Assembly (NCBI GenBank): GCA_002749535.1
Contig: MZZL01000409.1
Location: forward strand, 421,041-485,040
DNA length: 64,000 nucleotides
Direction: 5' to 3'
Source of the DNA: Apophysomyces variabilis
Taxonomy: Eukaryota > Mucoromycota > Mucoromycetes > Mucorales > Mucoraceae
Each line of letters begins with the position of its first letter. Within the stretch, counting starts at the first letter, position 1. Positions 1-64,000 of this stretch are shown one piece after another. The translations under genes and the position numbers were made by a program. The notes under the pieces are model-generated. The model was not told the origin of the DNA. It saw only the letters and a list, made by a program, of their open reading frames with translations, and ran no database searches.

Positions 1-217
1 GCCCGCAGGACTGAAAGAGGAGAGGTTCCACCGAGTGGGGAAGTCGTGCAGCGGTTGTCTTGTTGCTTTTGTCATAAACGACGAAGACAATGGCTTCCGG
101 AAGACAACTTCCTTCGGCAATGTCCTTGTCACACGAAGACAGGACAAAGAGAATCTTGCGAACATTGGGCGATCCTCTTATCGCAGCGGTAATGGGCTGA
201 ACTTCGATGACAAATCG
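1..217 (-). CDS. Partial open frame at the left edge, unknown protein
   Basis: The minus strand is open for 72 codons from a stop at 218-220 to the window edge. The translation has natural-looking patterning (a VRKILFVLSSCDKD segment followed by EAIVFVVYDK). It has no ATG, so it would be an internal or terminal exon of a gene lying mostly outside the window. The plus strand is also open here (positions 2-229), but its translation is less protein-like. I do not recognise the family; a repeat-derived fragment is equally possible. Confidence 0.25.
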
Positions 218-1161
218 TTAAGTGGTTAAGTCCAATTTTTTTTGTGCTTTAAATTGCCCACTTCGGAGAGCCAAATACAGGACACCCCGAGTATTGACGA
301 GACTTTGATCTTACAGATAACCAGCTCATGCCCGTTGAGGCAACCTACAGAGTAAGACGACTAGTCTGTGAGCAGTACTGTATAGCGCGTATAAGGCATA
401 TTATAGATCCCATAGCTTGTTTGTCAACTTCAAGTAATGGATCACTTCAACCGACTACCTTGCAGATTATGTGTAAGCATGGACAGTTAATACAACCATA
501 TTTTATCTATAAATGGCTATCCATCAATCATGTTATACGCGTTAAGAGATAAGGTGTGTATAATCTCCTTGGCCAAACCCAGCAAGTCAACGTGGAATAT
601 GATACTTTACTTTCACCATAGAGCAAACATTTTCATCTTATAATCCATAACGCAAAATGGCTTTGCTTTCATCCGAATTTTACCAATGACAACCCGTCTT
701 CTTGTATTTGAGGTAGTATCGTCCACTATCGTAAATCTAAGGAAGCAGCTTGATAAGACCTACCCAGAAGGTAGCTTGTACATTTCCCCCCCCACTGCAT
801 GTACATCAAGGATATATAGAGTTTTCTACGTAGAATACTCTCCTTGTCGTCCTGGCGACGACTTCTGGAGGACATTGTATTCTCCTTTTTCTTTTTGGGC
901 TCTGTGCCAACTGCGACGTTTCCTCTTTTGTTCATCTAATTCCTTCTATTTTAACACATTTACCTCAAGGATGACTTTATGTGATAGCACCGGATGCTTT
1001 GCATAAGTCCTCTTTTAAGCTGAAGCCAACTGATTTCGCTATGAAGGGTTAGTAGTCACCCGGGAATTTTCCAAGAGGCTAATGACCAAAAATTTTTTTG
1101 TTTTCCTGGTTTTTTTCAACTACCAGATTTTCAAACCTCGCTTCGTTGTTTGGTTAATCTA
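218..1161. other. Intergenic stretch, no supported gene
   Basis: Only short open frames without a recognisable domain or clear splice partners are present. The stretch from about 690 to 1000 has matching frames on both strands rich in Lys/Arg, which could be repeat debris. The last 100-150 bases must hold the promoter and leader of the eIF3m gene. Confidence 0.4.
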
Positions 1162-2688
1162 ATGTGTGCAAGCATTTTGGTTCAGGGCGATGCCATCACA
1201 CAGGTATTTTTCCGCATACTTGTCTTTCTGACCTGGTCGTATCACCTGGCATGAGGCGACGAGTGTTCTCATGTTAACGGATTCCGAGCATTGGTCTTAC
1301 TTACAGCTTTTGACTAGATCTATGATCTGTCATACTACATCTCTAAATTAAGAGAGGAAGAAGGCGAGGAAAACGCTCCTTACGTTAAAGAAATCAAGAC
1401 ACTTCTTGAGTCCGACAAGAAGGATGATGTCTATGTCAAACTCACCACAGATGCCTCTATCTTCCTGACCAAAATCGATCGAGGTTTGTGAACATAGTTA
1501 GCTATTGCCTTTCAGGCATACTGAACGGACGTTCTATTTTAGAGGTCGAGGGTGCTTTCAACCTTCTCATTGTGATCGCACTCAACGCACCTGAACAAGT
1601 GCGAGCTGCAGCTGTCAAGGCCTTGATTGCCACCTTGACAAAGACCGAAAGCACGAAGACGAGTTTGAAGCAAAAAATGTATGTGATAAAGAAAAAGATG
1701 AACTTCTCACTCCGGTGCCACGGCTGACGCGTAGATTGTTAGTTTGTTAAATTTGTACAACGCCCTTCCTGCCCAATCTCCTCTTCGATACGACGCATTT
1801 ATTGGACTTGTGGATATGACCGCACAAGCCGACGAGTTAGAGTCGATGTACAGCCAATTGGAACACGTTGATAGATGGGTTAAGCAATGGGGAATTGATG
1901 CCAACACAGAACGAACGCTTTACAGTCATCTCAGCCAAACCCTTAAACAGGCTGGGGAAGAGTATGTTTTTTTGGTCTGTGTGACCTGGAATAAGTGCGA
2001 CTGACAGAAATGATGTAGGAAGCTTTCATACGACTTTTTGTTGAAACAATTGAACACATACAGTGCGGACGATGCTGCATCGACTGACCTTGCCAAGGAA
2101 GCTATTATTCGTGCCGTTGAAATTGAAAACTATTTTGCATTCGAGGATCTTTTGCAGTATAATGCTATTCAGAAGTTGAAGGGCACCACCGAATTTGAAC
2201 TTTTGGACGTATTTTTGAACGGAACTCTTCCAACCTACAATGCATTTGCAGCAAAGCATCCCGAGTTACTGAAACGATTGAATGGAGATAACAACGTGCA
2301 GAAGATCAGATTGTTGTCGCTGGCTTCGCTTGGATCAGAGAATCTTGCACGAGAATTGACTTATGCTGAGATTGCCAAATCGCTTGAGATTTCTGAGGAC
2401 GACGTCGAGATGTGGGTCATTGATGTGATTCGAGCTGGATTGGTTGAAGCCAAACTGGATCAATTGAACAAGACGGTCATTGTTCATCGAAGCATTTACC
2501 GCGTGTTCGGCAAGGAACAGTGGAAGCAGCTGAGCACAAGATTAAATACCTGGAAGGATAGCTTGAACGAAATTTTGGCTGTTATTGGAAACGCGAAATT
2601 GATTGCCGGTGGAGCACTTCAGGGAGGTGCAGCGGCTGTAGTAGTGGAAGACAAGACAGCTGAGGTTACAGTGACTACCAGCACCTAA
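1162..2688 (+). CDS. eIF3m: Eukaryotic translation initiation factor 3 subunit M (eIF3m), PCI domain
   Basis: Non-catalytic PCI-domain subunit of the eIF3 complex, which loads mRNA on the 40S ribosome in the cytoplasm. Five exons are read: 1162-1203, 1318-1483, 1543-1678, 1743-1961 and 2019-2688, joined by GT-AG introns. The last exon carries the PCI/winged-helix part, with the family landmarks KIRLLSLASLG, a VEMWVIDVIRAGLVEAKLDQ-type segment, and FGKEQWKQLSTRLNTWKDSL near the end. It closes with a low-complexity Gly/Ala/Val tail. The ATG at 1162 gives a short start (MCASILVQGDA) joining in frame to the conserved IYDLSYYISKL segment; it fits the size of fungal eIF3m but is the least certain point. 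Family assignment is strong. Confidence 0.88.
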
Positions 2689-2853
2689 AAAAGAACCTAG
2701 ATCGTATTTTGTGTTTTGTACCGTTCCCTTTTTTTCTTCCTCACTCATTAATTGTCGGATGTTAGCTTTTCATCAGTCATGTCATTTTTAACAAAAACGA
2801 AAAAAAGAATCAAGAATGCTGCATGGTGAGCTCGAGTTAACCAATGAATCATA

Positions 2854-4642
2854 TTACAAAGTTGAATTCTGTTTTCTATCAACTGTTCGCCAAGAATTAT
2901 TCATTACACCGCGGTAATTCCATACTGGATATTCTTGTTGGATATTGCCAGATGAATCCACTATTTACCAAAAGTCAGAAAAATACATGCATTTGGCCTT
3001 ATCACGACATGCATACCTGCTCTACTGACAATCCGGGTATTTCTCTTTGTATCAATTTGCACTCTCCAGAGACACCAACCCCATACATGGGTTGCTTTGC
3101 CTTCTGCTGAAGGCTGGTATAGTTCCGCTTGTGTCCATGTTCTACCGTCATCCCCTGAAACGTCTGAATAAAAAAGAAACAATGTGAGTTTTCTTATAGC
3201 TAGTGTACGTACAACAAATCTTTTACAACTTGCCTACTCGCTGGATGCTTCTTCCACCCCCTGAGAGAGCGTAACCCGAGACTACTCGTTTCTGTACGGG
3301 CTCTTCGTTGACGCCGTCCGCAGGATCACAAACATAGGATTGCACATTGTACTCGCCAATGGAAGGCATATTATCCCAAAACTTGTTGGCCTGCTCTTCC
3401 GTCTCTATCTACAATATATCTTGATTTTCAGTCATCCTGAAATGATGAACGTTTCAAAGTTATCCTACGCACATGATCGGGCAATATCTTATAATCTCTT
3501 CGTTGGAAATAAGATTCGGACTCGAAGTCCTGTATGCGCACTGCCTTTAGAAACTTGACGGAACGAGCGCCAATGTATCCTAAAATGCGGAATCAGCCAG
3601 TGTCACAGCGCACTGACAGGAGTTCGTTTCGTAATAGTAACCTGGTACAACCACACGAATGGGGTGACCGTGGTCACGCGTCAATGGGGCATAGTTCATC
3701 TGAAACTTTGTGTCAGTTTAATTGATCTTTTGAAGGCCGGTCTTACTTCATACGCCAGCAACACGTCGCCAAAAGGATCCCTACATTGCCAAATAGAAAG
3801 TGAGTTTGATACAGCACTCTCACATTTTAGGTCGCCCGTACAAAGCTTTCGTTAAAGGAATGGATGAACCATAGCACTGGTCTTCTTCACACTTTTTTTA
3901 GATAAAATATAGTCAATCGTCACTTTAAACTCGTCTGTGTGTGAATCAACTACTTCGTTTTTTCTTACCTGTTCTACGGAGCGAAAGTCTATATGCAATT
4001 TTTCAATGTCTTTCATAGACTTGCTCACTCCAATGCTTTCCAGAACATCTTTCAGTCGACACCCGCCATACACTGCATTACCAAGTGCACATGGACCCCA
4101 GATTACCTATTGAAAACGAGAGGTAAGAGAAACCATATAAAAAATGGTCTTGTCTTGTGCTCTCCCTTTCACCTACCCCTTTGGTATCTTTTACCCGATG
4201 CAGTCCATCACGGCGGTTTCCCTAGATTTACGGTTGTAAACGACTCTTGTTACACCCGCCACCGATCCGTTTGTCTTACCGCACACTTTTATTTTTTTTT
4301 CCCGTTCAACATGGTTAGTATCTTAAGAAATCGAACTAGGGATAACGGCTGTACCTGCATTGCCATCATCACATGGGTTTTTTCGAACCGTTCTTTTAGT
4401 TCCTTGACTGTGATATGGACGTTTTCCCCTTGAACACCTATTCCTTCAAAGCAAATTGAATGAGAGTCATCCAGGTCGGGTATTGGTCCATGAGATCGAC
4501 AAAAGAAGTTCTTCAATGGTGTGATATAGTGCTTGACTAGTTCAGGCGGAGAAGGTTCTGCGTTAAAGGGGGCGTCTTTACGAACGATCAGACTGGATAG
4601 TAGATCAGTTCTGTCAGGCTCATTATCATAATTTAAGGACAT
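2854..4642 (-). CDS. SUOX: Sulfite oxidase, plant-type architecture (molybdopterin domain without haem domain)
   Basis: Oxidises sulfite to sulfate using the molybdenum cofactor. Eleven exons read in frame. Exon 1 (from the ATG at 4642) has RKDAPFNAEP and FFCRSHGPIPDLD, close to plant sulfite oxidase starts, and no cytochrome b5 domain precedes it. The Mo-ligand motif CAGNRR is assembled across three exons, with Cys-Ala on a 6-nt exon at 4280-4285. Then follow GNAVYGGCRLKDVLE, DVLLAYEMN, RDHGHPIRVVVPG, IGARSVKFL, the dimerisation part with SGDDGRTWTQAEL and WGWCLWRVQ, and the C-terminal VWNYRGVMNNSW. One intron is GC-AG (AG|GCAAGT, exon ending at 3234). The protein ends in Ser-Thr-Leu, reminiscent of but not identical to the peroxisomal SNL of plant enzymes. 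About 390-400 residues, matching plant-type length. Confidence 0.9.
4280..4285 (-). other. 6-nt micro-exon of sulfite oxidase encoding Cys-Ala
   Basis: On the minus strand TGTGCG is flanked by a GTAAGA donor and an AAAG acceptor. The upstream intron (69 nt) has a perfect TACTAAC branch site; the downstream intron is 58 nt. Without this exon the coding sequence would read MAMQ-GNRR; with it the invariant Q-C-A-G-N-R-R is restored in phase 0 on both sides. The exon carries the molybdenum-coordinating cysteine. Inference from conservation and splice signals; no transcript seen. Confidence 0.8.
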
Positions 4643-4734
4643 GATAGTTCAATTTGTATAAGGATGACAAGGAAGAAACAAAGGAAAGTTCCGATTTAGG
4701 CGAGCTGAAAATCCGGGACGTTATTTTATGCCGG

Positions 4735-4926
4735 TTACTTCTTTTTCGAGTCACACTTTGGCTTTAGGCACCAATGACAATTTTCCCACCCTTGGGCGCT
4801 TCCCCCTTTTTCCACTTTAAATTCCATATTAGGAATCATCCACGGGTTAAAGAAAACGAAATGCATCAACTCGTCTGAGAAAGAGACGGGCTGCTGCTCA
4901 CTTTGACACGACTGGCATCTAGACAT
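4735..4926 (-). CDS. Small cysteine-rich hypothetical protein
   Basis: A single-exon frame of 63 codons directly upstream of sulfite oxidase on the same strand, with 92 bp between. It has an N-terminal CQSC pair and a later ENCHWC pair, which together could form a zinc ribbon, and a Lys-rich end. The middle (FVFFNPWMIPNMEF) is hydrophobic/aromatic. I do not recognise the family; it may be one exon of a longer gene or a chance frame. Confidence 0.3.
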   Translation of the reverse strand: MSRCQSCQSEQQPVSFSDELMHFVFFNPWMIPNMEFKVEKGGSAQGWENCHWCLKPKCDSKKK

Positions 4927-6082
4927 TCAAAACATAGATAACCTACCTTGTGATGAAACTACAAAGAGATGCACTGAGGATACGGATTGATGCCGTCTGA
5001 GATCCAATCATTTCAATCGCCGTGCATGAAAAAAAAAGAATTCTTAAAACTGCTTATTATTCTTCTTTAAGTAAAAACATTGCAAATAGAAAGCTAATGC
5101 TCTCTTTCATACAACAGTGAGATACGAACAACTTTATGCTATTAACAGTGAGTAAACGAGGAAGGCAGCAAAGCTTTTCCTGAAGATAACACGTACTCCA
5201 CACGTATAAACAAGCGGCCGCCTGTCTTTGAGCGGATGGATAGGGATGAGAGACTGAAAAAAGAAAAAAAAATAACGGCCTTGTTTCTCAAGTAGCTTGA
5301 CAAAGAAAATTTATACTGACGTGTTGAGAAAGACAAAATCCCGAGAGCGACCACTACAACTCAAGAGCAGGAGAGATGCTGCAGCAAAACCCAAAACAAC
5401 AAAATGAATCCAGATTCATGATCTCCCTTTTGTGTATGACTAATACCCTTGTGCTTACGTTCTTAAGGCTGAACATGACACTTGTACATCAATCTGTTTG
5501 TTCCACAGCTATAACTTTTAGGTTTCAGCATGAACCTAAGATGGCGTAATGCAGTGGCGCTACATGACCCAATGACTTTTTGTATGTCACACTATTGGAG
5601 GAAAGCCAAAAGAAATGGGATGATGCGGAATCGGCGGCATAGTAAGCTTTGATTTTCCCCACACGCTAAGACAAAAAGGAAAGCCAATAAATTCACCCAA
5701 TTTATCCGCTACACTTTAACCCGGACACTATTAGGCCCATAGAGAAGAAAAAAATTATAAAGAGGCTGTCATACGTGCGTAAAGTAGTTAAAACCCACTA
5801 TCATGACCGTGTAACCCAGCTTCCTCCATTATGCACAACATAATAAGAAGAAAAGGATCTTCCTTATATCTTTTTAGGGGATGTCGTCTGACAGCACCAT
5901 ACACAAAGGCCCCAGTTTCAGTCTTTTTCTGAGGTAGTAAAGTGACATTGGACATACTCCTGTAGAATGTGACACAATGCTGATTATCCAACTTTTTTTT
6001 CTCTTTTTGTTCTTAGCTCAACGAGCAGGCTTAGCTTCTGTGATTCTGAAAACAAACGATCCAATACAGGCTATATATTCCT
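4927..6082. other. Gene-poor stretch between two minus-strand genes
   Basis: A possible two-exon minus-strand piece lies around 5137-5420, with a hydrophobic segment VVLGFAAASLLLLSC and a later FAAFLVYSLLIA, joined by a GTCAGT...TTTTTTCAG intron, but I find no start codon for it. The rest holds nothing I can support. The 3' end of the HP1 transcript must extend below 6083. Confidence 0.3.
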
Positions 6083-7258
6083 TTAATCAAACCGTAATCT
6101 TTCCTCGTAAAATAGCAATAGCTACATAAACAAGTATGTTAGAAAAGGATCTCTAACCATCACCGAATACCTTTTCTGGCACTCGCTCATGTAGTTCCTT
6201 GACCAAATGTGCCGTCCTCTTTCCGTTCATCCTACATCCATTTTTTTATATTCAGTGCATGGCGTCGACCTTTAAATTCATGGATCTTACCAGCTCACGT
6301 AGGCTAACAGTTCTTGCTGTCGACGAGTATATTGAACTGTATGAATATCTCTCAATTCTGTCTGCCAATCGGTATCGGAAAGGGGCCAGTCAGATCCATA
6401 ACCAAGGACAAATCCTTGAGACCGATAGGTTACTGACAGATCTTCCTGCTCAATACCCTTTTGCTGGACAATTTGTTGATATTTTTCATGGATTGAATCG
6501 TAACTGCATTCTGTTGGTGTAGCTTCCACTACTGGTTCCCTTATCGCTGGCAACGGTGATGTTGGCGATTCTGCCATGGTTTCCCTCGTTGGGCTGATCT
6601 TTCTTGTTGTATTGATCTTCCTTTTCTTGCTTTTTGGTGCGTTGATTGGCCGTGGGTCATGCTTGTCCCAGTATGCTGCACATATTTCCGGACAATCCCT
6701 TTTTTCAGTAAAGGTACATCAATGAATGGAGTTTTCAAAGCTTTGAGATTATTAGCTATAGAGATGGAGACCTACTCATGCAGTACACTGGCTGGCTCCT
6801 GCGTATTGTACGCATCCTCATAGCCTTTCCATTTGACATGGTATTTTACCACCATACCCTTTTGTGATTTGTTTTTTCTTTCGTCAACCGGAAAACCGAA
6901 ATGTATCTATTCTATGCCTTACTCTGTATAGCTTATGACCAAGAAGCCTCTCAACCTCGTATTTCTCTGGCTCTTGCGCGTCTTCCTCGGGTTCTTGCAC
7001 AGACTCGGATAGATAGACAGTTTTCTTCCTTGTAGCATCCTTAGTTGAGGAACTCGCTGGTTCAGGAGTATCCTCTTCAACCAGCGTGTTCAATGGATCG
7101 GTTAACGAAGTCTGCATTACTGATTCCAGGATTGTCCTTTCACTTTGCAGATCCAAAGGAACGAAATCCTCTCCTTCGCTAATATCCTCTTGACTTTGTA
7201 AAAATGTAATGCCAGATTGACTTGGGGAATCGAGCACAATGACATCAGGTTCGGCCAT
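6083..7258 (-). CDS. HP1-family heterochromatin protein: chromodomain plus chromoshadow domain
   Basis: Nuclear reader of methylated histone H3 Lys9. Five exons read from ATG 7258. The N-terminal region is acidic and Ser-rich. The chromodomain starts at KYEVERLLGHKLYR, continues after an intron with GMVVKYHVKWKGYEDAYN and ends in CPEICAAYWDKH; the three aromatic cage positions (Tyr of KYEVE, Trp and Tyr of KWKGY) are present. The usual Trp of the TWEP motif is Gln (TQEP). A basic KSKKRK linker follows. The chromoshadow domain includes LLAYVSWMNGK, HLVKELHERVPEK and, on the last small exon, LLLFYEERLRFD. Head-to-head with the MAPK gene across 877 bp. Like Swi6/HP1 in layout, about 290 residues. 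Confidence 0.85.
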
Positions 7259-8135
7259 TGTCCACTACAAATTAATGCTTACAAGCAAGCCACGTATGAA
7301 CAGGCGAATCGTACGGAACATTTATTTTCCGTAACTTCGCTACTGGCTCTTCAGTCGCTTGCATAAGTAAACAGTTTTTCAGGAATCATTGATTCACTTT
7401 TTGCTTTTTGACAAGTTTGTTTGTCCCGCTTATGATCGAAAGTGGCAAGGGAAACAAGAACGAACGTTATCTTAAGTACCTAGCTAGAAATACGGCATGA
7501 CTCCGACCTCTGCACTATGACAACCCGTCTTGAGCAGAAGCAAAATATTTATTCTCGGTCAAAGTGGAACTTTTTCTATTCATCAGTCTAAAGCATTTGG
7601 AGTTTGACATAAGTCATTGTAGATAATTATATAATAATTGTAAGTCATTTGAGTAATAATCCTCCGCTGACGGACGCGAAAATGCTGATGTTTGGTACAT
7701 TCAAACAAATTCCGTGCATATCAGATTGACTAATGTCAGTTTCTTGGTGCAAAATTGGCCTTTCTACAAACACAAAACTTATTTCATGATATTTTAAATA
7801 TTCTATTCAATCAATGATGTAGCGTCGCCAGCCGCCTAGGCCACGCATCACCCGATCGTCCTCCCGAGTTGAATCCATTGCGAAAAATATCAGCGCCACA
7901 GTTGCACATAACTAAAAAGGCTTAAGCTATGCTGTTTGCCAGGCAAAGAGAAAGGAACCTGTTATCCATGAAAAATGTGATTATATTACGTGCTTACGAC
8001 GTAAAGTCTGGTCCACCGTGGAGTCGAAAAAGCGGTCAAATCAATTAAACAAATTCACGCCTGTGTAACCGCTTAAATGATCTGCCTACAGGGGGTTCAG
8101 ATGCCGCTTGGCGAACTGCTCTCTTTTCATTCATC
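7259..8135. promoter_or_regulatory. Shared upstream region of divergent HP1 and MAPK genes
   Basis: No coding frame is supported. Genes leave this 877-bp segment in both directions, so it must hold both promoters. It is AT-rich in the middle (7620-7810). No specific operator could be identified by eye. Confidence 0.4.
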
Positions 8136-9706
<1,571 letters not shown>

Positions 9707-10119
9707 TTCTGTGCGTAGTACACATTCTCTAGAAAATAAACTCGCACCTAGTACTGGTAGAAATCGATGTCGCACTCCTGCAAGAATGGATGTCATGAAT
9801 TCTAAAAAATAAAATGTCGCTACGCTGACAGATTGGATGCCCCATTCTCAGGATGTTTCATCGCGCAAGTCTTGTTGCTTTGAGGATATAAAGGGTGCAC
9901 CTGTGTGATTCGTTCTTTATCCTCCTTTTATCACAATTACACTGGGATCTGTATCATAATGTGTATCAATTTTGTATGAAGATAGAAAAGGTGCTGTTGT
10001 TGACAAGTGTGGCAGATCCGAGCCTAGGAGCTATATTGTTGATGAGGAGCAGTATGGTCTTGAAATATTGAGCTCTTATACACAGTATTTGTCTGAACTG
10101 TTTCAAGGAGACAACGAGA
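9707..10119. other. Spacer after MAPK
   Basis: About 400 bp with the presumed 3' UTR of the MAPK gene and no supported gene. Confidence 0.4.
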
Positions 10120-10970
10120 CAGTGGCTATATAGATGGAAGACGATGTAAAGAGTAGTATCGATGTTGGTATGGGAAAGGCGTCGACCAAGCTCTACAACA
10201 GTCAGGGTATAGTAAGGTTCTTGAAGCTGTTTTTGATAAGTGTCTGAGCGATCCTGCAGTTGCGAATACATATTCGTAGGGTAGAAAACAGGTCACACAG
10301 TACGAAAGAGACGCTGATAGCATTTTCAAGAAACATAGGAAGACTGGCTCTCCTCGTTTTCTCAACGAAGAGCATGAAATCGTTATTCCATGGGGCATAG
10401 AGGAGAACTGTTCAAACGGCTTGGAGAAGCTGATGGATCAATTGAAGTAGGTGCTTACAGGGCTTAAACTGTCCGAAGACATAGTGTACGCGTTGGCGAG
10501 AAAACATTGTAACCTGTCTCATAAAAAGCCTCAGTTTCAGTCAATAGACTGGAACAGTGAAGAAAATCCAAGAGGCTGGATTGGATTCAAAAGCGGGATA
10601 AATCCGTCATGGAGATTACGACAAACTGCGTCTTTCTTAATGAATCTGCGTTTTATATAGACATCAAACGTAGTATGGCCTGGCCAAAGAAAAGGCTCAC
10701 CCGCAGTGGTCAGAGTGCCTAAAACGCAGGCACCGACAACCATAGTCTTGGGTGCGATTTCTGTTACAGGGTTGACTAAATGCAGCCTGAGACTCCCACA
10801 GCCTGCAGCTAATGAAAAGAGAAAGTGAGGAGATGGCGTTGTGCGGATGAGTAAAGTGACCGATACAGGACATTATATTAGTCCAAGTATCTCCTCTTTC
10901 AAACGATCGAACACCTTTTTGCAAGAGTTGCAATCTGGCGTCATTATCTTACTTAAGTACAGGATTTGCG
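10120..10970 (+). pseudogene. Decayed Tc1/IS630-type DDE transposase
   Basis: The plus strand carries pieces of a transposase in shifting frames with stops. In order: GSPRFLNEEHEIVIPWGIEEN (HTH linker of the GRP type), a stop near 10448, then LTGLKLSEDIVYAL...HCNLSHKKPQFQ (second HTH), a frameshift near 10570, then a segment containing NESAFYIDIKRSMAWPKK, with the first catalytic Asp/Glu region of the DDE fold where the expected DES reads NES, and IVLGAISVTGL. The C-terminal catalytic part is not recognisable. Loss of the catalytic Asp, at least two frameshifts and stops show it is dead. Terminal repeats were not found. Confidence 0.65.
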
Positions 10971-12728
10971 AAAATAACCCACAATATGATATTTATCGTC
11001 CTTCATTTGCTTAATCCTTTCTCTGACATTCCGGTCCTTTCTCTGACATTCCGGTATATAGTCAAGGATACTCTTCCCAACATAGTCTATATGTACAGTA
11101 AATTTATCAGCTTCTTAACTATTGCTGTCCTTCGGTATATCCGCTTTGCCATGTAGATCGTCTTTTAGTACAAACAGCTTTCCATACTTCGACTTCACGC
11201 CAAGGTTAGTTTTACTAGCTTTTTTGACAGTTTCGTCAATCACGAGAGTAATTTTGGCATTCAAATACCATTTTTAGAAAGCTATTGAGCTTTTTGTTTT
11301 ATGGAATTTTTCCAGTGTACTTCGACACAACATCCATTATGCCATGGTAGGAAACTTGCTTTTCCTGGTATAAATTTTTTCAACGGTTCTCCAGCCAAAA
11401 ACAGTACATTAAGGAACGATTTTATCGTTGTGTCTGAGTCTATTAAAGGATGAGCTTAGTTCTTTAAAATTTTCTTTTCTGTGATTATATCACACCCAAT
11501 AACAGTTCTTTCGAACATTTTCATGGTACTTGCTGCATTTCGGGTATAGCTTGTATTTTAATAGGCTCAAACATTGTTATAATTTTGGCAACTAAACAGG
11601 CTCAGTAGGATCGTTATTTATGTAACGGGACCACTAAATCGCCCATTTCCTGTAATTCTTCGTGTAGTTCTCTCACGTTATCGCATTGTATCCTTTATAG
11701 AATAACGTACACAGAATTTATTCTTATACTTTCATTGGTAAGAAGAAAAAAGCATAGCTCCAACAAATACACCTCGCCCATACAAAAAGTGGACATTCTT
11801 CAGATTCAGAGCAGTAGGGAAAGGCTGCCTAAGTGAACTTTCAATAGAAAACACCAAAAAGCAACCTTATACCGTACCATACATGTACCAGGTGCGGCTT
11901 TATTTTCCGGAAACAGTGTACTGTACAGCCTTAAACACTCCATATCTCGCTTGTCGCCGTCTGTACACTTGTTGATAGACTGAAGAAGTTACTTATAGCT
12001 AAGGGAGATAAGAACCAGAAAATAAATAAGTCAGGGCTCTTGCCCCACTTCATTAAGATATTTATAACAACACTTGTAACATCTCCTCGTACATGCTGTT
12101 TTTGATATCGAACATATTGTGGTTGTTTGGCATTAGTATTCCCATTGTTTGCATAGCTTTATTTTAATAAGAATGACGTGTTGGTAGACATGAGTACATG
12201 TACAGACGTAGTAATTATCTGTGATGCAATCCGATTGACAGATGTTGGTAGCACATTAGTCAATATCGTTATACGGTGAAGCAAAACGTAATAGACGACC
12301 TATACTATGCAAGCACTTGGATAGCGAGGAATGAGAAGGTGTTAAAAGATAAACTTCCATTCCTTCAATAGGTTCGCAAACTCATATTATATAGGGAAAG
12401 AGTCGGTTTGGAATCGCCAAAGGTATGTTTCGTACGTATACCCAAAAATAACTCTGAAAGAGTACATTACAGTAGATGCCATGCTTCAGTGCATTTTGCT
12501 GCCTTCCAACTTTTCGAGGTCAACATACCACAGCACATTTACTATGTACCGTTATCACCCAGACGATTGAAAGATGAAGCAACTCTCAGGAAGCAAAGAA
12601 ACATAACACGTCATTTGCCATGCGATAAACTTTTACATACTGATATGTTAATGGTTTGTAAATTATAATTTATTAGCGCCCAGACTGCGTTCTTATCTGC
12701 CGCAATTTTCGTATAAATAGTGATAAGC
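10971..12728. other. Gene-poor, AT-rich stretch
   Basis: About 1.75 kb without a supported gene. An open frame at 12408-12668 (+) has no recognisable features. The stretch adjoins the transposase relic and may be further mobile-element debris. Confidence 0.4.
11016..11055. repeat. Perfect 20-bp tandem duplication
   Basis: The 20-bp unit cctttctctgacattccggt occurs twice back-to-back at 11016-11035 and 11036-11055 without a mismatch. It may be replication slippage; it is not an obvious target-site duplication because nothing lies between the copies. Confidence 0.9.
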
Positions 12729-13590
12729 TTAAAGCCAAGAATCGTCTTCAACCTAACAAATGCGGATAATTAGGCTAAATTAAAGCCGTTTTACACCAAA
12801 CTTACGATTGTCGTATCTCCGTAAGCATCCGTTGTAGTCACTTGGTTGATATTAGCGTATATATCTTCATGCAATCCAGATGCTCACCTGTAGTGTCCTC
12901 TCCGAAGAATCCATCATCCCTTTGCACAACAGTTGTGTCGCCATAACCATCTTAGGCAAAAAAAAAATTCCTTCGCATTAGCCAATCTTTCATCGGGAAA
13001 AGATTTTTCAGTTAGCTTATGCTGTACCAGATTCCACAATAGTTTCATCCTTGTTGAAGAGGCCATCATTCTGTACTACTACGGTTGTATTGCCATTATA
13101 GCTTCCATTATAGTCGGCATAATTGGAGTAATTGTTTGCTCCTAACCAAAATGACATTGATTGTTAAAGAATCATAGTATTTTCGTTTGATAACTTACGC
13201 TCGTATGCTAGCTCATCCTCGAGTTCCTCTTCCTGCCTTTCTTCTTCTTGACGTTCATCGTATTCGTGCATTGCATACCCAGCCAAGCCTGCCACTGCAG
13301 CTCCAACACCTAAACCTAAGGCTATTTTGGCACCTCTAGACATGCCTTGTTGCTGTGGAGGTGGAGGCATCTGACTGCGAGGATCTTCCCATGTTGTAGC
13401 TCCCGTATCGCGGTTTAGAAAATAACTTGTGGTTTTTACAAGAAGATAAGTTTCCGATTCGGCAAAACAGAAGTTGACGAACTTACGGGCGACCCTCAGG
13501 GGTTTCGAACATTTGCCAATCTATCATATAATAAGTAAACAGGTGCCGGTAAAATGCAGTTGACTTACTTGGAGGTAATGGTAAAGCCAT
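12729..13590 (-). CDS. WW-domain protein with glycine-rich helix, acidic linker and YGDTT repeats
   Basis: Seven exons from ATG 13590 to TAA 12729-12731. Exons 1-3 build one WW domain (PPNWQMFETPEGRPYFLNRD, TTWEDPR), expected to bind Pro-rich ligands. Then a PPPPQQQ stretch, a Gly/Ala zipper-like hydrophobic segment (AKIALGLGVGAAVAGLAGYA) that could be a membrane or oligomerising helix, and a Glu-rich charged linker. The tail is made of related modules each on its own exon: NGNTTVVVQNDGLF, YGDTTVVQRDDGFF, YGDTTIVEDDSW. About 190 residues. I know of no named family with this order; the function is unknown. Coding of exons 4-7 rests on phase-compatible splice sites and the repeat itself. Confidence 0.7.
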
Positions 13591-16083
13591 AATGCGTGTA
13601 TATGTGTTTCAGGTTAAAGATAAATACGCAAATGAGACAGGAACCTTTTGCTTTTTATACAATAGGATTTTATTCACCAAAAAAGGAAAATTAATTGCTA
13701 AGACTAGTCTGTCACACGTTAGGCTGATTACATTTCAACCTAACGAGTAATAAATGGCGCAGAACGTGGTACGCCAAGCAAGCAGCAGAAAGCCCTTCAC
13801 ATGTGCAATGTTGCACAGCACGGCAGAGACAGAAATGCCTCGTCAGAGTGAACAGAAATTTAGAAAAGAAAACGGTCAAATAACCTGAGACCTTTCCTTG
13901 CTTTTGGCTGATAGAAAGAATTTTACGAGCTTTCTTCCTTTAGGTATCGCTCGCAGAAAATAGTGTTCACAAAACTTCTTATCCGTTGTCTATGGCTGAG
14001 CTAAGACGGCACAGTAAAAGGTAACCTTATGTCGTCATAGCTTCCTCTTGAAACTGCTATCTTTCCTTTTCTTTTCTTGCTGTTGGTTATTTTTCCGGAA
14101 TTTCCTACCTTAGTCAGTGTTGCTATCAAAAGAACTACATCTTACTGTTGTATCCATTACTCCAAGAAAAACGCGCTTAAAGTATCGGTAAAGTGTATAG
14201 TACTGATCCTGTTCGAATGAATAGGTCCTGAAGATACCGGTGCGCCATTTCGAGCTTTTATCATCATCATTACCGAAAACGAACGTACATCACAGGACTT
14301 TCGAAATTGAGTACCTCTAGTCTGTTGTAAGGTTGTAATTGCGACAATTAGTATTCGCAGCAAGATGCTATCTCCCTACCTATGGAACGTAGTAAGATGC
14401 GAAATCCCAGGACGCCCAACATTTCATAGGAAGAGTTTGTTTGATACGTTATTTTTGAAGGATAATCTACGTTAAAAGTAAAATGACCTTTTGACTTTTT
14501 CCTATTACATATTGCACACAAACCAACCTGTCCGAACCGAAACGGAAACACATGCATAGATTCCTGTAACTTGTCTTCTATTGGCGTTTTAGCACCCTAC
14601 AATACTACAAGGATACTGCTTTCATCAGACAGACTTGATCTGCGACGATGCAAGATGTGGAAGGTTAGGGGCATATTTGCTAAAGATTTTTTGATTTATA
14701 ATAAACATTATTACAGAAGCTTTAACTCATATGACTTGTCAAAGAAATCACATCCTACAGCGAAACAGGCCGACATTATACTTGACTCCATAGGATTCGC
14801 TAAAAGTTCGTAGAATTACCCAGGGACAAAAAAAATTGCTTATTTTTCTTTGACGATCTAAGAAACGTAAAGCTACAAACATGTACAGAATAGCAAAAAG
14901 TCAAATAGACTTTTAAGTGCAATCATCAATTTCAACAGCATGCTTTGGCTTTGAGAACACTGGTTCTGCACAGCAAGAAAGATAAAGTTCCGATTATTGT
15001 TGTTTGCCAAAGAAAAGGCATAAACGGATAATTTGGCTAAAATTGTCTTCTTAACTCTGCCCTGGTCCCTTCAAGGTATCTCGCGTAAATAATGGTCCCT
15101 TGCACTACTACAGATTTAGATCAGCATGAACAGATACTTAGTTCTCATGCGATGCACGCGATAGAGTGTAACACAACCCATATTCATGAAACAAGTTATA
15201 ATCGTATGACAAGCCCTTGGTACACTCACTTTTATTTTGTAATAGGTCTAAGGGATCGTGTAACGCGTCAATAGGTTCATCAAATACGAGCTCATGTAGC
15301 TTAACCCATTTCTACCAGCCGTTGACCGAGAATCTGGTTCTGTTTATAGTTGGGCTTTGGAAGAAATGGGCTTTGCTATGTTTGTCCTCATAAAGCAACT
15401 ACTCTGTGGCACAGCAAGTTGAGTTGAGCAAAATTCGATATCACTCATCTTATTGTCTTCAGATATTGGACATACTTTATACCAATGAAAATTCAAAAAT
15501 ATCATGGACTCAAGTTATGGAATAAGTAAAATAAAAGAAAGTAAGCAGCAAGTTTGCTGCCTGTTATAATGAATTATTGGAATGAACTCTTGTTGGCCTC
15601 TCAGTTACAATGTCCACTTGGCAACTTGAAAGACAACTTCATCCCTTCGCATTGGAGAAGTTACAGTGGGAAGCACTGACGCCACTTCCAAGTGAAGAGA
15701 TACGTACAGTAGGTGGATCAAACGTACACTCTAAGAACAGCCTTTTCTTTGTCGAAAGAAATCGATGAGCTAGGCTCATTGGTTTTCATTATGCATAGAA
15801 TACCTGTTCGCCAATACTTTGTTATGCCTAGAAAAACATGGACATTGGTCACAAAGCCACGCTTCTAATATATTCAATGTAAGCACTACCGCAGCTACTT
15901 TCACTTGATTGCTACGAAACTCTGGGCATAAAACACTATGGTGTAGTGCTACATATCCATATGCTAACGTCGGCAATCGGATGGGTTGATGCATGATCTG
16001 GAGGTAAACAATTGCCGAAGATGACAGTTTCCTGACGATGACTTTATAACATAAAATATAGTGATGAATGAAAATAATACATT
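13591..16083. other. 2.5-kb gene-poor stretch
   Basis: Holds the promoter of the WW-domain gene at its left and the 3' end of the myosin gene at its right. Several open frames (for example 14571-14813, 15092-15274 on the plus strand) lack features and splice partners; I see no gene. Confidence 0.4.
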
Positions 16084-19000
16084 TTAGAGGGAATCCTGGC
16101 GCTTGGGATTCTGCTGAATTATAGTTACTAAACTCATCAATTTTTGTAGTCGCCGCAAGTTCAGCTATAGAAAAAGGTGAGCATAAATTGTATAGATGCC
16201 AATCACTTACGTATGCTGGCAAGTAGGTGTTTGCTTTGACCACATGCGCTGCCGGTGTCTCAAACTCGGATTCGTCAATCGGAACCACTGCAAGCAGTAA
16301 GGTGCCGTTACTTTCACTGTTACTCACACGTGATGCAAATGCGCGCAGGATTTCGTTGCTGATAGGATCCTGTAGCAATCAATGTTTCAGCAAAGTGCAA
16401 AAATGTTTCAGGTGCCCTAATCGAAGCCCACCTCATAGTCAGCAACCATATAGTTCTGAATCAGCTTTTGGATCTGCATGGGTGTAAGATTCTCGCATAC
16501 GCCATCAATTGTAGCGACATCTTCCAGAGTGGTCTTCTTCAACTGCAGCACTTTGATGGCTTCCGACAGGTAGACGAGCTGCTGGGTAATTATATGATAC
16601 ATATCATGACCCTTGCCCCACTCTTCCAGCCGCGTGATATTATATTGGATCTGCATAGCTGTTCATTTACACGTTTAATTCAGTCCAGCGCACTTCTTCA
16701 ATCCCTAGATAATTTACCTCGTTTCCACGAATTGAAATCTCGACGCATGACAAGGTTATTGAAAGTATCAACACCGATGAACTTCATTAATTCGGTGAAT
16801 GTTTGTTCTAGAATGAATGGTTCGACGTAGTAGAACTTCATGGTACGATGCACCCGATTCAAAAGATTCAACAGATCGTCCATAGAAAATTCTGGTTGGC
16901 TGTTACGAGCGAGTAATCTACCAAGCAGACGGTTCGATCGGTCTGCATCAATTCCAGGCAAAGACTGACTTTCAATAACAGCTGGAACAGCCATTCTTTC
17001 CAGCTTCTTCTTCAGTTCTGTCACGCAATGGTGATAGATGTTGTCTTCTAGACATTGAAGCTCGTAGGTGATCGTCGAAACTAGCTTCTCGAAATCATGC
17101 CATCCTACTGCTCTGCGACCATGCATGGAGTTGTAGTGCATCTCACGTCCCAATTCCTGCTCCGTCGAACATAACAAAGAGTGCAGCTCTTGGGAATTGG
17201 ACAACCACCAAGCACAAGGTATGATAGCATCCTCACCTGTGAAACTCTACCTTGCATTAGCAAACCAGTCAAGACAATGGTACAGACGTACAAAGCAATG
17301 CTTTTGAATAGCATCCATAACCGTAATCATCAGTTGCTCGGATTCCTGAAGGTATCCGAATCGCCACATCTGTGTTGCACACAGACCGATAACGTGCGCA
17401 GGGAATACGACTTCCTTTTTAGAAGGAGGATCTTGGGGTTTAGGAGGAACCATCTTTAAGCTTTTGATAAGCCCTTCCAAGATTTCGGCTCTTAATAATT
17501 CCTCATCTTGAAGGATAGCGTGGATCTAGAGCAATGTTTATATCCTCTATCCACATTATCGTAATAGCCTTACCGCTTCTTCTGGATTTGATCCCACTTC
17601 ACCATCTAGTTTACGTAATGTATTGATGTGGTCGATGGACATAGGTCTCATCTGTTCTGGTTCGGCATATACAATATCCTTTTTGGCAAGTCCCTTGTGT
17701 TGAGCTGCCTCAGCAATGCTGTTACGTCGGAAAGATGACACCGCACTACCAGTAGGTGATCGACCACGTGGGCTTGACAACTCTGGAGAAATTCCACGTC
17801 GACGATCACCGTGCGAAGGAGATAAGGTACGCGACGAATAAGTATTAGTGGATTGTTGTCGGCGTGGATTCTTGAGACTGAGCGACAGCTGAGCCTTCAA
17901 CGCGGCAATCTGTGTCTTTAGTTCGGCGACCTCGGCTTCATCTGTTGCGGTGTTTCTGCCAGACGCCACAGTCTGAGGCTGTTGTTGCATTGTAGCCATT
18001 TCTTCCTTCTGTTTACTTAAATCTTCGATCAATCGAGCGATTTCTTTATCCTGTGTCTCGATCTTCTCGAGTGACGATCGATAATCGATTTGAAGACTTT
18101 CATGTTTCTTTTGTAAATCTTCAAGTTCGCTTCGGATCTTAGCAGATTCTGCTAAAACTGTGTCAAGTTCTGTTGCTTTGGATTCTAGTTTTTCGTATTT
18201 CTGACTCCACGATTGAACTTGCGCCTCCAACTTCGCTGTCTTGGCCTGCAGCTGCTTCTTTTCTTCTTTTTGTTGCGTCAAACTTTGAGTAAGTTCAACA
18301 ACCTTGTTCTCCAGTTTGTATGAAACCTCCTTCAAGTGACTAGCGGATCTTGCTTCGGCGCGAAGATCTGTGAGATGCTTGCGTGCCTGACGTCGTCGTA
18401 CGCAGGCTTGAACGCGAATAATATGCTCTCTTTGCGCAAGGAACTTCTTGCGTGCCGCCCACCCACGGAAAAGCTTCTGGATTTGTGTTGCTGCATTATG
18501 TTCACGGAAATTAGAGAATTGCTTCCTGGCAAGGCGTCCTCTAACGGCTGAAAATATATGTCAGTATAAAAACTTCCTTTTACGGTTAGATATACCAGCT
18601 TGTAGTCTGATAACAAACACTCTCTGTCGCAGCATGCGTTGCTTTGCAAGGTATGTTCGGCAGAATGACTGAATCATGATTACTGATTTCTCTTGTCGTC
18701 GCTCTTTTAGCATACGAATGCCCATCTTTTTTCTGGCGACCTGCTGCAAACGAAGCGCAATATCTTTCATTCGTAAATAACGTACACGTACAACCAGTCG
18801 ACGCATGTTCTTTTGCAAAAGAATAGCGCATTCATTCCAACGATCGGATCGCAGTTTTTCCAGATAAGCGAGCTTAAATTTTCTCTTTTAGCTTCGCATA
18901 TAAACGTAACGGGACTTACCTGTCCAGCTCGGAAAAAAATTTTGGTTAAACCAATCTGATACTTATCAGTATCTTGGATATAGGTATCCAAAATAACTTT

Positions 19001-21814
19001 ACACAGCGTTTGAATATCCGGATTGGTCTTTGGATCCCAATGTTTGGAGTTGACTAATGCATAATATCGGTCTGCAAACTCTTCAAATACCCATCGTGAT
19101 GGATAACCAGCACAACTGATACGAATTGTTTCTAGCACACCACATGCACGCAGTTGTGCAAGAACCATATTAGGTTCAAACACCCACGCAACCTTGGCCT
19201 CATTTGGCTTGATACAGCGAATGTAATGTACGTTCGTTTTACCAATGGTATCCATTAGACTGATCAGTGACATCTGCATACATACGCATTAATTAGACAA
19301 TCGTGCCTATTCCTGCAAGTTACCTTAAAAATTGATCCAAGCGTGGGCTTTTTAGCCACATTTGACCTCTTTGGTGCCTCCTAATTAATCCGTAAGCAAC
19401 ATGGAAAACAGACGATGGGGATTCTCACATACGGCAACTGTGTGTGAACTTGCAGCTGCTGTTGCTGTTTGCAACATGTCCACTAAAAATTCAGATTCGG
19501 CACTTTGAAGTAGTGCAAGGTGCTCGTCAGGAACAGTGTCCTTGTTCTTTTCAATAAACCCTTCAGCTTCGTACTGAACGTCGTGAGCATAATGTACAAC
19601 AGTGAATGCACTGTTGGAGAAACGAGGCTTTCTAAACTGGTCTTTGAAGGCAGGTGTACTGAAGTTGGCATATAATTTGTCGCAAAAACCTTGATCTGAA
19701 CCAGAAGGCAGACGCGATTCCTACATTAGGTATGAGTTAACCTTAAAGCGCTTTATGTTTATCCAAGTACCTCATCCAACAGCGAAAGGATACCAAGTTT
19801 GGCTTCGATCATTTCAATACACTTCTGGTTGTCGCTAAACTCAATGAACTGCCAGGAAATTTTCTCGCGCACATATTCCTACATTCACAGCAACCCGATG
19901 AATCTCTCGGTCTTTTTAATATCGGCGTCATTACCTCTTGTTCCAGTTTGAAAACATGTTGGTTGAACTACGAATGGAAAGTTAAAGCTATGGGCCGCCT
20001 ATTTTCAGTCTACCTGTTGTTGAAGCTTCTCATTGGCGTAATTAATACAGAACTGTTCAAATGAGTTCTTTTTAAAGTGTTCGAACCCGTAGATATCAAG
20101 TACGCCAATAAAGGTCTCAACTCTTCCTTCCTCTTGGCAAGACAAACTTTCATTTACGATGTTGACCAGCCAATCGAACAAGCTAGCATAGATATACTTG
20201 GCAACTGAGTCTCTGACAACAGTAGCTTGTGTAGGATTTAAGTTTTTAACGATCTTGTCTGAGCGGGTCACGATTTGACGTTTGAGGATCCACTTTCTGA
20301 ATTCACTGGTACTGATGCCAAGTAACTTGGTGGCTATGGCCAAAGAGGCGTCATCTTCTGCCAAGGTAGCATCGGTTCGTCCCCCGATCTCGATGTTACC
20401 GATATGTAGCAAGGCAGCCAAAAGACGGAATATTTGCCATTGTGTTTGAAGAGAGATTCCAACCATGGATAACGACTTCTTTGTCAGTTCAAACTCTGCT
20501 ACATCGTCTACACCAGGAATCGTGCCGGTACCACTCTGATTTAAGTAATGGAATTTCGTATAGTCTTTGAGATTGAACTCTTTCCGCTCGGATACTGATG
20601 CACCTGAACAAAGCTAACCGACGCTATTTTTAGCGGAAGTTTAAAACTTGCGTCCTCACCTGGTAGAAGATATGATAATTTCTTTCAGTTTCTGGTTGGA
20701 AAATTAAGCGAGAACGTTCCAGAAGATAGGTTCGGATTTTGGCACCGACAATATTGGCTGCCTTGTCGAATTGGATCTATTTTTCCAACGGTGGGTACAG
20801 AGTCCCAACGAGCCATTTTATCAGCTTACCTCGATATATTTACCAAATCTAGAACTGTTGTCGTTCCTTGTTGTCTTGGCATTACCGAACGCTTCCATGA
20901 TAGGGTTGGTAGCTTAAGGGTGGCACAGAAAGGCGGACTTAGTTTCTATAGAAATCACAGTAAGTCTTACCCAAGATCTGTTCTTCGACTTCGGTCATTC
21001 CGCCCGCACTGTTCTTAGCCACTTTGCCAACAGCCTCCTTGTCGTCCGCAGTCGCAAAATATCGCATGATGAACTTTGCACTGACGGTTTTACCGGCACC
21101 ACTTTTACAGATCATCAGCACGATTGTTCTTTGTTTTTTTTTTCCTTTCGCAATATATATTCACCTTTCACCAGACACAACGATTGTCTGATTTGTACGT
21201 TCTCGAATCATGCATCGATATGCATCTTCTGCAATAGCAAATAAATGAGGTTCAAGTTCTCCTCGGCGTCGCCCAGAGTACTGTTGGATAATGTCGGGTT
21301 CGTAAAGTGGGACGCGATCAAAAGGATTAGCCGCGATCAAGACGATACCAGAGTACGTATAAATGTTTCGTTGGAAATAACGTGTTTTGATGGTATTAAG
21401 GACTAAAAGAAGAGTTTAGGATATCGGAAGCAGATGCTTCCATCATGTACCTGAAGGTTCATTGAGATAACTCAGATTGGTCAAGTCGTCCGTATTCTCC
21501 ATCTTTGGCGGGTTTCGCAACGGAGGCAGGTTTGCACCATTTGTTTTCTCCAATTGTGCTAGAGTTGCCTCAAACACATGTTCCTGATAGGAAAGCCAAG
21601 TTGAACAAGCAGTTTTTCTCCATCGAAACCCACTTACTCTGCCTGGCTCTTCGTCGTTTTCGAAAATAATTTTCACACCGCTCTCGGTAATATCTTTAGA
21701 CACAACGGATGCAGAAACCCAAGCATCTTGTTCATCCACGAACCAAGCTTTGGTTCCCTTGCTGTATACGTCCACTGCCTGCATCACATGTGGAGGCAAT
21801 GTGTCGACTGCCAT
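16084..21814 (-). CDS. Class V myosin heavy chain (Myo2/MyoE type)
   Basis: Actin-based motor that carries vesicles and organelles to growing hyphal tips. From ATG 21814: SH3-like N-terminal domain ([17 protein letters not shown]), motor with [12 protein letters not shown] and SGAGKT P-loop split by an intron near 21120, [42 protein letters not shown] relay segment, [10 protein letters not shown] and [21 protein letters not shown]. Then IQ motifs (about 18,350-18,870), a coiled coil (18,000-18,330), a Ser/Arg-rich hinge (17,680-17,860), and the DIL cargo-binding globular tail (from about 17,300), with [30 protein letters not shown] and a final TYLPAY joined to a short last exon ending KRQDSL. 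Around 1,500 residues, normal for the class. Many introns; exact limits of some head exons were not fixed. Confidence 0.9.
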
Positions 21815-24375
21815 TCTTCACTATTTCTTGTGGTTTTCGTTTACCCGCCCTGTTCCGAAGTTTCTGCTGTTGTTGTCCGGGAATTCCTTTCGTTTTTACT
21901 TTCGTAGCAGGGTTGTCTTTCAAACCAGCTATCAAACTCTGAAAAACTAGTCAGCCTTTTACGCGTGTTTAAAAGGATTGCAAGTGTACGTTAGTTTATC
22001 AAGCAAGGAGGAAAGAAAGCAGAGTCAAAACGGCTTGGAATCCTTTCTATTTTTTAACGCCCCGACATGGGTACACAAGCAGCCGGAAAGACGAAAGTGT
22101 TCCTTGTCAGTTGTCTAAAACATGTAAAAAGACCCTACCCAAAATATTCGCAGCGAAGATGATCCTATTCCAAGACTATCTGACTTATGTGCCACTTTCT
22201 TTTATCTCTTTATAGTGATTTCCTTACAGATATCATCCGTTTCGTTGCTTTATGGCAGAACAAGGAAAAGTTAACGGTATGTAGGCTTTTCTTTTGAATA
22301 GTGATGCCGACTGAATGCAGAGCTCGATCAAGGATAGGAATCCCCTGAAACCTTGTTCATCCAGGGGAAGATAGCGTACTGTGACAGCTAGGTGAGAACA
22401 GGCTTCTCGAGTGTTAGATTTAATATGTCCCGAATAACCAGCCACTTCTCAAGCCCTTTGTTCTAAACTAAGCATCATGATCCGGAAGAAACCATCCAAT
22501 AATGGCGGTGTTTAAATGTGAAGCGGGAGAGGCCATAGTGAAGCATACAATAAGAACCGAGTCCATGACACTGAACAGTAAAAATATAGACTAGTTTAAT
22601 CTGAGACTTGAGCAAAAGTTTGCTGGTCATATGGTTCCCGCAGCATCTAAGCTGACCAGAGCAGTAATGAACAATTCAGTTACGCAGGAAAGGGAAAGCG
22701 CTTTCATAGCAGACCAACTGACTACATTACACAACCACTGTATGACAGACGAAATGATGGATCAACATGTTCTTGTTATAGATCTTCTGAACCACTTAAA
22801 AATTTTCAAGGAAAGGCGTGTGTTTGTCAACTGAGCAACCAATGTTCGTTAGGTTGGGTTCATGACTAGAAATACAACACTGAGGTGTCCATACATATAT
22901 GTCACAAGTGGAAATATAGGCAGCTGTTGGAGACGTTAATGTCCTGATCACAACTCTTTGATTATCGGCTTTGATCAGATGCTTCAAACGAGAAATTCTG
23001 TAGGATATAAGGAGCATCTGCATTCCATTCCTCGCTTTTTCCTCAGTTTGATCCCGATGAGCTATATTCGCCCCATCGGATTGTAAAGTTGCTACATAAT
23101 CTTTGATTTTGTGGCATGCTAGATCTGGGTTCACTAGTCGTCTGCATTCAAACAAATAGTTGGAAACAACTGCCGAGCAAAGCCGAAAAGGCTCTTATCA
23201 CTCAAATTCTGTGACTCCGACCAGCGACAGTGCATCAGGAATTACAGGAACAGTTCATTAAGAACTAAATGCTCTAATTCAACCCAGTGTTATCAATGTA
23301 ACGCAGACCTGTTTATTGTGAAAATTATTGTATTGTTATCTATCTAGACCACGGAAAAAAGGAATGCCTACATGATTCTAGAGATGGATGAGTTCCAAGC
23401 CAGAAAAGGAAACAATAAAGATTGAAATATGTTTGCTTCGTAACTAAGAAGACAACCATTGTACCTGATTGCCTTCAACTCAATCGAAGCGGAATTATCT
23501 CAGTCGTGAACTCTCTAGAACAGAGGATCCACAGTCGAGACAACATAGTTCAATATTCCACTGGTGTAACGGAGAATCATCATTGCAAACTGAATCACAA
23601 AAGATTCGATGATCCACCTGACAAAACCTGTGGGTCTGCAAAAAAAAAAAAAAAGGAAAAACAAATATTTACCTTGAGATGGTCTGAAAACGCGGAAGAA
23701 ATGTGAACGCGCTCCTGCTCGAGGAAAAAGTATACTTTTATTCCTTTGTGCTTTGGCAGTCACTTGCTCAGCGCGAGAAATTTTTTTAGTTCATCAACTC
23801 CGCCGCCCTTCCGTTCCAGCCACCCTAGGGGAGAAAATGTTGCCTTAATGCATCAGAAAGATACAAACAAGCTCACATAGCCAACACTAACTTAAAGTTT
23901 ACTACATGCTATATAAAAAAGATAAGAAAAAAAGAGATAAAGAAAGAGGGATATTGCTAGCTTGTTAATTGTCATGTGTGGCTCACTACTAGGCCTTATT
24001 TCCATATCATTGACCGAATCCTGTAGAACCATTCCGAGAACAAGCGAGTATCCTACCCATTGCATTACATATTGCAGCAAAAACATTGCCTATAAGACTT
24101 TATTTTAACGGTGACTTATGGAAGCACCCAGTTATCCATCTATAATTGCATACTATTAAGTAAGAGAGACGTTATTTGCAATATCTTAAATCGATAATAA
24201 GACATCAAACCATTATGCAGTCGTCAGTTATAATCTGTCTTAACCTTGCTTTGCTGTGATTTTGTTATGATCGATCCTTAGGACAGCAGACCATTTACTT
24301 GGAAATATGACAGCGGGGTTTTATCGACTCTTCATCATTAGCACTGCACCACATTCATGAAAAGACGCACCAATA
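21815..24375. other. 2.5-kb gene-poor stretch upstream of myosin V and the TFIIIC gene
   Basis: The first few hundred bases must hold the myosin promoter. An open frame at 22796-23155 (-) of 119 codons is the longest; it has no domain I recognise. A run of 14 A at 23640-23653 is present. Mobile-element debris is possible but not shown. Confidence 0.35.
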
Positions 24376-26336
24376 GTAGCACCAATATTTATGCAGACAC
24401 GATAAATTCGGGAGTGTATCGTAATGTTCATGTCAGAGAGAATGAATGGGAAGTGCTGAAAGATAGGTGTGTCTGAACAATGTTGTCATCATCGAACTGA
24501 GCACCAAACGCATTCCATAGCAACCAAATCGACACTTACTTACCGCCGAATCCCGACAATGTAAAAGTGTCAGTAGGCATAAAGTGTCCAAAGACAATCG
24601 AAATCCCTACCCGTAGAAGCTTTGCTTTAGGTATAAGGCTAGACAAAAGAACAGAGGCAATTAGCCCTAATGCATGAACGAATTGCAGAGGACGCGATAA
24701 AGCACAAACGAGGCCACATTATCAATACGGGCGGTGTTATATGGGGACTCGATTTTGTACCTAAATCTATAGCCAAAGACGAACAAAAATCAACGCAACA
24801 CCTTGCTCTCAGCGGATGTCGATCCATAAACGAAACCCATTTCATTGGCAGCATACAACAAACAGGTTCTTACCGAAATTGTATACAAATTTGGCGCTGT
24901 AAACTAGACTTGGAAATGGCCCATCAAGTCGATCCTTTCTTGGACATGTGCATTCTTCATGACTTTGGTGTCGTATATGATCTAAAATGGTGTCCTTTTG
25001 GAGCGTATTGTGAAATGATGGATAAGGATAAAGATAAGGCCAAACTAGGCATACTTGCTGCAGCACTTGGTGACGGAACAATACGGGTCTTTGTTGTACC
25101 ACATCCGGAAAACATACGGGAAAAAACGCAAAACACTATCTATTGTAGGCAGGAGCAAGCAAACGATAGCACGCATGAACTGACGAGAATTCTTCTTCAG
25201 TAAGGGCAATCCGATCACGCTGTACGTTCTCATTACCTCGAACATCAGTGACAAATCTTGCCTGGGGCAGCTATTCACGCCTAGCATGTGGTTCCGCGGC
25301 AGGTACAGCCTATTTAAACATGACAGAACGCGCTGATCTAAAAATTATCGAGGCGGTATTGCGATTTGGGATGTTGAGTCAGCATTAAATGCTGACAATC
25401 AAAGTCAATGCCATCTATTATGCCATATCCCTGCACACGATCTACATGTCCAGAGCATTGCGTGGCATGGATTATCTGACCCGATGCGACTAGTATCAGC
25501 TGGATATGAAGGCACAGTGATGATTCATGATTTGCGAGATCCTTTTATTCCAGTTAAAATAAGTTGTAAACGAGGTAATCTAATGGGATTTGACTATCCA
25601 AGAACACAAACCAGGTTTTGACCGTACCTTGTAAAGGATGTGTATATTCGGTTGCATGGCCTGGACATGGTGGCCAATTATTTTACCATAGCGGCGACGG
25701 CGTACGTGGCCTGGCCACCGAAAAAGTCTCGGATTCCAAGAAGTCAACGAAGTTCCTTGATGCCAATGCCGCGGTTTGGGCACTGGCTACCAGTGAGCAT
25801 CACATGTTTTTGGCGTCGGGAAGTTCGGATGGTTGTTTGAAGATGACAGACGCTGTAGCACCTCGGAAACGATCTCAGGCACGTTGCCTTTTTTCCTTTT
25901 TCTGGCTATACATGCATCCCCGTACGATCAGTTCTTTCATGAAATTCTATAGCATCCTATCGAAAGCATCATTTACAAATGGGTTTATGACGCGAATACT
26001 AAGATAATCCATTGTCTAGAAGCGCATCAGCCTTCTTTCGTAAGCAGAAAAGCTATTCTCGGTTGCTTATAGATTTTTTTTATATATGTTATGTACCAGG
26101 TATCGTCGGAGAACTCGTCTACAACTATATACCATTTCTTTCTAGACCCTATTGTATCGATTTATCGTGTAAGTTCTCAATGACTGGTCTTTGGCTTTTT
26201 CCCTTTCCTGATTTTTGTTTAGGTGGTCTGGAACCCAAATCAAGCTACATCAGGGTGGATCGCTTCAGGCGGAGCAGCCGGTCTTTGTCGCGTGGAATTC
26301 ATTGGCTGCGGTCCGGACGATAAGAGATACACGTAA
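24376..26336 (+). CDS. TFIIIC subunit with WD40 repeats (Tfc6/Sfc6/GTF3C2-like), 5' end unresolved
   Basis: Subunit of the factor that recognises the B box of tRNA genes for RNA polymerase III. Readable pieces: exon near 24380-24466 (NSGVYRNVHVRENEWEVL), a piece around 24518-24630 (HSNQIDTYLPPNPDNVKVSVG), then GGVIWGLDFVP, CIQIWRCKLDLE, VVYDLKWCPFGAYCE, ALGDGTIRVFVVPHPE, VTNLAWGSYSRLACGSAAG, GIAIWDVESAL, VSAGYEGTVMIHDLRDPF, VYSVAWPGHGGQLFYHSGDG, FLASGSSDGCLKM and the family-typical end VVWNPNQATSGWIASGGAAG. The propeller and WNPN...ASGGAAG end point to GTF3C2/Tfc6. Probable GC-AG intron after 25878 and a probable 23-nt exon at 26146-26168. The start codon was not located, and the join near 24,600-24,650 needs either a 70-nt intron or a frameshift. 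Confidence 0.7.
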
Positions 26337-27138
26337 AAGGAAAAACAATAAATGGCACTTGCAAAAAGATCACATATTCTAGGAATGTTGGCCGCCATAA
26401 CTGCAGTATAAAACAAACATAGACCTCCAAAAATGGTGTATCCGCAGTTGATATCGGAGCAAGCAAGTTTTATGCGAGCAAATACCAGCCATTGTTTGTC
26501 GTTCAGAGTTTTAGTACCGTGCCCGAAAACTGATTGTCAAATGGTAACTGACTGGTTTCAAGTGTGATAAGAAGCTGCCTTTGAAGTTTAAACACTCTAC
26601 GTGCCATGGCCGATCCAATGCGTATCAAATTCCAGTTTATGATCGTTTAGGCATATCAAAAATAAAAATAAAAGAAGAAGGGCACATACTTAATAACAAG
26701 TCCATCTTGACAATCATCGAAAGATAGCACGCCAACTTGTACCAGTTTTCAAAGTTTGCTTGAGTTGGTAAGTTTCATGAGCTGCCGTAACGTTCATTGC
26801 TCAATGTCTCGACCGATAAATATCCTCAACGTTAAGGTATTCAAGAAAGTGCAGCTTCATTTTTTGATTAGAAGGGTCGTTTGACTCATGATCAGTGCCG
26901 CTTAGAGAGAGGTCCAAGCGTTGTATTGTGTCTCATCCGCAATCAACCCAAACTATGGGGGAATCTGAGTCTAATTTTTTGGGTTTCCAACAGCAAAAAT
27001 CCTTTCCCTGACCAAAACTTGACAAATGAACGCTAAAAAATTTGCAATATAAAAAAGGCCAGCAAAAAAAAACCAGTTACCAGAAAACAATAACTGTTTC
27101 TCTCTCTCTTTTTTCCTCCTCCTCTTTTCTACATTCCC
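26337..27138. other. Spacer between TFIIIC subunit and elongase
   Basis: About 800 bp. No gene is supported. A pyrimidine-rich leader (27090-27138) precedes the elongase start. Confidence 0.4.
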
Positions 27139-28049
27139 ATGGCCGCCGCTGTTGCTGATGTTGATAAACTCACCATGATTCCCGGTGTACCATATCCGGA
27201 ATTTTATGAATTGGTTATGGACTGGAAGACTCCTGTTACCATCGCAGCTTCTTATGCAGTTGTGATCCATCTCTTGAACCGACTGCAGGCCCCGTCCAAC
27301 CTTTCTAGAGTGGAAGCAAAGAATCGCGGCGTGCAGAGCACAGCCAAATCATCAAAATTCATGACCACCTTTGTTTTCCTCCATAACTTGGCTCTGGCGG
27401 TGTATTCCATGGTTACTTTCTATCATATGGCTCGTGGTATGCATAGATCATACAACCGTGGACAATCACTTCATGATGCTGTAAGTCAACCATCGCCTCC
27501 TGAATACAGTTTTTGCTGAAAACCGCCTTTCGTCACTAGTACTGCGATACGGACAAGTTCCTATGGAACGATTCATTGGGTTACTGGGGTTACTGGTTCT
27601 ACCTTTCGAAATTCTATGAAGTCGTTGATACCGCAATCATTCTGTTGAAAGGGCGTCGATCGTCACTTCTTCAGACCTATCATCATGCAGGCGCAATGAT
27701 CACTATGTGGGCAGGTATCCGTTATCAAACCCAGCCTATCTGGATCTTTGTACTCTTCAATTCCTTCGTTCACTCTGTCATGTACCTTTACTACGCCATG
27801 ACATGCGTCGGTATTCATCCTCCCGGAAAACGCTACATTACTTCCATGCAGATTACGCAGTTCCTTGTTGGCATGTCTCTGGCTATCAGCTATCTCTTCA
27901 TCCCCTCATGCTTGGTCACTCCAGGTCAAAAGTTTGCTGTTGGTATCAACGTCGGCTATCTCTTGCCTCTCACCTATCTTTTCGTCGACTTTGCTCGTAA
28001 GACGTACGGAAAACGTAAAGCTGCCGCCGCTGCCAAGAAATCAAACTAG
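27139..28049 (+). CDS. ELO-family fatty-acid elongase (3-ketoacyl-CoA synthase) with Q-x-x-H-H box
   Basis: Membrane enzyme of the endoplasmic reticulum that performs the condensing step of fatty-acid elongation. Two exons, 27139-27480 and 27541-28049, joined in phase 0. About 283 residues with several hydrophobic segments. Conserved ELO motifs: KFYEVVDTAIILLKGR (KxxExxDT), the histidine box TYHHAGA, NSFVHSVMYLYY (NxxxHxxMYxYY), and QITQF (TxxQ). The first residue of the box is Gln (LQTYHH) rather than the common His (HVYHH). The C-terminus is Lys-rich (KRKAAAAAKKSN), like an ER retrieval tail. Substrate preference cannot be read from sequence. Confidence 0.88.
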
Positions 28050-28251
28050 GCTATTCTTTACAATCATCTTTTGCCTTCTTTTCTTTGTGCATTTTTCGAT
28101 CAATCGTACATTTTTTACATAGCATATATCTTTTTCCTTTCTTTCCCTTCTAACATTAAAGTACAAGTTATACTTTCTCTCGCAAAATAAAAATAGCCTT
28201 TTTCGTGATATTGGTCATGCCTATGTATTACAAACCTATATTTGTAGAGAA

Positions 28252-29430
28252 TTACGTGTTTTCATCCAAATCAGCTTTGATATTCTGCATGCGACGCTCA
28301 TACAATGACTGACTGTCATTAATTGCTTTTTGAATGTAGTGCTCTGTTTCTGATATAAGCATGGGCAGAAACGATCGGATAAATAACTTACCACATTCGC
28401 TGGTATCCTCTTTCAAACCTAATCTTTTCAAAAACTGCCGTTCCTGTCGAAGCATCTCGAGCTGTGCATGATAAATGTATAATCTATCTAATCGTCGTTG
28501 GACAGTTTTCACACGGTTCTTTAACATCATCGCTGTTCGCACTGGTTGTCGCCATCCTCGGACTCTTTTGAACAAATGTCCACTTGAATCTCTTAACGTA
28601 ATAGCTACTTGGTAAGATTTACGCTGACGGAACCGGCTTTTCCTCTTTCTCCGCATATATGTGGCCCTCGCACGCCGTGTAAGAGGCAATGGTCGATTGA
28701 TCCCAGCTTGCTGCATTAATGAATCAGGCAGGATCTGCCGATTTTTTGAACCGGAACGATTTCTTGCAGCAACTGAACGAATGTCCATAGCTGCTACAGC
28801 TCTACGGCGAGGCTAAAACATTTTACTTTGTCAGCTGAAAGCAAAAGGGGCTAATTGTATAGTGCAAAACGTACATCTTTTATACTACGTAACTGAAAAA
28901 ACATGAGCATCAATTAATCAACAAATAGGCGAAACTGTGACCCACCTTTTCTATGGCGTGGCGTAAAGGCCCTATTTCTCCAGAAGCCATAGCATTAATC
29001 CTGGACATAAAAACACGATTGCCATTCTTTGCAGCTTGAAGTATTTCTAAAGCCTGCCAAAAATATTAGCCCCATATATCGCAGCAAACCTAAGTTTTCT
29101 AGAACACCTTATCTCCTTCAGTGAGCAACTTGAGCACGCGTGGCCGAGACGTCTCAAACTGGTGGAACCGAAAGCGCTCACGCACAACGTCACGCAGGAA
29201 TGCATGTTGGTCTAATTCTCTTGTAGTTCTCAGTAATGAACGGTAAAGGCCTAATGTCTACATCAACATGAGTATTGCGTTTGTGTTTATGAGAAATAAC
29301 TTGCAGCCCTGTAAGTCTCTTTTGCTAATGCATGGTTCACTGATTGAAACGCAGTTGCGATCTGTCTTTTCATGGGAGGAACGAGTATGTGACTTTGTGG
29401 GCTAAACTGCCTACAAATCGAGACTGACAT
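28252..29430 (-). CDS. LYR-motif (Complex1_LYR-like) protein with basic C-terminal domain, probably mitochondrial
   Basis: LYR proteins are mitochondrial adaptors for acyl carrier protein and assembly of respiratory or ribosomal complexes. Exons read: 29430-29305, 29257-29108, 29053-28946, 28892-28875 (18 nt), 28812-28392, 28349-28252. The N-terminus MSVSICRQFSPQSH is Arg/Ser-rich like a presequence. Exon 2 has TLGLYRSLLRTTREL with the LYR tripeptide and FRFHQFE with the conserved Phe. The C-terminal region is strongly basic (RRKRKSRFRQRK) and has GHLFKRVRGWRQP and RVKTVQRRLDRL, seen in fungal LYR proteins of unknown role. The first intron seems to use a GC donor (GCT|GCAAGT). The last intron is only 42 nt and in frame, so retention would add 14 residues without a stop. 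Confidence 0.7.
28875..28892 (-). other. 18-nt in-frame micro-exon of the LYR gene
   Basis: Encodes Leu-Arg-Ser-Ile-Lys-Asp between a TTTTTTCAG acceptor and a GTACGT donor, in phase 0 on both sides. Skipping it would keep the frame. Confidence 0.6.
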
Positions 29431-29843
29431 TTTTGGTTTCTATTTTTGACCAGCAATGCAAACAAAAAATTTCTGCCCAGAGTTTGAGACTATAGTAGAC
29501 ACTGTTTGAATCAATGCCTTGCCATACGTTGGGAACTAAACTCTGCAATTTCATAGGAAACTTATCCAGCACGCTCAACGTAATAGCTTGTCTATGTAAC
29601 ATCTCGCAAACAATTACATAGATATATACGTTTCATTCGATTATTTACTTGGGACACAGAGGGCTGCGTAGGGAAGACATTGGTTTTCAAACTTCCATCT
29701 AGGTGTTGTATGTACCACTCATTCAAAACGGAGGAAGGCCTCCATAGGATTGTTGAAAGGCATAGACACCGATTTTCAATTTCCGCATCTGTGAGATTGC
29801 CAGATCCGGAAATGGGACAGAGATGATCTACCCAAGGTTTCAT
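29411..29843 (-). CDS. Hypothetical two-exon protein upstream of the LYR gene
   Basis: ATG 29843 opens a frame (MKPWVDHLCPISGSG) to a GTAAAT donor after about 65 codons; a second exon begins at the in-phase ATGTTACATAG segment (29602) and runs to TAG at 29411. About 129 residues, with a Trp/Leu-rich end. It overlaps the start of the LYR coding sequence by 20 nt in another frame and lies 85 bp head-to-head with the aconitase start. I do not recognise a family. It could also be an extended 5' leader of the LYR transcript. Confidence 0.35.
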
Positions 29844-29928
29844 CAGTGATCAAAACCTTCAATTCTTGTCAACTGCAGAAGAACTTTGTTTCATCATTCT
29901 TCTTTCCTCTTCCCTCCCCCCTACTCTA

Positions 29929-32721
29929 ATGACTATTACGTCTTTAACACATAATAGCCGGCGCTTGTTGGCTGGACGTTTCAGGAGAACTCTTGCCACT
30001 GTTGTCAACCCGATTGCAGAAAAGGATTGCCGATCTATTACACCTGCTTATACTAAATTAAATGAAAATCTGGAAAAAGTGAAGCGTGTTTTGGATCATC
30101 GCCCTCTTACTCTTGCAGAGAAAGTCGTTTATTCCCATTTGACACATCCAGATGAGGTGAAGCCTGTACGTGGTGAAACATACCTGAAACTATCACCAGG
30201 TAAAATGAAAAGCTTAATTTCGTTGAATGGCCTTACTGACAGTGTCGTTCCACTTATTAGATCGTGTGGCTATGCAAGGTAAAAAAGAAAAATAAAGCGT
30301 GTAGGAAAGATGAAAGTATTATTAACCATGGTGGTCGTTTGAAGACGCATCGGCACAGATGGCTATCTTGCAATTCATGCTCTCCGGCATGTCCACTACC
30401 GCAGTGCCATCTTCTATCCATTGTGATCACTTGATTGAAGCCTATGCCGGAGCAGACAAGGACGTGGAACAGTCAATCATTACAAACAAAGAAATTTTTG
30501 ACTTTTTGGAGAGTGCTGCTAAAAAGTATGGCATCGCATTCTGGAAACCAGGAAGCGGCATTATCCATCAGATAGTTCTTGAGAATTATGCAGCACCAGG
30601 TGGTCTGATGTTGGGTACGGATAGTCATACGCCGAATGCTGGTAAGTGCTAATAGACATGCTTGAATTTGAAAGACGAGGTCTATAAACTTACGGTTTTT
30701 CTTACTTACTTTAGGTGGCCTTGGTATGGTTGCCATCGGTGTTGGCGGAGCAGATGCTGTGGATGCTATGGCAAATATTCCTTGGGAATTGAAAGCGCCC
30801 AATGTAATTGGCGTTAGACTTAGAGGCCAGTTAGGACCTTGGGCTAGCCCTAAAGACGTCATTTTAAAGCTGGCAGGCGATCTGACAGTGAGAGTAAGTT
30901 CGCACTCGAACAGCAAGAGGATGTCAATAACCATTGCCTGTTCAGGGTGGTACTGGTCACATCATTGAGTACTTTGGTGACGGTGTGGAGTCTCTGTCAT
31001 GCACGGGCATGGCAACGATTTGTAACATGGGTGCTGAGGTAAGAAAATCGCAACAGGCTTGGTAACGGATCTTTTACTGATAAAACAAATACCTGGTCTG
31101 TTCAGGTGGGTGCCACAACGTCCCTCTTCCCTTATACCCAACGCATGCGATCCTACTTAGCTGCGACAGGCCGATCGGGTGTTGCTAAGGCGGCGGATGC
31201 TCATACGCAATTTTTACGTGCTGATGATGGAGCAGTCTATGACAAAGTCATTGACATCAATCTTTCCGAAATCGAACCCCATATCAACGGACCCTTCACA
31301 CCTGATTTGAGTACACCTCTCAGCAAGTTCAAAGATGTTATTCAGCGCAATGGTTGGAAGGATGAGTTATCGGCAGGACTGATAGGAAGCTGCACCAACT
31401 CTTCATATCAAGACATGTCGCGCGCTGCCTCCATTGCACAGCAAGCAGCCGATGCTGGCATCTCTGCCAAGGCCAACTTCCTGGTGACACCTGGTTCCGA
31501 ACAAATTCGCGCCACCATTGAGCGTGATGGACAGCAAGCTATATTTGAAAAAGCAGGAGGCCAAGTTCTGGCGAATGCATGTGGACCATGTATTGGCCAG
31601 TGGAAACGAACGGATGTCCAGAAAACCGCAGCCGAAGAGAACGCTATCTTGACCTCCTTCAATCGTAATTTCCGCAGCAGAAATGATGGTAACCCCAAGA
31701 CAATGAACTTTTTGGCAGCACCTGAGGTAAGTAAAACATTTCAAACATAAAGGTACAACCACAAGAGAAACATTCCCTAAGAGAACGCTCTAGATTGTCA
31801 CAGCCATGGCATTTGCAGGCAAGTTAAGCTTCAATCCTATGACAGATACCTTGCTGGGCAAGGATGGCAACCCCTTCCGGTTCCAGCCACCCAAAGGAGA
31901 TGATCTTCCAACGCAGGGCTTCGAGACAGGACGTGCCACCTACGAACCACCGTCCCCTACACCTACCCCGGCCCCTTCCGTAGATATTGTTGTGTCCCCT
32001 TCTTCCAACAGATTACAAGTACTTGACGCGTTTGCACCCTGGAATGGCGAAGAATTCCGCGACGTCCGCGTTCTTGTTAAAGTTCAAGGAAAATGCACAA
32101 CAGATCATATTTCTGCGGCTGGCCCGTGGCTTAAATACAAAGGTCATTTAGAAAACATAGCTGAGAATACCCTGATCGGTGCTTTGAACGCTGATAATGG
32201 GCAGGTTAATGTGGTGCGAGACGTAACAACAGGTCAAGACGGCTCGATTCCTGAGGTGGCCAAGAGTTATAAGAGTCAACAAATCCCATGGATGGTTGTG
32301 GCTGATGTACGTGTTTGGTTTTTTAAGCAGATAGAGTTGTTAATTTTATTTATTCCAGCATAATTATGGCGAAGGTTCAGCTCGTGAGCATGCTGCGTTA
32401 CAAGTCCGTTACCTTGGTTGCCCGCTTATTATCTCGAGGTCCTTTGCCCGTATCCATGAGACTAACTTGAAGAAGCAAGGTGTGTTACCTTTAACGTTTG
32501 CCAACGAGCAAGATTGGGAAAAGATTTCAGGCGGTGATGTTATCGAGACGGTGGGTGTCAAGGGTTTGGCGCCTGGAAAACCCGTTCAATTACTTGTAAC
32601 GAAGCAAGATGGTAGCAAGCTGACAATCGAGGCTAAGCATACCATGAGCGTTGATCAGATAGAATGGTTCCAGAAAGGCAGCGCCCTGAACTTGATTAGA
32701 GAAAAAGCCACACACTCATAA
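29929..32721 (+). CDS. ACO2: Mitochondrial aconitase-family hydratase (Aco2-like)
   Basis: 4Fe-4S enzyme that isomerises citrate/isocitrate; the Aco2 branch in yeasts is linked to homocitrate dehydration in lysine synthesis. Exons: 29929-30199, 30261-30278 (18 nt), 30345-30641, 30715-30893, 30946-31038, 31106-31726, 31794-32306, 32359-32721. The N-terminus ([15 protein letters not shown]) is a typical presequence. Motifs: [37 protein letters not shown] and ACGPCIGQW (the three cluster cysteines), [39 protein letters not shown]. About 780 residues, the normal length. Whether it acts on citrate or homocitrate cannot be decided here. It shares a short upstream region with the hypothetical gene on the other strand. 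Confidence 0.92.
30261..30278 (+). other. 18-nt micro-exon of the aconitase gene
   Basis: The 18 bases encode the core of the conserved D-R-V-A-M-Q-D motif; flanking introns are GTAAAA...TTATTAG and GTAAAA...TTGAAG. Phase 1 on both sides, so skipping would remove six residues in frame. The motif is near-invariant in aconitases, which supports the exon. Confidence 0.85.
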
Positions 32722-33450
32722 TAGAGGCAACATCTGTATACAGCATCTTCTAAAAGTAAACGAGACATAAACGTATTCTTTGCATTGTAAACTATTAATG
32801 GAATTTTTGACTTTGAATATGCACGACTTAATTTATCGGTGTTAAAATGAGATGAAGATTTACTTCATCTATCGCACGGTGCTTGACAGGTTTGCAGCGG
32901 GCCGTCTCAAGAAGCACATTACCAGGTAAGCTTAACAATAACTCGAAGTAGATCATCGTATTCGACAGTGTTAGTTCATGGTTGAAGCAAACCCTGTTTT
33001 GATTCTAAACTTTCCCAATTCAGTTTTAGTAACACAACATTTGTTTGATAGATACGAAAGTACAAGATGTTGTGTTACCGATTATCTCAGCAACAGTATC
33101 GTCAATGTGCGGGACTTAAAATATGATCTCACATACTCGCTTTCCGTGCCTTGTAGCCAATCACAAGATGACGATCGACAAAGCACAGAAAGATCGTCCT
33201 TTGAAGAATAATACTTAATCTACGACAGAAAAATGATAAACAAAAAAGAAAAATAGAGGGAAGTCACTGTTCTGCAAGCTGTCCGGGTAAATGGATATTG
33301 ACAGGGCAGTAATAGTAGGTCCGGTACCTGCGCTATTATCACTAAAAAAGGAGTTGACAAATTCATTAAATGTTACACCCGGATATCTGAACTGTCTTCA
33401 AATCTTGCAGCTTTCGTTTTTCGCATCTTTTTCTCGCTTTTTACACAATA
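32722..33450. other. Spacer between aconitase and the type II membrane protein gene
   Basis: About 730 bp. A frame at 32978-33211 (+) has no recognisable feature. The right part holds the promoter of the next gene. Confidence 0.4.
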
Positions 33451-34962
33451 ATGGCTTTTCGGCCGGGGAAACCAATACGACGCTACGTATTTCTTTGCTT
33501 GGTTATCGTTGCCACGGTAATCATGGTGAATGTTCATCTGCGAACCAGCAAGGCCATTGCTGCTGCCATTGCAGATGCTCATCTGAATCGTGTTAAACCA
33601 ACCAAGGAACATAACGCTCAGAGTATACACGAAACAGCTTATTTTGAGAAGCTTCGGTCAGAGGTTGATCGGAAATTCTGTGGCAAAGACCGATGTCGGT
33701 TCATATTACCTATAGCGATTACGGAACAAGGTAAGAAAAAAGGAAATTACTATTTGTATTACAGACAGTTAATACTATTTAACAGAGTCCAAGGCACAAC
33801 AACACTTTCGCCAGATTGCCTTTTTGTCCGGTTATCTCGATCGCACCATTGTCCTACCAAATGTGCATAGCTCTCACCTAGGTGCATGCCGAAAGCATCC
33901 TTTTAGCTTTTACTATGATTATTCATGGCTGGAAGATAACAAGGATACTTTCAGTTACATCACAATGGAAAAGTTCCAGGAGTGGCTTAAGGAGCGTCAA
34001 CAAATTCAAAACATCCCAACCGGGCAGGAAGTGGCCATTGATCTCGTAGAAAATGGTCCCTTAGCAGAGAACTGCTTCAAGGAACGGTTTGACTTCACTC
34101 ACAGGCCCAGGTCACGGTTCCAGTTGAACGACCCGGAGCTTGCCAAACATCGCAAAGGAAATTATACAGAGTTAATCTTAAATGCTCTCAGTGATGAAAC
34201 GATGAAGCGTGCATACACAGGTTCCGCAGTAGATATTCCATCAGTTGATGTGATCAACTTGTACTATGACCGAAGGTAATTCATTATTATGTTAAACTTT
34301 GTTAAGCGTAATCACTTTCTAGGTTCACGTTCATAGAGCACAAAAAAGCAAAAATGCCGTTAACATACAGTAATCAGTGGACAGAGTTGGCAGACCAAAT
34401 TGCTGCTAAACTTACACCGTTTGTTGCAGTTCATTGGCGCATGGAACGTCTTGAACCTTTACGTAATATGCTGCCTTGCGCCAAGCGTCTTGTTGAGAAA
34501 GTGAAGGAAATCTCACTAGACAACCCCGTTAACGTGTTTTTGCTGACTGATTATCCTCATCTTTTGATGACTTCCAAAGCAAAACCAGAATCCATGTCTT
34601 TCAAACTGAACGAATTACAGCAAGAGCATCACGATGCTGTTAAATATGTATACGAGAATTTGAACTTAACCTTGACGACGCTCTATCAAGCGAATGATCC
34701 AATACCATATGATGAGTTGCCTTCTGGATGGAATCTGATACCTGTGAACCCGAATACATCTCCAGCAGATGCAAGTGTACTAGGAATTGTTGACAAACTA
34801 GTGGCCATCCGAGCCCAGTGGTTCTTAGCAGGCGAGCAGGGAAAATGCGGCAAGACGAGCAGTTTCACTCGTAGGATTATCTACGATCGTCTGCATGCCT
34901 ACGAAAACGGAAGTACAGTCATACGACATCCAGTGGATATTTTTAAACTGCCGAGAAAATAG
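33451..34962 (+). CDS. Type II membrane protein, probable O-fucosyltransferase-like glycosyltransferase
   Basis: Three exons: 33451-33730, 33786-34275, 34323-34962. A short basic cytosolic N-terminus is followed by one hydrophobic segment (YVFLCLVIVATVIMVNVHL), giving a Golgi type II topology. The luminal part has FLSGYLDRTIVLPNV and then PFVAVHWRMERLEP, which resembles the H-x-R-x-E donor-binding motif of GDP-fucose O-fucosyltransferases. The C-terminal part (ASVLGIVDKLVAIRAQWFLAGEQGKCGKTSSFT) matches the last conserved block of that fold, where the acceptor/donor site ends in SSF/T. About 470 residues. Fucose is a known component of Mucorales cell-wall heteropolymers, which would fit. Exact specificity is unknown. 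Confidence 0.6.
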
Positions 34963-36326
34963 GCTGTTGTCATGCATTTTTGTTGTCTTCATTTTTACTA
35001 TCATTCATTGTAACCTTCAATCATTCATAAAGCATTCCCATCATAGAAAAAGCCTTTTGTTTATGGATCTTCAACAGAATAAGTATTTTACTATCAAGTC
35101 TTGTTTGGATGACACAGTCATATACTTGGAAAGGTATCCGTACGTGATGTTGGTGATCGAAACAAGAGTGACACAGATTAAAATGGTATGATTTCCCTCG
35201 TGGAAATGCCCAAAGCATACTGCTTAGAATGATCCTGGCATGTAAAGTATACACTCTATGGAAGCATTAAAAAGGCAGGCTGAAGAGTGAAATCCACGCT
35301 GATAAGTATTCCCATACGTTTAGGAACAGAATTGAGAGTTGAACGCAGGTAACCAAAGCAAAAACTTTTACAGCGGATACTTGTTCCTTGGTACGCATGG
35401 AAAGTAGCATCGGACTTCCTTTTATACATGCAGAAAAGAAGCAAAGATAGCTTCACACTTGATATGCATGATGTTGATCTTATAGAGCTTAAAAGTTTTT
35501 GACGGTTCCGGCTAACTTTATGTTCTGGATTTGGATAGCCTCACTCAAAAAGGCTGTCAAAATGGAACGAATCATTTTGCTTCGATTTGTAGCATGAGCA
35601 GTCTTCCCTATAAAGAGCATATAGACTATCAGTTTAGAGCACTGTCATCTGTATAAGCGAAAATATGCGCCTACCAGTCTTGAACCTAGCTAACATCCGA
35701 TTCCCTAAAAAGTTGATATCGTTGCTCCTCATGTTGTTAGACACACTTCAAGTACCAGTCATTTGTACACCAATTCTTCGGAATATAAACGAGGATGATA
35801 TGATCAAAACTTGTATGTCCACTATTCAAGTATGGGAAAGAACGATCCGTTTCGGTGACTATGTTGAAAATTTCATATGATCATCCTGGCGAACCGGTAT
35901 CGTTGCTGGACTTTTGAACTAACGATTCCAGGCATATCTTTATCGTGTCCCAGCAATCGACTGTCAAGAGGGAAGTTGAAAACTCAACCAAACCATGGTC
36001 TAGCGGTATTATGAGAGTCTGTGAGAGCGATGGAAGACACCAGTGGAAGGGGTGACAAAACTCCTTAGGAGGAAAAGGCGGTGACGATAACGTACAGTTA
36101 ATGACACGATGTGCCAGGCTTCCTCGTTACACCATGTACCTCTGGCACCTTGTCCTGAAAAGGCGGTGTCTCTCGCCCCCGCTGCGGAGTTAACCGAGAC
36201 CTCGTGCGCTGGTGAGCGCTTTAAAACCACCTTGCAGACGTTTCTCTCCTCTTTTTTCTTCTTTGCGCACCTCTCTTTTCTTTCTCTCCGCTCTACTTAT
36301 TTCTGTAATCTCGATCTACTTTCATA
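34963..36326. other. Spacer upstream of beta-tubulin
   Basis: About 1.36 kb without a supported gene. A frame at 35665-35880 (+) has no recognisable features. The final 100 bp before the tubulin ATG is very pyrimidine-rich, a typical promoter/leader of a strongly expressed fungal gene. Confidence 0.45.
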
Positions 36327-38183
36327 ATGAGAGAAATTATTCACGTTCAGGCCGGTACGTACGACGCGTTAGAACTCAGTTGTTTGCCTGTCCGAAATAT
36401 GACTCATCTCTTGTTTTGCCTCACTCTTCTCATCCACAGGCCAATGTGGTAATCAGGCAAGTCATCTCTCCTCATCCTTGCTTTCTTTTTTCTTTTTTTG
36501 GTTTGGGTTCGGGGACATTCCAAGATCCTCACTGCAGGAGTCTCGAGAGCAAGGGAAAAAAATTGAAAGCCAGTGAATTAGGCGCACCAGTAGAAAGAGG
36601 CGCATCATCAAGCGTTGTTTAAGAGCACAAAAACATAGAAGGAAAATGTCTAACTTTCTGTTTTCCATCCTATAGATCGGTCAAAAGTTCTGGGAAACCA
36701 TTAGTCAAGAACACGGTATTGACCACTCTGGTGGTTATGCTGGTGATAACGATTTGCAATTGGAGCGAATCAACGTTTACTACAATGAAGGTTCTTCTGG
36801 AAAATATGTGCCAAGGTAAATATCAAAAATGGGAGGAGAACAACAGCTGGTATAGTGCCATAGACATGCAAAAAGCTTACACTGTAATGCAGAGCTGTCC
36901 TTGTGGACCTTGAGCCAGCCACAATGGATGCCATCCGTGGAAGCCCCTACGGCAAGCTTTTCCGTCCAGACAACTTTGTGTTTGGTCAGTCCGGTGCTGG
37001 TAACTCTTGGGCCAAGGGTTACTACACTGAAGGTGCCGAATTGGTTGATTCGGTGTTGGATATCATTCGCAAAGAAGCCGAGCACACCGACTGCCTTCAA
37101 GGTTTCCAGCTCTGTCACTCCCTCGGTGGTGGAACTGGCTCCGGTCTGGGTTCTTTGCTGTTATCCAAGATTCGTGAAGAATACCCCGACCGCATGTTGT
37201 GTACTTACTCCGTTGTGCCCTCTCCTAAGGTCTCCGACACCGTTGTTGAACCTTATAACGCTGTGTTATCTGTTCACCAATTGGTTGAGAACTGTGACGC
37301 TACCTTCTGTATTGATAATGAAGCTCTTTACGATATTTGCTTCCGTACCTTGAAGCTATCCAACCCTGCCTATGGCGAGTTGAACCAATTGGTGTCTGCT
37401 GTCATGTCTGGCGTGTCCACCAGTTTGCGTTTCCCTGGTCAGCTCAATGCTGATTTGCGCAAGTTGTTTGTCAACATGGGTAAGTGTTGATGCAGAATGA
37501 TCAGCAAGTCAATTTCTCATGACTTCACCATCACAGTGCCTTTCCCCCGTCTTCACTTCTTCATGGTCGGTTTTGCTCCTTTGACCGCCTTCAACTCTCA
37601 GCAATACCGCAATTTGAGTGTCCCTGAATTGACTACTCAGATGTTTGATGCCCGCAACATGATGGCGGCTTCGGATCCCCGTCATGGTCGTTACCTCACT
37701 GTTGCCACCATCTTCCGTGGTCGTCTGTCCACTAAGGAAGTTGAAAACCAGATGTTGGCTGTTCAACAGAAGAACTCGGCTTATTTTGTCGAATGGATCC
37801 CCAACAGTGTCAAGACTTCCTTGTGTGACATTCCTCCTGTTGGCCTCAAGATGTCTGGTACCTTCATCGGTAACAGCACCGCTATTCAGGAACTCTTCAA
37901 GCGTGTCAATGAACAGTTCTCTGCTATGTTCAAACGTAAGGCTTTCATGCATTGGTATACTGGTGAGGGTATGGACGAGATGGAATTCACTGAAGCTGAG
38001 TCCAACATGCACGATCTTGTGTCTGAGTAAGTGATTGCATGGCAAACATCGAAGATTCATACCGTGTGATATACCAACCCCATTCTCTATAGGTACCAAC
38101 AATACCAAGAAGCTACTGCTGACGAAGAGCTGGACGAGGACGACTACCTTGAGGAGGACGAACAGGCCCTCGATGAAGAATAA
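36327..38183 (+). CDS. TUB2: Beta-tubulin
   Basis: GTP-binding subunit of microtubules. The start is ATG 36327 ([10 protein letters not shown] autoregulation motif), followed by a 17-nt exon 36440-36456 (QCGNQ), an exon ending near 36814, then exons 36891-37479, 37537-38025 and 38093-38183. The signature GGGTGSG, the FRFPGQL-type segment and the acidic C-terminal tail ([19 protein letters not shown]) are all present; 440-450 residues. The intron after the 17-nt exon has a GC donor (CAG|GCAAGT). Counting from Met1, residue 165 is Cys, 167 Tyr, 198 Ala and 200 Phe; Glu198 and Phe167 are the usual benzimidazole-sensitive residues. Codon usage is strongly biased compared with neighbours, in line with high expression, and creates long antisense open frames that are not genes. 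Confidence 0.96.
36440..36456 (+). other. 17-nt micro-exon of beta-tubulin with GC donor
   Basis: GCCAATGTGGTAATCAG sits between a CCACAG acceptor and a GCAAGT donor. It completes A-G-Q-C-G-N-Q, invariant in beta-tubulin. Its length is not a multiple of three, so skipping would shift the frame. Confidence 0.9.
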
Positions 38184-40087
38184 AAAAATACGTAAGAATC
38201 TTAATAATAGCAGAGGCAACCGCTTCATTACCTCTCAGAAGAAAACAAACAAAAAAATTTGGATATAACATGTATGACCGATCTCCCTGCCAGTAAGACC
38301 CACCCAAACTTTTTTTTTACCCTTTCTATGTTCCTTTTTACAAGTTTCAATAAACTCAAAGCAGCTTTGTTTAAAGACAGCCTTTTAATAATATAAACTA
38401 GTCTCGTGAAGAACTGTTATACTCTACGGACCTAGTACGAGATGTGGGATGATTGATGTTTTACTTTCGGATGTCACCCGACAAAGATTACAGAGTCCCA
38501 GTATGCTTCCCCGCCTTATGGTGTACGTACTCGGGTCTTCGGTAGCAAATAACATTTTTTATGTTCTCAGAATGGAACGTGCCAACAGAAAATCCCGTCC
38601 ATTTCCAACTCTTTCGCTAATACCAGCCTTACTACCCATATTTGTTTCCTCGCCAAGCAAAGGCTTTTCTAATGTTCGTATTTCCACCCCTCCTGCTAGC
38701 GTCTACCTTTCTGTAATCGAACCAATGCCGAAATCTATTGTTCCTTCAAGCATTACTTTTGAAACACGCAAAAGCGTGGAATACTGAAACAAAGCAATTA
38801 TGTACTAGATGCAATATATATTTCTCCTGTTTACCAATGCAAAACAAAATTATTAGACCCTTCCAGTCCCTGTCAGATATCGGTTAACTTGAAAGGATGC
38901 CCAGCCCATTGCTAACTGTCAGGTTGACTGGTCTAAGACGTAGTTGTACTGACGAAGATTCAGCATGGCAATTCCATCACCCGTTTATTGTTGGTGCCTA
39001 TCTTTCCATGCCCAAACCAACCGCTAATAGAGTTCTATGAACAATGAAAGAGTGACACTACATCTACTTTGTTCCCGTTGCACGGTAACAAGGCCAATTA
39101 ATTATCAAAACTAATTACAAAGCTCCCAGGAAAAGATCAATAGCAAGAAAACAAAAGGCCATATTGTAGGGAGCAGTTTGAATATGCGCTAGCTTTGAAT
39201 TTCCACTCATAGACCAACATTGTAAGCAATCGTCTCTGTGTCAGCGTCTCAGAAACAGTTCTTTTCGAAAGGTAATACTAGCTAAATAACACAACATACC
39301 GCAACAAAGCAAAAACAAACCTGACGTTCCTTGCCTTTTAATCCAAAATTATACCCGATAATGCTTTGCACATAGTTTGATAGAATGCAGAGACAATTCG
39401 AATGGATGTTAACCGATTTAATATCACTCACTTAAGTAATTGCTTCAGGTAATACGATGTTTTAACCTTGCTGTAAATGGAAATTTTCTTGTTCGGAAGC
39501 AGTTTCGGAGTTAATTCAAGTATTCAGGGGTAAAGAAAAGAAGAGATGGCGTAGCCTTATATGCTTACGTCTTTTTAACTCTACGCCATATCATCTTATA
39601 AAGCTGTGACAATTGTTGAGAGCATGTAAACTAGCATTGGGGATTTCTGCAAGAGGGGAATCCAGAATCTTGCTCCTGGCATTCTTAACGGAGATTGTAA
39701 CCGCATGAATATGCAAGCTATTTGTCTCCATAGTACAGAAAAATCCCGTATAGAGACGATTTGTTCCACAGTTTACCGATGGCAAACCTTTGACAATAAC
39801 ATCAACCTTTGTACTTGATTGGGTGTCACATTTGCACTAACACATTGCTGCTTCGTCTTCAAAATATACTGGTGATTGAATTTGCTCCATCGAACGAAAG
39901 AAAAAGTAAGAATTGCTCATAGCCAAAAATAGATATTGGACATTGTTGCATTCTTTATTACTACCATAACAATGTGTATCCTTTCCAGGTGATCTTTGTT
40001 ATGATGTTCTCCACATGCTATTATAAATCGTTGCCTTTTGTTGCCAGTGGAAGTAGTTGCCTGGTTAGTCAAAACTTTGGGTTGCTC
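38184..40087. other. 1.9-kb spacer after beta-tubulin
   Basis: Convergent ends of tubulin (+) and the BSD gene (-). Open frames at 38449-38787 (+) and 39591-39785 (-) have no domain I recognise. A 9-bp perfect inverted repeat (ATGGCGTAG at 39546-39554 against CTACGCCAT at 39581-39589) could form a hairpin. Confidence 0.4.
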
Positions 40088-41115
40088 TTACTCTTTATCC
40101 TTTGCTAAAAGATTGTCCTCCTCGTCAGAGTCATCGGCGGTAAGATCAAATAACACTTCACCCTAATACAAATTTTGCCGTTGAATCAATCTTAAGTCCC
40201 TAACAAAATACATCATACCTTGTTTGAAGGCATTGTCGATGTCGATGCAGGTTCGCGTTCAGGTTCATCTTCGATAGAGCCAAGAACGGATTGTTTGGCC
40301 AGCATGACTCGGTAAAAGTAATTTCTCCAAAATGTCGATTCAGTCATGCTATCCGCATCACTTAGTTCTACCATTTTGAATTTCCAGAGCTGTGCAGAAA
40401 GAGCTTACTGTTGCGGCACCAAAATAAACCTCAACTTGGATAATTCTGGGTCTTCTTTCAGAACTGCTTCTGCGGTCTTAACATAAACTTTCATATCAAA
40501 CTGAAAATTGGCATCGTCCGGAGGGCCATTGACGATATTTTGTTGATCCTTCAAGGCAAGTCAGTTCTGTCTCCTCTATACCTCCAAACATCGGCTTGAA
40601 TGGGCGCTTTCTCTCTCACTCACCTTTGCGATTTCCAGAATCCTTTTCCTCATTTTTTCTTCGTATTGCTGCCCATATCCAATCCAAGGAGCTAGCGGTT
40701 CTGTAACAAAAGGAAACGTTTGAATAGAACTGGTACACACGGGTGAACGAGCGAAATCTCTAGAAAAGAGGCTAACCTGACAGGTTGGACCGCAGTTGTT
40801 CTTCGCCCGTCTTGTTTTTAATAAAACGATCGCGCTCAGACTCTAGTGCTCCTGGCAACTGTGCTATATTAGCAGGCAACTCGCGTGCGTGTTTCTGCAC
40901 TGTTTGCGAAAGTTCGTTGATTCGTTTCATAGTTTCAGGGAGCTTTGTCGTCTGTAGTGACTGCGAGAGTGAGTTAACTTTCGAAGTGACACTAGAAATG
41001 GAGAAAAACGATCGAGACGATGCGATAGATCCTTAAGACACAAAAAGCAAAAGCTTTAGTGTTACGTCCCGAAAACAAGTTCACAAGATGACATTCATTT
41101 ACCTTGGGATGTCAT
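40088..41115 (-). CDS. BSD-domain protein (SYAP1/BSDC1-like)
   Basis: Six exons read from ATG 41115 to TAA 40088-40090. The N-terminal half is an amphipathic helical region (VNSLSQSLQTTKLPETMK, MKRINELSQTV) as in membrane-associated BSD proteins. The BSD domain has DPELSKLRFILVPQQLS, followed after a short intron of about 43 nt by ESTFWRNYFYRVMLAKQ, which contains the invariant FW pair. The C-terminus is acidic (DDSDEEDN). About 240 residues. The short intron has a clear GTAAGC donor and a TAG acceptor. The family is implicated in membrane and TOR/AKT-related roles in animals; its fungal function is unknown. Confidence 0.75.
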
Positions 41116-41256
41116 GTTCATTCTTTTTCAGGCCTCACGATGTCCGCCGCGCAGCAAACAAAGAAAATAACGGAATTTAAATAAGGGTATGACAAGCGAG
41201 CTGATTGTTGCATAACGATTTCCGTTCACAGAGAAGTCGACTAGAAATAACAAGAA

Positions 41257-43535
<2,279 letters not shown>

Positions 43536-44815
43536 TAGCTGGATGCAAATTGACGAGCTATGGTAAGATTAAGGTAAGATATCCTATGTTCATACAGACG
43601 GGGACTTAAACCTTTTTCTGTTCTAATAACTTGTTCTGCAGTTCATCGGCTTATGCTTTTTTTCCTTTTTTTTTTTCAGGGTATAGATGTTGCACTGAAC
43701 GCATTGATAGATAACATAAAGGATGCCCATACAAGGGAGTTTATATCAAACGAAAGACTATCCATTGGGCTTAAAGAGAAGAAAGGAGAAAAGATGAATC
43801 ACTGATGAGAAACGACAGCAGACAACAATTTGGTCGTAGTAACGTTAATTGATTCCATGAACGACAACATTTACGATGTAGGACAGCATGAACTGACAGT
43901 CGTACAAAGGAAAACTTGGTTGTACAATTGCTTCATTCAATACTTTGTTCTTCTAATGACGTGCATCACTTTACCGAAGGCTAATGCCACGAATGGTAAG
44001 GTCAGTAAAGATATGGGATCTCACAACGTATTTTGTGCTGCATGGTTTGCACTCAAAGCTGCACATATCTCCGTAAGCTTTTTCATTTATTACTTTCTAA
44101 GGTCTACTGGCACAGATTTTATCGATCTAACTGCATCAGTTGTGTATCACTTCCTCCAAAATTCTTTTTAAGACTCGGCTTGCAACCGAATCTTGGCTGG
44201 TGTCTGAGCATCTAATGTTTAGTACATAGTAACTCGCATATTATGCTGGATTGCAGAATCAGCAAACGATTAGTAGTGGAGTAGTATCACTAAAAGGGCT
44301 GATAACGAATTTGTTCTTGATGATCTAATCTTGACGTTGTAGTCGTTGAATTTTTGATTTAGTTTACGAATAGCGGCAAGTGTGTTTCACAAACAGACCA
44401 GTAAAAGACAAATCCTCATAGACTCAGGAGGATGAGCTTCGTTACACCACGGAATAAAATACTTCGTGCAAAAAGTCTGAGAACGCAGGACCCATTCAGA
44501 AACAGCGCAAACATATTCTATTTGATAGCATGGAAATGGTTTTAGGCGTTCCAAATTGCGCAAGTTACGTTTTCTGTAGACGGTAGGCGATGTGGTTAAA
44601 TTAACATATTACATATACTTTATCCGGAAACAAGTTGGCAAGCAATTTCACAACAGAAATCTTTATTATTCAAGCCGAGTATCACTCGAGCTAAGAATTG
44701 CGTTGTTCGTTGAGACAAGGAACAAAAAAGGAGACGGAATAATTGATCCAACCATGGATATCTTGCTGTGTTATGTGTCTCCCATACGTGCAGGTAGAAA
44801 TTCTCGCTGATTCAG
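43536..44815. other. Spacer inside the mobile-element region
   Basis: No supported gene. A frame at 43830-44171 (+) with aromatic residues has no recognisable features. Probably mobile-element debris between the two relics. Confidence 0.35.
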
Positions 44816-45650
44816 TGGCTTCCCTCTCACCATCAACTTCAGCTTCGACAAGTATTCCTCAATAGGATTTAAAAATGGCGACCAGGGAGGCAGTCGTCGA
44901 CAGCAATAGCCACGTTGCTAGATCTCCTCATTAATTGCCGAGTTCATATGGATCGGGGCGTTGTCGAACACCAGGTTCCAATCTTGGCAGCCCTCCTGGT
45001 CAAGAACATCCATCACATTGTGCAGATATGCAGTCAATTCTTGCCATTCCGTGCCACCCGGGGACACCTTGACTGATATTTCCATGAGTTCCATATGTGA
45101 GATCGCTGCAAGGATTGTCAGATTGCGTCCTCGCTCAGTTGGTACGAAGATTCGAGCAGGGTGACCTCGCTTGGACGTTGCAAACGTCCTTCTAAGATGG
45201 AAGTTGAATCCCGACTCATCGGTGAACACGCTGTTCGTGTGGTACTTGAAATTCGGATCATTGATCCAACAGCTGGCTACCTCTTTTCTCTTATCCTGAC
45301 CTGCTCAGAATCACAACGCTTTCGGTAGGGCTCAGCCTTCTTCATCACGATGCTGCGTTTTCTTACAATGTGCTGAGCCAGCGTTGTAATGAACACCTGA
45401 ATGCCGGGAAAAGCACTGCACAGGGCCGCCTTGATCTATGTCAAAATGGCAGCTGGCTTATCTTCGAGATAACTGATCAAGAACTCTGTATGTTTGACTA
45501 AGTTTTTGTGCTCTTGGACGCCCTCTCTGATTTTTCTGCGGGATGTGATCATGCTTTGTCGTAGACCGTTAGCATATACATGGATACTAGAGAATTCTCT
45601 CACCTGCTCTTCTTGCGGCTTCCGTGATGGTTAGATTCTTCTAAATACCT
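44816..45650 (-). pseudogene. Second decayed Tc1/IS630-type transposase
   Basis: Minus-strand pieces: an upstream segment with IVMKKAEPYRKRCDSEQVR, then FTDESGFNFHLRRTFATSKR (first catalytic Asp), TERGRNLTILAAISHMEL, NLVFDNAPIHMN (second catalytic Asp), a stop near 44918, and LPPWSPFLNPIEEYLSKLK (PxLNPIE block with the final Glu). The D, D and E positions are kept but stops and frameshifts break the frame. It differs from the relic at 10.1-10.97 kb in sequence (TDESGFN against NESAFYI), so it is another family. Terminal inverted repeats were not identified. Confidence 0.75.
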
Positions 45651-48600
45651 AGTTACTGCAAAACTTCTCTGTGTTGAGTATAAGAAGTATACATCTTGCG
45701 AAAGGGGCGGTCTTGATGAGCAACAGATACAGTAGATGGTTTACCTCTGTAGAGGTACTCATGGTTGATAATAAGTGTCAAATAGGTATAGGGTACTATA
45801 GAAGGAAATTGCTTGGGACGGGAGCATCTTCCTCTCGAATAAAAACGCGTTTGAGATATCGATTGCCAGTCTCAATCTCGGTTAGGATATACCATGCTCA
45901 CCATTGCAAGAGCTTTTGAAGATCATACTGGTTATATATTAAGGGATTCACGGCGCAATTGAAAAATATCGCGATTAATATGAAATCGCTCAATTGGGAG
46001 ATAAAGTTGAGCAATAAGAATTACAGTGTCCTTGCAACGGTTGAATGATCCGAATGCCCCGTCTAGGTATGACCTGCCTTCAAAAATGTATTTAAGGTAC
46101 ATGCCAAGAGTTGTCATGTTTCCCTTACCATAGATGGAAATCGACTGTTTCGCATTCGCCATTCTCCATTCTGGAGACGGTAAACGGTGAACGGTGGATG
46201 TCAAGGTTGACAGCTTCGTGCCAACAACTGGCCAATCACTTTCAGCGTTCAACGTTCACTGCTCTATTAATCGCGCCGTGAAACTCCCTGTTAAGTACGT
46301 GCTTGTTGCAAATAATTTGCCGATAATCTTCCTTTCCTAGTCCAGCCGATAGCCACCGTGACCAATTCGTTTCTAGACTCATCTTCGACGGGATATGATG
46401 GCAGCACTGTGAATATAGCTTTGTTCATCCTCGCCTTCCTTGTTACTGTTTCAACGACACCGATTACGTCATGTCCCTACACTTCCATTTATTTGTGCCA
46501 AACTGCACACCACTACTCGCCATAATTAGATCGATTTGGCGGCCAAAGAAGCGGTTTGTACGCATAGACGCAATTTCTTCTTGGAATTTTCTGCGTCTAT
46601 TTCTTTGTATGCCTTATGGACTTGCTCGAAACTTGATGGCATAGGAGTTAGTTGATGTAGTAGCCATATAAAGCCTATGATTGTGAAAAGTGTGGTATTT
46701 ACTCATCAATATTAAACATAGTATCTTTAATATTACGTCCAGAAGCAGTGCGAGCCAACAATAGAAGGTAAGCTCACTTGCCATGCACGTTGTAATGCAC
46801 CTTCCGGTTATTAAGGACAATTGATACTCAATTGGCGAGTCAAATAGTGTTCGGCGATATTTGGGAATGAGGCGGACACGCCTGTGCAATTCTTGTGATA
46901 CATGTTGTTCGTCATCTTCTCAACATCTACAAAGCCCTACAACACTTCATTATTAGTTAAGAAGCCTCTGAGTTTCTTCAGTTGACTCTACTGTTCTGGA
47001 AACATAGCGTGCCGGTGTTTAGCTCACATGTAACTTGGTAAATACCTTTGAAGTCTATGTCAGTAAACATCAGACTATCAGTTAATAAAACATTCTATAA
47101 TAATAAAGACCAGAATTTATTATAGAACAAGTCTTATTTATCGAAAAACACCGGGAATGTTATTTTGCTTCTTTTTTCATTCATCCTAGAGCTTTCCCTG
47201 ATACTCTACGCTGAGCTTTTTATTCTACCTCTTTTTTTCCCTTTCTTTGTTGCATCAATCGCAACCTCACAACGTGAATCGCCCGCTACCAAAAGTTTCG
47301 GCGAAGTACCATCTTACTGGTAATTTCTCCTATGCTGCTATGCCCAACGAACATCACATAGACAGTTTTGTTATACGAGGCAGTAATGTTGTGTTCTAAT
47401 GGCAGTGGTTCCTGTTCACATTTATGGTCGTGGTATTCCATAGAGCGATATGTGTCATCGTATGAAAGGGATCAACAACCGATATAGAATCAGAATGAAA
47501 AAGCATTTTATCGTCATTAAGCAGGTTACCAGAGTTTAAGTGCTTTCCGTGCCCGGAATTAATGGCATTCCTTCACCCACCCTTGTGCCATCCAATGGTG
47601 GAATTCAAACTGGTTTACAATAGCAGAAGCAATCAGATACTTCTCAAGCAATAGCTTGAAGAATCTCACTTTATCCTGATCCATGTAGTGTATAGCGTAT
47701 AATTACGCTCTATCCATGCTTCTCTCATTGCAAAAGGTTGGTTCAGTATTTACGCTATTTGCTTTCTGAATGGCTTCTGCATCCTTGTTTCCTTCTTGAC
47801 ACAGTTTAAATAAAATATACTGTGTATAGAAGCTCAATATTTCAAGCCGATACTACTCTTTGTCAACAACGTAATCCAAAGCCTTGAGCCTACCATAATC
47901 GTCGACAACAGTTCCTTTTCCATCTTCGTAACAAAACTTGAATGCTCATTAAGACAAAAACACTCCAGTGTATTTGTGGTAAAATAAGAGCCAGATATTT
48001 CTGGTGCACTTTATATATCCCATAAGAAAACACCAATACTTGTGCGACAAGGCATGCTGGAAATGTGAAACATCATGTTGATAAAAGGGAGAATACAAAA
48101 GTTAATAAGCTTAGCTTTGCTTGAAGAAATAAGTCTAAGCCGCTGTAATCCTTTCATTTTCGTGGTTGGCAGCAACCATCCTATTTGAGTATTAACAGGT
48201 CACTTACTTGTTTTGCAAGCAAGCATATGAGATGATTATTCACTTTGTTATTCAGACGCCATTTTACTTCGTTCTTTTTCGGCAACGTACCCTTCTCAGC
48301 AGAGCGAAGCAATCCTAATGTGGAGATTGTAGTCACTTGGTCTTTCCAAAAGAAGGAGATCGTTTTCATTTCCCTTATTTTGTTATGCTTTGGTTAGCAA
48401 AAAGCTCGTTCCACGAATACGCCAAGCGAACTGCGGGTGTTTGGAAACCACGGACATGGAAGAATTATTGTAATTGCACCTAAGCAATAAAAGAATAAAG
48501 GAAGACAACTGTGCATCTAAAGGGGGATAAGACGTTTAACGAGCCGAAAAACATATCGCCTACGCAAGGGTCGCGCACACTTTGCCCACGATCTTACGTT

Positions 48601-49178
48601 TGATAACAATTAGCCCTCGTTGTTTTCTCCATCAATATAGGGATCATTGTCTCGCTTTTGTTTTTGATTTTGATTTTCTATTCTTTTTCTTTTTTTTTTT
48701 TTGGGCTGAGTAAACAGCTTTATGATATGCAGAAGAGTTAATATATGTTGCTGAATTTACAAAGAACATTTGTCTGCAAAAACAAAACAAACAATTATCA
48801 CCAAACGTAGCAGAGATGAGACGTAAGTTGCTTTCGTGTTGCTTGTTCTGAAAATTTATGCCTTAGGGCATAATATATCGTCTTCGTATGTTATCGGAGT
48901 GATCTGACAGCAAGTGGTTCCTCACGACATAGTTTCTGGATTTTGATGACAAAATGATAATCATTGTTTTGTTTTGCTTTTAATAACAGACATATGAGGT
49001 GTACCACTTGCTAGATACTGAAATGTACTACAACACCAGCCAAGGTGTAAATGGATTACCGGGAGCCCGGGAGCAGGAAGGTAAACAAGATGAGACCAGG
49101 CCATAACGAATGAGGTATTCATTTTTGTCGCATGGTGTTCATTGATACTTGGCCTTTCCTGAAGCTTGGCAGCTTTCT
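45651..49178. other. 3.5-kb gene desert
   Basis: The longest stretch without a supported gene. Short open frames at 45932-46252, 46614-46889 and 48181-48369 (all -) have no domain I recognise, and the base composition is AT-rich. Adjacent to two element relics, it is probably decayed repeat sequence. A T13 tract lies near 48690. Confidence 0.4.
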
Positions 49179-50119
49179 CTATGGTATCTTCGTACGGTCA
49201 TTCCATTGACATCGATCTTCCTCATAACCGTAAACGTCAAATTCTTCAACGGTGTCTGAAGTGCTTTTTGATTCATGATCTGAGTATTCTAAGTGTGGGG
49301 TGTTGTGGGTATGATATGGTTGTCGAGCATACGTCAAATCTCGGTCGGCATCATCTTCAGATAGACCGCCTACAAAGGAACGTAAAGAGGGCAAAAAGAA
49401 ACAAAGTTAAGGAATTCATATGAAACATATGGCTTTAATCTTCTTTTCTGCCAATATTTGAATGGCAAGGTGATAGAAAGGATATTAATCATGTATAATC
49501 TTTCGGGAGGGACCCAGTCTTTGCCGTAAGTCATCCGTGGTGCTTTAGAAGAAGGGATGAGGAGTCTACAAGGCCTAGAGGATTCATTTCTTTTTTCTTT
49601 ACCTTGTTTTGATGCTATGGTTTCTTCGTGAAGTCGTATCATCTTTGCTTGAATGGCTTGGACCATTTCAGCTCTGATTCTTAATCGTGCATACTACCAT
49701 AAGGAACTTTAATTCACGTGCAACGTCACACAAGAGAGGTTTACGTAGAATTCATCCCAGGCTTGTTTTTGCTGTGCGATAAACCAGTCTTGAATGGATT
49801 GACGTTCTTGATCTCGCCATTGTTGTACTCGTGACAATTTCTCATGTTTCGCTTGCTGGAGTTTGTCCATCACACGCGTATACTCTGGATGTGACCGGAG
49901 TTCCGATTGGAGGTGTTCTAAATCCTCCTCATCTTCACTGTTGGTTCACAAAGTTAGGGAAGTGTGACCTAAGATAATCCTGCAGTGATAAACTTACGAG
50001 TTCTGTTCTTTCTTTCTGGATAACTTCCTCGTCTTTTTCATAGAGACAGATTTGGATTTTTCCATATTGCTTATACGTTTTGATTTAGGTCGGCCTTTAG
50101 TAGATGTAGATGCAGCCAT
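49179..50119 (-). CDS. Sds3-like subunit of a Sin3/Rpd3 histone deacetylase complex
   Basis: Nuclear corepressor subunit. From ATG 50119 a Lys-rich N-terminus (KKTRKLSRKKEQ), then after an intron EDEEDLEHLQSELRSHPEY and MDKLQQAKHEKLSRVQQWRD, the helical coiled region of Sds3/BRMS1 proteins, continuing WDEFYYARLRIRAEMVQAIQ across another intron. A downstream exon at 49370-49179 has GGLSEDDADRDL, like the Sds3 C-terminal 'edDl' motif. The exon(s) between 49,370 and 49,600 (APRMTYGKDWVPPER region) could not be joined in a single convincing way, so the C-terminal half is uncertain. Family call rests on the HPEY...helix pattern. Confidence 0.55.
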
Positions 50120-51160
50120 GATGATTGTTATTATCAAATGAAGGGAGAAATGCTAAGGGAAATAAACAAGAAGTGACTTTTGGAAACAGGAGAGGGAAAG
50201 GGAGACGGAAAAGAGAGACAAAAAAATGTTGGGTTGGAAATCGTTTGGTGATGATGTGTCACCGGTCAGTTTTTTTTTCCAGCTTCTCTCCGCTCTTTCT
50301 CTCTCTCTCTCTCTCTATGCTATATCTCTGTCTTCCATCCCTCCCACATCCCTCCCCTTAGGTCCTCTCTCCTCTGTCACTTAAACAGATGACCCAAAAC
50401 TGCCCTTTTATTTCTTCTTGTTTAGATATGTCCTTACTGAAAATACTGAATTGAAACTCTATTATAACATAATATGATCCAATTGTATACCAAACAAAAA
50501 GAATAAGAAACAAAGAAATAGATTCTCGCACTAGCTCATCATTAAAACTTCCCTAATCTCTAATTTGTACAGTGAAAGAAAAAATGTACCATGATGCACC
50601 TCCCCCGACAGGATCTGCATATCTTGGCATGAAGACCATGGATCATGCTTAAAAAGGGTTCCAAAAACGGAAGTCATAAAATGTGGATACATCACTTAAA
50701 TAGTTATAAACTCTCGTCTTCATTAACTCGTAGGTTTCCTGTCAGCCGCATTCACTAGAAAAAAAAAGACCTATTCCAACTATTCAAGTCATGAATACGG
50801 TTTGGCATGGTGCATATCGAAGGATAAAGTGCAACTATGGTGACACTGATGCTCGCCAACCAAATTAACATCGCATCGCAAAAGATTATAGATTATGATA
50901 ATTTGTTTGAAGTAAGAGAAAAAGAAAGCCTGAAAGCCTGAAACGATAATCGTTAAGGACCGATGGGAGACGGGAGGAATCAACTGAACAAAGTATAGGA
51001 TAAAACGAGCTACAACCATTAAATTGAATATCTCACCATCACTGTACATAGATAAGAAGAATGGTTATCGCTTGCCTTGCGTTGCGTTGACGCACAGATG
51101 GTACAATTGGAACTTTGTATCTTTGTTCTTTAAAAGTGATGGGTCTTGAAATTAAGGAAC
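50120..51160. other. Spacer with (CT)n microsatellite
   Basis: About 1 kb upstream of the Sds3-like gene. It contains a CT dinucleotide run near 50298-50316 in a pyrimidine-rich promoter-like block. Frames at 50789-51049 (-) show no recognisable domain, but a phase-compatible exon of the neighbouring unknown gene may lie at 51040-51250 (DQEKVRSNLVTDVLQAAGF). Confidence 0.35.
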
Positions 51161-51580
51161 TCACCGGAAGCAAAATGATCCGGAAGCCAGCTGCTTGTAA
51201 AACATCGGTAACCAGGTTACTACGGACTTTTTCTTGGTCACTGGTAGACACTCAAAGATTTTTAACCTGAGTGTTCGGTGAATCAGGAACCGTTTTGGCA
51301 CAGTAATGGCCAACAATAATTGTGCATGATTCGTGGCAATATCCCCAGTCGCATATTCTGCGATAACTAAATGACCTAAATTTCCGCAAAAAATCCCATA
51401 ACTTTCTTTCGCCTTCGAATACAAAATTCGACGACCCCTTGGAGATATAACTAATAGAACTTCATTGTTCTCATTTTTGGTTGTGTATACGACATGAGCG
51501 GGTACAGAAATGAGCTGTAAAAGCAGTATGTTAGCGTAACTAACAATGCTGTGCAGACGAAAATTTCCTTCGTTCTCCAT
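51161..51580 (-). CDS. Hypothetical protein, possibly spliced to a downstream exon
   Basis: A frame of 139 codons from ATG 51580 with LLVISPRGRRILYSKAKESYG and LVIAEYATGDIATNHAQLLLAI. An alternative frame reached through a GTTAAA donor near 51,268 joins TSDQEKVRSNLVTDVLQAAG. The alternating beta-like pattern loosely recalls small roadblock/longin-type folds, but I do not recognise a family and do not assign one. It lies head-to-head with the ATP12 gene over about 260 bp. Confidence 0.35.
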   Translation of the reverse strand: MENEGNFRLHSIVSYANILLLQLISVPAHVVYTTKNENNEVLLVISPRGRRILYSKAKESYGIFCGNLGHLVIAEYATGDIATNHAQLLLAITVPKRFLIHRTLRLKIFECLPVTKKKSVVTWLPMFYKQLASGSFCFR

Positions 51581-51838
51581 TCCTTGTCAAGCTATATTGA
51601 TTGGCATTTATTGTAGATAGACAATACTTGCAGCTCTATTAACGGTTGAATAACATAATTGGCTGTTAAATGTGTTTTTGTGCACTGGGCCGGCAGCCAA
51701 AGGATCCTTTCTGAAGGTGGTTCGAAACAAGCCACATCTCTTTACATTTCGTCCTTGGGACTGTGTGTCTCTGGTATCCGTGCACGGCGAAAAAAAGCCT
51801 GGCATTCAGGCACTGGGGAAAAGAGCATCCGTTTGACT

Positions 51839-52882
51839 ATGGCTTCACTTACCACTCGCTTGGCGTTTCGTTCTTTACGATATACCCGTCCAAGATCGTT
51901 CTCAACTCATTCCGCCATTCGGTCGGAAGCTCTTGACGATGCAAAGGCTGAAGCCGCTGCTCAACGTTAGTAATGTCTGCATCACAAACTGTTGCAGTAT
52001 TAACGCTAACCCTCCTAGGTGCCGAAAGAACCATGAAACGTTTTTGGAAGCATGCTGGCCTGAAGGAAGATAAAGGTAACCAAGAAGACACACAACTCAC
52101 AAACTATTTACGCCAAATTTAGATGGATGCACGGTAATGCTGGATCATCGCAATCTACGTACGCCCAGCAAACACATTGTGAAGCTACCGACGAATCAAC
52201 GTCAATTGGCTTTGCTGACTGCAGCTGAATGGGATTCACAGACTCAGTCATTGAAGACCCATACGCTTCCACTGGTAAAGAATAAACTTCCTATATTAAA
52301 AGAGCATTTGTTCGTTTTGCTGAAAGCCGGTTTTATCTCGCACTATAGACATCTATTATCGCTCGTTCTATGGATGCTTTTGATCCTGCTACTGCTGAAG
52401 ATACAACAGTACGACCACAAGTTATTGATAAACTGATGACCTATTTCGATACGGATGCGACATGTTACCATGAAGACTATCCAGAGACACTGACAGCACT
52501 TCAAGACGCCCATTGGAAGCCATTGATCGAATGGGCAAGCAAGGCATACGATGTTCAGATTAATACTACCACGACCATTTTTGCAGTGACACAACCGGCC
52601 GAAACTAGACAAAAACTAAAGACGGTCGTAGAGGAGATGGATGCTTTGGAGCTCGCTGCATTTGAAAAGGCTGTCATGAGCTCCAAGAGTTTCCTGATTG
52701 GATTGGCGTTGGTTAAAAAGGCCATCACAGTTGAACAAGCAGCGCAGGCAGCCCATGTCGAAATGAATGCACAAATTGATCGATGGGGTGAAGTGGAAGA
52801 TAGTCACGACGTGGAGAGAGAGTATATTCGGCAAACATTAGGATCTGTCGCATGTGCGGTGATGCACAAACGTCAGGCTTGA
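51839..52882 (+). CDS. ATP12: ATP synthase F1 assembly chaperone Atp12 (ATPAF2)
   Basis: Mitochondrial matrix chaperone that holds the F1 alpha subunit before assembly. Four exons from ATG 51839: presequence-like start (TTRLAFRSLRYTRPRSFSTH), RTMKRFWKHAGL, after an intron DGCTVMLDHRNLRTPSK (mature N-terminal domain; the family has 'LDgrplkTPak'), LALLTAAEWDSQ (aEWdsQ motif), and the last exon with IIARSMDAF, MTYFDTDATCYH (family YxxTDtxc block), HWKPLIEWA and QIDRWGEVEDSHDVE. About 290 residues, normal length. Introns are GT-AG. The gene is convergent with the CBS-domain gene, 79 bp between coding ends. Confidence 0.88.
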
Positions 52883-52961
52883 AATGATTTCCTTTTTTAG
52901 ATGTAAACAAACACACGAGAAAAGATAAAAGAAGTAATGTGTATAGACCATTGTTTTGAGC

Positions 52962-54084
52962 TTAATAAGCTTTTTCGCATAAACGTCCGATAATATCGGA
53001 CATGGTAACTACGCCAATCACCTTTTTATCCTGGAGGATCCATACACGGTGTGTATCTTTTTTTACCATGGTGTCCAGAATCTCTCGCAAGGAAGCATCA
53101 GCTGTTGCGGTCGGTGTTTCCGCATGACCCCTTGACGTCTTCTACGGGTTTTTCGGTCATATAAACTGGGTTTTTTTTTCGTTCTCTTTTTCTTTCCGTT
53201 TCGGACTTACCATGACATATTCGCCACACGGCAAGACAAGCTGATCGATTTCTTCCAGATTAGCGCCAGGGAGATCTTCCAGGCAAAGATCATCCACAAA
53301 ATATCCGGTTTGGCTGAGGAGAGAAAAGTCGCATAAGGCAGCCATTCTGAGCGGAGTAACATTGTCATGGAATTTTTACCTGTCCACAATAGGCATCCCG
53401 CCCAAGTTCTTTTCTGCCATAAGATGGTACACGCTCAACGCTGGTTGGGATTCCGGTACGGTGACCAAGGTCTTGTCCTGAAGAAACCCGAGTTGACTGA
53501 TAGACTTACTTGCGTCGATCAATCCCTCGATGCATTCAGGGTGATTTCCGATATGTCGAATAATATCCGTTTGAGACAGTAACCAAGGATTATTGGACTC
53601 GTCGTTGTAATCAACGACTAATGAACGATGAACCCCTGATGCAAATGCACGAAGCGTCTATATCATGAAAGGAAAAGGAAAAAAAAAAGAAAGGATTATC
53701 CAAATTATCACACTGTAGCAAATATTTTCTTGTCTTTGTGCAACTTGCTTCAAGCAATTCATCTTGACTGTCAGTCTTGTGCATCCAATAGCTTTCGCGA
53801 TCATTATCTAACCCCAATACATTCTCCACAGGATCACTCAATGGAAACTTATCCTTCTGAATTTTGTTGCTGGAATCACCCAAAAGGTATAGCAAGATGT
53901 CAAAAAGGTTTACAATACTGACGACTTTGGTGCCGTTGTGAGAAAATACTGGCAGTGAGGTGATCTTCTTTGTTTGCATCAAATTCAAGGCAGTTTGAAT
54001 GGATACAACCGGGCTTACTGCAATCAAAGCAGGCTTTGATTGAGCAAGACTAAGATCGATGGGTTTCAATTCTGTGATACGCAT
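52962..54084 (-). CDS. Multi-CBS-domain protein (four tandem CBS, AMPK-gamma/Sds23-like)
   Basis: CBS pairs bind adenine nucleotides. From ATG 54084: ITELKPIDLSLAQSKP, then CBS1 (ALNLMQTKKITSLPVF, VSIVNLFDILLYLLG), CBS2 (TLRAFASGVHRSLVV, LLSQTDIIRHIGNH), CBS3 (LSVYHLMAEKNLGGMPIVD, then TGYFVDDLCLEDLPG) and CBS4 (ADASLREILDTMVKKDTHRV, GVVTMSDIIGRL) ending CEKAY at TAA 52962. The intron between CBS1 and CBS2 is 53658-53748 with a GC donor (GAA|GCAAGT). Four CBS in one chain is the layout of Snf4 and Sds23; which of the two it is closer to I cannot tell. An upstream in-frame start at 54162 is possible. Confidence 0.72.
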
Positions 54085-56139
54085 AAAAGGGAATAATGAA
54101 GGAAGAAGTAGTTTGCGGCATGGGTGACCCGAGTTGGAGCCTGGGATAACCCGCCTTCCCATCGCCGCTTAAACAGTCACATTTTTTGCATGACCATCGA
54201 GTCCGTTCAATTCAACTCAAAGCTCCGATGCGCTTCGGTTACAGTCGACCCTCCTGCTTCTACAAGTAAACGAACGCACTTGATATGTCCTCTGTCATGC
54301 AACTGTTCTAGTTCTAGTTCGATATTTCCTTTCTGCCACTTTATCCTGTGGTTGAAGTGTTATATTGGCATAGTTTGGACAGAGTATAATGACGAGGCAA
54401 TTTTTGAAGAATCGAATCGGAAGCAAACTAAGCTTGCTCCAGGACGTGAAGTAGGATTCGGAAGGGATTAGGACACGTTGATGATGGTATTTCCATTTAC
54501 ACGGTAGACGTTTCCAAGTGTTACGCCTACCTAGAATTGTACATTGCATCCACTAAGGTTTGAAGTTGGTAGCCTACATCATGTTCTCTGCGTTGATGCA
54601 TAATAATTAGATCATGGTATATATGATATTGCTAAATACGAAATGCAAAGAGAATAAAGAGCAAAGAAGGGAGAAACTCGGTATGAGAAAAAGAAGTGAA
54701 TTTAAACACCGACAGAAACGAATATGCTGTGATTGTCATCGATTGATTGCATGGGGATCAGATTTAGTACAGGACGATAACCCTATTCTCTGCTTTCGAC
54801 AAGAGATGGGGATTTAGTTTTTATGAAGAGATATTGCCAATGCTAATGGTACCGGTCATAGAGAAAGTACTGGGCTGCCATAACAAGCAACAGATATGAC
54901 AAAGTTAATCTTTACCTTTTTGGAATTGGAACTCGCGATGAGTGCAAATATTCCGAAATCCAGTTTTGGGGTGAGTTAAAAAAGAAAATGGTGAGAGATC
55001 AGTCCTGCGCGTCCGAAAATGTCCTATATAATGTTGCACCGCTCTTGTGCTGCACGCTGCGCTAAATAACCCCACGGAAGTAGTAAAATAGCGCTATGAT
55101 GAGAGAGTGTTGTTGGGGTTTTCCGAATGGAACGGATCGGAAAGAAAATCCAATCTTTTCCTATATGTGCCTCATGGTTCAAAGTATCACTGAGATGTTT
55201 AGAAGGGTTTAATTCATAGCTATCGGCACAACCTGGATAATTCTTTGAACCATATGGTTGTATCATCTCCAAGGTTAAAAAGCCTCTTACCTTGCATGCA
55301 AGTCTTAAACAATTATCAATTACTGATTACTAAGTGAATGAAGCATCCCATTATCCAAGGTAGAGCTGGATACGATTCATAAGTGGCTTTAGCTTTCTCT
55401 GCAGGACTCCTTAAATCACATGTTTGACGTTGTAATTGCTAGTGACACTATTCTGCATGTGGTGCTTACCCTTTGGTCGTACAAATCTATAAATTCCTAT
55501 TTTCTTCAGGTTGTCAACATGATTTCTTGATACTGTAAGTTGTCATCGGATTAGAAGTCAACAAGAAGAAACAATAAAAGGAAAAGTGTCAGACGTATAC
55601 TTTATGGACGGTGCTAACAGAACGTTGGTAACCTCATGTTTGTCATATCTTGCTTCTTTTTTCAATCATTTGGTATAATGACCGCCATGCCATCTATTAT
55701 CCTCCCCCTTTCAGTATGTACAGGGTTTGGGAACGTAAATACATTCTTTGCTGTAAAAAAAAAAAAGAGACATGGGACGGTCAGTTCATATGCAGTCCGA
55801 CAATATTGGCTATCGTGTCGAAGTATCGTTGCCAGGGCCGTTGTCATTAAGTAAGCGACAGGTTATTTAAGCCCTGACGAATTACAAATGACTCACACTG
55901 TTGTCAAGGAGTTGTAAAATGAATGAGCACAGGTCTATCATATGTCGGAGCATAAGTTGAACGTATAATTTTGTTTATATAGACCATGTCATTTTGTTGA
56001 AAGCAAAACTGCAATAGAAACGGAAGGAGTAAAAAAAAAGCGTCCCTTTTGTGACGTAAAGGGCGTTTGAGAGGTGACAGAGAAAAAAAGGGCGAGCTGG
56101 CATTGGATTTTGCTTTCTAACCTTTTCTATTTTTCAACC
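54085..56139. other. 2-kb spacer with GC-rich hairpin
   Basis: The interval between divergent CBS (-) and PAQR (+) genes. A strong imperfect inverted repeat, GCGGCATGGG at 54115-54124 against CCCATCGCCGC at 54158-54168, sits about 30 nt upstream of the CBS start. Other open frames (54124-54471, 54614-54817) have no recognisable features. Confidence 0.4.
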
Positions 56140-57566
56140 ATGGAAGACCTATTGACCATCCAAAGTAGTGGTGCTCTACATCAAAACGAAGCCTTAGAAA
56201 TTGACGAATTCTTTGCAACACATATCGAACCGTTGGTTCAAAAGTTCAAACATCGTCTCGCTAACATAGAAGAGACCGTAGACCATTATACTCTACACAA
56301 AATCCAGAAAGTCTACGCCAGTCTAGATACCTTCGATAAGGCCTGGTATCATCACAGGAAAGAAAGATCGCTTCGTCTGCTTATCACCAGTACTTTAAGT
56401 CAAGCCCTGATGGACCTGTCCCACCAGTATCGTGAACTTGAAAGTTCCTTATTACCCACAGACGATACCATTGAGGGAGTACTGACCAAAGTGGAAGAAC
56501 TAGAGAGTTACATTACCGATGCACTAGAACAGGAGTCACTGATAAGGCATAATCTGCATGACCACATGGATCTGCTGAAAAACGCTATGAAAATTGGGGC
56601 AAAGCGTTTGCTGAGATATGAAGAACTACCAACTCCGTGGCAAACAAATCAGGTTAGGAAAGAGCCATACGCACTGTATCCAACTGAGCTTCTTCTTCTT
56701 TTTTGTACCTCGGCTACAGTACATCCATACAGGTTATCGATTTCTCAACACAATATCTGGCTGCTTCTATTCGCTATTTTATGTACATAATGAAACCGGC
56801 AACATATATACGCATTTGATTGGGTTTTTGATCTTTCTGGGGATTGGTATGCGAGAAGTCTTCTTCTCGCCGCTCATGGAAAAAATTTCTTTGATGGATT
56901 GGCTGTTCTATAGCATGTTTTTCCTTGCTGCCTGCAAGTGTCTAATATGTTCTACTGTCTGGCATACGCTTTCGGGAATCAGTAACGTTCGTATTCATCG
57001 CAAGGCGGCATGTATGGACTACGTAGGGATATCAACATTGATCTTTGGAAGCATGATCTTCTGTGAATACTACGCATTCTATTGCACCCAAGTGTGGCGA
57101 AACCTTTATATTCTCTGTGCAGCATCTCTGGCTGTTGTTGGGGTAATGGTACCTTTTTCCAACTGGTTTGACAAAAATGGTAAATCCGAAACACTGTGGC
57201 TGTGGCGTTCACTGAACACAAAACACGAAAATACCAGAATGGAAATCTCTACGCATGGTATTCTTTCTAGCCATGGCAGGCTCCGGTATCTTCCCGACGG
57301 TCCACATATTCATACAGTTGGGGTTGATTCCTGCTTTACGTTGGATGAGTCCTCTCTTAAAGTCTTGGGCATGCTATATCGTCGGCGTCATCTTCTACGG
57401 TAATCAATGGCCAGAGCGCATATGGCCAGGCAAGTTTGACACCCTAGGCCATTCCCATCAATTATGGCACCTTTGCGTGGTCGGCGGTATATGGTATCAA
57501 TATAAAATTGCTGTCCAGCTAATCAACGAACGAGCGACTCTCGGTCAATGTTCTAGTTTGATATAG
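56140..57566 (+). CDS. PAQR-family membrane protein (Izh3-like, adiponectin-receptor/haemolysin III fold)
   Basis: Seven-helix membrane hydrolase-like proteins; the yeast Izh members affect zinc and sterol/lipid homeostasis. Three exons from ATG 56140. A long helical cytosolic N-terminus (VQKFKHRLANIEETVDHY, HQYRELESSLLP) is typical of Izh3 and absent from short PAQRs. The PAQR core starts after a GTTAGG...CTACAG intron with YIHTGYRFLN, VHNETGNIYTHLIGF (HNExxNxxTH), then CSTVWHTLSG (SxxxH metal site) and GHSHQLWHLCVV (HxxxH metal site). The last intron has a GTAAAT donor. The zinc-ligand histidines are all present. About 430 residues. Confidence 0.85.
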
Positions 57567-59276
57567 ACCTCGTCCTTAGAACGCATCCTTTTCTTTCAAT
57601 ATCTCTCCAGACAATGGAAGCACGTGCCACCACCTCTACAAGGATGAATATATTACCCTTTATTTGCTTTTTTAGAAACGTTCTATTGTTCCATGAGCTT
57701 TACGCATATGAAAGAATCGACGCGCAATAGGTTAACTTTTAGTATATAGGCTATTGCGATGTTTTGTTGCGCCGGTTTTAAAGCAGCATGGTGGCAGGTG
57801 AAAATAAGGTTAATTCGTAGTGAATGTAAACTAGCTGCCTTGTCTTTGGAACGAAGCGGGTACCTTATTACATTAGCCTCCTCCTTCAATAAAAGACTTT
57901 TGGCTTTAGTCCATGTTTACAGATTTTAGGTAGAACTCAGTTAATGCAAAGGTTCAATGAAAACTAGGCCCTGACATGCATATCACTTATAGCTTGTAAC
58001 ATAATAAGTGTGGTTTCCAGGTTAAAATGAAAAGGCTCGAGTCGTCATCCAATTCCCATACTATATCGACGGAGTATCTACAAAAAATCAGCCATCGATA
58101 TGGAGCAGTGCTTGTACTTACTAGGTAATTGCCCTCCACGGGCCATGCAGAAGTCGAGCCGGCGTTGGTTGACTAGCAAATTGTTGTGTAAGCCTGTAAT
58201 TGCTTGAGTATTGAGAACTGAACACCGGGATTGGACTTCCATCAGTTGAGACTATCATGGATACGACTTTTGAGTACAATGTTCTTCGACGCATTGCCAA
58301 CCCGCACTACGGGAAAAATAATCCTAAGAATCGATGATGCATCCGAGAATAATCACAGAAACTTATCATAGAAATAATCACGGAAATGCACTTTTCTATG
58401 ATTATTTTATGATTATTTTCTACGATTAATCCATTACGGATCCTAGAATCCGATGGTAATTTAAAAATTACGTTCTACGTTCATCATATAATTTGATGAT
58501 TACATTTACATAAATGGACCAATAATGAATGATGGTTTACGTATTAGATTCAGGATGATAGGATTTGAACGCATGCTTTATTTATAGACTTCAGACATTG
58601 CCGCATGTCTCATGGTTGCTTTTGGTAGATATTATATACGGCCAAACACAATAGCGTCTTCCATTGCTTCAGTGGCAGCTTTAGTTACCATACCTAGGAA
58701 GTCATCAATGTTGATGCAGTCAACAACATACGATTTTTCTGCAGAGTACCGAAGAAAATAGACACTATTGGTGAAAACATCTAGTTTGGTTCAATGTACT
58801 CCTACTAAAGCAAGTGTCATGGTCTCATTCTGTACCGGCTCGAAGTAGAAACATACTTCCCCAAAGTAGTGCTTCGTCTCCATACAGATTTGTTGTCTGT
58901 TGGTTGGAACATCTTATAATTTCCATTAGCTATATAATCTAGGAACTATGTGCTTATCTATCGACATCAATTGCCAAACGAACAAAGTGGGCAGCACGGT
59001 TGCGCTCCGAATGTTTCAGGATGCTACTACTGAACACCATGTAACTATGCCATAAACTCCCCGACTCTTTGAAGCTATTTCCTTTTGTATTGGCTTCAAC
59101 TGTTGCTCCAAACTGAGTATGCTTGCTTGTGTGTGATCAATACTTTCCTGCAACTGAGCTTTGCTCAGCGTGAGTTCTATCTCGGGTTCCACGAATCTTT
59201 GATTATTTCGACGTTCTTGAAGTGCAGATACCTAAAATTATTTGTATCAATTTACAATGCCTTCGACTCGTATTAT
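57567..59276. other. 1.7-kb spacer with AT-rich palindromic block
   Basis: No gene is supported. At about 58340-58435 alternating AATAATCA/TGATTATT motifs form imperfect inverted repeats (TCATAGAAATAATCA against TGATTATTTTCTACGA), which could be a small inverted-repeat element. It leads into the decayed repeat gene at the right. Confidence 0.4.
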
Positions 59277-62200
59277 TCACTTACTTGATGTGGTTTGTTT
59301 CGATTGATAGTCCCTACGACTCGTACAGTCCACTCGTTCACAAAGACAAGTCTCCAACGGAAAAATAAATGTCGCCGATTCATCATGCGGTGGTATTTTG
59401 TCCATCTGGAAAAATGCTTTAAAGACGGTTTCTTTTTCATTCCTCGCTTGAAGCCCACTAGTGATGAGTTCCCCTTGTCTGTTTGTAGGTATATAAAATG
59501 CATCAATCATGATTTTGTAGATGCCGTCTGGTTTCACTGGCAAAGCCCATTTGTTACTTGTTTCGATCGTCAGCTTGTTGACACGGTCTTGCATGCCCAA
59601 GATAGTACTGACTACGTTCGATAATGCTGCAATAGGCAATACGGTAAGTATACGCTTTGCTGGAGGTTCATCAGGTTCATTTCTGCGTGGTGTGTATGAT
59701 TTCAGCAAGTTGGCAACTTTGGCAGCCACATGTTGCTCGGCTATGGTCAATATAGTACCCGTATGAACAGCGTCCGCGACGTCTTTTGCACTTATAGTAC
59801 GTTTGATCGGGGGGGGGGGATCCGACCAACATACGAACAATTGCAACTAGTGTACGAATAGTACGAGCACTGGTTTCCTTACTGGTTATTGCAGCTTGGC
59901 TACTAGTAGTAGCTGCCGTATCTTCGTCATCTTCAGAATCATTGACCAAATCAGCCTCTGCTTGATCAAGCCTAAAAGCTTCGTACTCATCGTCAGCGTT
60001 TTGACTTTTAATTTCTTCTTCACTCGATTTCTTCTGGGCATCTGTTCGATGTCTTTGAGGTAAATTATCAGCAATCTTGCGCTGAATAGCTTTAACCACG
60101 TTATCGGGACGACCATTCATGTATGCTTTCTTCAGTTCCTTGGTCCAGTACGATCGATTGCGCCGTCTTTGTACATTAGATCTTGAATCTCGTCGCTGTT
60201 TTTGGCGATTCTTCTTTTCTTCGGCTTTTTTCTTCACAAACTACATGTATTTGGACATGCGGCGTGGCGCTAAATTTACAGGGAGCAACAGATGGATGAC
60301 ATTGGTAAGAGATCTTGGATATAAGGAACCACTGTAAAGATTGTTCGCTGCAGTATACAATGCCCTTAAAGAATCGGCTTGAAACTGTAACGCTACAGCA
60401 TCATCGTTGGGGTAGACCAGGGAGGATAGCACACCATTTATGCTAAACCATGGTTTAGGTCTGCAGCCCAAAAAAAATTAGCAAGAATACTGTAAAACGT
60501 AAAACGTACATCTGCTCTGTATATATACCGCCAACCGTGCTGTAGAACATGTTTTGGAACTGAGCCAAAGTGAATATGTTTGAATCGACAGCGGCGTCTG
60601 CGTTAATAAAAGCCAGAGAGACTATACTGTGTTTAGCTTTATGATTGCCAAAGTCATAATCAGCAGGGAAAACGCTGCTAGGTTGATTTCAGTACTGTAA
60701 TTGTTATATCCAATGAATTGGTACACGTCGTCGCGAAGTACCTAACGAGAAGATGTTTAGCTTCCCGGTAGTAAACATGTCAGATGACAAACTATATCCG
60801 CAAAATGAGATAAAACAGTTTCCATATTGCTTATCACTCTCGAATTTGATTCCTGTGTCATCAGCAAGCGGGATTTTACAGTATCAAGATCGATATCTGG
60901 GCGAACAAGTTCTCGCAAAGTAGTGATAGCCACACGAATGTACTCTTGATGGTTATCGTCTTCGTCATCGCTTTGCTCCTCGTCTTCACTTGGCTCGTCA
61001 CCACTTCTGTTATTACCTTCACTATCATCACCGTGTATATCTCTTCCTTTTCTCTTGGAATCCTTGATTGATGCAGCTTGTACTTCGTGATCAGTGATCG
61101 TTTTCAACTGATTGCGATAAAACAATTTTGCCATATCGTTTCAGAGCAACACTGGTTTATCCGGGTCTTTGAAATGTNCAACTAGTGTACGAATAGTACG
61201 AGCACTGGTTTCCTTACTGGTTATTGCAGCTTGGCTACTAGTAGTAGCTGCCGTATCTTCGTCATCTTCAGAATCATTGACCAAATCAGCCTCTGCTTGA
61301 TCAAGCCTAAAAGCTTCGTACTCATCGTCAGCGTTTTGACTTTTAATTTCTTCTTCACTCGATTTCTTCTGGGCATCTGTTCGATGTCTTTGAGGTAAAT
61401 TATCAGCAATCTTGCGCTGAATAGCTTTAACCACGTTATCGGGACGACCATTCATGTATGCTTTCTTCAGTTCCTTGGTCCAGTACGATCGATTGCGCCG
61501 TCTTTGTACATTAGATCTTGAATCTCGTCGCTGTTTTTGGCGATTCTTCTTTTCTTCGGCTTTTTTCTTCACAAACTACATGTATTTGGACATGCGGCGT
61601 GGCGCTAAATTTACAGGGAGCAACAGATGGATGACATTGGTAAGAGATCTTGGATATAAGGAACCACTGTAAAGATTGTTCGCTGCAGTATACAATGCCC
61701 TTAAAGAATCGGCTTGAAACTGTAACGCTACAGCATCATCGTTGGGGTAGACCAGGGAGGATAGCACACCATTTATGCTAAACCATGGTTTAGGTCTGCA
61801 GCCCAAAAAAAATTAGCAAGAATACTGTAAAACGTAAAACGTACATCTGCTCTGTATATATACCGCCAACCGTGCTGTAGAACATGTTTTGGAACTGAGC
61901 CAAAGTGAATATGTTTGAATCGACAGCGGCGTCTGCGTTAATAAAAGCCAGAGAGACTATACTGTGTTTAGCTTTATGATTGCCAAAGTCATAATCAGCA
62001 GGGAAAACGCTGCTAGGTTGATTTCAGTACTGTAATTGTTATATCCAATGAATTGGTACACGTCGTCGCGAAGTACCTAACGAGAAGATGTTTAGCTTCC
62101 CGGTAGTAAACATGTCAGATGACAAACTATATCCGCAAAATGAGATAAAACAGTTTCCATATTGCTTATCACTCTCGAATTTGATTCCTGTGTCATCAGC

Positions 62201-63401
62201 AAGCGGGATTTTACAGTATCAAGATCGATATCTGGGCGAACAAGTTCTCGCAAAGTAGTGATAGCCACACGAATGTACTCTTGATGGTTATCGTCTTCGT
62301 CATCGCTTTGCTCCTCGTCTTCACTTGGCTCGTCACCACTTCTGTTATTACCTTCACTATCATCACCGTGTATATCTCTTCCTTTTCTCTTGGAATCCTT
62401 GATTGATGCAGCTTGTACTTCGTGATCAGTGATCGTTTTCAACTGATTGCGATAAAACAATTTTGCCATATCGTTTCAGAGCAACACTGGTTTATCCGGG
62501 TCTTTGAAATGTTGTTCAAGAGCAGATGGAGAAGCCTTTGTACTGTATTTCTCTTTCAAGGTTTTGAAAAGATGATCCGAGCTTCCGCTGCTAGTTATCA
62601 AACTTTTAGGCGTCTTGTTTCGATTCATGGATTTTTCTTGGAATTTTTCTAGAGCAGCTCGACTTGGACCTTTGTTTCTTGTAATTCTGGAGAATTCCAA
62701 ATGTATCCTCTTATTGCTGTGATATTATGTATTTAGATGATGTTCAAGTAAAAATAACGATCATGCTTACATCTCTTTTCGTAACTCATCCTTAATAACT
62801 TCTGTCACACCAAGTGGTGCACGCCGTTTTTTCTTCTTTCGCTCTCCCACGACATTTTTCTTCGTCGCAGCAGGTGATATAAAAGGTGATTTTTCGATTG
62901 CGGTTTCAGGACCCGGTAACTTTGGAGAGGTAAACCTTGCGATATGTAAAGGAACCCAACGACTGGCTCCCATATGAGAGTCCACTTCACGAAGAAGCGA
63001 CATGTTATAGACTGACTGCTTGTTTCCTATCACTTTAGGTTTGCTCTGCGTGGAGAATAGGTACACTCGAATGTTGTACATTTTGGCAATAGCAATCAGA
63101 CGTAGAAGGCCGTTTGCGGGAATGGTTTTGTTATCAGATAATCGTAGGGATACATCATGCTGCTTGTCACCTAAGCAGCGCACTACAGCTACAGACAATG
63201 CAGCCTCTAGTGGAGAGGTGTTGAAAAGCTTAGACACGGTTTGTATACGCCTTGCTTGCAACCATTGTAGCGCCTTGATTCGGTTCTCTTTTGGTATCGG
63301 TCGCCCTCTAGCCCAGCAATCACTGCTTGCATGTACTATTCATAGTTTGTAGGTGGGTTACGACTGATGAGATCGCCCATACTAAGACCTGGGTTTCCTA
63401 C
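59277..63401 (-). pseudogene. Decayed long multi-exon repeat gene of unknown family
   Basis: Minus-strand coding pieces with frameshifts and stops: LNFVGNPGLSMGDLISRN near 63400, then LFNTSPLEAALSVAVVRC and LRLIAIAKMYNIRVYLFST (63261-62767; secondary-structure pattern like an OTU/protease-type alpha-beta fold, unproven), SRAALEKFQEKS (62700-62476), acidic DEPSEDEEQSDDEDD (62469-62092), FINADAAVDSNIFTL, then RRRNRSYWTKELKKAY with an acidic block (61572-61180) and finally ISAKDVADAVHTGTIL through IDAFYIPTNRQGEL (59846-59277). A G11 homopolymer at 59809-59819 marks one frameshift. The low-complexity acidic/basic linkers and broken frames fit a transposon-associated gene. I do not recognise the family. 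Confidence 0.45.
59844..62512. repeat. Exact 1,334-bp tandem duplication joined by one N
   Basis: Positions 59844-61177 recur at 61179-62512 with an offset of 1,335; all open frames I compared are identical between copies. The only base between them is N at 61178. The first copy has unique flank on the left, the second on the right. This is the pattern expected from two contigs with an unmerged overlap joined by a gap placeholder; a true recent tandem duplication is the alternative. Confidence 0.9.
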
Positions 63402-63515
63402 GAAGTTCAAATCTGGCAGCTACCATGCTTTTAACGTTAGTATGCAGTGTTTGTTTTCTGTCTTTTACTTTATCACACTGCGGTCAAAAAAAGATTCTAC
63501 CATCGGTAGAAACTT

Positions 63516-63648
63516 GGTGGAATCTGAGATTCCACCACCTTTCCACCACCTTTCCACCGCTTTTCCACCATGCGGTGGAATCTCTTCAAAGGTTTGTGGA
63601 ATGTACCTTCCACCACCTTTTCCACCACCTTTCTACCACCCCCCCCAA
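63516..63648. repeat. CCACC-rich minisatellite with perfect palindrome
   Basis: Begins with GGTGGAATC-tga-GATTCCACC (63516-63536), a perfect 9-bp inverted repeat, then degenerate repeats of TTTCCACCACC up to a run of C at 63640-63647, with one inverted copy (GGTGGAATCTC, 63573-63583) inside. The unit may come from an element end. Confidence 0.8.
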
Positions 63649-64000
63649 GTTCAACAATTGGATGAACTGCTATATGACAGAGACCATTACGTTGATGTTA
63701 TTGGATCAAGTAGTATGCATTAGAGGCTAACGTTTTAGTTTCATTCGACCATATTCCTTTATTCAAGCACTTTTTATTGGATTAACTTGCCTACAACGAT
63801 ACATTCTATTGGAGCTACTGATTTTTATCTAGTCTATCCGATTGGATGTTCTTTTCGTTGTGTACATTATTTTAGCCATTAAGATACACTTCTTTATCAT
63901 ATACAAGAAGCTTCTTTAGCTATATATATAGGAAAAAAACAGACACTTTTATTTTCTTGGAGCTATGTAGCGTAATGTACTAACAAATAGCTAACTTTAT
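63649..64000. other. Right edge, AT-rich, no supported gene
   Basis: The last 350 bp show no coding frame I can support; (TA) repeats are present at about 63920-63930. Confidence 0.4.

Follow-up and report, generated by a model that had tools for sequence, protein, structure and literature searches.

The minus strand of the window, which is the whole stretch of 64,000 bases analysed, carries a sulfite oxidase gene running from 4642 to 2854, which exon-by-exon reading resolved into 11 exons encoding 384 amino acids with zero internal stops (Table 1). The 10 introns measure 47-77 nt; nine belong to the GT-AG class and one, intron 9, to the GC-AG class. On the plus strand, a convergent neighbour (a 224-aa open reading frame at 2014-2688) stops 165 bases away from the stop codon of the sulfite oxidase gene and resembles eIF3 subunit M, as a 127-aa piece of it, typed by eye, matched PF18005 with 55.9 bits and PCI with 47.9 bits. 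A short open stretch on the minus strand (6772-6906) contains a Chromo domain (PF00385, 33.8 bits), perhaps belonging to a gene with introns that would also include the open stretches 6884-7264 and 6287-6718, in which zero Pfam matches were found at E 0.01. A protein search of the genome gave seven exon matches, all at the sulfite oxidase locus, and PF00174 (one match) and PF03404 (two matches) were likewise found at this locus only, in searches that proceeded exon by exon and scored the best candidates only, so that a diverged second copy could escape. Domains for molybdenum cofactor synthesis are present elsewhere in the genome, namely a MoaA-type domain (PF06463, one match) and MoCF_biosynth (PF00994, four matches), and the cofactor is therefore probably made.

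Table 1. Exons of the sulfite oxidase gene and the introns discussed in the text.
Feature	Coordinates	Strand	Length	Description and basis
Exon 1	4355..4642	-	288 nt	MSLNYDNEPD...HVMMAMQ; gene model; homologues align from the N-terminus
Intron 1	4286..4354	-	69 nt	GTACAG...TAAAAG; perfect TACTAAC; retention gives an in-frame stop
Exon 2 (micro-exon TGTGCG)	4280..4285	-	6 nt	Cys97-Ala98; phase 0 on both sides; single splice solution; exact two-residue gap in models of three other Mucorales
Intron 2	4222..4279	-	58 nt	GTAAGA...ATCTAG; best TACTAAC match 4/7; retention gives an in-frame stop
Exon 3	4177..4221	-	45 nt	GNRRDGLHRVKDTKG; gene model
Intron 3	4107..4176	-	70 nt	Gene model
Exon 4	3969..4106	-	138 nt	VIWGPCALGNAVYGG...FRSVEQ; gene model
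Exon 5	3842..3891	-	50 nt	Gene model
Exon 6	3747..3780	-	34 nt	Gene model
Exon 7	3642..3699	-	58 nt	Gene model
Exon 8	3473..3579	-	107 nt	Gene model
Exon 9	3234..3408	-	175 nt	Gene model
Intron 9	3164-3233	-		GC-AG; TAG/GCAAGT...ATTCAG; inferred from the reading frame
Exon 10	3017..3163	-	147 nt	Gene model
Exon 11	2854..2960	-	107 nt	Includes the stop codon; protein end ...DRKQNSTL; gene model

The 384-aa model contains PF00174 (Oxidored_molyb, 152.1 bits) and PF03404 (Mo-co_dimer, 105.2 bits), both over the cut-off. These are its only two Pfam domains, a cytochrome b5 domain being absent from the N-terminal part, and the nearest Mucorales homologues are of similar length with the identical two domains. 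Among solved structures, the closest by sequence is the sulfite oxidase 1ogp (E 4.9e-86), the plant enzyme, followed by the group of 2a99 and 1sox, the chicken enzyme, and nitrate reductase scores lower (E 1.4e-45). The protein terminates in -STL and its relatives in, for example, -SIL, -AVL or -ANL, none of which matches the classical PTS1 consensus. Plant sulfite oxidase is described as a peroxisomal, single-cofactor enzyme with no heme domain (PMC10574614).

The six-base exon and the cysteine it encodes

The initial annotation placed the end of exon 1 (MAMQ) at a GTACAG donor and the start of the next long exon (GNRRDG) after a TCTAG acceptor. Both junctions were seen as described: with splice boundaries marked by a slash, exon 1 ends as ATGCAG/GTACAG (4355), exon 3 starts as ATCTAG/GGAAAC (4221), and the micro-exon between them reads AAAAG/TGTGCG/GTAAGA. 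The interval between the two exons (4222-4354) is slightly wider than the limits first assigned to this arrangement (4223..4348). One- and two-intron choices leading from HVMMAMQ to GNRRD were enumerated, with donors limited to GT or GC and acceptors to AG, under an intron minimum of at least 20 nt in one run and of at least 35 and at least 20 nt in another. Within these limits, exactly one solution for MAMQ-CA-GNRRD (HVMMAMQCAGNRRD) exists in the 133-base interval, and it makes TGTGCG the sole source of Cys-Ala, as had been proposed. None of the single-intron solutions in the enumeration yields Cys-Ala; the open-frame choices listed give HGNRRD, HVMMGNRRD, HVMMAMQGNRRD or HVMMAMQVQPLSLGNRRD. 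When the 133-base interval was shuffled with its dinucleotides kept and six bases fixed at either end, any Cys-Ala solution appeared in 9 of 50,000 shuffles. The narrower pattern AG/TGYGCN/GT, with both introns of at least 35 nt, appeared in 23 of 100,000, falling to 0 of 100,000 with GTRAG after the exon. A search of the whole genome with the pattern TGTGCGGTAAGA hit three places, one of which is the micro-exon, the reversed-pattern control giving three forward and five reverse hits, and it has no bearing on the question. By these results TGTGCG, well within the limit of 15 nt for coding micro-exons, is a very small internal exon between canonical splice sites, and the conserved protein requires it.

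Counted by hand along the alignments, the cysteine of exon 2 corresponds to residue 98 of 1ogp and, in the numbering of 1sox, to residue 185; PDB entry 3hbg is titled 'Sulfite Oxidase mutant C185S'. Cys97 of the micro-exon aligns with the known molybdenum-ligand cysteine of solved sulfite oxidases, in agreement with the role first assigned to it. According to one review, a single cysteine (Cys207 in rat) was invariant across the sulfite oxidase and nitrate reductase sequences known at that time and was probed as a molybdenum ligand through mutagenesis (PMC10574614). In a second review, bands assigned to Mo-S and S-C modes are reported to vanish in C207S (PMC9370002). The window gene supplies this conserved molybdenum-ligand cysteine of sulfite oxidase solely via the 6-nt exon.

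Cys-Ala in the protein models of relatives

In a protein search, 7,992 candidates were scored and 6,687 passed, and the best 120 of these 6,687 were compared, each row being the representative of a 90%-identity cluster (P0011 represents 11 sequences). A residue is present at the cysteine column in 115 of the best 120 homologues; it is Cys in 115/115, and the next residue is Ala in 114/115. To call the motif QCAGNRR invariant was an overstatement: among the best 120 of 6,687, the Gln column can be occupied by Met, Glu, Arg, Ile or Val as well. The Mucoromycotina group makes up 37 of the 120 rows (35 by name and two lgn rows by similarity), with Cys-Ala in 32 and a gap in five, and the cysteine is missing in 0 of the 83 non-Mucoromycotina rows. 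Exactly Cys-Ala is missing from the models of Rhizopus azygosporus (P0011), Absidia glauca (P0033), and Phascolomyces articulosus (P0077). The model from Apophysomyces sp. BC1034 (P0001) lacks 17 residues, which correspond to exons 2 and 3, and that of Syncephalastrum racemosum (P0080) starts downstream of the cysteine region and gives no direct information. Two region-limited searches (7 and 20 proteins, all among the 120) contained no CA-less protein beyond P0011 and P0033. A FastTree tree, whose supports were not read, places the window protein beside that of Apophysomyces sp. BC1034, the closest of the 120 listed (86.1% over 367 aligned residues), so that the source is probably a relative of this genus; the three models with the exact gap fall in three separate clades. 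The nearest relatives of these three models that cover the cysteine stretch have CA (78.9%, 79.4% and 85.6% identity).

The database proteins devoid of Cys-Ala would seem to be mistakes of gene callers and not isoforms. That an invariant metal ligand was lost exactly and independently three times is far less likely than that a 6-nt exon was overlooked three times. The two introns are therefore probably an old pair in Mucorales, and the gaps in the protein models point to a micro-exon that is probably common to this order. The 32 Mucoromycotina rows containing CA are protein models compatible with the micro-exon or with loss of one or both introns. Among the proteins containing CA, P0010 (385 aa) comes from contigs whose length, 1,243 bases or less, leaves no room for ten introns of this kind; it therefore probably derives from spliced RNA or from an intronless gene. 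P0030 (376 aa) lies on a contig of 1,497 and also contains CA; both proteins are from other species and say nothing on skipping. Searching bacterial and archaeal contigs with P0011 returned two distant loci, which play no part in the comparison.

Several of these models are irregular in other ways. The Phascolomyces articulosus model starts at MAMQ and is disturbed past exon 3, and in the Absidia glauca model a further disturbance follows VVVPG, where intron 7 lies in the window gene; this is another sign of gene-caller trouble in an intron-rich gene. In the model of Lunasporangiospora selenospora (P0085), presumably a member of the Mortierella group, the stretch before the cysteine is dropped and the sequence resumes at RCAGNRR. 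This hints at an intron near the Q/C boundary there too, and intron 1 might predate intron 2.

The observation of a six-base exon is itself confirmed, and its reading as a micro-exon is strongly supported by the single splice solution, the low chance rate, the otherwise intact gene and the absence of the same residues from three Mucorales models. With a probability put at about 94%, TGTGCG is a coding micro-exon of 6 nt that is constitutive and lies in an intact plant-type sulfite oxidase gene of a Mucorales fungus near Apophysomyces. On the likeliest account, the micro-exon would be essential, and gene callers would have missed the sequence encoding Cys-Ala in the relatives.

Splicing signals and competing explanations

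The TACTAAC branch site that the initial annotation noted before the micro-exon is a perfect match within intron 1, and the other nine introns of the gene reach 3-5 of 7 at best. Intron 2, with 4/7, is ordinary for the sulfite oxidase gene; the idea of a weak branch site in this intron was rejected because its value falls inside that range. The donors of introns 1 and 2 each show 6/9 matches to CAG/GTAAGT, the range in the gene being 4-8. The acceptor of the micro-exon is preceded by an A-run, with no pyrimidine tract. A 6-nt exon cannot hold the factors of both its splice sites together, and sequential removal of the two introns is therefore likely. The two short flanking introns would probably be removed in turn, by intron definition, with the perfect TACTAAC of intron 1 probably marking the micro-exon acceptor and presumably compensating for the missing pyrimidine tract. 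The six bases would in this way be joined between exons 1 and 3, generating an mRNA that encodes ...MAMQ-CA-GNRRDG... with the molybdenum-ligand cysteine. Inclusion of the micro-exon in the mRNA, the order of splicing and the role of the branch site are predictions made from the DNA.

An alternatively spliced micro-exon would open a regulated route, in which skipping under some condition gives a protein devoid of the molybdenum ligand and turns down sulfite oxidation. Skipping was said to keep the frame, and it does: the product has 382 aa and both Pfam domains are still detected, PF00174 with 136.9 instead of 152.1 bits and PF03404 with 105.2 bits in both forms. By consensus matches, intron 1 has no better donor than intron 2, and the mid-range donor and ordinary branch match of intron 2 do not argue against skipping, so that the sequence contains nothing to forbid it. 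Precedents for conditional use are found in Trichoderma virens Xlr2, whose 20-nt micro-exon is included depending on glucose (PMC11121469), and in a potato invertase, in which exon skipping is induced by cold (PMC8483784). However, the short form of Xlr2 is not described there as simple skipping, with zero reads linking exons 1 and 3 (PMC11121469). The perfect TACTAAC in intron 1 should also favour the micro-exon acceptor, although this is a modest argument, and the database proteins without CA are scattered models with near relatives that contain it. In-frame skipping with both domains kept is compatible with a switch without being evidence for one; the proposal that splicing turns the enzyme off gains no support from the present results, and regulated skipping in the window gene is considered very unlikely. 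Its extension to the order, in which regulated skipping in Mucorales would form a conserved valve that yields a folded, dimer-competent sulfite oxidase lacking the molybdenum ligand, tunes sulfite oxidation after transcription and may poison heterodimers, is regarded as very unlikely.

Genuine absence of the cysteine, through decay of the gene or a changed function, would make TGTGCG a product of chance and would fit the three database models that are devoid of Cys-Ala. Against it, the remaining reading frame is intact, the cysteine is kept in 115/115 of the listed homologues with a residue at this column, and chance gives such a solution in only 9 of 50,000 shuffles; a pseudogene is rejected, and true absence as a whole is highly improbable. 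Least credible, and likewise rejected, is a stwintron, in which the whole interval would be one complex intron excised in consecutive reactions together with TGTGCG: two short introns are indeed adjacent and stwintrons are reported from fungi, but such excision would remove the Cys-Ala kept by listed relatives (Cys 115/120, Ala 114/120), and removal of intron 1 creates no donor at CAG/TGT but leaves CAG/TGTGCG/GTAAGA without a split donor, TGTGCG having its own acceptor and donor.

Known micro-exons and significance

The micro-exon is of a known kind, given the precedents in invertase, CYP621A, a Phanerochaete P450 and Xlr2. Tiny coding exons have already been described, and what is special here is that the exon consists of just the metal ligand and its neighbour. 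The exon skipped in potato invertase is reportedly the 9-nt micro-exon, as Bournay is said to have described in 1996. In plants, the 9-nt micro-exon of invertase encodes part of the beta-fructosidase motif and was left unannotated in rice and maize (PMC8831610). Both this exon and that of the window gene are tiny, in frame and encode part of a conserved motif of an enzyme, whereas the former is 9 nt long, in phase 1 and belongs to a glycosidase, and the latter is 6 nt long, in phase 0 and supplies a molybdenum ligand in Mucorales. Cases on record from fungi are a 1-nt exon in Fusarium CYP621A and, within a P450 motif of Phanerochaete, an 8-nt exon (PMC12940212). The CYP621A exon resembles that of the window gene as a fungal micro-exon in a conserved motif that troubles automatic annotation; it was deduced from the structure of the gene in relatives. 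It differs as a single, frame-restoring nucleotide in the glycine codon of the P450 PKG motif, in contrast to two whole codons including a metal ligand. The Xlr2 exon is a further micro-exon of a filamentous fungus, and including it completes a functional motif, although it is condition-dependent and lies in a transcription factor. The exons of CYP621A and Xlr2 are supported by reads and RNA evidence, respectively, whereas that of the window gene is predicted from the DNA sequence. In Arabidopsis APC11, a single-nucleotide exon was found, 6 nt having been the smallest constitutive exon known before (PMC4674806); this plant exon of 1 nt, like that proposed for the window gene, is a constitutive micro-exon overlooked in annotation. 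Titles and abstract beginnings in an open-licence subset of the micro-exon literature on Mucor, Rhizopus or sulfite oxidase included none about the present exon.

A gene caller that misses six bases deletes the catalytic metal ligand from the one locus for sulfite oxidase that the searches of this genome returned. The same error apparently affects public proteins of Rhizopus, Absidia, and Phascolomyces, and a larger version of it that of Apophysomyces. For early-diverging fungi, the gene offers a clean test of annotation that takes micro-exons into account, and it can also serve to study how a spliceosome deals with a 6-nt exon that has a short intron on either side. Should RNA reveal skipping, the two codons of the micro-exon would amount to an off-switch.
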